Source: Armatimonadota bacterium
Lineage (GTDB): Bacteria > Armatimonadota > UBA5829
Assembly (NCBI GenBank): GCA_029907315.1
Contig: JARYME010000016.1
Coordinates: 1-41,860 of the forward strand
Reading direction: 5' to 3'
DNA: 41,860 nt
Shown here: positions 1 to 41,860 of the stretch, piece by piece
How positions within the stretch are numbered: the stretch's first letter is position 1
Layout of the letters: each line of letters opens with the position of its first letter
The notes under the pieces: model-generated
Told to the model about the DNA's origin: nothing
Databases searched by the model: none
What the model saw: the letters and a program-made list of their open reading frames with translations, nothing else
Made by a program: the position numbers and the translations under genes

Positions 1-1536
1 AATGTGGGCGGGTTTCTTCAGTGGCGGTACCTGCAGAGCGTTCAGAAAACTAGCCATCAGCTCGAGTCTCATCGCGATACCTTTCACGGTGTTGTAGTAG
101 CTTTCTCGGCTAATGATTTTCTTCTCGAAGTCTGCTGCAGCCGCATCGTACTGGCGTATGAGCGCGTTAAAGTAGGTATCGAAGTAGCTGCGGAACAATT
201 CGTAGCGGTTTGCGAGGGTTTCTGATGGTGGGTCGGGCTGTAAGCTTGCCAGCTGCTCCAGGGCTTTTCGGCTTTCGCCGAACAGTGACATCGAGGCGTT
301 TACTGCAGCCAGCCGCTCATAAGCGCGCCAGTCCTTGGGATCCAGTTTGATGGCTTCCTTGTAGGCCTCCGCTGCTTCGTCCGGTTTGCCGCTCTGCCAG
401 AGCTTGTCGCCTTCGATCATTTTGGCAACGGCGGAGCCGGTGCTCTTGCTGGTCTTGGCGGGCGTCAGCGATACGCGCGTTTCGCGTTCGGGTTCGATGA
501 TCACTTCGATCTGCGCCGATTTCAGCCGCTCCAGGCGTGCCTGTGCGTCCGCAATGAGCTTTTCGTCGCCGCCGAGCATTTTCGCTCGTGCCAGTTCATC
601 CTCCGCCTCTTTATACATCCCTCTGCGGGCATACGCCTCGGCGAGCTTTATGCGAATCGAGGGATCTGTGGGGTTTGCGTCCACAGCCCGCTTGAACTGC
701 TCTATCGCCAGCGCCAAATTTCCCGCTTCCATGCTTTGTTCGGCGCGGGCTGCGTATTCCGAGGCGGTGGGTCTTGCTGTAGCCGGGGGCTGTTCTGTGC
801 CGATCGCCGTGCTTTCCGTGCCGGTAGCGGGTTCCGGCTGGGATACTGCCGGCAGTTGGGCGAATGCAATGCGGCTTATGCTTAGAACCGCTGCGCTTGC
901 CGCCGAATGCATTGCGTTGCGCAAATCGAGTGCCCTGGTGCCGACCGCCTGCGAGGATCTGATTACTTCCCATCTGTCGCGTTTACCACCTCCGACGCGC
1001 GCCATCCACAGTTTGACCTCCACGACGGCGGTCTCGGCGGCTTCGGTGCCGCTTTGCCCTGCAGAAGCCGCAGGTGCTGGCTCGGAGGGACGCTCTGTTG
1101 TGGTTCCGCCGGATTCCTTCGCGGGTCCCGGAGGCAAAACCTCGAGCAGGTTCGAGCCCACGGGTTTGACCTTCAAGTTCTTCACCGAAACTTCTGCCCC
1201 GGCGGCGTACTGAAAGCCCAATATTCGGGCGACCTCGATCCTTTCGTCCTGACTGGCGTATGACGCCACCTTGTCCGGGGTAAGCATCTTCTCCATTATG
1301 GCGCGCAGGACGGTCGGTGATTCACGGTCGAACACGGTCGCTTCGACGCGTTTCGTTTCACGCAGGTAGTCCCTGATCGCTCTTGTGGTTTCTGCAGCCA
1401 GGTCCTTATCAGCGCCTTCGCCCCTCGTGGTTTCGAAGACCAGCACCAAGGGTCGAGATTCGGCAGCGGCTGCCGGCTGAGCAACAAATCCTGCAGCGGC
1501 TATGACGGCTATCAGAGCTGATATTACTCGATTCAT
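1..1536 (-). CDS. Secreted TPR-repeat protein (3' end outside window)
   Basis: This frame is open for 512 codons from an ATG at 1536 to the left edge, so the C-terminus is missing; the ORF track omits it because there is no stop. The N-terminus MNRVISALIAVIAAAGFVAQ with a following AAA-E looks like a cleavable signal peptide. Residues of about 28-190 form an alpha/beta region (LVLVFETTRGEGADKD, then ARILGFQYAAGAEV) that recalls proteins testing an effector against several variants, but I do not recognise the family. Two TPR-like stretches follow, one with ALAIEQFKRAVDANPTD and one with DEAAEAYKEAIKLDPKD. The ATG overlaps the stop of the upstream gene as ATGA, indicating translational coupling with the zinc-ribbon/TPR protein. 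A role in envelope protein-protein contacts is likely; nothing shows an enzymatic activity. Confidence 0.8.
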   Translation of the reverse strand, partial: MNRVISALIAVIAAAGFVAQPAAAAESRPLVLVFETTRGEGADKDLAAETTRAIRDYLRETKRVEATVFDRESPTVLRAIMEKMLTPDKVASYASQDERIEVARILGFQYAAGAEVSVKNLKVKPVGSNLLEVLPPGPAKESGGTTTERPSEPAPAASAGQSGTEAAETAVVEVKLWMARVGGGKRDRWEVIRSSQAVGTRALDLRNAMHSAASAAVLSISRIAFAQLPAVSQPEPATGTESTAIGTEQPPATARPTASEYAARAEQSMEAGNLALAIEQFKRAVDANPTDPSIRIKLAEAYARRGMYKEAEDELARAKMLGGDEKLIADAQARLERLKSAQIEVIIEPERETRVSLTPAKTSKSTGSAVAKMIEGDKLWQSGKPDEAAEAYKEAIKLDPKDWRAYERLAAVNASMSLFGESRKALEQLASLQPDPPSETLANRYELFRSYFDTYFNALIRQYDAAAADFEKKIISRESYYNTVKGIAMRLELMASFLNALQVPPLKKPAHI

Positions 1537-2714
1537 TGTGTTTGTTGATTTGACCCCGCCAAAGCCTGCTTTGAAGCCTCGATAAGCGTTTGGGCGGTTT
1601 GCAGTCCGAGCCGGGCGGCATTCACGTTGTTTCCCGCTTCGATGTCGGCTTGGTAAAGTCGAGCTGCTTCTTGGGCTGCGGCGAGCGCCTCGCTATGTCT
1701 GCCCTGCCTGCGAAACTCTACCGCCTGGCGCAGTGCAGCATCTCCGCTAGGGCGGTTCGACGGCTGCTCCTGCACTTGCGGTTGGTTTGCTGTTGCAGAC
1801 GATTCGGTTTTGGCTGCGGGCTTGGACTCCGCTTCGGTCTTCTTTGCTTGTGATTCCTTTGACTCAGGAACAATTTTCACGTTTGCCGGCAGGGGCGGCA
1901 GTTTCAGCGGCTCCGCATTGACTTTCGGCGGCGCAGGACGCGCCGCAGAGGACACTTGCGGTATTCCGGCAATCGGACCTGCCAATCCGGTTGAGGGCGC
2001 AGCCGGAAATGTGTAGACCCGCAGCGCGGGAGGCTGCGGCTGCACGGAAACTGCCGCGGCAGAGGACCGCCGTTCTCTTGCGGAACGGAACTGCGCCTCC
2101 CTGGCTTTGCGACTGTCAGCCCCGGGCCAAGCTATGATCCCCACGACAAGGACAACCAGGAACGTGCCGAATGCAATCCACACAGGCTTGGGGAGAAGAT
2201 CTACTATTCCCGCCAAACGTGCCCGCAGGCTGGGCGGAGGCGGCGTGATCGGCGGACCCTCCGGCAGCGCCAGCTTCATACGCAGAGTTGCCAGCTTTTC
2301 TCGGTCGGCTGCGCTGTCCGGGTTGAGGTCGATAATCTTCTCGTATTCGGCTACGGCAAGCTTGAGGAGTTCGCGCGCCTCTTCGGTTTGCCCTGCCTCG
2401 AGAAGAGTGTCAGCTTTACGTTCGTAGATAAGGGCGAGCAATGAATGGGCGGACGAACTGTCCGGCGCCTGCTCGAGGACCTGTTTCACCTGCGTCAGGG
2501 CTGTATCCATGTCGCCCTGCGAGTAAAGCTGCCATATTTCGAACAACTGCTCGCCGACAGCCAGCTCGTCTCGTTCAGCCGCGTCGGTGGCTGCCTGTCG
2601 AGGCTGCTGTGCTTGCAGACCCTCCAGCTTGAGTCCGCATCCTCTGCAGAACCGATTCGTCTTACCGTTTACAGTTCCGCACCTAGGGCACTTCATCGTC
2701 TTCTCAGTAGTCAA
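1533..2714 (-). CDS. Zinc-ribbon, TPR, single-pass membrane protein
   Basis: The 393-residue product starts with a four-cysteine zinc ribbon (C9, C12, C23, C26; CPRCG and CRGCG). A TPR-like helical region follows (about 50-150, with a stretch ending in DLNPDSAADREKLATLR). One membrane segment lies near 178-198 (WIAFGTFLVVLVVGIIAWPG). A long Pro/Ala/Lys-rich linker then leads to a second TPR-like unit near the C-terminus (ALRQAVEFRRQGRHSEALAAA). The layout suggests a cytoplasmic zinc ribbon and TPR joined by a single helix to an external TPR. I chose the TTG at 2714 because GAGGA precedes it at suitable spacing; ATG at 2696 is the alternative. It begins 10 bp after ruvB and overlaps the next TPR gene by 4 bp. 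Function is unknown; scaffolding or assembly is the most that can be inferred. Confidence 0.82.
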   Translation of the reverse strand: MTTEKTMKCPRCGTVNGKTNRFCRGCGLKLEGLQAQQPRQAATDAAERDELAVGEQLFEIWQLYSQGDMDTALTQVKQVLEQAPDSSSAHSLLALIYERKADTLLEAGQTEEARELLKLAVAEYEKIIDLNPDSAADREKLATLRMKLALPEGPPITPPPPSLRARLAGIVDLLPKPVWIAFGTFLVVLVVGIIAWPGADSRKAREAQFRSARERRSSAAAVSVQPQPPALRVYTFPAAPSTGLAGPIAGIPQVSSAARPAPPKVNAEPLKLPPLPANVKIVPESKESQAKKTEAESKPAAKTESSATANQPQVQEQPSNRPSGDAALRQAVEFRRQGRHSEALAAAQEAARLYQADIEAGNNVNAARLGLQTAQTLIEASKQALAGSNQQTQ

Positions 2715-2724
2715 CAGCCCATCC

Positions 2725-3747
2725 TCAGAACAGTCCCGCCTGCGGACCGTTCGCGCTCAACCCGAGATGTTCATACGCGCGGCGCGTGGCTACGCGGCCG
2801 CGAGGAGTCCTCGCCAGAAACCCCATTTGTATCAAATACGGTTCGTGAGCGTCCTCTATGGTATCGCGCTCCTCACCTATGGCGGCGGCAATCGTTTCGA
2901 TGCCTACAGGCCCGCCATCGAACTTTTCAATGATGGTTCTGAGCAGACGGCGGTCTCCTTCGTCCAAACCCTGCTCGTCGATTTCGAGCATCGCCAAACC
3001 TTGCACTGCCATTTCCTTGTCTATTATTCCGTTTCCACGGACCTGGGCGTAGTCCCTAACCCTGCGCAGCACCCTGTTCGCGACCCTCGGCGTTCCTCTG
3101 GACCTGCGCGCCACCTCATATGCCCCGTCTTCGGTTATGTCTATTTGCAGTATCCTGGCTGAGCGGGTGACTATGGTCTTCAGGCTGTCTACGTCGTAGA
3201 ACTCGAAGTTGTATACGATGCCAAACCGCCCGCGCAGCGGCGAAGTGACCAATCCCGCTCGAGTCGTAGCCCCTATAAGTGTAAACCGCGGCAGGTCTAG
3301 TTTGATGGACCTTGCGGCAGGACCTTTGCCGATAACCAGGTCTATCTGAAACTCCTCCATGGCCGGGTAGAGTATTTCTTCCACGGGCCTGCTGAGTCTG
3401 TGAATCTCATCGACAAACAGCACACTGCACGGCTCAATGTTGGTAAGGATAGCTGCCAGGTCGCCTGGACGCTCTATGGCCGGTCCGGATGTGGCACGTA
3501 TGGGCGCGTTCAACTCGTTTGCTATGATATATGCCAGGGTTGTTTTACCCAACCCCGGGGGACCGTACAGCAGCACGTGGTCGAGGGGCTCTCCGCGTTT
3601 CTGAGCCGCTTCGATGTAGACGCTCAGACTTTCTTTGATCTTGTCTCGGCCGATGAACTCACTCAGTAGACGCGGTCGAAGCGAGATATCCAACTCAGTA
3701 TCTTCATCGCGGCGAACTGGTGATATGACACGGCTTTCTGCATCCAT
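2725..3747 (-). CDS. ruvB: Holliday junction branch migration ATPase RuvB
   Basis: RuvB is the hexameric AAA+ motor that, with RuvA, drives branch migration of Holliday junctions during recombinational repair. The 340-residue product has the family's usual length. It shows Walker [10 protein letters not shown] (62-70), Walker B with DEIH (113-116), the TTRAG sensor region (about 161-165), and a C-terminal winged-helix region ending in RRAYEHLGL. The gene lies 55 bp after ruvA in the same orientation, the usual ruvAB order. No ruvC is seen in the window. Expression probably comes from the promoter upstream of hisG. Confidence 0.98.
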
Positions 3748-3802
3748 CTCAACACGTCTTTCGAAAGAGTGTGCCCGCCAAATCGGTTACGGGCTGTTCG
3801 TT

Positions 3803-4402
3803 TCAGCCCTTCGACAGAAGTTTCAATGCTGCGGTTACCAAGCTGCTCGGGCTGCTTTCGGGCTGCTGCCCAAGCACTTTCTGCACAGCTGCACGGGCGT
3901 CGCTTCGAGTGTAGCCCAGTGCCACCAGTCCCTCTACGGCATCATCGATTACCCGCATTTCAGCGGATTGAGCGCTCTTTGTTTCGGTCGCCCATCCGAG
4001 TGCCGCGATCTTTTCTCTAAGCTCCAATACGATGCGCTGAGCGGTTTTCGTGCCGATACCTGGTACCTTGCTCAGCTCCGCAAAGCCGTCATTTGATATG
4101 GCGCGAACTATTTGTTCGACCGGCATTATGGAAAGAATGTTCAATGCCAGCCTGGGGCCTACTCCCGAAACGCCTATCATAAGCTCGAAGATTCGCTGCT
4201 GCGCTTCTTCGGTGAATCCGTAAAGGGTGATGGAATCCTCGCGGACGACCGTCGTAATGAGGAGGCTGACCTTTTCCCCGGGCTTAGGCAACTGCGCAGC
4301 AACCGACAGTGGCGTGCAGACCTTGTAACCGACGCCCCCGACGTCAACCACCACATAATCCGCCTCGATTCTTTTCAGCTCACCGCAAAGATGCGCAATC
4401 AA
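3803..4402 (-). CDS. ruvA: Holliday junction DNA-binding protein RuvA
   Basis: RuvA binds the four-way junction as a tetramer and loads RuvB. The 199-residue protein has the N-terminal OB-fold (MIAHLCGELKRIEADYVVVD), the helix-hairpin-helix region (VSGVGPRLALNIL and VPGIGTKTAQRIV), and a C-terminal domain III (ALGYTRSDARAAV) that contacts RuvB. The start is a TTG at 4402 preceded by GAGGTG at good spacing. It sits between hisG (68 bp upstream) and ruvB (55 bp downstream), so all appear cotranscribed. Confidence 0.98.
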   Translation of the reverse strand: MIAHLCGELKRIEADYVVVDVGGVGYKVCTPLSVAAQLPKPGEKVSLLITTVVREDSITLYGFTEEAQQRIFELMIGVSGVGPRLALNILSIMPVEQIVRAISNDGFAELSKVPGIGTKTAQRIVLELREKIAALGWATETKSAQSAEMRVIDDAVEGLVALGYTRSDARAAVQKVLGQQPESSPSSLVTAALKLLSKG

Positions 4403-4470
4403 GAAGCACCTCGGACGCCGGCTATTGGGCTCTCGACCGGCGAAGCTTGCAACCGGTTGATCTCAGACGT

Positions 4471-5340
4471 CTAATAAATAACCTTGTTAAGGGGATACTC
4501 AACTATGCCCGATGCGCCCGCGCGCTTGAGCTTGGGGACGAGTTCACGCACCGTTTTTTCCTCGACTATGATCTCCACCGCCACCCACTCGTTTCCAGCA
4601 AGAGGCGATAGAGTAGGCTTCTTGAGCGACGGAAGCACGCTCAGAACCTCTTCCAGTTTCTCATTCGGCACGTTCATCTTCAAACCGACGAACCCCTCCG
4701 CATTCAGTGCAGCCTGAAGCAGCAGTGCCAAGCTCTCCAGTTTTTGGCGCTTCCAGGGGTCCTTCCAAGCTTCGTGGTTGGCTATTAGTCTTGTCGTCGA
4801 TTCGAGCAGCGTTTCTATGATCTCGAGCCCGTGTGCCTGCAGCGTACTTCCGGTCTCGGTTCCGTCGACGATTGCATCGACTAAATCCGGCACCTTTACC
4901 TCGGTTGCACCCCACGAGAATTCGACGTGTGCGTTTACACCCCTTTCGGCGAGGTAGCGTTTGGTAAAGTTTACGAGCTCAGTGGCGATTCGTTTGCCTT
5001 CCAGGTCCTTTACACTACGAATAGGGGATCCCTTTGGTACGGCAAGCACCCATCTGAACGGCCTGTGCGTCGCCTTCGAGTAAACAAGCTCGCAGACTTC
5101 GTGCACGTCGGAGCCGCACTCCTTCACGTTGTCGTATCCCGTAATGCCCGCGTCCAGCACGCCCATTTCGACGTACCGCGGGATTTCCTGAGCGCGCAGC
5201 AGCGTTGCCTGGATCTCGGGATCATCGCACGAAGGGTGATAAGAGCGCGCGTCGACGCGGAAGTCCCAGCCGGCCTTCCTGAACAATTCCAATGTTGCAT
5301 CCTGCAGGCTGCCTTTGGGTAAAGCAAGTTTCAGAACCAA
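4471..5340 (-). CDS. hisG: ATP phosphoribosyltransferase, long form (HisG)
   Basis: HisG joins ATP and PRPP to make phosphoribosyl-ATP, the first and feedback-regulated step of histidine synthesis. The 289-residue product is the long form: a two-lobed catalytic part ([11 protein letters not shown] at the N-terminus, [11 protein letters not shown], and the PRPP-binding loop in the [13 protein letters not shown] stretch) plus a C-terminal ACT-like regulatory domain ending in [12 protein letters not shown]. Long-form enzymes normally do not need HisZ. The start is TTG with TGGAGT upstream. No other histidine gene lies in the window; instead it heads an operon with ruvAB, directly behind a good promoter. 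Confidence 0.96.
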
Positions 5341-5372
5341 CGCAGTCTACTCCATTTCTTTTTGACGGCATC

Positions 5373-5402
5373 ATTATAGACCCTGCAGCCTGGGATGGTC
5401 AA
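5373..5402 (-). promoter_or_regulatory. sigma70-type promoter of the hisG-ruvAB operon
   Basis: Read on the minus strand, TTGACC is followed after 18 bases by a consensus TATAAT. The predicted transcript start lies about 25 bases before the hisG TTG. It is the only convincing promoter ahead of the five-gene operon. Confidence 0.75.
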
Positions 5403-5439
5403 TTGACATGACTTCCGGAGGGGCACTCAGCGGGCAGGT

Positions 5440-5462
5440 AAAAAGCGGCAGCGGCCGGCCGC
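5440..5462 (-). terminator. Probable intrinsic terminator after the Nramp-like gene
   Basis: On the minus strand GCGGC, an 8-base loop, GCCGC and then TTTTT form a short GC-rich hairpin with a U-tract. It lies between the end of the transporter gene and the hisG promoter, where insulation is expected. The stem is only 5 bp, although the arms overlap a longer GCGGCCGGCCGC palindrome that offers alternative pairing. Confidence 0.5.
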
Positions 5463-5727
5463 GGGGGAATGGGGGTGGGGGTGATAACGAAGCCGGCCGC
5501 CACACTGAACAGAGCCGCTTTCGGCTGCAAGCACCGCCCCGATCGACAGTTTTTACTGTCTCGACTGAGAGGAGGATACGTCGATCAGGTAGGCATCCGC
5601 CTCGCCGAAACCGTCGAATGGTCTTCAGCGGTGCGGCATTTGTTTAGACGCTGCTGGTTTCTGTTAGTTACAGGAAATCCGGCAAAAGAAGTTTTTGTCT
5701 GCTCAGAGGCGCTAGCGAGTATACTCG

Positions 5728-6981
5728 TCAGTATCCTAGCAGGGTGCCGACCAGCCATGCGAGCGTCATGGCAATCAACACGACCGCTGTCAGCCAAACC
5801 ACCACGTTGTATGTGCGCGAATTTACGTAGCCGTTCATAACGTCCCTGCTGTTGACGAGCTTCAACATGAAAACGAGGATTACGGGCAAAAGAATGCCGT
5901 TTACTCCTTGCGCGCCGATCATCGTGTTGACCAGGTGCACACTCGGCAACAGCACGACAACTACGCCGACGAGGATGCACAAGGTGTAGATGCTATAGAA
6001 TGTCGGGGCTTCATGGAACCTACGGGAAATCCCGATTTCCCAACCGAACGCTTCACAGTAGGAGTATGCGGTTGAAAGCGGCACCACAGCTGCACCCAAA
6101 AGAGATGCTCCCAACAACCCCAACGCAAAGAGCTTTTCGGCGTAACCGTGCGCCGCTGGTCTCAGAGCAGCAGCTGCCTCTGCCGCGTTCTGGATAGGCA
6201 CCGGCCCGCCGTTAGCGTCGTAGATCATAACCGCGGTGGAGATTATTATGAAGAACGACACCAGGTCGGTAAGGAACGAACCCACAAATACGTCGAGCTT
6301 CTCGTAAGGATAATCCTCTACCCGCACGCCTTTATCGACAACTGTCGCCTGCAGGAAGAACTGCATCCACGGGGTAATGGTTGTACCTATTACGGCGATA
6401 GTGAGGAAGAGGAAATCGGGTCTTGTGTGCAGGCTTCCGAGATTGGGAGAATAAACACTTCTGAAGACTTCGCCCCAGTCAGGCCGAGCCATAAATCCGG
6501 AGACGATATAGGTGGCGTAAAGCACCATTATCGCCATAAAGGCTTTCTCGACAACGCGGAAACTCCCCCGCACTACAAGCAGCCATATAACAAGCGCTGC
6601 TGTCGGCACCGTGATGTATCTGGGCAAGCCGAATATCTCCAAGCTCATAGCTATTCCGGCGAAGTCCGCCACGGTCACACCCAGGTTCGCAACGAACAGG
6701 GTGCCGAGAGCAAACATCGCCCACTTGACCCCGAAGTTTTCGCGGATGAGTTCCCCGAGCCCCTTCTGCGTAATGGTGCCCATTCGTGCTGACATTTCCT
6801 GAACCATCGCCAGCACGAATGTTATCAGCACGATAACCCATAGGAGGTCGAAGCGATACTTGGCGCCCGCTTGGGCGTACGTGATTATCCCCGCGGCATC
6901 GTTGTCCGCGGCGGAAGTGATCACTCCCGGCCCGATAACCGCAAGCAGTGCAAGCAGCTTGTGGCGGCCGAGTCGCCTCAT
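5728..6981 (-). CDS. Nramp-fold transporter, NRMT (magnesium) type
   Basis: A 417-residue, about 11-helix SLC11/Nramp-family transporter. Canonical Nramp proteins carry DPGN in helix 1 and MPH in helix 6, where Asp, Asn and Met bind Mn/Fe and the His takes part in proton coupling. Here helix 1 reads DNDA (26-29, in SAADNDAAG) and helix 6 reads TPW (203-205, in GTTITPWMQFF), so the soft Met ligand and the His are absent. This is the pattern I associate with NRAMP-related magnesium transporters known from Clostridium and Eggerthella. The start is ATG 6981, eight bases after AAAGGAGG; the GTG at 6990 lies inside the Shine-Dalgarno region. It follows a soluble MgtE-N/CBS gene by 150 bp in the same direction. 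Mg2+ uptake is inferred. Confidence 0.87.
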   Translation of the reverse strand: MRRLGRHKLLALLAVIGPGVITSAADNDAAGIITYAQAGAKYRFDLLWVIVLITFVLAMVQEMSARMGTITQKGLGELIRENFGVKWAMFALGTLFVANLGVTVADFAGIAMSLEIFGLPRYITVPTAALVIWLLVVRGSFRVVEKAFMAIMVLYATYIVSGFMARPDWGEVFRSVYSPNLGSLHTRPDFLFLTIAVIGTTITPWMQFFLQATVVDKGVRVEDYPYEKLDVFVGSFLTDLVSFFIIISTAVMIYDANGGPVPIQNAAEAAAALRPAAHGYAEKLFALGLLGASLLGAAVVPLSTAYSYCEAFGWEIGISRRFHEAPTFYSIYTLCILVGVVVVLLPSVHLVNTMIGAQGVNGILLPVILVFMLKLVNSRDVMNGYVNSRTYNVVVWLTAVVLIAMTLAWLVGTLLGY

Positions 6982-7131
6982 ATCGCTCACCTCCTTTCAA
7001 CTCTGGCGGTTTTATTTGCCGACTTTGAGAGTGAGCAAACTCAAACAGGCTACGCAAAGGCGGGTCGCCTTCGCCCCCGTTTTCGCTGCTCTCTGTTGAC
7101 CAGTTACTCCTGCTTATTGCTTGCCCAGGTT

Positions 7132-8388
7132 TCATCGCCATATCCTCGGTACGCGCCGCCGCCAGTCTTCAGGCAGCACTTCCTCAAGCGCGTCGTCGAC
7201 GGTGATGATGCCTCGAATCTTGTTTTCTTCGTCCACCACCGGTACCGCAAGCAGGTTGTAGTCGGTCAGCGTTTGGATGACTTCTTCAACCGATGCGTCC
7301 GTGTGCACGTGGATCACTTTGTCGATCATGAATTCTTCCACGCGCTGACCCGGCTTCGCGACAATTAGGTCGCGCAGCGAGATGACGCCCACCAGGTGCT
7401 GACCGGAATCCACAACGTATATGTAATAGATCGTTTCTGCGTCCGGCTCGAGTTCTCTGATTCGTTCAATGACCTCTTGGGCGGTCATGTCCTTGGAGAC
7501 GGCGACGTATTCCGTCGTCATCAGACCGCCCGCCGTCTTCTCATCATAGGCGAGAAGCTCCTTGACCTCTTCGGCCTCTTCGGGCTCCATTTCCTCAAGA
7601 ATGTCTTCACGCCGCTCCTCGCTGATGTCACCCAGCACGTCTGCCGCCTCGTCCGGTTCCATTTCTTCCAGGATATCGGCAGCCAGTTCGTCTTCCAGGT
7701 TTTCAACTATAGATGCCTGCACTTTGGGGTCGGTTTCGACAAGGACATCTGCCGCCGTTTGCACGTCCAGGTCCTCGATAACGTCCGTGCGCTGGTCCGG
7801 ATCGAGTTCATTTAGGATGCGTGCGATATCGGCAGGATGCAGCTCGCTAAGTCTTTTTGCTGAGACGCGAAGCTTGATCCTCCCCACGCCGCGCTCAAAG
7901 GCTTCTACGTCGTGCCATGCTATGATCTTGGAGCGCAGCTTGATGCCTGTTATTTTTGCCAACTTGTCGAAGACGTGCATCAGGCCCATTCGGCGCAGCA
8001 GTCCTCGCGTGCTGGCATCGACCCCGACAAGATACAACCTGCCTCCTGACGGTTCAAGGCGCACGTCATTTACTCGGACGACGCGGTAGTCGTGGACATC
8101 CACTATTTGCTTGTCCAAAACATTGCGCGCAAGCAGCAGATCTTCGTCCGTGAGCTCGTATTCTTCTACTTGGTCTGCGGGCACCGCCAGCGAGAATCTT
8201 TCTTTCTCAGGATCGTAGTTGAAACAGTGCCACGCCACATCTCGCGTTCGCCGCTTGCTTACCTTGACGACTACCGCAGATACAACAGGCAAGTGTGGAC
8301 CCGGCGACGCAATCAGATCGACAAGTCTTCCGAATTCGCGCCCTTCCGGGTCCTTGATTACTTGTCCAAGAACGTAGGAAAGATACAT
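7132..8388 (-). CDS. PRC-barrel, MgtE N-domain and CBS-pair protein without membrane part
   Basis: The 418-residue soluble protein begins with a PRC-barrel-like domain (about 1-85, LGQVIKDPEGREFGRLVDL). An MgtE N-terminal superhelix follows (about 165-275, HPADIARILNELDPDQRTDV and repeated acidic EEMEPDEAADVL units), then a CBS pair (about 285-400, starting TAGGLMTTEYVAV). In MgtE channels the N and CBS domains bind cytosolic Mg2+ and gate the pore, but the MgtE membrane domain is missing: the protein ends at EDWRRRVPRIWR right after the second CBS. The next gene is the NRMT-type transporter, so this is plausibly its Mg2+ sensor or gate. A good promoter lies upstream with a leader of only about a dozen bases, leaving no room for an M-box riboswitch. 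Confidence 0.88.
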   Translation of the reverse strand: MYLSYVLGQVIKDPEGREFGRLVDLIASPGPHLPVVSAVVVKVSKRRTRDVAWHCFNYDPEKERFSLAVPADQVEEYELTDEDLLLARNVLDKQIVDVHDYRVVRVNDVRLEPSGGRLYLVGVDASTRGLLRRMGLMHVFDKLAKITGIKLRSKIIAWHDVEAFERGVGRIKLRVSAKRLSELHPADIARILNELDPDQRTDVIEDLDVQTAADVLVETDPKVQASIVENLEDELAADILEEMEPDEAADVLGDISEERREDILEEMEPEEAEEVKELLAYDEKTAGGLMTTEYVAVSKDMTAQEVIERIRELEPDAETIYYIYVVDSGQHLVGVISLRDLIVAKPGQRVEEFMIDKVIHVHTDASVEEVIQTLTDYNLLAVPVVDEENKIRGIITVDDALEEVLPEDWRRRVPRIWR

Positions 8389-8407
8389 CTTGCCAATCCG
8401 CCTTTAC

Positions 8408-8435
8408 TTTATACCCGTACGCCCCGGCAAGTCAA
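8408..8435 (-). promoter_or_regulatory. sigma70-type promoter of the MgtE-like/Nramp-like pair
   Basis: On the minus strand TTGACT, a 16-base spacer and TATAAA lie just upstream of the start at 8388. The predicted 5' leader is about 12 nt, nearly leaderless. Confidence 0.65.
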
Positions 8436-8542
8436 CACGACACCAAATGACAGTCTTCCGGTGAATTTGCCGGCGCGACAATGTTTCGCGAGCAGGTGCT
8501 GCTTTGCAAAAGTATTTTTTGGATTAATCCATTCGCTCAGGG

Positions 8543-8571
8543 TAGACTTTTCCAATGTGTGATGCTATAAT
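8543..8571 (+). promoter_or_regulatory. Promoter of the ABC transporter/DUF1854 operon
   Basis: TAGACT, a 17-base spacer and consensus TATAAT, with the start codon about 50 bases downstream. The -35 is imperfect and the -10 is perfect. Confidence 0.6.
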
Positions 8572-8622
8572 GAAAAGGTCTGGCGAGCGAGATCTTCCAA
8601 GCGGACCGTGGTGAATTGAATA

Positions 8623-10875
8623 ATGGCTATTGTAGAACCGCTGCCGGAGAGCGTCCTGGCGGAGCTCAGAAGGCTCGAGGGAACAGACCGAGAACCTGAA
8701 CTGGCTGTGCACAGCGACATCGATGGCGGTGGTAGATTCGGCGAAAGGTGGCTGGTTGCCACCAAAGAACGGGCTTACGTATTCCTGCCTGAAGGCGACA
8801 AGGCTCATCTCCTCCACTGCATCCCTCTCAAGGATATATCCGAAGTCAATACCGAGTTTCTCGTCGGTAGCGGTGTACTTGAGGTCGGGGTCGACGGTAA
8901 GGTAATAGACCTCATCCACTACACCCACACTCTGGCGGCTCGCTTCAACAAAGTTGCCAAGGCTCTGGAGTTGCTGGTTCAGGACGAGCACGTGCCGGAT
9001 ATGGAGCCCGAAGAAGACAGGCGCTGTGAGGTGTGCGGCCGGTTGCTTCCTGAGGGCAGCAAGGTTTGTCCGGCGTGTCTCAACAAAGCCAAAGTCCTCA
9101 AGAGACTACTGAGTCTTACCAAGCCGTATTGGGGTCGATTGCTGCTTGTTGAGGTCCTGATGCTCCTTACGACGGCGATCGGGCTTACGATTCCTTATCT
9201 TAACAAACCGTTCTGGGACAACCTGTTTGGTCGGCCGGTCAATCTGCCGTTCGTGCTGCATCTGACGGGCAGATCGCCGCGAGTGAACATACTCGTAACT
9301 ATAGTTCTTGCTTATGTGTGTATTTGGCTTACATCGTGGATTTGTGCCATCATTCTGGGTCGCCATACCGCCTGGCTCGCAAGCCGCTTGACCTTGGATG
9401 TGCGCGTGCAGCTTTACCAACAGCTGCAGCGGTTGAGCCTGAGCTATTTTGACAAGCGCCAGATCGGCTCTATAATGGCTCGAGTAACCCAGGACACCAG
9501 CGCCCTCAATAGCTTCATGAACAACATCTTGACCTCTTATGTGAGCGGTGCGCTGCTGTTGATAGGCACTTGTGTGATGATGTTCAAGATGTCTTGGCAG
9601 CTTGCTTTGTGGGTGCTGGTGCCTAGTCCTATCGTGGCATTTGTCTCAGGTCTGTACTTCAGGAAGATGATGCGGCGCTACCATAAGTATTGGCACATGG
9701 TATCTCGGGTAGCTGCCGTCTTGCATGATTCGCTGGCAGGCATACGCGTCATTAAAGCCTTTGCCCAGGAAGCTCAGGAAATAGCTCGCTTCACGGAGCG
9801 CACTAGCGCCGCATACAACGCCGAGGTGCAGCTCGCTACTGCAGCCAGCACATTCTGGCCCACCATTGGTCTATTGACGAACTTCAGCACGGCGCTCGTG
9901 TGGCTGGTTGGTGGATACGGCGTAATTATGCACAACCAGAGCCCGGGCACGCTTATGGCGTTTCTGGGCTACATCGGCATGTTCTACGCCCATCTGCAAG
10001 TGATCTGCCGCAGCGGAGACTTTATGTCTTCCAGCCTCACTGCAACTGAGCGCATCTTCGAGGTTCTTGATCAAGAAGTCGAGATTGCCGATGCTCCAGA
10101 TGCCGTCAGTATGCCGGAGATAAAGGGTGAGGTTGAGTTTCGGCACGTGCATTTCGGTTACGAGCCAATCAACCCTGTACTCAAAGACATCAACTTGCAC
10201 GTCAAGCCCGGCGAAATGATCGGACTTGTCGGCCACAGCGGCGCCGGCAAGACCACAATGATCAACCTCATCTGTCGATTCTACGACGTCACCGACGGGC
10301 AGATACTGATTGACGGCGTCGATGTTCGAAAGATCAAGCTCAAGGATCTGAGGCGGCAGATCGGGGTGGTTCTTCAGGAGCCGTTCTTGTTCAACGGCAC
10401 CATCGCTGAGAACATAGCTTACGCGAAAAAAGACGCCAGCCGCGAAGAAATAATTCGAGCCGCGAAGGCTGCCAACGCGCACGAGTTCATAATGCGTCTC
10501 CCTGACGGCTACGATTCCATGGTTGGTGAGCGGGGAGGACGCTTGTCTGGCGGTGAGAGACAAAGGATATCTATAGCACGCGCGATACTGTGCAATCCTA
10601 GAATACTGATTCTCGATGAGGCGACCTCGAGCGTAGACACGCAGGCGGAAAGTCAGATTCAGCAGGCGCTCTCGCGGTTGGTGAAGAACCGCACCACGTT
10701 CGCGATCGCGCACAGACTGTCTACGCTGCGCCAGGCAGACAGGCTTGTTGTGCTCGAAGAAGGCCGCATCGTGGAGATGGGTACACACGACGAACTTATG
10801 GAGCGCCACGGCGTTTATCGCAGGTTGGTGGAGATTCAGCAGGAGCTGTCCAAGATAAAGGCGGTGGACGGTTAA
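8623..10875 (+). CDS. ABC exporter with zinc-ribbon N-terminal extension
   Basis: A 750-residue half-transporter with membrane domain and ATPase in one chain. Residues 1-125 are an unusual soluble domain (ERAYVFLPEGDKAHLLHCIPL). A CxxC...CxxC zinc ribbon follows (C135, C138, C149, C152), then a six-helix type IV exporter membrane domain (about 165-470). The ATPase has Walker A GHSGAGKTT (537-545), signature LSGGERQR (641-648), Walker B LILDEATSS, and H-loop AIAHRLST. It probably acts as a homodimeric exporter. The adjacent DUF1854 gene starts one base after the stop. This ABC/DUF1854 pair recurs in bacteria, and in some proteobacteria is annotated as cyanophycin-associated, but no cphA or cphB is present here. 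Substrate unknown. No clear Shine-Dalgarno precedes the ATG. Confidence 0.92.
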   Translation: MAIVEPLPESVLAELRRLEGTDREPELAVHSDIDGGGRFGERWLVATKERAYVFLPEGDKAHLLHCIPLKDISEVNTEFLVGSGVLEVGVDGKVIDLIHYTHTLAARFNKVAKALELLVQDEHVPDMEPEEDRRCEVCGRLLPEGSKVCPACLNKAKVLKRLLSLTKPYWGRLLLVEVLMLLTTAIGLTIPYLNKPFWDNLFGRPVNLPFVLHLTGRSPRVNILVTIVLAYVCIWLTSWICAIILGRHTAWLASRLTLDVRVQLYQQLQRLSLSYFDKRQIGSIMARVTQDTSALNSFMNNILTSYVSGALLLIGTCVMMFKMSWQLALWVLVPSPIVAFVSGLYFRKMMRRYHKYWHMVSRVAAVLHDSLAGIRVIKAFAQEAQEIARFTERTSAAYNAEVQLATAASTFWPTIGLLTNFSTALVWLVGGYGVIMHNQSPGTLMAFLGYIGMFYAHLQVICRSGDFMSSSLTATERIFEVLDQEVEIADAPDAVSMPEIKGEVEFRHVHFGYEPINPVLKDINLHVKPGEMIGLVGHSGAGKTTMINLICRFYDVTDGQILIDGVDVRKIKLKDLRRQIGVVLQEPFLFNGTIAENIAYAKKDASREEIIRAAKAANAHEFIMRLPDGYDSMVGERGGRLSGGERQRISIARAILCNPRILILDEATSSVDTQAESQIQQALSRLVKNRTTFAIAHRLSTLRQADRLVVLEEGRIVEMGTHDELMERHGVYRRLVEIQQELSKIKAVDG

Positions 10876-10876
10876 G

Positions 10877-11410
10877 ATGCCTGACTGGACGCTGGACTAC
10901 AAGGAAGAGACGGAAGACTCCGGCGAACTGAAGTATCTTGATCCGAAAAAGCTTCGATTCGCAAAGCGCGGCGATGCTTTGATGCTGACAATTGAGAATG
11001 ACAGGACCTACCTGAAGGTTAGGCCCGTGCGCGCTTTCCCGCTTACCGATTTGGACAATTTCATCGGCCTGATGGATGCGGTAACAGGCCGCGAGATAGG
11101 TATGATCCGCAGCTTGCGCGACCTGGATGGTCCGACACGCCAGCTGCTCGAAGCGGAACTCGACAAGCGCTATTTCATCCCGAAGATAACGAAAATCCAC
11201 GAGGCGAAAAAGGAGTTCGGTAGCATCTATTGGGATGTCGAGACGGACCGCGGAAGACGCAAGTTCATTATGCGCAACATACGTGAGAGCATCCACGAAA
11301 TCGAACCAGGGCGCTACCTGCTCATAGACATCGATGGCAACCGATTCGAGATCCCGCAGATCGCCAACTTGAGCTCACGAAGTCAGGCGATTTGGGAGAA
11401 AGTGGTATAG
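10877..11410 (+). CDS. DUF1854 family protein
   Basis: A 177-residue soluble protein with no signal or membrane segment. It matches the DUF1854 pattern I remember: a charged N-terminus, VRPVRAFPLTDLDNFIGL, the ELDKRYFIPKITKI stretch, WDVETDRGRRKFIMRN, and RYLLIDIDGNRFEIPQ near the end. It starts one base after the ABC exporter's stop, so the two are translationally linked. DUF1854 proteins occur almost always beside this kind of ABC transporter and probably serve as its cytosolic partner; the biochemical role is unknown. Confidence 0.88.
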   Translation: MPDWTLDYKEETEDSGELKYLDPKKLRFAKRGDALMLTIENDRTYLKVRPVRAFPLTDLDNFIGLMDAVTGREIGMIRSLRDLDGPTRQLLEAELDKRYFIPKITKIHEAKKEFGSIYWDVETDRGRRKFIMRNIRESIHEIEPGRYLLIDIDGNRFEIPQIANLSSRSQAIWEKVV

Positions 11411-11456
11411 TTTTTTTCGCCTCAGCGGTATTCTCTGCGCCGGACCATCTTGCCCC

Positions 11457-12788
11457 TTAGTGAGCTGCCACGGTGAAAGAGCCTTCAACGATTTTTGTTT
11501 CACCGCCGATAGTTACCTCGGCTTTTACTGGCACCTTGCCCAGTTCACCGATAGGCGGTTTGGCTTTGAACGTAGCGAATGCTGTGGAGCCTCTGGGGTT
11601 CGCAATGAACTCCCTGGTGTCGGCATTCTTTACAAGCTCCCAACCGACCGGCAAGATTATCTTCGCTCTACCGCGTGCTGCCTTGCGAGTGTTATTCCTA
11701 ACGGCAACTTGGATCGTCACACTGGTTGTGTCTGCCGGCACTTCGGAGGGAAGATTCAGCTCTATCTCAAACGGTTCTACGACATCGAAGCTGACCAGCG
11801 CTCCGCCCAGTCTTGCATCTTCCGATCTCACCTCGGCGCCCAGCGCCCAACTTCCGACAGGCATATCGGAAGGTATAATCGTGCTGGTGTCGTGAGCGTA
11901 ATGCTTCTTAGGTGGCAGCCCCTCCAGTCTGATGCGCTCGCTGTTTAAATATGCGCCTGCCTTTCCCTCGCCCGCAATTACGAAGCTCCTGACATCCAGA
12001 GTTTCGGTGCCTGTATTCGTCATGTGGAAGCGTCCTACAAGGGTGTCGCCGCGAGCAACGGATGTCTCCTTCAGATCGAAGCCCAGTACGAGGGGCTTGA
12101 GGGATGCAAACTTCTTGACCACCAAAACGCAGTGTGCAACATCACCCAGTAAGCTGGTGGGCACCCAAGCAGTTTCGTCCGGCGATGTCTTTACATTGAT
12201 TTGAAACCCCACTTTTGAGTCCGGCGACGGTTTGAAGTTTCGGACCAGCATAAAGGGCACCCGCATCTCGATGACGTACTGTCCCTCCAGTTGTCCGCTC
12301 TTGACTTCCACCAAAGAAGCCTCGCTTTCGCTGACTGGTGTCGGTGTGGGTGTCTTGACGTTTCGAGACTCATAGCGCGAGATGGCCGTGACCAGGTTCC
12401 CGTCGGCGCCACGGGTGATTTTGAACTCGAGGTTGTCATCCCCGTGGAACCAACCGTCGTCGTTCGCGTCTAGTGCGCACAGGAGGTCAAAGGGCTTGTT
12501 GGATTTGGCGCCGACGTAGAGATTTTTCCAATCCCAGTCGGCGTAGGTGGTCATTTGCCAGTCTCCTGACGTAAACGTGTAGAATGTATCCCACTCGCCG
12601 TCCTCTATCTTACCGTCCACGCAGACAGTGCGTTTGAATATCTGAGTGTCGGGATTTATGACTGGCTGCGACGTAACTGCGGCCGTCTGCATAACGGGAG
12701 CAACTGCCGCGGGCTCATCTGCGCCCGCGAATGCGCCTATGCAGAGTATGATTCCGACTGCCGTTATCCACGCTGTGTTCCTTTTCAT
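11457..12788 (-). CDS. Secreted CBM9-like protein with C-terminal Ig-like region
   Basis: The 443-residue product has a signal peptide (MKRNTAWITAVGIILCIGAFAGADE). Next comes a domain of about residues 45-215 resembling the family 9 carbohydrate-binding/DOMON-like fold found in secreted proteins: VDGKIEDGEWDTFYTF, WKNLYVGAKSNKP, ANDDGWFHGDDNLEFKI. The remainder is beta-rich and looks like two immunoglobulin or NEW3-like domains (GFDLKETSVARGDTLVGRFH; EIELNLPSEVPADTTSVTIQ). No catalytic domain is visible. It probably binds polysaccharide at the surface. It is transcribed alone, convergent with the DUF1854 gene, from its own promoter. Confidence 0.78.
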   Translation of the reverse strand: MKRNTAWITAVGIILCIGAFAGADEPAAVAPVMQTAAVTSQPVINPDTQIFKRTVCVDGKIEDGEWDTFYTFTSGDWQMTTYADWDWKNLYVGAKSNKPFDLLCALDANDDGWFHGDDNLEFKITRGADGNLVTAISRYESRNVKTPTPTPVSESEASLVEVKSGQLEGQYVIEMRVPFMLVRNFKPSPDSKVGFQINVKTSPDETAWVPTSLLGDVAHCVLVVKKFASLKPLVLGFDLKETSVARGDTLVGRFHMTNTGTETLDVRSFVIAGEGKAGAYLNSERIRLEGLPPKKHYAHDTSTIIPSDMPVGSWALGAEVRSEDARLGGALVSFDVVEPFEIELNLPSEVPADTTSVTIQVAVRNNTRKAARGRAKIILPVGWELVKNADTREFIANPRGSTAFATFKAKPPIGELGKVPVKAEVTIGGETKIVEGSFTVAAH

Positions 12789-12873
12789 CTGCGTCCTCCC
12801 TCTCTTCCGTTGCGGCGAGTTGTGCGCACCTTTCGCGCACTGCGGACAAACCGATTTGGGTCGAAGCGATTAT

Positions 12874-12902
12874 ACTATATTGCGGACCATGCCGTGCGTC
12901 AA
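12874..12902 (-). promoter_or_regulatory. Promoter of the CBM9-like gene
   Basis: On the minus strand TTGACG, 17 bases, TATAGT. The predicted leader of about 75 nt contains a hairpin GTGCGC-GAAAGGT-GCGCAC and a GGGAGGA Shine-Dalgarno before the ATG. Confidence 0.6.
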
Positions 12903-12970
12903 ATAGCCTACTTGCCTTTATTAGGCGGCGCCAGTTTTCGGTCGATTATGGCACTTGGGTTTTAGAAGAG

Positions 12971-13978
12971 TTGGCGAAGCCGCGGGTCTCAGTTCTAATG
13001 CCGGTATACAATTCAGCTTCGACTGTTGAGGCTGCAGTGCTGAGCATGCTGCGCCAAACTATGCCGGATTTCGAGCTGGTTGTCGTGGACGACGGTTCGA
13101 CGGATGAAACCCCCGAGATCCTGCGCAAACTGTCGAGGCTGGACGCTCGAATCATAGTTCGACGCACCGCACACTTGGGGCTTGTGTCAGCTTTGAACAC
13201 AGGGCTTGAGTATTGCAGCGGGGAACTGGTCGCGCGAATGGATGCCGACGATATCAGCCACCGCTTCCGATTGGCTGAGCAGGTCGAGTTTCTGGATACC
13301 CATCCCGAAATCAGCGTGTGTGGAAGTCTGGTGCGCATTTTCCCAAGGAAGAACCTTTTGGGTGGGATGATCAGGTATGAACAGTGGCTGAATTCGCTTG
13401 TCAATCCTGAGGAGATAGCCCGTGATATATTTGTGGAAAGTCCAGTTGTGCATCCCAGTGTAATGCTGCGCCGCAGCGAGTTGGTGGAGCTGGGCGGTTA
13501 CCGCGATGCTCACTGGGTTGAGGACTATGATCTGTGGTTGCGCTTTCACCTGTCTGGTAAGCGAATCGCGAAGGTCCCCCGAACCCTGCTTTTCTGGCGA
13601 CACACTGCCGATAGGGTGACTATGACCGACCCCCGCTGTTCGGTTGAAGCTTTTCTGCGCGCCAAAGCGCACTATCTGGGTATCATGCTCCGCAGCATCG
13701 GCAGGCCGGTTGTGCTTTGGGGAGCCGGACAAACTGGCAGGCGCCTGCTGAAGCACCTGATGCGCGAGGGAGTCGCCCCGGAGGCTGTGGTGGACATCGA
13801 TCCGAAGAAAATAGGCGGCAGGCTCCGGGGGGTACCTGTGGTTGCTCCGGATTGGCTTGTCGGCAAGTTCGTATTCGTGGTTGCGGCCGTGAGTTCGCTT
13901 GGTGCTCGCGAGCTCATAAGGGAGAGGCTACGGGAAATGGGGTTTGCCGAAAGCAGGGATTTCCTTTGCGCGGCGTGA
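12971..13978 (+). CDS. Family 2 glycosyltransferase with C-terminal Rossmann domain
   Basis: Residues 1-230 are a GT-A family 2 glycosyltransferase: VSVLMPVYNSASTVEAAV at the N-terminus, VVVDDGSTDETPEIL for the nucleotide-sugar site, MDADD as the metal-binding DXD, and EDYDLWLR as the acceptor/catalytic-base region. The last 95 residues form a separate Rossmann-like unit (VVLWGAGQTGRRLLKHL, then VVDIDPKKIGGRLRGVPV). It resembles the N-terminal sugar-binding domain of PglD-type acyltransferases or CoA-binding domains. The start is TTG 12971; no ATG fits, and the Shine-Dalgarno match is poor. The protein has no membrane helix. It likely adds a sugar during surface polysaccharide synthesis; donor and acceptor are unknown. 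Confidence 0.87.
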   Translation: MAKPRVSVLMPVYNSASTVEAAVLSMLRQTMPDFELVVVDDGSTDETPEILRKLSRLDARIIVRRTAHLGLVSALNTGLEYCSGELVARMDADDISHRFRLAEQVEFLDTHPEISVCGSLVRIFPRKNLLGGMIRYEQWLNSLVNPEEIARDIFVESPVVHPSVMLRRSELVELGGYRDAHWVEDYDLWLRFHLSGKRIAKVPRTLLFWRHTADRVTMTDPRCSVEAFLRAKAHYLGIMLRSIGRPVVLWGAGQTGRRLLKHLMREGVAPEAVVDIDPKKIGGRLRGVPVVAPDWLVGKFVFVVAAVSSLGARELIRERLREMGFAESRDFLCAA

Positions 13979-14158
13979 AATCGGATTCCCGGCGATTTGA
14001 CGCGCATACGCTGTGAACTGTATTGTATTGTTACCGAAGCAGGTTTTGCTCCGTCATCTCTTAAAAAGGCAGAGGAGATAATCGCCAGGCTCGTGTGTTC
14101 AGTCGTAAATCAAGAATCAGTTCGCACCTCGTTTTCTACCGCGCAGGTGGTATCGTAC

Positions 14159-15094
14159 TTGAAGCCCATTACAGCAGCCGTCCAGGCAGTGGCGTTTGTG
14201 CTGTTGGTGCTTCATTCAGCACCGGCATTCGCACAGGAAGGATCCCAGCCGACGCAGACCCCTCCGCAGGCTGCATCTGCTCCCGAATCTTCCGATAAAG
14301 CGGATGTGAAGCGTGCGGGGTCTCCGGCTCAGAAACCTTCTGTCGGTGCGGCGAAGCCAATGCCGAAGGGTGCGTCTGCGGCGAAGCCTGGTCAGAGGCG
14401 CGGCGGCAGTTCGGACACCACTGAGTTCGAGCTGAGCGCGTTTACTTCAGAGATATCGGATCATTTTACGGGCCGCATAAACATCCTGCGGGACAACCGG
14501 TTTCGAAGAACCTGGCTGAGAACAGGGTACACGTTGGGTCGAAGCCGAACCTACAGCAAGACAAAGGTCAACGAGACCGACCTGAGCACCTTTACTGCCG
14601 ATCTGGGCTTTAGGTTGTCACAAAACGGAAGCTATCGGTTTGTCAGGCTTGCCGCAAACTACCGCACTCGTGAACCCAATCTGCGGGATTACCCGAAGAA
14701 GGCCGGCTACAGCATGTTGGCTGTGGGCGTAGGAAGAACGCTGTTTTCGGTGTTGGAGTCCGAAATATCACTGGCAAGCGTTGCGAAGGTCAACAGAGAG
14801 GGTGTAACTGAGAAGTCGGTGGTACCGGTGTACAACTTTGGACTGAAAATACCTCTGTCTGCCGATGCTGCTCTCGACGGCGACCTTCGCTTCATAGAGC
14901 CGTTTACGGACAATCCGCTTGCGGATATTCGCCTGAACCTGACGTACAAACTGACACCAACTCTTAGTCTGAGGTTGAGCTATCTAGCCAACAACATGCT
15001 GAACAACTTGCTGATACCGATCACCTCTCGTCCCGAAACTGATTGGGACAAGTCGTTCAGGATCTCGTTGGTTTTCAGCAAGTCTGGTAAGTAG
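14159..15094 (+). CDS. DUF481-like outer-membrane beta-barrel protein
   Basis: I place the start at TTG 14159, eight bases after AGGTGG. This gives a clean signal peptide (MKPITAAVQAVAFVLLVLHS, cleavage after APAFA) and a 311-residue protein; the track's TTG at 13997 adds an unlikely 54 residues. A Pro/Ala/Lys-rich linker (about 25-80) precedes a beta-rich domain with alternating strands such as FRRTWLRTGYTLGRSR, FVRLAANYRTR and LNLTYKLTPTLSLRLSYLAN. It ends in KSFRISLVFSKSGK rather than a terminal aromatic. The pattern resembles DUF481/YdiY-type outer-membrane proteins. If correct, the host has an outer membrane. Function unknown. Confidence 0.68.
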   Translation: MKPITAAVQAVAFVLLVLHSAPAFAQEGSQPTQTPPQAASAPESSDKADVKRAGSPAQKPSVGAAKPMPKGASAAKPGQRRGGSSDTTEFELSAFTSEISDHFTGRINILRDNRFRRTWLRTGYTLGRSRTYSKTKVNETDLSTFTADLGFRLSQNGSYRFVRLAANYRTREPNLRDYPKKAGYSMLAVGVGRTLFSVLESEISLASVAKVNREGVTEKSVVPVYNFGLKIPLSADAALDGDLRFIEPFTDNPLADIRLNLTYKLTPTLSLRLSYLANNMLNNLLIPITSRPETDWDKSFRISLVFSKSGK

Positions 15095-15133
15095 CAAATA
15101 GCCGCCGCTACAAGTCGTGTCCTGCTTTGGAGG

Positions 15134-16981
15134 CTATTCACCGACGTCGATACCTTCCGCCAAGCGCATAAGGTCGCGCTCTGGTTCCGTTTCTGAGGGC
15201 CCGCATTTCGGGCACGTAAGCATTCTTGCCCACCGGACTGCGCATATCGCGCTTACGATCACGGCAAGCGACATAATAGCGAGCGCCAACGCGATCTTAA
15301 CGACGTCGCCGACAATGTCCTTGTGTGGTCCCATCCACAGCTTCCACGTAAACTGAACGCCGCAGGTCATAATCGTGGTCGCCATATAGACGAATGGGAC
15401 GAATGTTGTGAGCGCATATATGCGTTTCGACGACCGATACATGATATACGTGGTGCCGATTGCAAGGGCGATAACCGACAGCAGTCCGTTTGCCAACCCG
15501 AGCATAGGCCAAAGCGTGGCGATGGTGCCGCCTCTCAGCAGATAGTACCACGAGCCCGTCACTAGGAAGCTGGTGAGAATAACTCCCGGCAGCCACGTGC
15601 CGCTTTCGAAACGCTTGTAAACGGGGCTAAGGATCTCCTGGAGTATAAACCGCGCAACTCTGGTGCCGGTGTCTATGGTGGTCAGGATGAAGAGCGCCTC
15701 AAACATTATCGCGAAATGATACCAGTAGCTCACCATCCCCTTCATTCCCGGCAGACCCCTGAAGACGCTTGCCATTCCTACAGCCAGCGTAACGGCGCCG
15801 CCCGTGCGACCGACAAGTGTATTCTCTCCTACTTCTCGCGCCAGCTTTGAGAGGTCTGCCGCGACGGCTGCGGATACATGAAACCGTGTCGGATCTGCAT
15901 TGATGCCGAAGTAGTGATCCTGATTCAGAATGCATGCGGCAATCAAGGCTAGCAGGCCCACAAGCCCTTCGACCAGCATGGCACCATAGCCGATAGGGAG
16001 CATATCGCGCTCGTCGGATATCATCTTGGGTGTTGTTCCCGAACCTATGAGAGTATGGAAACCCGATATGGCGCCGCAGGCGATTGTGAGGCAGACGTAG
16101 GGCCAAACGGGTCCGGGTATCACGGGTCCGCCGCGGAGATATTGTGTGGTTGCAGTCATGCTTAACTTGGGATGCACCAGGACAACGCCCACAGCCAGCA
16201 GCGCCACCGTCCCCAGTTTCATATACGTCGACAAGTAATCCCGAGGACAGAGCAGCATCCACACCGGCAAAACAGCGGCTATGAAACCGTAGGTTGCTAG
16301 GGCGATTTGAAGGGCCGAAGGCGACAGCCTAAACCAGTCTGCAATCCTGCTTTGCGATACCGGATGTCCTGCCAAAACACCGATGATCAGCAGCGCTACC
16401 CCGATTGCCGATGCTTCAGCGACTTTTCCGGGCCTTATCTTGTACATCCACTGTCCCATCAGAAACGCTATCGGGATCGTACATGCAATCGTGAACACAC
16501 CCCAGGAGCTCTCCGACAGTGCGTTCACTATCACCGCAGCCAAGCCTGCAAGAGCAACTATGAGAACGAAGATCACTGCGAACGTAGTGCACCAGCCGGC
16601 CGTTCGACCCAGGAATCGTTCCGCGATACGCGATATGGAATGACCTTTGTGGCGCACGGATGCGTGCAAAATGATGAAGTCCTGCACTGCGCCGGCGAAA
16701 ACCGATCCTATCAGGATCCACAGCGCCCCAGGCAAGTAGCCGTATTGCGCTGCCAGTACCGGGCCCACCAGCGGTCCCGCGCCGGCAATGGCTGCGAAGT
16801 GGTGGCCGAAGAGAACCCACTTGTTGGTCGGGTGATAATCCTTTCCGTCTCTGAATTGGTGAGCCGGGGTCGGCCGTTGAGCCTCGATCACTGCCACTTT
16901 GGCTGCCAAGAACGCCCCATAGTAGCGGTAACCTAGGGCAAGCACACAAATACCGATAACCAAGAGAGTGAGAGAGTTCAT
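15134..16981 (-). CDS. cstA: Carbon starvation protein CstA (peptide/pyruvate transporter family)
   Basis: CstA-family proteins are multi-helix inner-membrane carriers linked to peptide and pyruvate uptake under carbon limitation. The product shows the N-terminal CstA domain (ALGYRYYGAFLAAKV, DGKDYHPTNKWVLFGHHFAAIAGAGPLVGP, GSVFAGAVQDF) and many hydrophobic helices, with ISGFHTLIGSGTTPKM in the middle. I prefer ATG 16981 (615 residues) because AGGA lies upstream and the segment MNSLTLLVIGICVLALG is the expected first helix; the track start adds 26 poorly conserved residues. The short hydrophilic tail includes CPKCG, only half of a zinc ribbon. It is monocistronic, convergent with the beta-barrel gene. 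No promoter was convincing. Confidence 0.95.
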   Translation of the reverse strand: MNSLTLLVIGICVLALGYRYYGAFLAAKVAVIEAQRPTPAHQFRDGKDYHPTNKWVLFGHHFAAIAGAGPLVGPVLAAQYGYLPGALWILIGSVFAGAVQDFIILHASVRHKGHSISRIAERFLGRTAGWCTTFAVIFVLIVALAGLAAVIVNALSESSWGVFTIACTIPIAFLMGQWMYKIRPGKVAEASAIGVALLIIGVLAGHPVSQSRIADWFRLSPSALQIALATYGFIAAVLPVWMLLCPRDYLSTYMKLGTVALLAVGVVLVHPKLSMTATTQYLRGGPVIPGPVWPYVCLTIACGAISGFHTLIGSGTTPKMISDERDMLPIGYGAMLVEGLVGLLALIAACILNQDHYFGINADPTRFHVSAAVAADLSKLAREVGENTLVGRTGGAVTLAVGMASVFRGLPGMKGMVSYWYHFAIMFEALFILTTIDTGTRVARFILQEILSPVYKRFESGTWLPGVILTSFLVTGSWYYLLRGGTIATLWPMLGLANGLLSVIALAIGTTYIMYRSSKRIYALTTFVPFVYMATTIMTCGVQFTWKLWMGPHKDIVGDVVKIALALAIMSLAVIVSAICAVRWARMLTCPKCGPSETEPERDLMRLAEGIDVGE

Positions 16982-17417
16982 AAGCGATCCTGCACCCAAA
17001 TGGAATGTGAGACATTGCGTGGACAGAGGGACTTCCGCGCTTAGAACCTGCGGATGCAAGTCCGGGGGCTTGCTCGCTACCGCGGAACTTGCACCTACCG
17101 TACTGTGTTCTTACGCCAAAACTCCGCCAAAACCTTCTTTTGTACTCGGTTCCGAATAGTGTTCGTTGTGTGTCAATCGGCGCTCGGTGCCGATAATACT
17201 ACTGTCTTTGGGGGATCGGTGCGGCTTAGGGGTGCACGTGCGAAGAGTCCGTCTGGGCTTGCGTGCTCAAACTTTGAAATGAGAGAAGCCTGGATTAAGC
17301 CCGGGAGCTGCCTTGATGACCGCAAAGGAACATGTATTCATTATGCGGATTGTGATTGACACGGTACGTACACCAGGGTATACTTACTGTGACGATTGAC
17401 AGTCGAGGTGCACACAG
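16982..17417. other. Divergent intergenic region, cstA and pseudopilin
   Basis: This 436-bp stretch lies between the divergent cstA and pseudopilin genes. A strong promoter for the pilin is near its right end. Otherwise I see only a 6-bp hairpin ATCGGC-GCTCGGT-GCCGAT (17176-17194) without a U-tract. The 101-codon plus-strand ORF at 17054 shows no recognisable domain and is cysteine- and arginine-rich without a good ribosome site, so I do not call it. Confidence 0.5.
17356..17384 (+). promoter_or_regulatory. Strong promoter of the pseudopilin gene
   Basis: TTGACA, 17 bases, TATACT: near consensus. The predicted leader is about 27 nt and includes GAGGTG seven bases before the ATG. Confidence 0.8.
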
Positions 17418-18092
17418 ATGAATAGACGAAAAGGGTTTACTCTTATAGAACTGCTGGTTGTAATTGCCATCATCGCCATATTGGCTGCAATTTTGTTTCC
17501 CGTGTTCGTGCGCGCCAAGGAGTCTGGTCGGCGCGCTCAATGCATCAATAACTTCAGAAACATCTACTCCGCACTGACTATGTATGCCGACGACACCAAC
17601 GGCTATATGCCTTATCCGCCTACTGGCAACCAGATCTGGAGCATCCAAAGATATGGGTTCGGGATGCTCTACAACTACACGCGGAAGGGTGATGTATTCC
17701 TCTGTCCGCTGGCTAGAGAGTATGATGTTTTCGGCTCAAATCCCAGTCAGACGGAAATCAACAAATATCAGCAGGATCCGGAGCCGGTTTACCATTGCTA
17801 CTACACCACCCTCAACTGGTTCAGAGCAAGCTACCACTTCTGGCCGCAGGTCTACCAAAAATATGGCAGCACGCAGCCCGCGCGGTTCGACGTAGACCTC
17901 AAAGACCGCGACCTCAACCTATGGCGGTGGTTCCCGAACGCCGCACCGCGCTGCGTCGAGCTGAAGGGTCCCATCGTGGACAACTTCTTGCACGCTTATG
18001 GTGAGAAAGGTTCTTCACAGCGGGGTGTGCTCTGTTTGTCGATGAAGGGTCACATCCGGTTCTTGCCGGCAGACGCCTATCCTTTCTACTGA
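17418..18092 (+). CDS. Type II pseudopilin-like protein
   Basis: The 224-residue product begins with a class III prepilin signal: MNRRKG with cleavage before FTLIEL, glutamate at mature position 5, and a hydrophobic helix running to VFVRAKESGRRAQC. This is followed by FRNIYSALTMYADDTNGYMP, typical of the large pseudopilin families of Planctomycetes and Armatimonadetes. The C-terminus (GVLCLSMKGHIRFLPADAYPFY) corresponds to the region where these families usually have an H-X9-DG motif, here degenerate. It would be processed by PilD and inserted in the inner membrane. It stands alone with a strong promoter; no other pilus or secretion genes are in the window. Confidence 0.9.
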   Translation: MNRRKGFTLIELLVVIAIIAILAAILFPVFVRAKESGRRAQCINNFRNIYSALTMYADDTNGYMPYPPTGNQIWSIQRYGFGMLYNYTRKGDVFLCPLAREYDVFGSNPSQTEINKYQQDPEPVYHCYYTTLNWFRASYHFWPQVYQKYGSTQPARFDVDLKDRDLNLWRWFPNAAPRCVELKGPIVDNFLHAYGEKGSSQRGVLCLSMKGHIRFLPADAYPFY

Positions 18093-18099
18093 TAATCGG

Positions 18100-18132
18100 G
18101 CTTGGGAGAATTAGCCTTATCCAAGCGTTTTT
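18100..18132 (+). terminator. Possible intrinsic terminator after the pseudopilin
   Basis: GCTTGG, a 15-base loop, CCAAGC and then GTTTTT directly after the pseudopilin stop. The stem is only 6 bp and the loop is large, so strength is uncertain. Confidence 0.4.
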
Positions 18133-18158
18133 GTATCCGGCACAGCGGTTGCTCGGCT

Positions 18159-20876
18159 CTATTGCTCGATTGGAGTTACTGAGCCTGTAACAATAACTCT
18201 TTCGCCAGTTTGGGTCTGAATCGTGCCGGTGACGTCCACTGTTTTGCCTTCGCTGATGCTGCGTGCCGGTATTACGGCTATGCCCCTGAATGTGCTCTCT
18301 TCTGCGATGTAGATCCTGTCCGCAAATGCGGCAGATATAGACTTGTTTCTCAGGAAGAACGCGGTCAAGTCCGGTGTGGCTAGTGCGGAGGCAATGGTAT
18401 CGAGTTCGGGCACCGGCTGATGTTTTATTCCGTCGGAGTAGCCGGGCGCCGACGTGAGCCCTGCGCGGTTTCGAGCGCGCACGGTGAAATAATACTTCTG
18501 TCCGGGTGTCAGGTTCAGCCCCTTCACCCAAACCTCGGTTTTTGTACCGACATCGGTCAGCGGCACCACATCCGACCCATAAGGCACGGTTCCTACGCAG
18601 TATTCATATGCGCCTATGCCCGATTCAGGGTCGGTCGACGTCCAAGTGCAGTGCAGCATGGACGAATCGCCTGTATAGTCACCGTCGTCTGTAACAGTCG
18701 GGCGCACTGGCGCGCTCAGGTCGACCTTGATCCCGTCCGAAACGCCTACCTCACTCACCAACCCTGCCTTGTTGTAAGCGCGGACGTAGAAATAGTAAAC
18801 TGTGCCGTGAACCAGGGTTAACTCACAAGTTACGCTTGTGTCCAATCCACAGGCGGTCCACGGCACGACATATCCGCTCCCCGGGTCTGTCGGCGCTGTG
18901 CCTACTGCATATTCGTAGTGATCGATTCCGCTTTCCGGGTCGACCGATGACCACGAGGCTTTCAGTTTGTTGGGGGACGAGGTGTATTCGCCCTCGTCTG
19001 TTACCACTGGTTTGGACGGCGGTGTGGTATCGGGTTCGATATCCGTGCATATGACCCGCACGGCGTCGGCGAGAACGTACTTACCCGAGTCACCTTGAGA
19101 AGACAGCCTGATGGTTGCCGTTCCGGCTTCAAATTTGAAAGTGCCCAGTCTGTTCCATCTGCCACATCGCGTCTGCTGATTCACCGTGACGGTTGCAGTG
19201 CCAGACGAGTGAACTATCTCATATGTAGCTGTCGATGAGGCGTTTGTGACGGTAGGCCAACGCGCGTAAACGTCGCAGGTTCCAGACCTCGGAATCTGAA
19301 TAGTCCACACTGCTGGATCGGTGTTGCTTGTGGTTGCGCTGCGCCTGCGGTATTGCCCGTCTTTGAATGCGTCGGCTGCGGTGCGAAGGCTCCAATTGGA
19401 AGAGCACGAGAATCCAGTGTCGGAATTGTCCAAGGGCAGTTTGACTGAATATATAACAACTTTGACGCCTTCGGTCTCGCTCCATGTGACGTATCCGCCC
19501 TCGAAGTTCTGCCGTGCGCCGGAGCCGGTGGAGAATTGATCTCCCAAAGGGAACTCCAGCGCCTGGCGGTTGTCGAGCATCGCCGTTCGGAAAACACCCC
19601 AGACGCCGACACCAGTGCCATCTGCAGAGTCCACGACCACGGTTGGACCCAGCGTGCCGCCGTCGTAGTCCTGCGCAGGTCCAAAATCCCAATTATGTAC
19701 CCAAGCCGTCAGACCGTTGTCCACCGGGTTTCCCAGGGCGACATGCCCTTTGGCGTTGAAGTAGTCGAGGATAGGTTGATTCACGCTTCCGCCGGCCGAC
19801 CATCTGCCCTCGTAGGTGCATGCGGTTTTCAGGCTCTGCCACGACGGCTTCTTGTCTGCCTCGCTGAGCCCTGTATGGCGGAACACGCCGAAATAAAGGT
19901 TCGCGGCCGGTTCGTCCTTCAAAAAGAACCAGTTGACGTGCTTGATATACGATTTGTTGTTCGCCACGGCGAAAGCGGCAGTTAAGTTAGATGCCTGGAT
20001 AGCTTCGGTAGTCTTGCAGCCGGTGCCGTCGGTCTGCCAGCCGATTTCTGTCAACCAGAGCTTCTTTTTTGTGTTGGCGCCTTCGTATGTCGTGTAGGCG
20101 TTGCGGACGGTGTCGAAGTAATTTGAAAGCCAAGTTGTATTCAGCGTCGTGTTGCAGTTTGGGTAAATGTGGAACCCGATGTGATCAAGAGGGTATGTGC
20201 CCCATTTGTTCTTCATTCGAGTAAACCAGCCTGTGTGGTTGATGGAAACGTCATAAGTGCTGCGGATGTAATTGGGACCGTAAGGCGGGTCCGTTCCGCC
20301 GCACACGCCTCCGCTGATTATCTCGACAGGTATGTTGTTCGTGTGGACCAAGTCGTAGGCGTTTGCCAGCAGTGCTCCGAAATTGCTGGGATAGATGACC
20401 GCCAAGCAGTCCGGCTCATTCCATAGTTCCCAGTATTTTATCTTGCCCTTCCAGTGCGTTGCTGCGCGGAGGAAGAAGTTGCACCAATTTGAGAGATAGG
20501 TGTTCCATCCGTCGCCGCCGGTAGTTTCGTATGCGTTTTCCGTCCACTGGGCCTGCGAGCCGGGCCAGGCTTCGTTCGTCATTAGTCCGATTATCTCAAG
20601 TCCTCGGGATCGCAGTCGGTCGACGATGCCGTCATACGCTGCGTACCAGGCAGGGGTGTCGGACTGATACGGTCCCAACCGAAAGTTGACCCGCACAAAC
20701 CCTGCGCCTGTGTCCGCCAATGCTTGGGCGACTTGGTCGTTCAGGGCTACGTATCCTGTGTCGGTAAACGGCTGTCCGAACTGCGTCCCGTGGGGTCCCG
20801 CGCCGAAAGCGGCTGAACTCCACCCGGTGAGCGTCGCAATACAAACAACAGCAAAGATGCGAAAAGCAATCGACAT
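18159..20876 (-). CDS. Secreted clan-A glycosidase-like protein with golvesin and FN3 domains
   Basis: A 905-residue exported protein (signal peptide MSIAFRIFAVVCIATLTGWS, then SAAFGAG). Residues of about 30-350 form a TIM-barrel glycoside hydrolase of clan A type: YWELWNEPD carries a likely acid/base Glu154 and LWLTEIGWQTDG a likely nucleophile Glu277. A linker region follows (about 360-490). Next is a golvesin/xanthan-lyase-type domain (about 500-610; GTCDVYARWPTVTNAS, ending YVLADAVRVI), then two fibronectin-III repeats (about 620-710 and 715-805; both with DPESGI and YYF.VRA motifs). An OB-like C-terminal domain ends in ETQTGERVIVTGSVTP. The exact GH family is unresolved (GH39 or GH5-like). 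It likely cleaves an extracellular plant or microbial polysaccharide. It has its own promoter. Confidence 0.85.
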   Translation of the reverse strand: MSIAFRIFAVVCIATLTGWSSAAFGAGPHGTQFGQPFTDTGYVALNDQVAQALADTGAGFVRVNFRLGPYQSDTPAWYAAYDGIVDRLRSRGLEIIGLMTNEAWPGSQAQWTENAYETTGGDGWNTYLSNWCNFFLRAATHWKGKIKYWELWNEPDCLAVIYPSNFGALLANAYDLVHTNNIPVEIISGGVCGGTDPPYGPNYIRSTYDVSINHTGWFTRMKNKWGTYPLDHIGFHIYPNCNTTLNTTWLSNYFDTVRNAYTTYEGANTKKKLWLTEIGWQTDGTGCKTTEAIQASNLTAAFAVANNKSYIKHVNWFFLKDEPAANLYFGVFRHTGLSEADKKPSWQSLKTACTYEGRWSAGGSVNQPILDYFNAKGHVALGNPVDNGLTAWVHNWDFGPAQDYDGGTLGPTVVVDSADGTGVGVWGVFRTAMLDNRQALEFPLGDQFSTGSGARQNFEGGYVTWSETEGVKVVIYSVKLPLDNSDTGFSCSSNWSLRTAADAFKDGQYRRRSATTSNTDPAVWTIQIPRSGTCDVYARWPTVTNASSTATYEIVHSSGTATVTVNQQTRCGRWNRLGTFKFEAGTATIRLSSQGDSGKYVLADAVRVICTDIEPDTTPPSKPVVTDEGEYTSSPNKLKASWSSVDPESGIDHYEYAVGTAPTDPGSGYVVPWTACGLDTSVTCELTLVHGTVYYFYVRAYNKAGLVSEVGVSDGIKVDLSAPVRPTVTDDGDYTGDSSMLHCTWTSTDPESGIGAYEYCVGTVPYGSDVVPLTDVGTKTEVWVKGLNLTPGQKYYFTVRARNRAGLTSAPGYSDGIKHQPVPELDTIASALATPDLTAFFLRNKSISAAFADRIYIAEESTFRGIAVIPARSISEGKTVDVTGTIQTQTGERVIVTGSVTPIEQ

Positions 20877-20925
20877 TCAAAGTGCCTCCGTTTGTGGGCG
20901 AGCATTTGCTCTGCCTCTGTACCCC

Positions 20926-20954
20926 AGTATATGCTGAGCTTTGGGTTCGGTCAA
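20926..20954 (-). promoter_or_regulatory. Promoter of the secreted glycosidase gene
   Basis: On the minus strand TTGACC, 17 bases, TATACT. The leader of about 45 nt contains GGAGG before the ATG at 20876. Confidence 0.75.
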
Positions 20955-21157
20955 CGGCAGCGGCTGAAGCCGCGAGGCGCGAACCATCATTACTCTAGCT
21001 GTTCTAGGCTTGTGAAGTGCGTTTCAACGGGCAGTTGCTGAGCCACGTGTTTTATGGCTGACAACACGGAACTCAGAGTAGGGGAAAAGTTAATGCTGCT
21101 GTGCAATAGGAGCCCGATGGGCTCGGTGCTTTTGGAAAGGAATGTGGTCCGCCGTGC

Positions 21158-21186
21158 TTGACAATGTTAGACAGGTGGCACATCAT
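21158..21186 (+). promoter_or_regulatory. Candidate promoter of the kinase/DUF2752 pair
   Basis: A perfect TTGACA is followed after 17 bases by CATCAT, which keeps only four of six -10 consensus positions. A weak or activated promoter would be expected. Confidence 0.4.
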
Positions 21187-21278
21187 GTGAGTGTGATCAA
21201 GTGCACTACTTCAGCATTTGTTCACGATGACTGCGTCTTCCAGCGAATAGTGTTTCAATAGGTGGGGTAAATGCGAAT

Positions 21279-22562
21279 ATGTCGGGTCAGAATATTGGAA
21301 GGTTTCAGATAATACGAGAGATCGGGCGAGGAGCAGCCGCGGTAGTGTATGAAGCACTTGACCCGCGCATTGGACGTCCGGTTGCTTTGAAGGTCTTGGC
21401 TGTAGGCGCGGGGCTAACCGGCGCTGTGCGGCGAGAGGCTATCGAGCGTTTTTACCGAGAGGCACGGTCGGCGGGCAAATTGTCGCATCCGAACGTCGCT
21501 CAGGTGTACGATGTAGGCGAGGATGCGGGCAGGCACTACATAGCAATGGAATTGTGCCACGGTGTGAGCTTGCGCGATGTGCTGCGTTTCGAGGGACGAA
21601 TCCAGGAAGCTCGGCTTAAGTTCATAGCGCTGCAGATTCTGAACGCGCTTGAGGCAGCGCATGCGGTGGGCATCGTCCATCGCGACGTTAAGCCCGAGAA
21701 CATCATTATAGGGCCCAAGGATCTGGTAAAACTTACCGACTTTGGTATTGCGAAGGCTTTGGGCGAGTCTACGATGACCCAAACCGGTGTTATGCTCGGG
21801 ACCCCTGCCTATATGTCGCCTGAGCAGGTGCTGGGTAGGAGCGTGGATGCACGCAGTGACTTGTTCTCGCTGGGCGCAGTTCTTTACGAGTGTCTTTCCG
21901 GACGAAAAGCGTTCGACGGTGAGAGCATTACGGCGGTTACACACAAAGTGGCTTATGTGGATCCGGAGCCTCTAAAGGGTGTGGCTCCACCGTGGCCCGA
22001 TATTGTGATGAAACTGCTTGCGAAGTCTCCGGCAAATCGGTATCAGTGTGCCACAGATGTGCTCTCGGACATTCGCGCCGATCGCTCGCCAGTTCAGCCT
22101 CAGCAGCAGCTGCCTTCTGCATCTCAGCAAGGTGTTCAGCCTCAGCAGGCGAGCCAGACGCTCCAGGGAGCAGGCTGTGTGATACTACCTCCGAGTGTGT
22201 CGGCTCAGCAACCGACCTCCCGTTGTCCGCGGTGCGGGTCTTATTTCAGTGGCAATTTTTTGTCGTGTCCTTACTGCGGTCAACCGCAGCGCGCCTTGCA
22301 GGTTCCGCCGCCATATCCATCCGCAAGAAATATACCGGACAACCTTGGTTGGGCTATCTTGGTAACACTTTTCTTCTGCCTGCCGCTCGGCATAGTTTCG
22401 ATTGCGAAAGCAATTGAGGCGAATGCGAAGAAGGCTTCGGGGGATTACGACGGAGCCTATGCCGCATACCATTTGTCGAGGTTTTGGATGTGGGCCAGCG
22501 TGCTTTTTGGTATCTGTGTGGGATTTTTCATGGGTATGCTGAGCGCGATCGAACAAGGATAA
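21279..22562 (+). CDS. Ser/Thr protein kinase with zinc ribbon and dispanin-like C-terminus
   Basis: A 427-residue Hanks-type kinase. The kinase domain (about 8-270) has glycine loop GRGAAAVV (16-23), VALK with Lys38, HRDVKPEN with catalytic Asp136, DFG Asp154 and GTPAYMSPEQ, so all key residues are present. A Gln/Ser/Pro linker follows, then a four-cysteine zinc ribbon (about 314-335; CPRCG and CPYCG). The end has two membrane helices (about 360-425): NLGWAILVTLFFCLPLGIVSI, the GDYDGAYAAYHLSRFWMW loop and a second hydrophobic stretch. This tail matches the CD225/dispanin (IFITM-like) pattern rather than the single helix plus PASTA repeats of usual bacterial kinases. A DUF2752 gene overlaps its 3' end. 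A membrane-tethered signalling role is inferred; substrates are unknown. Confidence 0.9.
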   Translation: MSGQNIGRFQIIREIGRGAAAVVYEALDPRIGRPVALKVLAVGAGLTGAVRREAIERFYREARSAGKLSHPNVAQVYDVGEDAGRHYIAMELCHGVSLRDVLRFEGRIQEARLKFIALQILNALEAAHAVGIVHRDVKPENIIIGPKDLVKLTDFGIAKALGESTMTQTGVMLGTPAYMSPEQVLGRSVDARSDLFSLGAVLYECLSGRKAFDGESITAVTHKVAYVDPEPLKGVAPPWPDIVMKLLAKSPANRYQCATDVLSDIRADRSPVQPQQQLPSASQQGVQPQQASQTLQGAGCVILPPSVSAQQPTSRCPRCGSYFSGNFLSCPYCGQPQRALQVPPPYPSARNIPDNLGWAILVTLFFCLPLGIVSIAKAIEANAKKASGDYDGAYAAYHLSRFWMWASVLFGICVGFFMGMLSAIEQG

Positions 22563-22975
22563 GTTCATCAGCCAGTGACCGAAGAGTCTATGCAGCGGCG
22601 ATTGTGGTGCTTGCCTTGGCATCCTCAGTGGCCATCTATGCGTTTACCCCGGGCAGAGCACGCCTCATTCCGCCGTGTCCGTTTCACGCTGCGACAGGGC
22701 TGTATTGTCCAGGGTGCGGCGCACTTCGTGCTGTCCATTGGCTTGTGCACGGGGAGTTCCGCGCAGCGTTTAGATCTAATATTTTGGCAGTTTTTGCAAT
22801 ACCTATTCCGCTTTACGATATTGTGTTTCGGTCGGCAGCTGCAGCTCTAGGAAGGGATGCGCGGCCGCTTGGTATTTCCCCGTTTGGCGGCTGGGCAATA
22901 TTAGCGATAATAGTGCTGTATTGGATATTTCGCAACGTTCCTGTATACCCATTCACTCTTCTAGCGCCCCACTGA
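22484..22975 (+). CDS. DUF2752 membrane protein
   Basis: The 163-residue frame contains the DUF2752 hallmark CPFHAATGLYCPGCGALRA (about 65-83; Cys65, 75 and 78) flanked by hydrophobic helices (AAAIVVLALASSVAIYAF before, a VFAIPIPLYDIVF segment after, and ILAIIVLYWIF at the end). The start is uncertain. ATG 22484 puts about 80 bases inside the kinase gene; the next canonical in-frame start is a GTG in the first helix, which would shorten that helix. Coupled translation from the kinase is likely. DUF2752 genes are often found beside CD225/dispanin or TM2 genes in bacteria, which supports the kinase-tail reading. Function unknown. Confidence 0.8.
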   Translation: MDVGQRAFWYLCGIFHGYAERDRTRISSSASDRRVYAAAIVVLALASSVAIYAFTPGRARLIPPCPFHAATGLYCPGCGALRAVHWLVHGEFRAAFRSNILAVFAIPIPLYDIVFRSAAAALGRDARPLGISPFGGWAILAIIVLYWIFRNVPVYPFTLLAPH

Positions 22976-23202
22976 TCGCGCCCTTTTGGAAACCGGTGCT
23001 GTGGTCGGTATGTGCGCGTTTGCGCGTGGTTGTAGGGGTCACATTAATTAGGCTCACGCGGCATATACTGTTGCTGCTTCTAAGACTCGACTTGTTGATC
23101 TCCGAGCGCATCTTTTTTGAGTGCAAGACGAATCCGCTCGGGTACGTGGTCTGGTAATCCGCTGTGATCGAACCGTGTGGCAGCAGCCTCTACTTAGAAC
23201 CA

Positions 23203-23231
23203 TTGCCCCGTTTGTTTGCGTAAGATATAAT
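23203..23231 (+). promoter_or_regulatory. Promoter of the cinA-thpR-recA-recX block
   Basis: TTGCCC, 17 bases, consensus TATAAT, with the cinA start about 28 bases after the -10. No LexA-type palindrome was evident near it or before recA. Confidence 0.65.
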
Positions 23232-23258
23232 GTAAGTGAACCAAACGGAGGGTTGGTG

Positions 23259-24506
23259 TTGCGGGCAGAGATAATCTCGGTAGGAACGGAACTCCTACTT
23301 GGGCAGATAGTTGACACAAATGCGGTCTATTTGTCACAGTTGTTGCCGCAGTTTGGCATAGATCTTCATTACCGAATTACCGTCGGCGACAACGCGGCAC
23401 GATTGACTGAAGCGCTGAAAACCGCTCTGTCGAGAGCTGATCTGGTTTTTACGATAGGCGGACTGGGTCCCACGGAGGACGATCTTACCAAGGAAACTGT
23501 GGCGCAGCTTGTGGGCGACGAGATGTTCCTGGACGAGGAACTTGCGTCAAAACTGCAGGCGTTCTTCGAGGCCAGGGGCGTCGAGATGCCCGAGAGCAAT
23601 CTCAAACAAGCTATGGTGCCGCGGAGAGGTCGGTCGTTTCCGAATCCGCTTGGGACGGCGCCGGGAGCCGCGTTTGAGACCGATGACGGAAAAGCGATAA
23701 TTGTCCTTCCCGGTCCGCCGAAAGAGTTCAAGGCGCTGGTAGACCAATGTGTGGTGCCTTACCTGCGCGAGAGGGTTGGAAATGCCTCGAACGTCATAAG
23801 ATCGCGCGTTTTGCGGTTGACAGGTATTGGCGAATCAAGTGTCGAAGATGCCATTAAGCATTTGATAAGCAGCACTAATCCGACTGTAGCGCCTTTGGCG
23901 AGTCCGGGGGAAGTAAGGCTGCGGATTACCGCCAAAGCACCGACTCCGGCTGAGGCCGAAGCGATGATCGATGAGATGGATTCGAAGATCGTTTCCATCC
24001 TTGGTCATTGCGTGTTCGGTCGAGACGATGAAACTTTGGAAAGGGTGGTAGTAGAATCGCTTATAGCTCGCAAGCTGACTCTGGCTGTGGCTGAAAGCTG
24101 CACGGGCGGGCTTGTTGCAAGTCGAATTACGGATGTGCCGGGATGTTCTGCAATATTTCTGGCCGGCGTGGTCAGCTATTCCAATGAAGCGAAGAAGGAG
24201 CTTTTGGGCGTGCCTGATGATTTGCTGAGAGCACACGGCGCCGTCAGTGAACCGGTAGCGAGGGCAATGGCTGAAGGTATCCGGAGGGTAACGGGCGCCG
24301 ATATAGGAGTGTCGACAACCGGCATAGCAGGCCCGACGGGAGCAACCGAAACCAAGCCGGTAGGATTAGTCTTTACGGCGTTGGCTGCCGATAGCGGCAC
24401 CGTAGTCCGTCGGCATCAGTTTGCCGGGGACCGCACCGATATAAAGCTCAGAGCTTCGCAAGCCGCGCTTGATATGGTCAGAATGTCCCTGATTGCTCAG
24501 CAGTAA
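23259..24506 (+). CDS. cinA: CinA: competence/damage-inducible protein, NMN deamidase type
   Basis: The N-terminal COG1058 MoCF-like domain (LRAEIISVGTELLLGQIVDT, GGLGPTEDDLTKET, LPGPPKEFK) is linked to ADP-ribose pyrophosphatase activity. The C-terminal PncC domain (about 265-415, AESCTGGLVASRI near 277, then GISTTGIAGPTG-type sequence) corresponds to nicotinamide-nucleotide deamidase. I prefer TTG 23259, six bases after GGAGGG, giving 415 residues, the family norm; the track start at 23121 extends upstream of the promoter. The stop overlaps thpR (TAATG). Adjacency to recA is a widely conserved arrangement. Confidence 0.94.
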   Translation: MRAEIISVGTELLLGQIVDTNAVYLSQLLPQFGIDLHYRITVGDNAARLTEALKTALSRADLVFTIGGLGPTEDDLTKETVAQLVGDEMFLDEELASKLQAFFEARGVEMPESNLKQAMVPRRGRSFPNPLGTAPGAAFETDDGKAIIVLPGPPKEFKALVDQCVVPYLRERVGNASNVIRSRVLRLTGIGESSVEDAIKHLISSTNPTVAPLASPGEVRLRITAKAPTPAEAEAMIDEMDSKIVSILGHCVFGRDDETLERVVVESLIARKLTLAVAESCTGGLVASRITDVPGCSAIFLAGVVSYSNEAKKELLGVPDDLLRAHGAVSEPVARAMAEGIRRVTGADIGVSTTGIAGPTGATETKPVGLVFTALAADSGTVVRRHQFAGDRTDIKLRASQAALDMVRMSLIAQQ

Positions 24507-25072
24507 TGACGTTTGTCCGCACATTCGTAGCTGTCTTGCTTGCCGATGAACTGAAGAGTCGGATCTCTGAGGTTCAGGAGCAGGCCAAGAAGCTCGCCCC
24601 CGATGTGAAGTGGGTTGAACCTGAAAACTTCCACATCACCCTGAAGTTTCTCGGCAATGTCCGTGAGGACGCTTTGGCGGGCGTGTTGTCAGCCGTAGAG
24701 GATGCCGTCAAGGACTATCAGAAGTTTGAGGTTTCAGTGGCGGGAGTGGGGGCGTTTCCCAATCCGAAGAATGCCAGGGTGGTGTGGGTCGGAGTCGAAT
24801 CCGGTCAGGAAAGACTAGCTTCGTTGGCGGCGACGATAGACGCCAAGCTTGCGGAGCTGGGGTTTCCAAGAGAGGAAAGAGATTTCAAATCGCACATAAC
24901 GATCGGAAGAGTGAAGAGCAAAAAGCATCTCGGTGCTCTGGCTCGAGGTATCGCTAAAATTGAGGCTCGTAGCCTCGGCACGCAAGAAGTGCGCAGTGTT
25001 GCCGTGATGCAGAGCGTGCTGCGACCTGAAGGACCGGTTTACTCGCCGCTCAGGGTGATAGAACTCTCCTGA
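24506..25072 (+). CDS. thpR: RNA 2',3'-cyclic phosphodiesterase (ThpR, 2H family)
   Basis: A 188-residue 2H phosphoesterase that opens 2',3'-cyclic phosphates (formerly 2'-5' RNA ligase LigT). Both catalytic HxTx motifs are present: HITL at 43-46 (NFHITLKFLG) and HITI at 130-133 (KSHITIGRVK), spaced as in the family. The N-terminus RTFVAVLLADELK fits the first strand. The ATG shares its A with the cinA stop, so the two are translationally coupled; recA follows after 63 bp. Confidence 0.93.
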   Translation: MTFVRTFVAVLLADELKSRISEVQEQAKKLAPDVKWVEPENFHITLKFLGNVREDALAGVLSAVEDAVKDYQKFEVSVAGVGAFPNPKNARVVWVGVESGQERLASLAATIDAKLAELGFPREERDFKSHITIGRVKSKKHLGALARGIAKIEARSLGTQEVRSVAVMQSVLRPEGPVYSPLRVIELS

Positions 25073-25135
25073 TCGGCGCGGCCGGATGTGTGTTTGTTCA
25101 GCTGCGAAACGACGTCGAAAGAGAGGAATGCCTTT

Positions 25136-26155
25136 ATGGACAAGGGCAAAGCGCTGGATATGGCTTTGGCGCAAATCGAAAAGCAGTTCGGGCGGGGTTC
25201 CATAATCAAGCTGGGCGAAAGGCCGAAGCTTGATGTGGATGTGATCCCGACTGGTTCGATTGCGTTGGATCTGGCACTCGGAGTGGGGGGAATCCCGCGG
25301 GGGAGGATTACTGAGATTTACGGTCAGGAGTCCTCGGGCAAGACTACGCTTGCCTACCACATTGTAGCTGAGTGCCAGAAGGCTGGGGGTGTGGCTGCGT
25401 TCGTTGATGCGGAGCATTCGGTGGACGCCGCTTACGCAGCCAGTTTGGGTGTGGATATCGACTCGCTGCTTGTGTCACAGCCAGACACCGGCGAAGAAGC
25501 TCTAGAGATCATGGACGCCCTCATTCGGAGCGGAGCGGTCGACGTGGTGGTTCTGGATTCCGTTGCTGCTCTGGTGCCGAAGGCCGAAATCGAGGGCGAA
25601 ATGGGCGATTCGCATGTGGGTCTGCAGGCAAGGTTGATGTCCCAGGCGCTTCGAAAGATCGGCGGCTCGCTCGCGAAATCCAACTCGTGCGCGATTTTCA
25701 TCAACCAGATCCGGGAGAAAATAGGCGTGATGTTCGGCAATCCCGAAACCACGCCGGGCGGTCGCGCACTGAAGTTCTGGGCAAGCGTTAGGCTGGAAGT
25801 CAGAAGAATAGAGACGATTAAAGTCAGCGGGCAAGCGGTTGGTACGCGCGTGAAGGTGAAAGTTGCCAAGAACAAGGTCGCGCCGCCATTTAGGGAAGCT
25901 GAGTTTGACATAATGTTCGGCAAAGGCATTTCCCGGAGCGGAAACATACTTGATGTGGCAACTGACCTGGGCATCATCAGCAAGACGGGTACCTGGTTCA
26001 CATACGGTGAGCAGCGCATCGGTCAAGGCAGGGAAAACGCCAAGAAGTTCTTGGAAGAGAATCCTGCCCTGATGGACGAGTTGGAAGCTCGGATTCGGAG
26101 CATGGACTTTGCTCAGTTGAAGCCGAGCATTGTGTCGACACCTGTTGACGAATAG
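25136..26155 (+). CDS. recA: Recombinase RecA
   Basis: RecA forms the ATP-dependent strand-exchange filament and coprotease. The 339-residue product has [19 protein letters not shown] at the start, Walker [10 protein letters not shown] (63-71), the FVDAEHSVD region, [15 protein letters not shown] as Walker B, loop L2 [16 protein letters not shown], and the usual C-terminal domain. The start is ATG 25136 with AGAGGAAT upstream; the track's 16-residue extension from 25088 does not belong to the family. recX follows after 40 bp. No intein is present. Confidence 0.98.
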
Positions 26156-26195
26156 CGGGAGCCGTTTCACAGGTGGCGGCACCTTTTGAGGACGT

Positions 26196-26834
26196 ATGGG
26201 CGTTATCACGGCGATAGAAGTTCAGAAAAAACGCTCCAAGAGGCGGTCCATATTTGTGGACGGCGAGTTCGTTGCGGGCGTGCACGAGGATGTCGCCGCG
26301 GCGCTCAACTTGAGTGTCGGTCAGACTTTTGACCGCGACAGACTTGTAGAGCTTTTGAAGGCGGAAACCGTCAGAAAGGCCTACGATCGGGCTGTCAGGC
26401 TAATCGCCTACAGAGATCGGTCGGAGTCCGAATTGCGCAGACGTCTTTTGGCAAGCGACTTCTCGGAAGAAGTCGTGGACGAGGTAATCCGCAAGCTCTG
26501 CGATGCGGGTCTGTTGAACGACGAGAGGTTTAGCCGAGAGTGGGTCGAATCGCGGAAGCTTTTGAAGCCTATGGGCAGAGCCGGAATTGCTTGGGAGCTC
26601 CGTTCCAAAGGCGTGGATTCTGAAACTGTGGAACAGGCGCTGCGGGACTTCGATGAGGAGACGGAGTTCGCCCTTGCGATGACGGCCGCAGAAAGGAGGC
26701 TTCGAAAGGCGGATCGCAGCGACCCGACTCTGAGAGACAAAATGGCTTCCTTCCTCAGCAGAAGGGGCTTCGATTGGGATGTGATCCGAAAGGTGCTGGA
26801 CGAGCTGTGTCCGGAGGATCAAGCAGGAGGATAG
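26196..26834 (+). CDS. recX: Regulatory protein RecX
   Basis: RecX binds RecA filaments and limits RecA activity. The 212-residue product has a basic N-terminus with an extra beta part (ITAIEVQKKRSKRRSIFVDG), as in Gram-positive RecX. Helical RecX repeats follow: AYDRAVRLIAYRDRSESELR, LCDAGLLNDERFSREWVESR and IAWELRSKGVDSETVEQAL. Position directly after recA confirms the call. Confidence 0.93.
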   Translation: MGVITAIEVQKKRSKRRSIFVDGEFVAGVHEDVAAALNLSVGQTFDRDRLVELLKAETVRKAYDRAVRLIAYRDRSESELRRRLLASDFSEEVVDEVIRKLCDAGLLNDERFSREWVESRKLLKPMGRAGIAWELRSKGVDSETVEQALRDFDEETEFALAMTAAERRLRKADRSDPTLRDKMASFLSRRGFDWDVIRKVLDELCPEDQAGG

Positions 26835-26988
26835 TCGTCGACGAACTAGAATTGCTTTGCTGCTGCCGGTCAAGGCAGTGGGCTGTATTTGACTGCGTAC
26901 AGGCGTGGACCTGTCGCGAAAGGTTTTGGTCAGTCAGTTCTGATTTCGCTCTACCTCACATCCTAATAGTCAAGGAGGTGAGGGCACA

Positions 26989-28533
26989 GTGAGTAGTAAT
27001 GTCCTAGCCGTGGTTATAGGCTTGATAGTTGCCACGTTAGTGGTTGGCGGAGCCTATATTGGGTATCTACGTCCGACACTGCGCAAACTGATCGACGAAA
27101 GAGCGCAGATCCAGGAGCGCGAGGAAGAGCTCCGGAAAGAGATTGAGGCTAAGAGAAAAGAGGTTCTCCTTGAGGCGAAGGAACAGGCTTTCAAAGTGCG
27201 CCAGGAGATCGAAAAGGAGAACCGCGAAAAGCGAGCTGAAATCCAGAGGTTAGAGCGCAGACTGACGCAAAAAGAGGAAGCGCTGGACCGAAGACTGGAA
27301 AGTCTCGACCGCAGAGAGCGCGGAATAGCCGAGAAGGAAGCGGAGGTCCAGGCTGCCCTCAACGAAGCACAAGAACTGGTCCAAAAGCAAAGGGCAGAGT
27401 TGGAGAGAATATCCAGACTGTCCTCCGAAGAAGCGCGACAACTCCTTCTGCAGCAGGTAGAACGCGAAATGGAGCGGACTACCGCCCGCATTATTCGGGA
27501 AGCCGAAGAGAAAGCAAAGGAAGAGGCGGATCGGAAGGCCCGAGACATCATAACGCTTGCCATTCAGCGCTGCGCGGTTGATCAGGCGACTGAGACGACC
27601 GTTTCAGTCGTTCCGCTGCCTTCGGACGACATGAAGGGCCGCATAATTGGTCGAGAAGGTCGCAACATCCGGTCCTTCGAAACGCTGACCGGTGTCGACC
27701 TGATAATCGACGATACGCCTGAGGCTGTTGTGTTGTCGGCGTTTGACCCTGTGCGTCGAGAAATCGCCAGGATCGCCTTGTCTGCGCTTATCGCGGACGG
27801 CCGCATACACCCTGCCCGCATAGAAGAAGTGGTGGCTCGAGCTCAGCAAGAAGTCGAGAACAAGATGAAAGAGGCTGCTGAGCGTGCTGTGTTTGAGACG
27901 GGCGTTACCGGACTGGATCCCGAGCTGATCAAGCTGCTTGGCAGGCTCAAATACCGCACGAGCTACGGGCAGAACGTCTTGCAGCACTCCATTGAGGTAG
28001 CGCATCTCGCAGGGGCAATGGCGGCTGAGCTGGACGTCAACGTGCCTTTGGCGAAGCGGGCCGGTTTGCTCCACGACATAGGTAAAGCCGTGGATTTCGA
28101 GGTTGAGGGTCCGCATGCGGTGATTGGCATGGATATCCTGAAGCGCTATCACGAGCCGCCGGACGTTATCCATGCAGCGGGTGCACACCACAACGACATC
28201 GAGCCGCATTCAGTTGAGGCTGTGCTCGTTTTGGCTGCGGATGCGATATCGGCTTCCAGACCCGGAGCGAGACGTGAGACGCTCGAGAGCTATGTCAAAC
28301 GTCTGCAGAAGCTCGAGACCATAGCCGATTCGTTCGCGGGCGTTGAGAAAACCTACGCGGTTCAAGCTGGCCGCGAGATAAGAGTAATGGTCAAACCCAC
28401 CGAGATCGACGATGACGGTGCTGTCAAGCTTGCGCACGACACGGCGAAACGCATCGAGGAAGAGATGGAGTATCCCGGTCAAATCAAAGTGACCGTGATC
28501 CGTGAAACTCGGGCGGTGGAGTACGCGAAGTAA
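26989..28533 (+). CDS. rny: Ribonuclease Y
   Basis: RNase Y is the membrane-anchored endonuclease that starts mRNA decay in many bacteria lacking RNase E. The 514-residue protein, the usual length, has an N-terminal helix ([20 protein letters not shown]), a long charged coiled coil (about 30-190), a KH domain with [16 protein letters not shown] (about 210-225), and an HD domain with HDIGK (His362, Asp363). The start is GTG with an excellent AAGGAGGTG nine bases upstream. It lies 154 bp after recX and before ymdB, as in Bacillus-type genomes. Confidence 0.97.
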
Positions 28534-28654
28534 AGGGCGTTTCGTCTGAAGGTTTTGGTGCGCCGGCGTTGAGTGTCGGTGGGGTATGCGACGCAAACGA
28601 TTGGACGACCGGAGCAGTTCGGTCGACGACAGACTTACCGGTCGATGAGGTAAC

Positions 28655-29488
28655 TTGGTGCTGAGGGTGCTGTTCGTCGGCGATGTAATGGGTAGACCGG
28701 GACGCAGGGCTCTGGGCAGTTTGCTTGGAGCCCTGCGAGTACAATATGGTCTCGACTTCGTTGTTGCGAACGGCGAAAACGCAGCTGGAGGACTGGGAAT
28801 AACTCAGGATACGGCAAGGGAACTTTTCGACGCCGGCGTAGACGTGATTACAATGGGCAACCACTCCTTCGCAAAGAAGGACGCCGTCGCACTTTACGAA
28901 ACTGAACCGCGCATTCTTCGCCCAGCGAATTATCCTCCTGGTGTCCCCGGCAGGGGGGTCGGCATCTTCGAGACTCCGCGCGGTGAGAAGATAGCGGTGA
29001 TCAACCTCCTCGGTCGCGTGTTCATGGACCCCGTGGATTGTCCCTTTCGCGCAGCGGACGCTGCATTGTCGGAGGTCTCTAGTGATGCGCACGCGATCAT
29101 AGTGGACTTCCACGCGGAGGCGACGTCCGAAAAGCAGGCTCTGGGTTGGTACCTTGACGGGCGGGTCTCGGCCGTGATAGGAACCCACACGCACGTTCAG
29201 ACGTCAGACGAAAGGATCCTGCCCGCGGGTTCGGGTTACGTTACGGATGTCGGCATGACCGGGGTATTGGATTCTGTTTTGGGGTTGGATCGCAAGCTGG
29301 TGATCGAAAGGTTTCTCACAGGTCTGCCGAATAGGTTTTCCGTTGCTGAGGGCGCAGCCGTGGTGCAGGGGGTCCTTGTAGAGATTGATCTTGAAACGCG
29401 GTCTGCGTGTTCCATAGAGAGGCTTTGTGTCCCGGAGCCGAATCCATTAGAAGCTGATTTGCCTGGCGACAGCGGTGAAGGCGTTTGA
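28655..29488 (+). CDS. ymdB: YmdB-type metallophosphoesterase
   Basis: A 277-residue calcineurin-like phosphoesterase of the YmdB family, whose Bacillus member hydrolyses 2',3'-cAMP and affects biofilm and motility. Metal-site motifs are visible: FVGDVMGRPGRR near the start, VANGENAAGG, MGNHSFAKKD, DFHAEATSEKQALGWYLDG, and GTHTHVQTSDERILP. The start is TTG 28655 or the adjacent GTG 28658, with GATGAGG just upstream. It follows rny by 121 bp, the typical partner order. Confidence 0.94.
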   Translation: MVLRVLFVGDVMGRPGRRALGSLLGALRVQYGLDFVVANGENAAGGLGITQDTARELFDAGVDVITMGNHSFAKKDAVALYETEPRILRPANYPPGVPGRGVGIFETPRGEKIAVINLLGRVFMDPVDCPFRAADAALSEVSSDAHAIIVDFHAEATSEKQALGWYLDGRVSAVIGTHTHVQTSDERILPAGSGYVTDVGMTGVLDSVLGLDRKLVIERFLTGLPNRFSVAEGAAVVQGVLVEIDLETRSACSIERLCVPEPNPLEADLPGDSGEGV

Positions 29489-29514
29489 CTTAACCCGGGG
29501 CGCGTTTGTAGAAT
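29485..29514 (+). promoter_or_regulatory. Promoter of the secreted PKD-domain gene
   Basis: TTGACT, 18 bases, TAGAAT; the -35 box overlaps the ymdB stop codon. The start codon is 20 bases after the -10, preceded by GGAGG. Confidence 0.6.
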
Positions 29515-29533
29515 TGGACGCGGAGGAACTGAT

Positions 29534-30427
29534 ATGCGTTTAGCGGTTTTGTTGATCACAGTGGCGCTGCTGGCCTGTGTACCAGGCGTCAATGCGCAGA
29601 CGGCTGATAGGGAAGTCTACATATACAGGGGTGCTCCGATTGCTCAAAGCGGGATTACGCTAGGCAGTTGGGGAAGCGGTCAGGCTGTGGAGTATTCCGA
29701 TTCGACTCGGGTGCTCACCGGAAGCAAATCGATTAAGATTACGACACAGGGTTTGTATGCCGGAGCAAGGATTGATTTTGCGCAACCTGTTACTCTGTTC
29801 TCCGATGGCATAGATCCATCGCGCTATATCGTGTTCGCATTTTATTTCGATGATGTCCAAACGATCGATCCAGCCGCTCAAAATCCAGTTTACTCGTATG
29901 AGGTGGAGCCCTACACTATACCAAAGGTTACCACTGTGCGGTTCGTGTTTGTCAGTGAGGGTGGCAAGAGTGTGGAGGTAGAAGAACCCACTAATCCGAT
30001 CGATCCGGAGGACAACTGGTGTCGAGTAGCCGTGCCGCTGGCAAAGTTTAGGTCTGCGGCTGAGAACGGCGGTGAGTTCAGGCTCAAGCGGCTGCTTATC
30101 TTTACCGATATACCCAACAGTTTCTACCTAGGCGAGATCAAACTGGTTACAGATAAGTCGCCCATAAAGGTGGATGCGTTGCCAAGCCAGGTAGTTGTGA
30201 TCTACGACGAGGTGATACTACAGGCTAAGGCGGACGGGGGTGTAGCCAGCCTGTCTTATTCGTGGGATTTTGATGCTTCGAACGGGATTCAGGAGGAGCT
30301 GACGGGTCCGATCGGCAGGTACATCTACACCAAGGGTGGCGACTACACTGTGACGCTGACGGTCAAAGATGTCGACGGCATCAAACAGCCCGTCACCGTA
30401 ACAACGACCATCTCAGTCAACGAGTAG
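29534..30427 (+). CDS. Secreted protein with C-terminal PKD domain
   Basis: The 297-residue product has a signal peptide (MRLAVLLITVALLACVPG, cleavage near VNAQ). A jelly-roll-like region of about residues 25-205 (VLTGSKSIKITTQGLYAGAR, YIVFAFYFDDVQTIDP, FYLGEIKLVTDK) resembles carbohydrate-binding modules. A PKD domain follows (about 212-297; LSYSWDFDASNGIQEE, YIYTKGGDYTVTLTVKDVDG). No catalytic residues are evident. It probably adheres to a polysaccharide or acts in the cell envelope. Confidence 0.75.
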   Translation: MRLAVLLITVALLACVPGVNAQTADREVYIYRGAPIAQSGITLGSWGSGQAVEYSDSTRVLTGSKSIKITTQGLYAGARIDFAQPVTLFSDGIDPSRYIVFAFYFDDVQTIDPAAQNPVYSYEVEPYTIPKVTTVRFVFVSEGGKSVEVEEPTNPIDPEDNWCRVAVPLAKFRSAAENGGEFRLKRLLIFTDIPNSFYLGEIKLVTDKSPIKVDALPSQVVVIYDEVILQAKADGGVASLSYSWDFDASNGIQEELTGPIGRYIYTKGGDYTVTLTVKDVDGIKQPVTVTTTISVNE

Positions 30428-30509
30428 GAAAAGCGGTTTTAACATCCCGTTTCGCTAACAAACAAAACCTGCTCCCACCGAAGCTGGAAATCCAATCGGT
30501 CGGGATGCA

Positions 30510-31675
<1,166 letters not shown>

Positions 31676-31708
31676 ACAATTATGTAATCCCCTTGCTATA
31701 CCGGCTCG

Positions 31709-31753
31709 AAACCGACAGCCCAAAGGCCATCACCGCTAGAACTTCGTCGGTTT
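31709..31753 (-). other. Inverted repeat in the tRNA leader
   Basis: AAACCGAC and GTCGGTTT, 8 bp perfect with a 29-base loop, lie between the predicted tRNA promoter and tRNA-Arg. The leader transcript would fold here. It could aid 5' processing or be incidental. Confidence 0.4.
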
Positions 31754-31766
31754 GCGAGCACATTGA

Positions 31767-31796
31767 ATTGTACCACGCAGAGGCAAGCTCCGTCAA
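31767..31796 (-). promoter_or_regulatory. Promoter of the tRNA-Arg/tRNA-His unit
   Basis: On the minus strand TTGACG, 18 bases, TACAAT, about 90 bases upstream of tRNA-Arg. Confidence 0.65.
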
Positions 31797-31908
31797 GATG
31801 AACCGAATGAAAGGTAGCGCCAATCGCCGGCGGAAAGATGCCTTGCAACCGCAGGAAAAGAAGAGCATATGTTCGATTTGGTTTCTGCCGTTGGTAGGCG
31901 AGGCTGCC

Positions 31909-33057
31909 TCAGTTAGACTGATCGGAACTCACGGAAGCAAGTTCTTTCTCGAACTGCCAGAATATTCTGCTTACGACCGCATTGGCAACCTTGGAGTAGA
32001 AATACAAGGGGCCGACCGAATTGATCTCGCAAACGCGGTAGCCCTTTGCCTTCATGTCTTGCAAACACTTCAAGAATGTAACGGACCCTATTCCGGTACC
32101 GCGCATGCTTTGTGTCGTGCCCATGGGTCCGAACCAGCCTGGGCGCACTCCGTCGTAGCATGCAAACGCGACAAAACTGTTGTCTTCGACGCGCTTTCCG
32201 ACAAAAACTGCTATCGGCTCCATAGTTGCAGCTCTCATAACTTGGTACTGCCAGCCTGCTGACCAGCCGTCTTCCGTCATCCAACGGCGGAACCTTTCAA
32301 TTTCATCTCGTCTCAGCCTTTCTACAGCGATGCCCTGCTCAGCAAGCTTGGCTTCCAACTCGCGAGTGGACCAATCCGACGCGGCAAGGTCGACGTCCAT
32401 GTTGAAAGCTTCGCCGCGCCTTATGTAGCCTCTTCTCAGCAAGAATGCGCAGGCAACGGTGTAGCGGGGATCCACTCCAGGCATCAGGTAGTTGGGCCTG
32501 GTAAAGCCGACATTGACCGAACGTACTCCTAATTCAGCAAGTCTTCGTTCGACCCGCGCAAGCAGTTCGGATCCGATTCCCCTATTGCGGAACTCCCTGT
32601 CGACAGCGATGAACTTGATGCCGCCGGTTGGACCGTCGTCACCTTGCCGCGACACTGCGACTATCAAACCGCAGGGCTTGCCGTTTTCGACGGCCATCAG
32701 CGCCAAAGAGGGATCGTAGTCGGGATCTCCTATAGTGTTGTGCCTGAACTGATCGATGGTAGTTTGGTCATAAACAAGGTTGCGATTAAGGATCTCGAGC
32801 CCTTGGCTGAGATTGGAATCAGTCAAGTATACGTATTCAACCATTTCTTGCACCGCAGTGAAAACAGTTTCTCTCTTGCGCATTTCGACGTAGCGCTCTG
32901 GTTTGCCTTCAAGATATTTGGTCCGGACAAACGCTTTGTGCAAAGCGACAACGGACATGAAGCCTCGCAACTGCAAGATTTGCGGCGGTGCAAAAACGAA
33001 AACATAAACATCGCCGTTGAGAATTGCAGTACGACTCTTCATGCCAATGAATTCCAT
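31909..33057 (-). CDS. Double GNAT-domain acetyltransferase-like protein
   Basis: Two GNAT units lie in tandem. The first (about 72-225) has the acetyl-CoA loop FRNRGIGSELL (156-166) after GGIKFIAVD. The second (about 245-370) has SMRGTGIGSVTFL (317-329) after WFGPMGT and ends with VGPLYFYSKVANA. Both keep the G-x-G turn, so both may bind acyl-CoA. The substrate is unknown. The start is doubtful: the track's ATG gives 382 residues with an N-terminal 70-residue stretch unlike GNAT and no good ribosome site, while ATG 32844 (311 residues) would begin directly at the first domain (MVEYVYLTDSN). Confidence 0.8.
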   Translation of the reverse strand: MEFIGMKSRTAILNGDVYVFVFAPPQILQLRGFMSVVALHKAFVRTKYLEGKPERYVEMRKRETVFTAVQEMVEYVYLTDSNLSQGLEILNRNLVYDQTTIDQFRHNTIGDPDYDPSLALMAVENGKPCGLIVAVSRQGDDGPTGGIKFIAVDREFRNRGIGSELLARVERRLAELGVRSVNVGFTRPNYLMPGVDPRYTVACAFLLRRGYIRRGEAFNMDVDLAASDWSTRELEAKLAEQGIAVERLRRDEIERFRRWMTEDGWSAGWQYQVMRAATMEPIAVFVGKRVEDNSFVAFACYDGVRPGWFGPMGTTQSMRGTGIGSVTFLKCLQDMKAKGYRVCEINSVGPLYFYSKVANAVVSRIFWQFEKELASVSSDQSN

Positions 33058-33069
33058 GCGGAGTGATTG

Positions 33070-33118
33070 GGTGCCTTTCCGGCACCATTTAGCCTAGAAC
33101 CGCATTCCAGAGTGCGGT
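33070..33118. other. Two tandem hairpins between divergent genes
   Basis: GGTGCC-TTTCC-GGCACC (33070-33086) and ACCGCA-TTCCAGAG-TGCGGT (33099-33118), both perfect 6-bp stems, lie just upstream of the GNAT start. They could be part of a leader for the GNAT mRNA or an operator for the divergent pair. Confidence 0.4.
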
Positions 33119-33122
33119 CGTG

Positions 33123-33152
33123 TTGCGCAGGCCAGCGGCTCTCTAATAGAAT
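33123..33152 (+). promoter_or_regulatory. Candidate promoter of the DUF1961/propeller gene
   Basis: TTGCGC, 18 bases, TAGAAT, about 48 bases before the GTG start. Confidence 0.4.
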
Positions 33153-33200
33153 TGATTGCTCGGGTGAGGTCGCAGCAATGTTTGGGGGTGTCACTGTCAA

Positions 33201-34967
33201 GTGAACGGGAAGATGGAGCGGTATCGGCTGGGGAGGCTTATCTACGAAAACAAGTTGTCGTCTGCGGCTGATGTGCAGGGGTTTCGCTTAGAGGGCGACG
33301 CCATAATATCGTTTCCGAACGGACGGCTTCGGTTAGAAAATGCGAGAGACCCATCGGAAGGTCAGAAGTCCAATTTTGTATACTGGTGCCCTGTAGAATT
33401 TCCCTCGGACATCGCCGTGTTTTGGGATTTCTATCCGGTGCGGGAGCCAGGTCTTTGCATGTTGTTCTTCGCGGCAAAAGGACGCGGCGGCGAAGACATT
33501 TTCAGTCCGAAGCTAGCGAAAAGGACCGGGGAGTACCAACAGTATCACCACGGCGACATCAATGCTTTCCACGTGTCCTACTTCCGCCGAAAAGCCCCCG
33601 AGGAGCGAGCGTTCCACACCTGCAATCTGCGGAAGAGTTACGGTTTTCACTTGGTTTGCCAGGGCGCAGACCCCATTCCTTCTGTCGAGGATGCGCGGCC
33701 TCCATACCGCATGTGCTTAGTCAAATGCGGACCGGAGATTTCCTTTTTCATCAACGATCTGGAAATTTTCTGCTGGACGGATGACGGCAAGACTTATGGG
33801 CCTCTTCTGAACGGTGGCAAGATTGGATTTAGGCAAATGGCGCCTCTTGTTGCTGAGTATGCAAACCTGCGGGTATACGAAGTCGCAAAGAAAGGAGCCG
33901 ACAACGATTCTTCCGCCGCCGTTCAGATATCCGCAGGATGGTCGCCGGCCGTGCATGCTTACTTCGACTTATGTCCTGAGAGCCCTGACGGATCGAAGGT
34001 TGTGTACTTCCAGTATATGCCTGGGAGACCTCCTATGGGCTACGTAATGGTTGCTGAACTTGACTCCGGCGGTGTACCTGTGCGGCACTATCCGGCAAGC
34101 GATCTTATCCCAGGCACGACACATGCCGGCGTTGATCAACAATGGGTCGACAACGATACCGTAGCATACACGGTTGAGTCGGCCAACAGCACCGAAACCG
34201 TCGTTTACAACTTGAAAACTGGTCGCACCCGCCGTTTGCCTTGTCCTACAAGAATGTTCTGCCCGGCGAACGGCCTAGGACTTGCCGTGGTGGATCGGGG
34301 ATCGCCCAGGCAAGCAGTAGCGTCGATCGACTTTCGCAGCGGAACGGTCCGCAAGCTTTTTACTTTGCAGGATGCTTACGCCTGTCATCCGCTGAGAGAC
34401 AAGATAAAAGATCTTGATCGTGTCTACTTCAAGCATACGAAGTGGACGACAGACGGGAAACGTTTCATGGTTGTTTTCACGAACGAAGGTTACCAAAGGC
34501 CCAGCGATGTTGCTCTTATAAAGTCCATTTTCACGGCGAATGCCGACGGTTCCGATTTGAGATACCTTACTGAATTCGGCCACCATCCTATGTGGTCACC
34601 TGACGGGTCCTTTGCGTACGCGTTCGAGTTTGCCGGCGGCGGTCTGCTGAACCTCGTCGCGTACCCGTTGGATGCACGCAAGCCCTATCATATTCTGAGT
34701 GGAATTCGTGGGTGGCATGCCAGCCTAAACCCCAGCGGCGAGTTACTGGTTACTGATGTAGGCCAGTGGGAAAAGCCAGGTCAAAGTGCGGTGCTGTTGT
34801 ACGAGGTCAAGACGGGCCAAATGAAAGTTCTGTCAATCTTCGCGCTTTCCGACGCATCACACGCTACTGGAATACACCCTCACCCGGTTTGGTCTCGTGA
34901 CGGAAACAGAGTCTATTTCAACTCCGCAGAAGGCGGGCTGCCAAAGGTGATGGCTGTCCGCGTTTGA
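33201..34967 (+). CDS. DUF1961-like domain fused to a TolB-type beta-propeller
   Basis: The 588-residue product has no signal peptide or membrane helix. Residues of about 1-230 resemble DUF1961, a lectin-like jelly roll: YWCPVEFPSDIAVFWDFYPV, FHVSYFRRKAPEERAFHTCNLRKS, GKIGFRQMAPLVAEYANLRV. Residues of about 245-588 look like a WD40/TolB propeller (ESPDGSKVVYFQYMPG, HPMWSPDGSFAYAF, HPHPVWSRDGNRVYFNS), a fold shared with oligogalacturonate lyases. I cannot see a catalytic set, so binding or lyase activity on a sugar acid polymer is only a guess. The GTG 33201 start lacks a strong Shine-Dalgarno. Confidence 0.78.
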   Translation: MNGKMERYRLGRLIYENKLSSAADVQGFRLEGDAIISFPNGRLRLENARDPSEGQKSNFVYWCPVEFPSDIAVFWDFYPVREPGLCMLFFAAKGRGGEDIFSPKLAKRTGEYQQYHHGDINAFHVSYFRRKAPEERAFHTCNLRKSYGFHLVCQGADPIPSVEDARPPYRMCLVKCGPEISFFINDLEIFCWTDDGKTYGPLLNGGKIGFRQMAPLVAEYANLRVYEVAKKGADNDSSAAVQISAGWSPAVHAYFDLCPESPDGSKVVYFQYMPGRPPMGYVMVAELDSGGVPVRHYPASDLIPGTTHAGVDQQWVDNDTVAYTVESANSTETVVYNLKTGRTRRLPCPTRMFCPANGLGLAVVDRGSPRQAVASIDFRSGTVRKLFTLQDAYACHPLRDKIKDLDRVYFKHTKWTTDGKRFMVVFTNEGYQRPSDVALIKSIFTANADGSDLRYLTEFGHHPMWSPDGSFAYAFEFAGGGLLNLVAYPLDARKPYHILSGIRGWHASLNPSGELLVTDVGQWEKPGQSAVLLYEVKTGQMKVLSIFALSDASHATGIHPHPVWSRDGNRVYFNSAEGGLPKVMAVRV

Positions 34968-35003
34968 CACGCCGCAGGTAGTGGACAGTAGACCGTCCTG
35001 TGC

Positions 35004-35543
35004 TCAGTTGCCGACCTGCTGGTCTTTATTGGCCGGAGCCGAATCGTCTGTTCGAACCGGCGACGGAACGGTTATTCCCTGCCAAGGTCTGGTGCGCGAC
35101 TCGAGTATCTTGCTCAGGGCTGCCTTCTGCTCTTGGCTGAGCAGATTCTTGATTGCGATGAGCGCTTTGATGGATTCCGCAGCCAACTCGCATTCTGCCT
35201 TGCTCACTTTCTCGAAGGCAGCGTTTAGTTTCTTTTCGTCGGAAGCAGGATCAGCGAGAGCAAGTACGAACTCTTTGGTGGCCTGCCGCTGCTGTTCGAT
35301 TTTGGGCTTCATTGCTTCTTCAGTCTGTCTAAGGATATCAGTGATCTTATTCACCTGGTCATCGGTCAGGTTGAGGTCCTTTGTGAGACGTGGAATTGCA
35401 GCCTGTCTGATAAAGCGCAGCGCCATAAGTGCACAAGGACTCGGCTCGAGTCTAACAGTCGGAGCGGCGCTCTGAGCAAGTGCGGCAGCGGGCAAAAGAA
35501 TCGCCAGCAGTGCCGCCGACTTGGTTAGTGAAGTCCTGAACAT
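35004..35543 (-). CDS. Spy/CpxP-like periplasmic protein (LTXXQ family)
   Basis: The 179-residue product has a signal peptide (MFRTSLTKSAALLAILLPAA, cleavage after ALAQ) and is otherwise helical and charged. Two LTxxQ-like motifs are visible: LNLTDDQVNKI and LLSQEQKAAL, as in Spy/CpxP proteins, which act as periplasmic chaperones or stress sensors. It is the last gene of the HIT-UDG operon, 22 bp after the glycosylase gene, with GAGGAGGG as ribosome site. Confidence 0.78.
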   Translation of the reverse strand: MFRTSLTKSAALLAILLPAAALAQSAAPTVRLEPSPCALMALRFIRQAAIPRLTKDLNLTDDQVNKITDILRQTEEAMKPKIEQQRQATKEFVLALADPASDEKKLNAAFEKVSKAECELAAESIKALIAIKNLLSQEQKAALSKILESRTRPWQGITVPSPVRTDDSAPANKDQQVGN

Positions 35544-35565
35544 TGCTTTACCCTCCTCTTGAAAC

Positions 35566-36201
35566 TCAGAATAATGTGAGTTTGGGTTCCTTTTTCGCCT
35601 CGATCACCTTCCGCCGTGCGGCTTCGATGTCGGCGATCAACAGAGACTTTCCGCCGTCGTAGTTCTCACCCATCTGCCTCAGTATGTATGCTGGATGCAA
35701 TGCTGCAATCGCGTAGCGTGCATACTTTGTCGGGAAGAACTTCCCGCGCTCCTGGGTCATTTTGAAGTCTTTCTTGATTATGAACTTTGCTGCGGGTGCG
35801 CCCAGGCAAAGTATTACCAGGGGCTGAATGATTTCTATTTGTCGTTCGAGCCAAGGAGTGCACGCTTCGATCTCAGCTGCTGTAGGCGGACGATTTCTCA
35901 CTCTGCCGTTCTCGATTACGCAAGCTCGGCATTTCAACACGTTGCAAATGTATACGTGGCGCCTTGTTATCCTGCAAGCAGCCAACGCTTCATCCAGGAG
36001 CGCACCTGCTCTGCCAACAAACGGTCGTCCAGTAGCATCCTCGGTCTCACCTGGTCCTTCACCGACAAGCATAAGAGGAGCCTCTGGATTTCCTTCTCCG
36101 AAAACGACATTCCGCCGCGTTTCGGCAAGTGCGCATCTAGTACATTTTTCACATTCGATCCTCAACTGCTCGAGGGCTTCAGCCGCAGACACTTCCATCA
36201 T
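35566..36201 (-). CDS. Family 4 uracil-DNA glycosylase (Fe-S type)
   Basis: A 211-residue glycosylase that removes uracil from DNA. Motif A is GEGPGETEDATGRPFVGRAG (48-67) and the second motif is HPAYILRQ (169-176). Cys17, Cys20, Cys91 and Cys114 fit the four ligands of the family's 4Fe-4S cluster. A short insertion (CVIENGRVRNRPP) lies between the third and fourth cysteines. It follows the HIT gene by 18 bp in an operon. Confidence 0.94.
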   Translation of the reverse strand: MMEVSAAEALEQLRIECEKCTRCALAETRRNVVFGEGNPEAPLMLVGEGPGETEDATGRPFVGRAGALLDEALAACRITRRHVYICNVLKCRACVIENGRVRNRPPTAAEIEACTPWLERQIEIIQPLVILCLGAPAAKFIIKKDFKMTQERGKFFPTKYARYAIAALHPAYILRQMGENYDGGKSLLIADIEAARRKVIEAKKEPKLTLF

Positions 36202-36219
36202 TATCTCCGACCCCGGTGG

Positions 36220-36693
36220 CTAGAACCTTGGTTTGAGTTTCGCGTAAGTTGCCTGTAGGGCTTCAGGAATGACTTTCACGTCAGCGAAGACCGGCATAAA
36301 GTTCGTATCCCCGTTCCAACGCGGGACTATGTGAAGGTGAACGTGGTCCGCGATGCCTGCACCGGCAGCGGTCCCGATGTTGATACCAATGTTGAAACCG
36401 TCCGGTCGGCAAACTTCGGACAGAACAGTACAGCTCTTCTTGGTGAGCTGCATGATCTCGAGGCTTTCTTCGTCAGAGAGTTCGGTAATTGAGGGAATAT
36501 GGCGATATGGAGCAATCAACAAATGGCCGTTCGAGTAGGGATATGCGTTCATGATTACGAACGCAAGCCGACCGCGGTAAAGAATCAGACGCCGCTCGTC
36601 ATCGTTTTCCGCGGGAAACCGACAGAAAATACAGCCCTCTTCTTTCTCAGATACTATGTATTCGAGCCGCCAAGGTGCCCAAAGCTGTTTCAT
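36220..36693 (-). CDS. HIT family nucleotide hydrolase/phosphorylase-like protein
   Basis: A 157-residue histidine-triad protein with catalytic HVHLHIVPRW (His117, 119, 121), two cysteines CIFC (21-24) that often bind zinc in this subgroup, and the N-terminal LWAPWRLEYI signature of the Ap4A-phosphorylase-like HIT branch. I prefer ATG 36693, with a GAGGAG site upstream, over the track's start nine codons earlier. It heads the HIT-UDG-Spy-like operon behind a good promoter. Confidence 0.93.
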   Translation of the reverse strand: MKQLWAPWRLEYIVSEKEEGCIFCRFPAENDDERRLILYRGRLAFVIMNAYPYSNGHLLIAPYRHIPSITELSDEESLEIMQLTKKSCTVLSEVCRPDGFNIGINIGTAAGAGIADHVHLHIVPRWNGDTNFMPVFADVKVIPEALQATYAKLKPRF

Positions 36694-36720
36694 AACTCTC
36701 GACTCCTCAGGATTAGGCAT

Positions 36721-36750
36721 AATCTACAATGATTCGACAGTTCTCGTCAA
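36721..36750 (-). promoter_or_regulatory. Promoter of the HIT-UDG-Spy-like operon
   Basis: On the minus strand TTGACG, 18 bases, TAGATT, about 28 bases before the preferred HIT start. Confidence 0.6.
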
Positions 36751-36896
36751 CCACAGAGGGCGCACCGTGGAAAACATGGGAGCAAGCTTTATAGGCTTAT
36801 ATTCAGCCAGCCGCGGAGCCTTGAGCGGAGGACTTATCGAGATGGTGCCTGGTAATACCGGTTGCGAGGAACCGTGCGTCGACCCCGCTAGTGGTG

Positions 36897-36902
36897 TATA
36901 AT
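36897..36902 (+). promoter_or_regulatory. -10 element of the GH38-like gene
   Basis: A consensus TATAAT 35 bases before the preferred start. No clear -35 is seen at 16-18 bases, so an activator may be needed. A small CGGTT/AACCG hairpin lies just upstream. Confidence 0.45.
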
Positions 36903-36936
36903 CCTCATATTCCATCAAATGGAGGTTGAATCGACG

Positions 36937-39900
36937 ATGCGCCAGGATGCACAGCCGGTTCTGCTGTCCGCCGCGAGCACTTTGTTCTTTGTAGACGGTT
37001 CCAACGGCCTTCTTCAAGGTTACGACGTCTCGCTGCGTAACCCCGGTTCTCCCTTCGAGGATCGACTGGTTGTAAGATGGCAGGACCGCGAGTTTTGCAG
37101 CGAACCGTTTTTCGTTGATTCAGGAGAGTCGACAGTCCGCGTGTTCATACCGGACATCAGAGAGCCAGCTGAGCTCCACTTATCGCTGGCGCGGAGTCAC
37201 TCCCAACCGCTTGTGGTGCGCCACAAGCCACGGCGCCATTGGACTGTGCATCTGATTCAATTTGCGCATCACGACCTGGGCTATACCGATTTGCCGTCCA
37301 ATGTCCTTCGAGAGTACTGTAGTTTCTATGATAGGGTGCTCGAGTTTTGCAGGGAAACCGACCGATTCCCTGAGGAAAGCAAGTTCCGTTACACGATAGA
37401 GCAGGGCTGGTCTCTGCTTCACTACTTGGAGCATAGGCCGCCTGAAGTTTGTTCGGAAGTTATCCGGCGTATCAAGGAGGGCAGAATCGAGGTAAATGCT
37501 CTGCTCGGAAACATGATTACTGAGCTTCTTGGTCCCGAGCAGATGATTCGTCTTCTGTATCCTGTCTATGAGTTGAAGCGAAAGTATGGTATACCTGTCG
37601 TGTGTGCAGAGCACAACGACATCCCTGGAATAAGCTGGGGCCTCGCAGCGGCGCTGGCTGCTGCCGGTATAAAGTGGTTTGCTCCTGCGCTGCCCGATTA
37701 CTTCCGATGGCATGATATGAACTTCCACACCTTCTGGGACGAAGACAGGATTGCACCAGGGGGAATACCTCACGCTTTCTATTGGCAGGCTCCCGCGGGG
37801 CAAAAGGTGCTTTTTTGGTACGGCAGACAAGGTGCCGGAGGGGATGTCGATCTAAGGCTGAACAGGGTGGTGCCCTATTTGGAGGAGCTGGAGCAACGCG
37901 GCTATCCGTACGACGTGCTCAGATACTTGATAATGGGCGGTTTTCGTGACAACGCCCCTCCCAGACTCGAATTTGCTCTGACTGCCCTAGAATGGAACTC
38001 CAAATATGCTTATCCCAAACTTGTCCCGTCTCTCAATGCTCGGTTCTTTCCAGATCTGGAGCAGCGGCTAGGTCCGGACGTTCCTATCTACCGTGGAGAG
38101 CTTCCAGGAACCGACTATCCTATAGGCGCCTGCAGTACGGCTTACTTCTCGAGCCTCAACCGAATTACTCACGATCAACTTCTAATAGCTGAGCGTCTTG
38201 CTTCCGCCGCCTCGGTTCTTTGTGGGTTCGAGTATCCGGATCAAACATTGAAGGAGGCTTACTACTGCACCCTTATCGGGGATGAGCACACGTGGGGGCT
38301 TGCGCATCCGACGGGGCCGGGGCAAGAAGCGTGTGTTGCCCAGCTCAGTGAGTATCCCTGCCGAGCGGCGGCGCTGAGCCATGACGTTCTGACCAAAGCG
38401 ATTAACGATGTCGCTGACTGCATCGCACGGGACGAGGACGGGCTGTATGTTCTCGTGTTTAATCCGCTTAGCTGGCGGCGCACAGATGTTGCGAGGGTAC
38501 CTGCGAAACTGGCTGAGCCTTGCGGGAGACCGATGTACCCGGTGCCTGGTCAATCAGAGCAAGATCCCAGATTTGCCATTTTGGCAGCCTATCCCGTGCG
38601 TCAGAGGCATTTAGTCGAAATCCCTCACACGCTGCTCCGAGCTGGCGTTGAAGTGATCGATCTCGAAACCGGCCGAGCTGTGCCACACGAGGTGTATGAG
38701 ATCACCGGACCTTCTGCCCCTGTGCCTTATGCAGCTCAGCGTTACTCGCTGGGTCAGTTTAACCCGCAGGAGCTTTTGGAGCTTCGGTTCTTGGCGCAAG
38801 ATGTTCCCGCCTGCGGGTGGAAGCTGTACAAGCTCCGGCCTGCCGCCCAAGAGACACCTCGCGCATCTTGCTCCGTGTCAAGCGCGGCTGTTTTGGAAAA
38901 CCAATTCTACCGAGTGGAGCTCGATGAAGAATCAGGGTGTGTAAGGAGTATTTTTGACAAGGAGGCTTCCCGTGAGCTTGTCGATGCTACTAGTGGCCGT
39001 TTTTTGAACCAGATCGTTGTGCGGAGTGCTCTGAACGGCAGGGTTACTTCTTCTGGCCGAGCAGTCTTTGAGGGTAGACGCAGCAGCCCTGTTTCCGAAA
39101 GTGCGGTTATCAGAACGTGTGCTGATGGGTGTCCTCAGATAGTTCAGGAAATTACTCTGTATCACCACGTCAAGCGCATAGACATAGCCAACAGGCTGCT
39201 GAAAGATTCCACGCCCATGTTGGAGACGTATTTTGCCTTTCCCTTCGCACTCAAGAATCCGCGCTTCACATATGAAGGTTCACTGTGTCGCGTTGAAGCG
39301 TTCAAAGATCAATTTCCGGGCTCAAACACGGATTATTATGCCGTTCAACACTGGGCAGAGATTTCAGATGGGGAAATAAGCATAATACTGACCAGCCTGG
39401 ATGCGCCCGTAATGCAGTTCGGTGATAATTGGCCCCTCTACGTGTCACAAGCCCACCACGGCGTTATGCCGCCGGGTTTCGATCACCCGTTTCACAAGCC
39501 GGAAGACGTGACAAAGGCTCACGTGTACTCCTTGGTGCTGCTCAACAACTTCAGAACCAACTTCTCGCCTGCGCAGTGTGCAGACTTGCTTTTCCGTTAT
39601 TGCCTCACATCTGGTGTCGGCATCAAAGCACCTGAGTTTGGGTACTCGGCAGCTCTGCCTTTGGCCTCTGCGGCGGTGCAAGGAAGGACGAGGGGTTCTC
39701 TGCCTAAGTGTGCCAGCTTTTGCCAGGTTGAGCCGAGTGACGTGCTGCTTCTCACAGTGAAGCGTGCCGAAGATGGCAACGGATTAATCGTGCGCCTGCT
39801 GGAGACACAGGGTAGGGCTGCGGAGTTTTTACTTACTCTGCCTCTATTCAAGATTCGGGAGGCTTACCTTGCGAATGCCGTCGAGGACACCGTGGGTAGG

Positions 39901-39981
39901 GCTGAGCTCTTAAAGGATGATACAGTGCGTGCGTTCATTGAAGCTTACGAGGTGGTTACTCTTCGGCTCCTAATCGCCTGA
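36937..39981 (+). CDS. GH38-like alpha-mannosidase
   Basis: A 1014-residue glycosidase without signal peptide, so probably cytoplasmic. The catalytic domain holds HHDLGYTD (His111, Asp113), matching the HxD zinc ligands of GH38, EHNDIPGISW with Asp228 at the place of the nucleophile, and DEHTWG with His451 as a likely last zinc ligand. The C-terminal half is the beta-sandwich region of the family (YVLVFNPLSWRRTDVARVP, FYRVELDEESGCVRSIFDKE, RIDIANRLLKDSTPM). ATG 36937 follows GGAGGT by ten bases; the track's ATG six codons earlier overlaps that site. It likely trims alpha-mannosides or related glycans taken up by the cell. Substrate inferred. Confidence 0.87.
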   Translation: MRQDAQPVLLSAASTLFFVDGSNGLLQGYDVSLRNPGSPFEDRLVVRWQDREFCSEPFFVDSGESTVRVFIPDIREPAELHLSLARSHSQPLVVRHKPRRHWTVHLIQFAHHDLGYTDLPSNVLREYCSFYDRVLEFCRETDRFPEESKFRYTIEQGWSLLHYLEHRPPEVCSEVIRRIKEGRIEVNALLGNMITELLGPEQMIRLLYPVYELKRKYGIPVVCAEHNDIPGISWGLAAALAAAGIKWFAPALPDYFRWHDMNFHTFWDEDRIAPGGIPHAFYWQAPAGQKVLFWYGRQGAGGDVDLRLNRVVPYLEELEQRGYPYDVLRYLIMGGFRDNAPPRLEFALTALEWNSKYAYPKLVPSLNARFFPDLEQRLGPDVPIYRGELPGTDYPIGACSTAYFSSLNRITHDQLLIAERLASAASVLCGFEYPDQTLKEAYYCTLIGDEHTWGLAHPTGPGQEACVAQLSEYPCRAAALSHDVLTKAINDVADCIARDEDGLYVLVFNPLSWRRTDVARVPAKLAEPCGRPMYPVPGQSEQDPRFAILAAYPVRQRHLVEIPHTLLRAGVEVIDLETGRAVPHEVYEITGPSAPVPYAAQRYSLGQFNPQELLELRFLAQDVPACGWKLYKLRPAAQETPRASCSVSSAAVLENQFYRVELDEESGCVRSIFDKEASRELVDATSGRFLNQIVVRSALNGRVTSSGRAVFEGRRSSPVSESAVIRTCADGCPQIVQEITLYHHVKRIDIANRLLKDSTPMLETYFAFPFALKNPRFTYEGSLCRVEAFKDQFPGSNTDYYAVQHWAEISDGEISIILTSLDAPVMQFGDNWPLYVSQAHHGVMPPGFDHPFHKPEDVTKAHVYSLVLLNNFRTNFSPAQCADLLFRYCLTSGVGIKAPEFGYSAALPLASAAVQGRTRGSLPKCASFCQVEPSDVLLLTVKRAEDGNGLIVRLLETQGRAAEFLLTLPLFKIREAYLANAVEDTVGRAELLKDDTVRAFIEAYEVVTLRLLIA

Positions 39982-40031
39982 GGCGTGCACCGCAGCGTGT
40001 TACGATTTAAATAACTTCTTGAAAATACCCC

Positions 40032-40060
40032 TTGACAAACCCGCAAACCCGGGGTAAAGT
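40032..40060 (+). promoter_or_regulatory. Promoter of the large surface-protein gene
   Basis: TTGACA, 17 bases, TAAAGT. The predicted leader is about 163 nt. It holds two ribosome-site-like sequences, AGAGGAGGT at 40141 and AAAGGAGAG at 40216. Confidence 0.65.
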
Positions 40061-40229
40061 CCGTACGCATTGAGATAATACGTCACGTTTATGCCCAATA
40101 GCTATAGGTTGCACAAATATCTAGTCAACTTTGCACACTGAGAGGAGGTATTTGGCTAGGAGCAGATTATGCATACCAACCCGCAGCAGCGATCGCGCTG
40201 ACCCGCTCGGAAAGAAAGGAGAGAAAGCG

Positions 40230-41860
40230 ATGTTTTCGAAGACATTGACTCAGGTGTATCTAGTTATAGCCACGTTCTTCCTCGTAGGTGCGCCTTCGGG
40301 GGCAACTCCCTACTTCTTGATCGATTCCGAGTACGAATGGTACACAGCGTTCAGTGGAGGCTACATTCAGCCTATGAACCAGTCGGAATGGTCGGATTAC
40401 ATGCTGACGTGGGGCCAGTTTCTGGTCGAGGGAGAACCCTATCCGCCGACCTACTTTGTCGATCCCATTCTTTATGTGTGGCACGGAGGTGGAGGCGGCG
40501 GTTTGGAGCCCGAGGATGCGGGTCTCGTTATGGTGTGGCATCCGCCCCTTATACCGCAAGCTGAACCCAACTACGCGAGTGCTTGGAAATACGACTACTT
40601 GGCGGACCCTGATCTGACCGGGTCGACCATCACTGTTACGGTGACACCGCCGCAGTTCAGCCCGCTCACAGGCAATCAGATAACCAATGTGTCGATCGGT
40701 ATTCAAGACATCAACGGATTCAAGCGGTTGTGGCACTGGAATGTTGGACCCTTTGGTCCGCTTCCCTGGAACGTGCCCACAACGATTACGATCAATCCGA
40801 TGATCTTGAGTGTCAACGCTACCAATCCGCCCGCTACCGGGTTCGCCAATCATCCCGCGTTCAACCTTGCGGCTTCGAAGCTATTCATATTCGACGAAAA
40901 CGCGCGGTGGGTGGCAAATATAGGCGTGCCGCCTCCAGGGCAGCAGCTGCCGGGCGCGTGGAACTACTGGCATAACCTGATCGTAACTCCGCCGATTCCG
41001 GCTAAGCCGCCTGATCCTCTGAAATGGAGCCAGCCACCCGTTGAAGCGGATGTTCCCGGTCCGCAGCAGCCGCCGAAGTTCTTTGGGTGGGACGAAAGAT
41101 CGCTGTACCTTCTGCCGCCGATTTGCGCAGACGACTGGGAGTGCACCGACAAGCGGCCGATTACGGACATCCATTGGTGGGGTTCGTTTACCAATTGGAC
41201 TCAGCCTTACCTGCCTCCGCAGATGCCCAAGGCATTTCATATAGGTATCTGGACGGATGCGCCTGTGGATCCTCCGAATAACCCGTTCAGTCATCCCGGC
41301 GTCCTCATCTGGGAGCATTTCTGCGATAACTACACGGTGAACTTTGCTGGGTACGACGTCGACCCGAGGAAACAGACCGAAAACGAAGCGTGCTTCCAAT
41401 TTCACCAGTACTTACCTCCCGAACACTGGTTTTATCAGGATCCCGGTCCTAACGAGCGCAATGTATACTGGTTGTCCATCGCGGCGGTATACGACTCTCC
41501 GGAGGTGCCATTCCCGTGGGGTTGGAAGACCAGACCGCACTTCTGGAACGACGACGCCGTTCGGATTTGGCAGGTGGCGGATCCAGCCGGTATGAGCAGC
41601 TGGCCACCGAAGATCGGGTATTCCTGGCTTCAGGGGCAGGAAATCCAGTATCCGCGCGACGTCAGTTGGGATCTGGCGTTCGAGCTGACCACCACCGAGT
41701 TAGTCGAAGAATGGGATTGGGGTGACGCGCCCGATGGGGCAGCTGCACCCATATACCCTACGCTTGCGATTAACAACGGTGCTGCCCACAAGATTGTACC
41801 TGGGTTGTGCTTGGGGCTCGTAGTAGACGCCGAAGGTGACGGCCAGCCCACTGCCAATGC
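40230..41860 (+). CDS. Large secreted surface protein with GDAPD-type domain (3' end outside window)
   Basis: The frame is open from ATG 40230 to the right edge (543 complete codons), so it is missing from the ORF track. A signal peptide (MFSKTLTQVYLVIATFFLVG, cleavage near PSGA) is followed by a tryptophan- and proline-rich beta region. This has a cysteine-containing core, CADDWECTDKRPITDIHWWGSF and FHIGIWTDAPV, of a type common in Planctomycetes and related phyla (DUF7901-like in my recollection). Near residue 495 DWGDAPDGAAAPIYPTL begins a GEVED/GDAPD-type domain that continues past the window. ATG 40230 has AAAGGAGAG upstream. An in-frame TTG at 40152 with AGAGGAGGT could add 26 residues but would spoil the signal peptide. 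Probably cell-surface or extracellular; no enzyme motif seen. Confidence 0.82.
   Translation, partial: MFSKTLTQVYLVIATFFLVGAPSGATPYFLIDSEYEWYTAFSGGYIQPMNQSEWSDYMLTWGQFLVEGEPYPPTYFVDPILYVWHGGGGGGLEPEDAGLVMVWHPPLIPQAEPNYASAWKYDYLADPDLTGSTITVTVTPPQFSPLTGNQITNVSIGIQDINGFKRLWHWNVGPFGPLPWNVPTTITINPMILSVNATNPPATGFANHPAFNLAASKLFIFDENARWVANIGVPPPGQQLPGAWNYWHNLIVTPPIPAKPPDPLKWSQPPVEADVPGPQQPPKFFGWDERSLYLLPPICADDWECTDKRPITDIHWWGSFTNWTQPYLPPQMPKAFHIGIWTDAPVDPPNNPFSHPGVLIWEHFCDNYTVNFAGYDVDPRKQTENEACFQFHQYLPPEHWFYQDPGPNERNVYWLSIAAVYDSPEVPFPWGWKTRPHFWNDDAVRIWQVADPAGMSSWPPKIGYSWLQGQEIQYPRDVSWDLAFELTTTELVEEWDWGDAPDGAAAPIYPTLAINNGAAHKIVPGLCLGLVVDAEGDGQPTAN

Follow-up and report, generated by a model that had tools for sequence, protein, structure and literature searches.

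A soluble MgtE-like sensor beside an NRMT-type transporter in an Armatimonadota genome: a candidate two-part system for Mg2+ uptake

Why should a soluble protein that resembles the cytosolic half of the MgtE channel be encoded directly upstream of a transporter that is unrelated to MgtE? The question is raised by two adjoining genes in the window, which is the whole 41,860-nucleotide stretch of DNA analyzed here (Armatimonadota bacterium, assembly GCA_029907315.1, contig JARYME010000016.1). A stand-alone MgtE-N-like gene was previously reported beside most NrmT genes; the partner was not required for transport, and a cytoplasmic feedback or chaperone role was proposed for it (Shin et al. 2014, PMC4072509). 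In that study, the NrmTs of C. acetobutylicum carried Mg2+ without the partner, and in a single co-expression test with Acidobacterium capsulatum the partner had no effect on Mg2+ rescue. EleNRMT is likewise active alone in liposomes (PMC8806188), and the paper describing its structure makes no mention of the operon context (Ramanadane et al. 2022, PMC8806188). In the open-access literature, no later paper on the MgtE-like partner was found. Both the pairing and the proposal of feedback thus date from 2014 and are not new here. The present analysis adds the co-occurrence of unlinked genes, the conserved Mg2+ ligands, the PRC domains, the intermediates with a dead pore and the lack of alternative importers in this genome.

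The transporter and its metal site

The product of the downstream gene matches PF01566 with an E value of 1.7e-91 and scores 365 bits against EleNRMT (7qia), compared with 87 bits against DraNramp. Its AlphaFold2 model has a mean pLDDT of 85, and the best fold match is EleNRMT, with TM-scores of 0.89/0.93. In an 87-row tree, the transporter groups with EleNRMT and the sensor-linked NRMTs with a support of 98/96, and the canonical DPGN/MPH Nramps form a separate group with a support of 100/100; the phylogeny thus places the transporter in the EleNRMT clade, apart from the canonical Nramps. Translation probably starts at the ATG behind the Shine-Dalgarno sequence, which yields a protein of 417 residues, rather than at the alternative GTG (Table 1).

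The metal site was located by alignment to EleNRMT, whose D55 and G58 come out at exactly their published positions. The preliminary description had read the broken helix 1 as DNDA in place of DPGN, and this reading is misregistered: of the two Asp residues in "DND", the second is the conserved one, which gives D28-A-A-G31. Its reading of the broken helix 6, in which TPW replaces MPH, is correct, and the soft Met ligand and the proton-linked His are both gone (T203-P-W205; Met230 to Thr and His232 to Trp in the DraNramp numbering). Trp205 occupies the first proton-linked His position in helix 6b, as a Trp also does in EleNRMT, and the conserved Glu of helix 3 is replaced by Asp106. With D-A-A-G, T-T-I-T and Trp in place of His, the site is exactly the published NRMT signature DxxG-TxxA/T (PMC8806188). 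Metal site, scores and tree position all mark the transporter as an NRMT, as had been proposed, and this assignment fits the corrected register (DAAG) better than the alignment from which it was originally drawn.

The partner protein and the arrangement of the two genes

On the minus strand, the sensor gene is followed by a 150-nt gap and then by the transporter gene. Among PDB entries, the sensor matches the MgtE cytosolic domain from Thermus best (167 bits, residues 175-404), with which it shares the fold at a TM-score of 0.84 by target length. The composition stated in the preliminary description, PRC together with MgtE_N and a CBS pair and no channel, is borne out by the domain matches in Table 1 and by the sensor sequence (7132-8388), in which no hydrophobic segment was found and which thus contains no channel. 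Across the whole genome, the MgtE membrane domain (PF01769, with the pore Asp432) was not found, and the MgtE_N domain of the sensor is the only one found. In the N-terminal region, AlphaFold2 predicts two small β domains (residues about 1-80 and 83-158). The PRC match in this sensor alone is below threshold (E 0.65), and PRC is above the Pfam cut-off in three relatives of the same N-terminal architecture (L074, L075 and L077). The second PRC-like domain is among the best-conserved parts of the sensor (DKQIVDxHDYRVVRVNDV), and no mention of the two domains was found in the NrmT/NRMT papers (PMC4072509, PMC8806188). Additionally, the sensor is very acidic, with a net charge of about -38.

The Mg2+-coordinating residues of Thermus MgtE (PMC5882242) and its ATP pocket (PMC5529423) were mapped onto 110 sensors. 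The ligands D91, D95 and D247 are conserved in 97-99% of these proteins, the E59 position is E or D in 96% and the D250 position is D or E in 92%; the D226 position is mostly Asn. The sensor in the window retains D246 and D399 (Mg4; D91 and D247 in MgtE), D250 (Mg6; D95) and D214 (Mg7; E59), and the Mg5 ligands (D226 and D250) are altered to N378 and E402. The plug helix (E258/D259) is missing and, with it, the sites Mg2 and Mg3; nor is the ATP pocket retained, and 97 of the 110 sensors have Leu at the position of Phe227. The retained residues make Mg2+ sensing by this protein plausible. With the plug helix and ATP pocket gone, plug coupling and ATP tuning in the manner of MgtE are not plausible, and any coupling to the NRMT would need another surface.

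The two genes are likely on one transcript: a promoter-like site precedes the sensor gene, a terminator-like site follows the transporter gene, and the 150-nt gap between them contains neither kind of site. A related TTGAC...TRTAAA site lies close before the sensor start in several family members. No M-box riboswitch was detected in the window at the gathering score, and none was detected at E ≤ 1 in 6900-8800; additionally, the promoter-like site leaves only about 18 nt before the start codon, which is no room for an M-box leader. Riboswitch control was accordingly rejected for this locus. A regulatory RNA in the 150-nt gap was also considered and dropped, since the gap folds only marginally more stably than shuffled sequences (z -1.8) and is poorly conserved beyond the nearest relatives. 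M-box Mg2+ riboswitches do lie near the sensor-NRMT operon in five Bacillota loci. In one MAG of Pelosinus (L146), tandem M-box riboswitches (5278-5455 and 5596-5767) are found upstream of the operon.

Two further loci in the window deserve mention. At 8623-11410 on the plus strand, a divergent ABC transporter and a DUF1854 protein resemble NCBI's cyanophycin metabolism-associated pair, with both proteins below the model cut-offs, and 21279-22562 on the plus strand encodes a Ser/Thr protein kinase with a C-terminal CD225 (IFITM-like) membrane domain.

Table 1. Features of the sensor-transporter locus, in positions of the window
Feature	Position	Strand	Remarks
Promoter-like site TTGACT-N16-TATAAAG	8406..8435	-	18 nt before sensor ATG
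Soluble MgtE-like sensor, 418 aa, PRC-PRC-MgtE_N-CBS-CBS	7132..8388	-	no membrane segment
First PRC-like domain, residues about 1-80	8149..8388	-	PRC above Pfam cut-off in relatives; AlphaFold2
Second PRC-like domain, residues about 83-158	7915..8142	-	AlphaFold2
MgtE_N domain, residues 183-284	7537..7842	-	E 3.7e-29
CBS pair, residues 287-404	7177..7530	-	E 2.7e-23
Shine-Dalgarno sequence of transporter, AAAGGAGGTG	6988..6997	-	resembles those of most family members
NRMT-type Nramp-related transporter, 417 aa	5728..6981	-	ATG 6981; alternative GTG 6990
Metal-site motif, broken helix 1: D28-A29-A30-G31 (DxxG)	6889..6900	-	alignment to EleNRMT D55-G58
Metal-site motif, broken helix 6: T200-T-I-T203-P-W205 (TxxT)	6367..6384	-	alignment to EleNRMT T224-A227-W229
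Terminator-like hairpin with T run, downstream of transporter	5437..5462	-	consensus match only

Distribution and origin of the sensor module

The 80 sensor genes of the GTDB genomes that are closest to the one in the window belong to Armatimonadota, Chloroflexota, Nitrospirota, Bacillota, Actinomycetota, Acidobacteriota, Thermodesulfobacteriota and others. An NRMT lies within 600 bp of 69 of them, and in 68 of these 69 it is downstream on the same strand. The two genes overlap or abut in 18 of 53 countable pairs, often with an overlap of 4 bp. Every readable NRMT neighbor has DxxG as its helix-1 site, and the Acidobacteriota members sampled have TTISPY at helix 6. Eggerthella (Actinomycetota) also has a sensor-NRMT pair, and its NRMT is nearly identical to EleNRMT. 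For ten of the loci where no NRMT adjoins the sensor, a search of the whole genome reveals an NRMT-like gene elsewhere in every case, with a weak match in one.

The association also extends to genes that are far apart. Among 151 Armatimonadota genomes, the NRMT and the stand-alone sensor form 51 pairs, approximately 29 linked and approximately 22 unlinked; in two one-contig genomes, they are separated by 0.78 and 2.4 Mb. The co-occurrence is strong: 43 of 116 good Armatimonadota genomes have both genes, 4 have only the NRMT, 1 has only the sensor and 68 have neither, and the corresponding counts for 118 Nitrospirota genomes, requested at a completeness of at least 90%, are 49, 0, 1 and 68. The Fisher values of these 2x2 counts, approximately 1e-25 for Armatimonadota and 1e-32 for Nitrospirota, overstate the significance because the genomes share ancestry and the counts are not phylogenetically independent. 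Nevertheless, unless the two are functionally tied it is hard to see why many families would retain both genes at unlinked positions, and control of the carrier by the sensor would be the likeliest reading of the co-occurrence of genes so far apart.

No conserved third gene was found beside the unlinked sensors or NRMTs in 10 loci, and no frame that joins a sensor to an NRMT was found. The candidates for such a fusion, long frames in L096, L163 and L200, were rejected as other reading frames or overlaps, and split sensors in G276 and G233 were left out, as one adjoins a run of N and the other looks like a frameshift. Five Nitrospirota genomes (L202-L206 in G222, G204, G206, G270 and G258) contain a second, diverged NRMT with the site DAGG TTIAPW. 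Its partner, a PRC/MgtE_N/CBS-like protein, is likewise a second and diverged one, and the gene order is reversed, with the transporter first.

The preliminary description held that the sensor had been split off from MgtE, and this view gains support from fused relatives with live and dead pores. In six Armatimonadota genomes, the PRC-PRC-MgtE_N-CBS module is fused to an MgtE membrane domain in proteins of about 600 residues (L074-L078 and L188, in G016, G030, G001, G090, G068 and G115). All five that are readable to the end (L074-L078) have lost the pore Asp432 and the GGNxGxQ motif and appear to be pore-dead MgtEs; the sixth (L188) is cut by a contig end. An NRMT is also present in five of these six genomes, with one fused gene directly upstream of it, and in the good genomes G068, G090 and G115 the fused protein stands in for the stand-alone sensor. 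In the only Nitrospirota genome with the module but no NRMT (G268), the module is part of an MgtE whose pore Asp is intact (L201), a fusion that may represent the ancestral form of the sensor. A change of target by the sensor would be expected to leave this pattern, a live channel where the NRMT is absent and a dead channel or none where it is present, although the numbers are small. In a separate arrangement (L209 in G079), a complete MgtE that retains its pore Asp directly follows an Nramp-related protein from a different clade (DPSG TTISPY).

Substrate, proposed control and relation to known systems

The genome, which is 97% complete, contains no CorA, MgtE channel domain or MgtA-type P-ATPase over the cut-off, which leaves the NRMT as the only importer of these classes found. 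A congener likewise has neither CorA nor the MgtE channel, and its best P-ATPase match is below the MgtA cut-off. Family knowledge makes Mg2+ probably the substrate of the transporter. In the mechanism favored here, to which a probability of roughly 0.57 is assigned as a whole, the two genes would form one Mg2+ uptake unit, in which the NRMT would import (partly hydrated) Mg2+ without proton coupling and the upstream protein would act as a cytosolic, MgtE-derived Mg2+ sensor that has no channel of its own. At high cytosolic Mg2+, the N and CBS domains of the sensor would close over bound Mg2+, as in MgtE, and the closed sensor would bind or block the NRMT (or, at low Mg2+, the sensor would let the NRMT run). 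The outcome would be post-translational negative feedback in trans. The gating in trans, which the preliminary description had suggested, appears slightly favored by the genomic evidence, and the contact between sensor and transporter and the sign of the effect are proposed with the same slight preference.

Alternatively, the transporter may import mainly Mn2+ or a broad range of divalent metals, with a partner that responds to Mn2+ or to divalent metal in total, a reading proposed for A. capsulatum. The NrmT of that organism, which has a like partner, rescued a Mn2+ transport mutant and hardly a Mg2+ transport mutant (PMC4072509), and EleNRMT also carries Mn2+ with a Km of about 120 µM (PMC8806188). 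Additionally, no canonical DPGN/MPH Nramp (MntH) was found in the genome, whose only other PF01566 protein (L002, G000:C155) has no metal-site motif; together with the A. capsulatum case, this makes Mn2+ import by the present NRMT possible. However, a genome without CorA, MgtE and MgtA would then be missing a Mg2+ importer, the site DxxG-TxxT with its Trp is that of EleNRMT whereas the sampled Acidobacteriota have TTISPY, and Mg2+ riboswitches lie near the same type of operon in Bacillota, so a mainly Mn2+-directed or broad role is rather unlikely. A similarly low probability is assigned to the view that the partner merely shares the regulon of the NRMT and serves as a cytosolic Mg2+ buffer or chaperone, or as a sensor for another target such as CorC/CNNM. 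A chaperone role was also proposed by Shin et al. (PMC4072509), and the strong acidity of the sensor, the CNNM gene present in this genome and the unlinked genes without a conserved neighbor in several Armatimonadota families would all fit. This view is at odds with the near-perfect match in presence and absence with the NRMT specifically in two phyla, and with the pairing of the second diverged sensor and the second diverged NRMT in reversed order in the five Nitrospirota genomes. The PRC-MgtE relatives that have lost the pore Asp in NRMT genomes would also be compatible with a sensor that is a relic of an ancestral PRC-MgtE channel, left without a present role after the NRMT took over. This is highly improbable, as a relic would decay, whereas a protein of about 420 residues with its ligands at 97-99% has been kept in the operon across many phyla.

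Feedback on Mg2+ uptake is understood for channels with a built-in sensor. If the sensor governs an unrelated carrier in trans, as the favored mechanism proposes, two Mg2+ transporters that are unrelated to each other have exchanged a module for regulation. The co-occurrence, the ligands and the series of live-pore, dead-pore and stand-alone forms point to the NRMT as its target. Whether this extends to NRMTs generally is an even call: they may be two-part systems in which a PRC/MgtE_N/CBS sensor sets the activity of the carrier in trans, a sensor that is mostly soluble, is sometimes carried on a pore-dead MgtE and is joined to a working MgtE channel where the NRMT is absent. In that case, the solved EleNRMT structure would miss its regulatory subunit.

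A comparison with known systems reveals both the common features and the differences. The transporter and the canonical Nramp/MntH proteins (DraNramp, ScaDMT and EcoDMT) have the LeuT-type fold in common, with a TM-score of about 0.8 by query length for DraNramp, but the transporter lacks the DxxN, the A/CxxM and the proton-path His and falls in a separate, fully supported clade. Compared with EleNRMT, helix 1 has DAAG instead of DAGG, and helix 6 has Thr (T203) instead of Ala227. The transporter clade, the metal-site signature and the adjoining stand-alone MgtE-domain homologue are shared with the described NrmT/NRMT systems (PMC4072509; PMC8806188); in contrast to the Mg2+-dedicated subset of NrmT operons with an M-box (Shin et al. 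2014), the present locus has no M-box and a promoter-like site instead. The sensor and Thermus thermophilus MgtE have in common the N domain, the CBS pair and the ligands of Mg4, Mg6, Mg7 and, in part, Mg5, whereas the sensor is without the plug helix, the membrane domain and Phe227 of the channel and carries an extra N-terminal PRC pair.

Follow-up and report, generated by a model that had tools for sequence, protein, structure and literature searches.

The window analysed here comprises all 41,860 bases of contig C77, from a MAG of 3.3 Mb, and encodes a 427 aa protein in which a Ser/Thr kinase domain is fused in frame to a zinc ribbon and a C-terminal CD225/dispanin domain (21279..22562, plus strand). 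The gene behind it encodes a DUF2752 protein (22559..22975, plus strand, for the part homologous to other members). Two species, both from a single Armatimonadota genus, have the complete fusion, and CD225 and DUF2752 genes are found as neighbours in four phyla. The reading proposed here, to which we give an even chance, is that a kinase was fused to an existing CD225–DUF2752 membrane couple and that the CD225 domain docks this kinase at a membrane site.

Architecture of the fusion protein and of the adjacent gene

The kinase domain occupies residues 9–257 (21303..22049, plus strand; Pfam Pkinase PF00069, 1.6e-50). The first-pass annotation had claimed a complete catalytic set, and K38, D136 of the HRD motif and D154 of the DFG motif were indeed all found. 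Among solved structures, the best PDB sequence matches of the domain are PknA (1.9e-55) and PknB. The fusion resembles the PknA/PknB-type (Hanks) kinases in its complete catalytic domain; unlike them, it has no PASTA, TPR or extracellular sensor and ends in a ribbon and a CD225 domain. The NCBIfam model NF033483 (Stk1/PknB PASTA equivalog) matches residues 7–279 only (298.7 bits; cut-off 450). The PASTA region is absent and the score is below the cut-off; thus, the kinase lies outside this equivalog, and the earlier statement that its tail is something other than a PASTA or TPR sensor holds. A promoter-like TTGACA-N17-CATCAT sequence (21158..21186, plus strand; consensus match only) is located upstream of the kinase gene.

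The kinase domain is followed by a Gln/Pro-rich linker (residues 258–309; 22050..22205, plus strand), the least conserved part of the protein, and then by a four-cysteine zinc ribbon (C316, C319, C330 and C333; 22218..22286, plus strand). The ribbon had also been claimed before. Its cysteines can be read from the sequence, and the Pfam zinc-ribbon models give sub-threshold matches only (Zn_ribbon_3, 0.0049). Stand-alone relatives, however, show this ribbon clearly (L153 matches Zn_Ribbon_1 at 1.9e-7), and the four cysteines are kept in the ortholog and in these relatives (alignment A1), in agreement with the claim.

The CD225 domain (residues 353–415; 22335..22523, plus strand) scores 62.2 bits with PF04505 (5e-17; curated cut-off 27.1) and is the sole CD225 domain found in a search of the whole MAG. 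Bacterial CD225 members have been known since 2012, and a G-D motif is located in the loop of the family (PMC3282796); in the fusion, the motif between the CD225 helices is G388-D389. The fusion is like the CD225/dispanin family (IFITM3, PRRT1/SynDIG4, PRRT2) in its profile score, G-D motif and predicted helix topology, whereas it differs in the N-terminal kinase, in the first-helix double Cys, which is F366-C367 in the window protein and C-C in the G002 ortholog, and in the loop pattern A-x(6)-A. The latter is a conserved CD225 pattern that profile membership does not require; it reads A393-x6-S400 in the window protein, G002 has A-x6-S, and most other members have A. Judging from these sequences, the A to S substitution in the second half of the pattern is a conservative change, and the first half is kept.

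AlphaFold2 predicts three helices in the tail (356–366, 368–386 and 390–426; mean pLDDT 83, pTM 0.52, 24 sequences). Cryo-EM of native AMPA receptors resolved the CD225 protein SynDIG4/PRRT1 with a short re-entrant H1a–H1b pair and a single transmembrane H2, and it binds other membrane subunits (PMC13262616). The tail as modelled, a helix–kink–helix and then a long helix, matches this topology. Alignment A1 retrieves the PRRT1 chain at 3.7e-19; a fold search of the PDB with the tail model gave nothing at E < 1, and a comparison of the tail with plasmid records gave no match. The profile score, the kinked helices of the model and the PRRT1 match support the proposal that the tail is a CD225 domain and not a generic two-helix segment.

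The next gene had been assigned to DUF2752, correctly: its product scores 69.8 bits with PF10825 (2.1e-19; cut-off 27), contains the C...TG..CPGCG motif and is predicted with high confidence by AlphaFold2 (pLDDT 91) to be a small membrane protein made of helices. No significant relative was found in the PDB by sequence or by fold, so the fold yields no functional clue. The overlap of about 80 bases with the kinase gene is less certain than had been described. The longest ORF opens at TTG 22484 and overlaps the kinase gene by 79 bases, and an alternative GTG start at 22490, with GAGG eight bases upstream, gives an overlap of 73 bases. However, in relatives the DUF2752 start coincides with the stop of the preceding gene, as ATGA (L006, L007) or TGATG (L002). 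The window reads ATA at this place (22559–22561), and therefore the start of its DUF2752 gene is either the upstream GTG or TTG or an unusual one.

Orthologs, kinase relatives and gene neighbourhood

The same fusion is encoded whole by G002, a second MAG from a second species (L010/L006), with 71% identity over residues 1–427. In G001 (L011), a third species of the same genus whose genome includes contig JAOAGX010000095.1, the sequence ends inside the kinase at a contig end. The identity of the window protein to the G002 ortholog falls from 87% in the kinase to 55% in the CD225 domain, 48% in the ribbon and 34% in the linker (residues 266–309); the corresponding dN/dS values are 0.077/1.29, 0.35/1.23, 0.47/2.03 and 0.69/2.09, and the ratios are rough because dS is close to saturation in this comparison. 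The DUF2752 protein is 54% identical to its G002 counterpart (dN/dS 0.34/0.92). In these two species, dN is below dS throughout, which indicates purifying selection on all domains of the fusion. The window comes from a MAG in 186 contigs, and an assembly artefact or a frameshift could be thought of; this explanation has practically no probability left and was rejected, since the independent ortholog shares the architecture, down to the junction and the DUF2752 gene that follows. The whole G002 ortholog, together with dN < dS in each domain, rules out a merger in assembly.

On the phylogenetic tree of kinases, the window protein groups with G002 (support 100) and then with the G019 kinase (support 80). 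The latter (L162) is the closest related kinase outside the fusion; it is 60% identical and has no ribbon but a DUF4190-like hairpin tail with a sub-threshold score (5.3e-7; 29.7 bits, cut-off 35). The tail of the L163 kinase consists of ribbons and two helices. Tails have thus been exchanged within this kinase lineage. Kinases from FHA clusters carry a single helix plus a TPR-like tail and lie apart from the fusion kinase in the tree. One of them, encoded by the window genome near FHA genes (G000:C34, L093), is a paralog whose kinase domain is 50% identical to that of the fusion; it differs in its single transmembrane helix and TPR-like tail and has neither CD225 nor DUF2752. A conserved Armatimonadota membrane-FHA cluster with a one-helix, TPR-tailed kinase can be noted in G002:C12 (L145, 5381–13116) and in G000:C34.

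In the window, the kinase gene has a divergent secreted-protein gene on one side (18159–20876, minus strand) and cinA, a LigT-like gene and recA, recognised from its translation, on the other. The secreted protein has Golvesin_C, fibronectin type III and LGFP matches. In the sister species, FHA and aldo/keto reductase genes are located upstream of the kinase. The FHA gene encodes a membrane protein with FHA domains (1.1e-38, 1.3e-36) and is directly upstream of the kinase gene in G001 and one gene away in G002. Its ortholog in the window species (58%) lies in contig C134 with the same upstream neighbours and without the kinase. In the window, the kinase and DUF2752 genes are next to each other and away from the FHA-side neighbours of G002, so this pair was kept together through a rearrangement that separated it from the FHA gene.

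CD225–DUF2752 pairs in four phyla

CD225 genes were surveyed in about 1,380 whole genomes of Armatimonadota, Planctomycetota, Chloroflexota and Acidobacteriota. The survey covered these four phyla, whereas the group in which CD225 was commonest as of 2012 was Actinomycetota (PMC3282796). In large genomes, scoring was restricted to a limited number of candidates and may have overlooked some CD225 genes. CD225 is present in at least 26 of the 291 Armatimonadota, 11 of the 343 Planctomycetota, 3 of the 350 Chloroflexota and 19 of the 396 Acidobacteriota genomes. Matches above the cut-off were found in 23, 9, 2 and 16 genomes, respectively (50 in total). The recurrence of the fusion across genera, considered by the first-pass annotation, is not borne out: among these genomes, with limited candidates per large genome, no kinase–CD225 ORF was found outside the window genus. 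Two long CD225 matches were rejected, as L105 (Planctomycetota, 383 aa, weak match) is a DUF4190 protein with RING and L214 (Acidobacteriota, 485 aa) has no kinase.

The neighbourhood of CD225 and DUF2752, on the other hand, recurs as had been claimed. Of the 50 genomes whose CD225 is over the cut-off, 30 have a DUF2752 gene, called with a profile built in this analysis (E < 1e-15), within 1.5 kb of it: 12/23 in Armatimonadota, 5/9 in Planctomycetota, 2/2 in Chloroflexota and 11/16 in Acidobacteriota. One of these pairs is on opposite strands, and four Acidobacteriota pairs are about 0.6 kb apart. DUF2752 occurs about once per genome (28 matches in 41 relatives); given this frequency, chance adjacency would, by our own estimate, be of the order of one in a thousand.

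Stand-alone CD225 proteins carry a further domain. A zinc ribbon precedes CD225 in L002, L003, L053, L101, L110, L201 and others, and a GYF_2-like domain was found in L044–L050 (weak Pfam match, 0.0074, in L050). The stand-alone ribbon–CD225 and DUF2752 pairs of L002, L003, L101, L110 and L201 share with the fusion the ribbon, CD225, gene order and DUF2752 subclade, and differ in having no kinase domain in front. The older unit is the stand-alone zinc-ribbon–CD225 gene with DUF2752 beside it. In one further locus, L136 (G005:C190, 4944–11268), a 297 aa CD225 protein is encoded in a prokaryotic ubiquitin-like cluster, where its gene is preceded, on the strand that it shares with them, by YukD-like, ThiF, JAB and Prok-RING_1 genes.

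On the DUF2752 tree, the CD225-linked copies of the four phyla, including that of the window, form their own clade (SH-aLRT 94), and the unlinked copies are separate from it. At L004 (G022:C99), one CD225 gene is flanked by two DUF2752 genes of different clades, of which the second, upstream of the CD225 gene, groups with the unlinked copies. In genus g3, DUF2752 is coupled to ribbon–CD225 in G004 and, in its place, to zinc-ribbon–RDD in the sisters G008 and G011 (L141, 8077–9224; L142, 8296–9452), whose DUF2752 falls within the CD225-linked clade. Not every CD225 gene has a DUF2752 nearby, and DUF2752 also occurs with ribbon–RDD or without either partner.

Proposed mechanism and alternative readings

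We propose that a PknA/PknB-like kinase gene was joined in frame ahead of a ribbon–CD225 gene already paired with DUF2752. The CD225 domain, as a re-entrant pair and one transmembrane helix, would anchor the protein in the cytoplasmic membrane at its inner side; by analogy with SynDIG4, the kinase and the ribbon would be cytoplasmic, and the ribbon may serve as a protein-contact module. CD225 would bind a membrane partner, most likely the co-encoded DUF2752 protein, and through this docking the kinase would work at the site marked by the CD225–DUF2752 couple. Localisation would then be the purpose of the CD225 tail. The FHA membrane protein of the sister species is a likely candidate for the reader or substrate of the phosphothreonines made by the kinase, although the FHA gene is not adjacent to the kinase in the window species. 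In favour of docking are the domain architecture, the ortholog with dN < dS in every domain, the recurrent gene pairing in four phyla, the CD225-linked DUF2752 clade, the SynDIG4-like predicted helices and the joint relocation of the kinase and DUF2752 genes. The pTM of the tail model and the outcome of its PDB fold search count against the docking model, as do the CD225 genes that lack a nearby DUF2752 and the DUF2752 genes found with ribbon–RDD or with neither partner, and the CD225–DUF2752 adjacency could mean co-expression only.

The main rival to docking is an exchangeable anchor. CD225 would then be a generic hairpin anchor or dimerisation helix for which any small hairpin suffices, and DUF2752 would be a hitch-hiker of operon history; we hold this to be possible, though rather unlikely. 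The DUF4190-like hairpin of the closest kinase, the tail of L163 and the swap of ribbon–CD225 for ribbon–RDD beside DUF2752 in genus g3 speak for such exchangeability. However, the CD225 domain, with a dN/dS ratio of about 0.28, has retained the motifs of its family and has not drifted into an arbitrary hydrophobic stretch, and DUF2752 is still with the kinase after relocation and remains within the CD225-linked clade. In addition, the 17 kb surrounding the G019 kinase with the DUF4190-like tail yielded no DUF2752 match, and the sole DUF2752 of that genome is about 126 kb away.

It is also conceivable, but improbable, that the CD225 tail senses or alters the membrane state (curvature, stiffness, lipid order) and thereby switches the kinase. 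The kinase here is directly tethered to a membrane domain, and CD225 proteins of animals have a role in membrane fusion (PMC11730294). In contrast, the lipid-binding amphipathic helix is a feature of IFITM3 and not one established for the window protein, SynDIG4 works by binding other membrane proteins, with the receptor visibly unchanged (PMC13262616), and bacterial CD225 is mostly paired with ribbons or GYF-like domains, not with enzymes. A PD-T4-6-like anti-phage defence kinase with CD225 as a membrane anchor is very unlikely. Many PADLOC PD-T4-6 models match the protein (2.1e-87), but essentially in the kinase domain only, as expected for any PknB-like kinase, and this identity was rejected; neither the genes downstream of the kinase in the window nor those upstream in the sister species are defence genes.

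Kinases, ribbons, CD225 and DUF2752 are each already known, and the CD225–DUF2752 couple is the more general point. In the searched literature, no report of a kinase–CD225 fusion and no mention of DUF2752 were found, nor anything relevant on DUF4190 with a kinase or on Armatimonadetes FHA with a kinase. We suggest, only tentatively, that CD225–DUF2752 might be a general bacterial membrane docking couple of at least four phyla that carries varied modules (ribbon, GYF-like, kinase), that the kinase fusion might reveal a signalling platform, and that SynDIG4 and IFITM3 might inherit the partner-docking role.

Animal CD225 proteins restrict viruses and bind neuronal receptors, and to our knowledge there is no settled role for bacterial dispanins. 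The linkage in four phyla supplies bacterial CD225 with a concrete candidate partner, DUF2752, and in the kinase fusion, phosphorylation is an output that can be measured to probe what the couple does. This gives a route to asking what role CD225 had before it reached animals.
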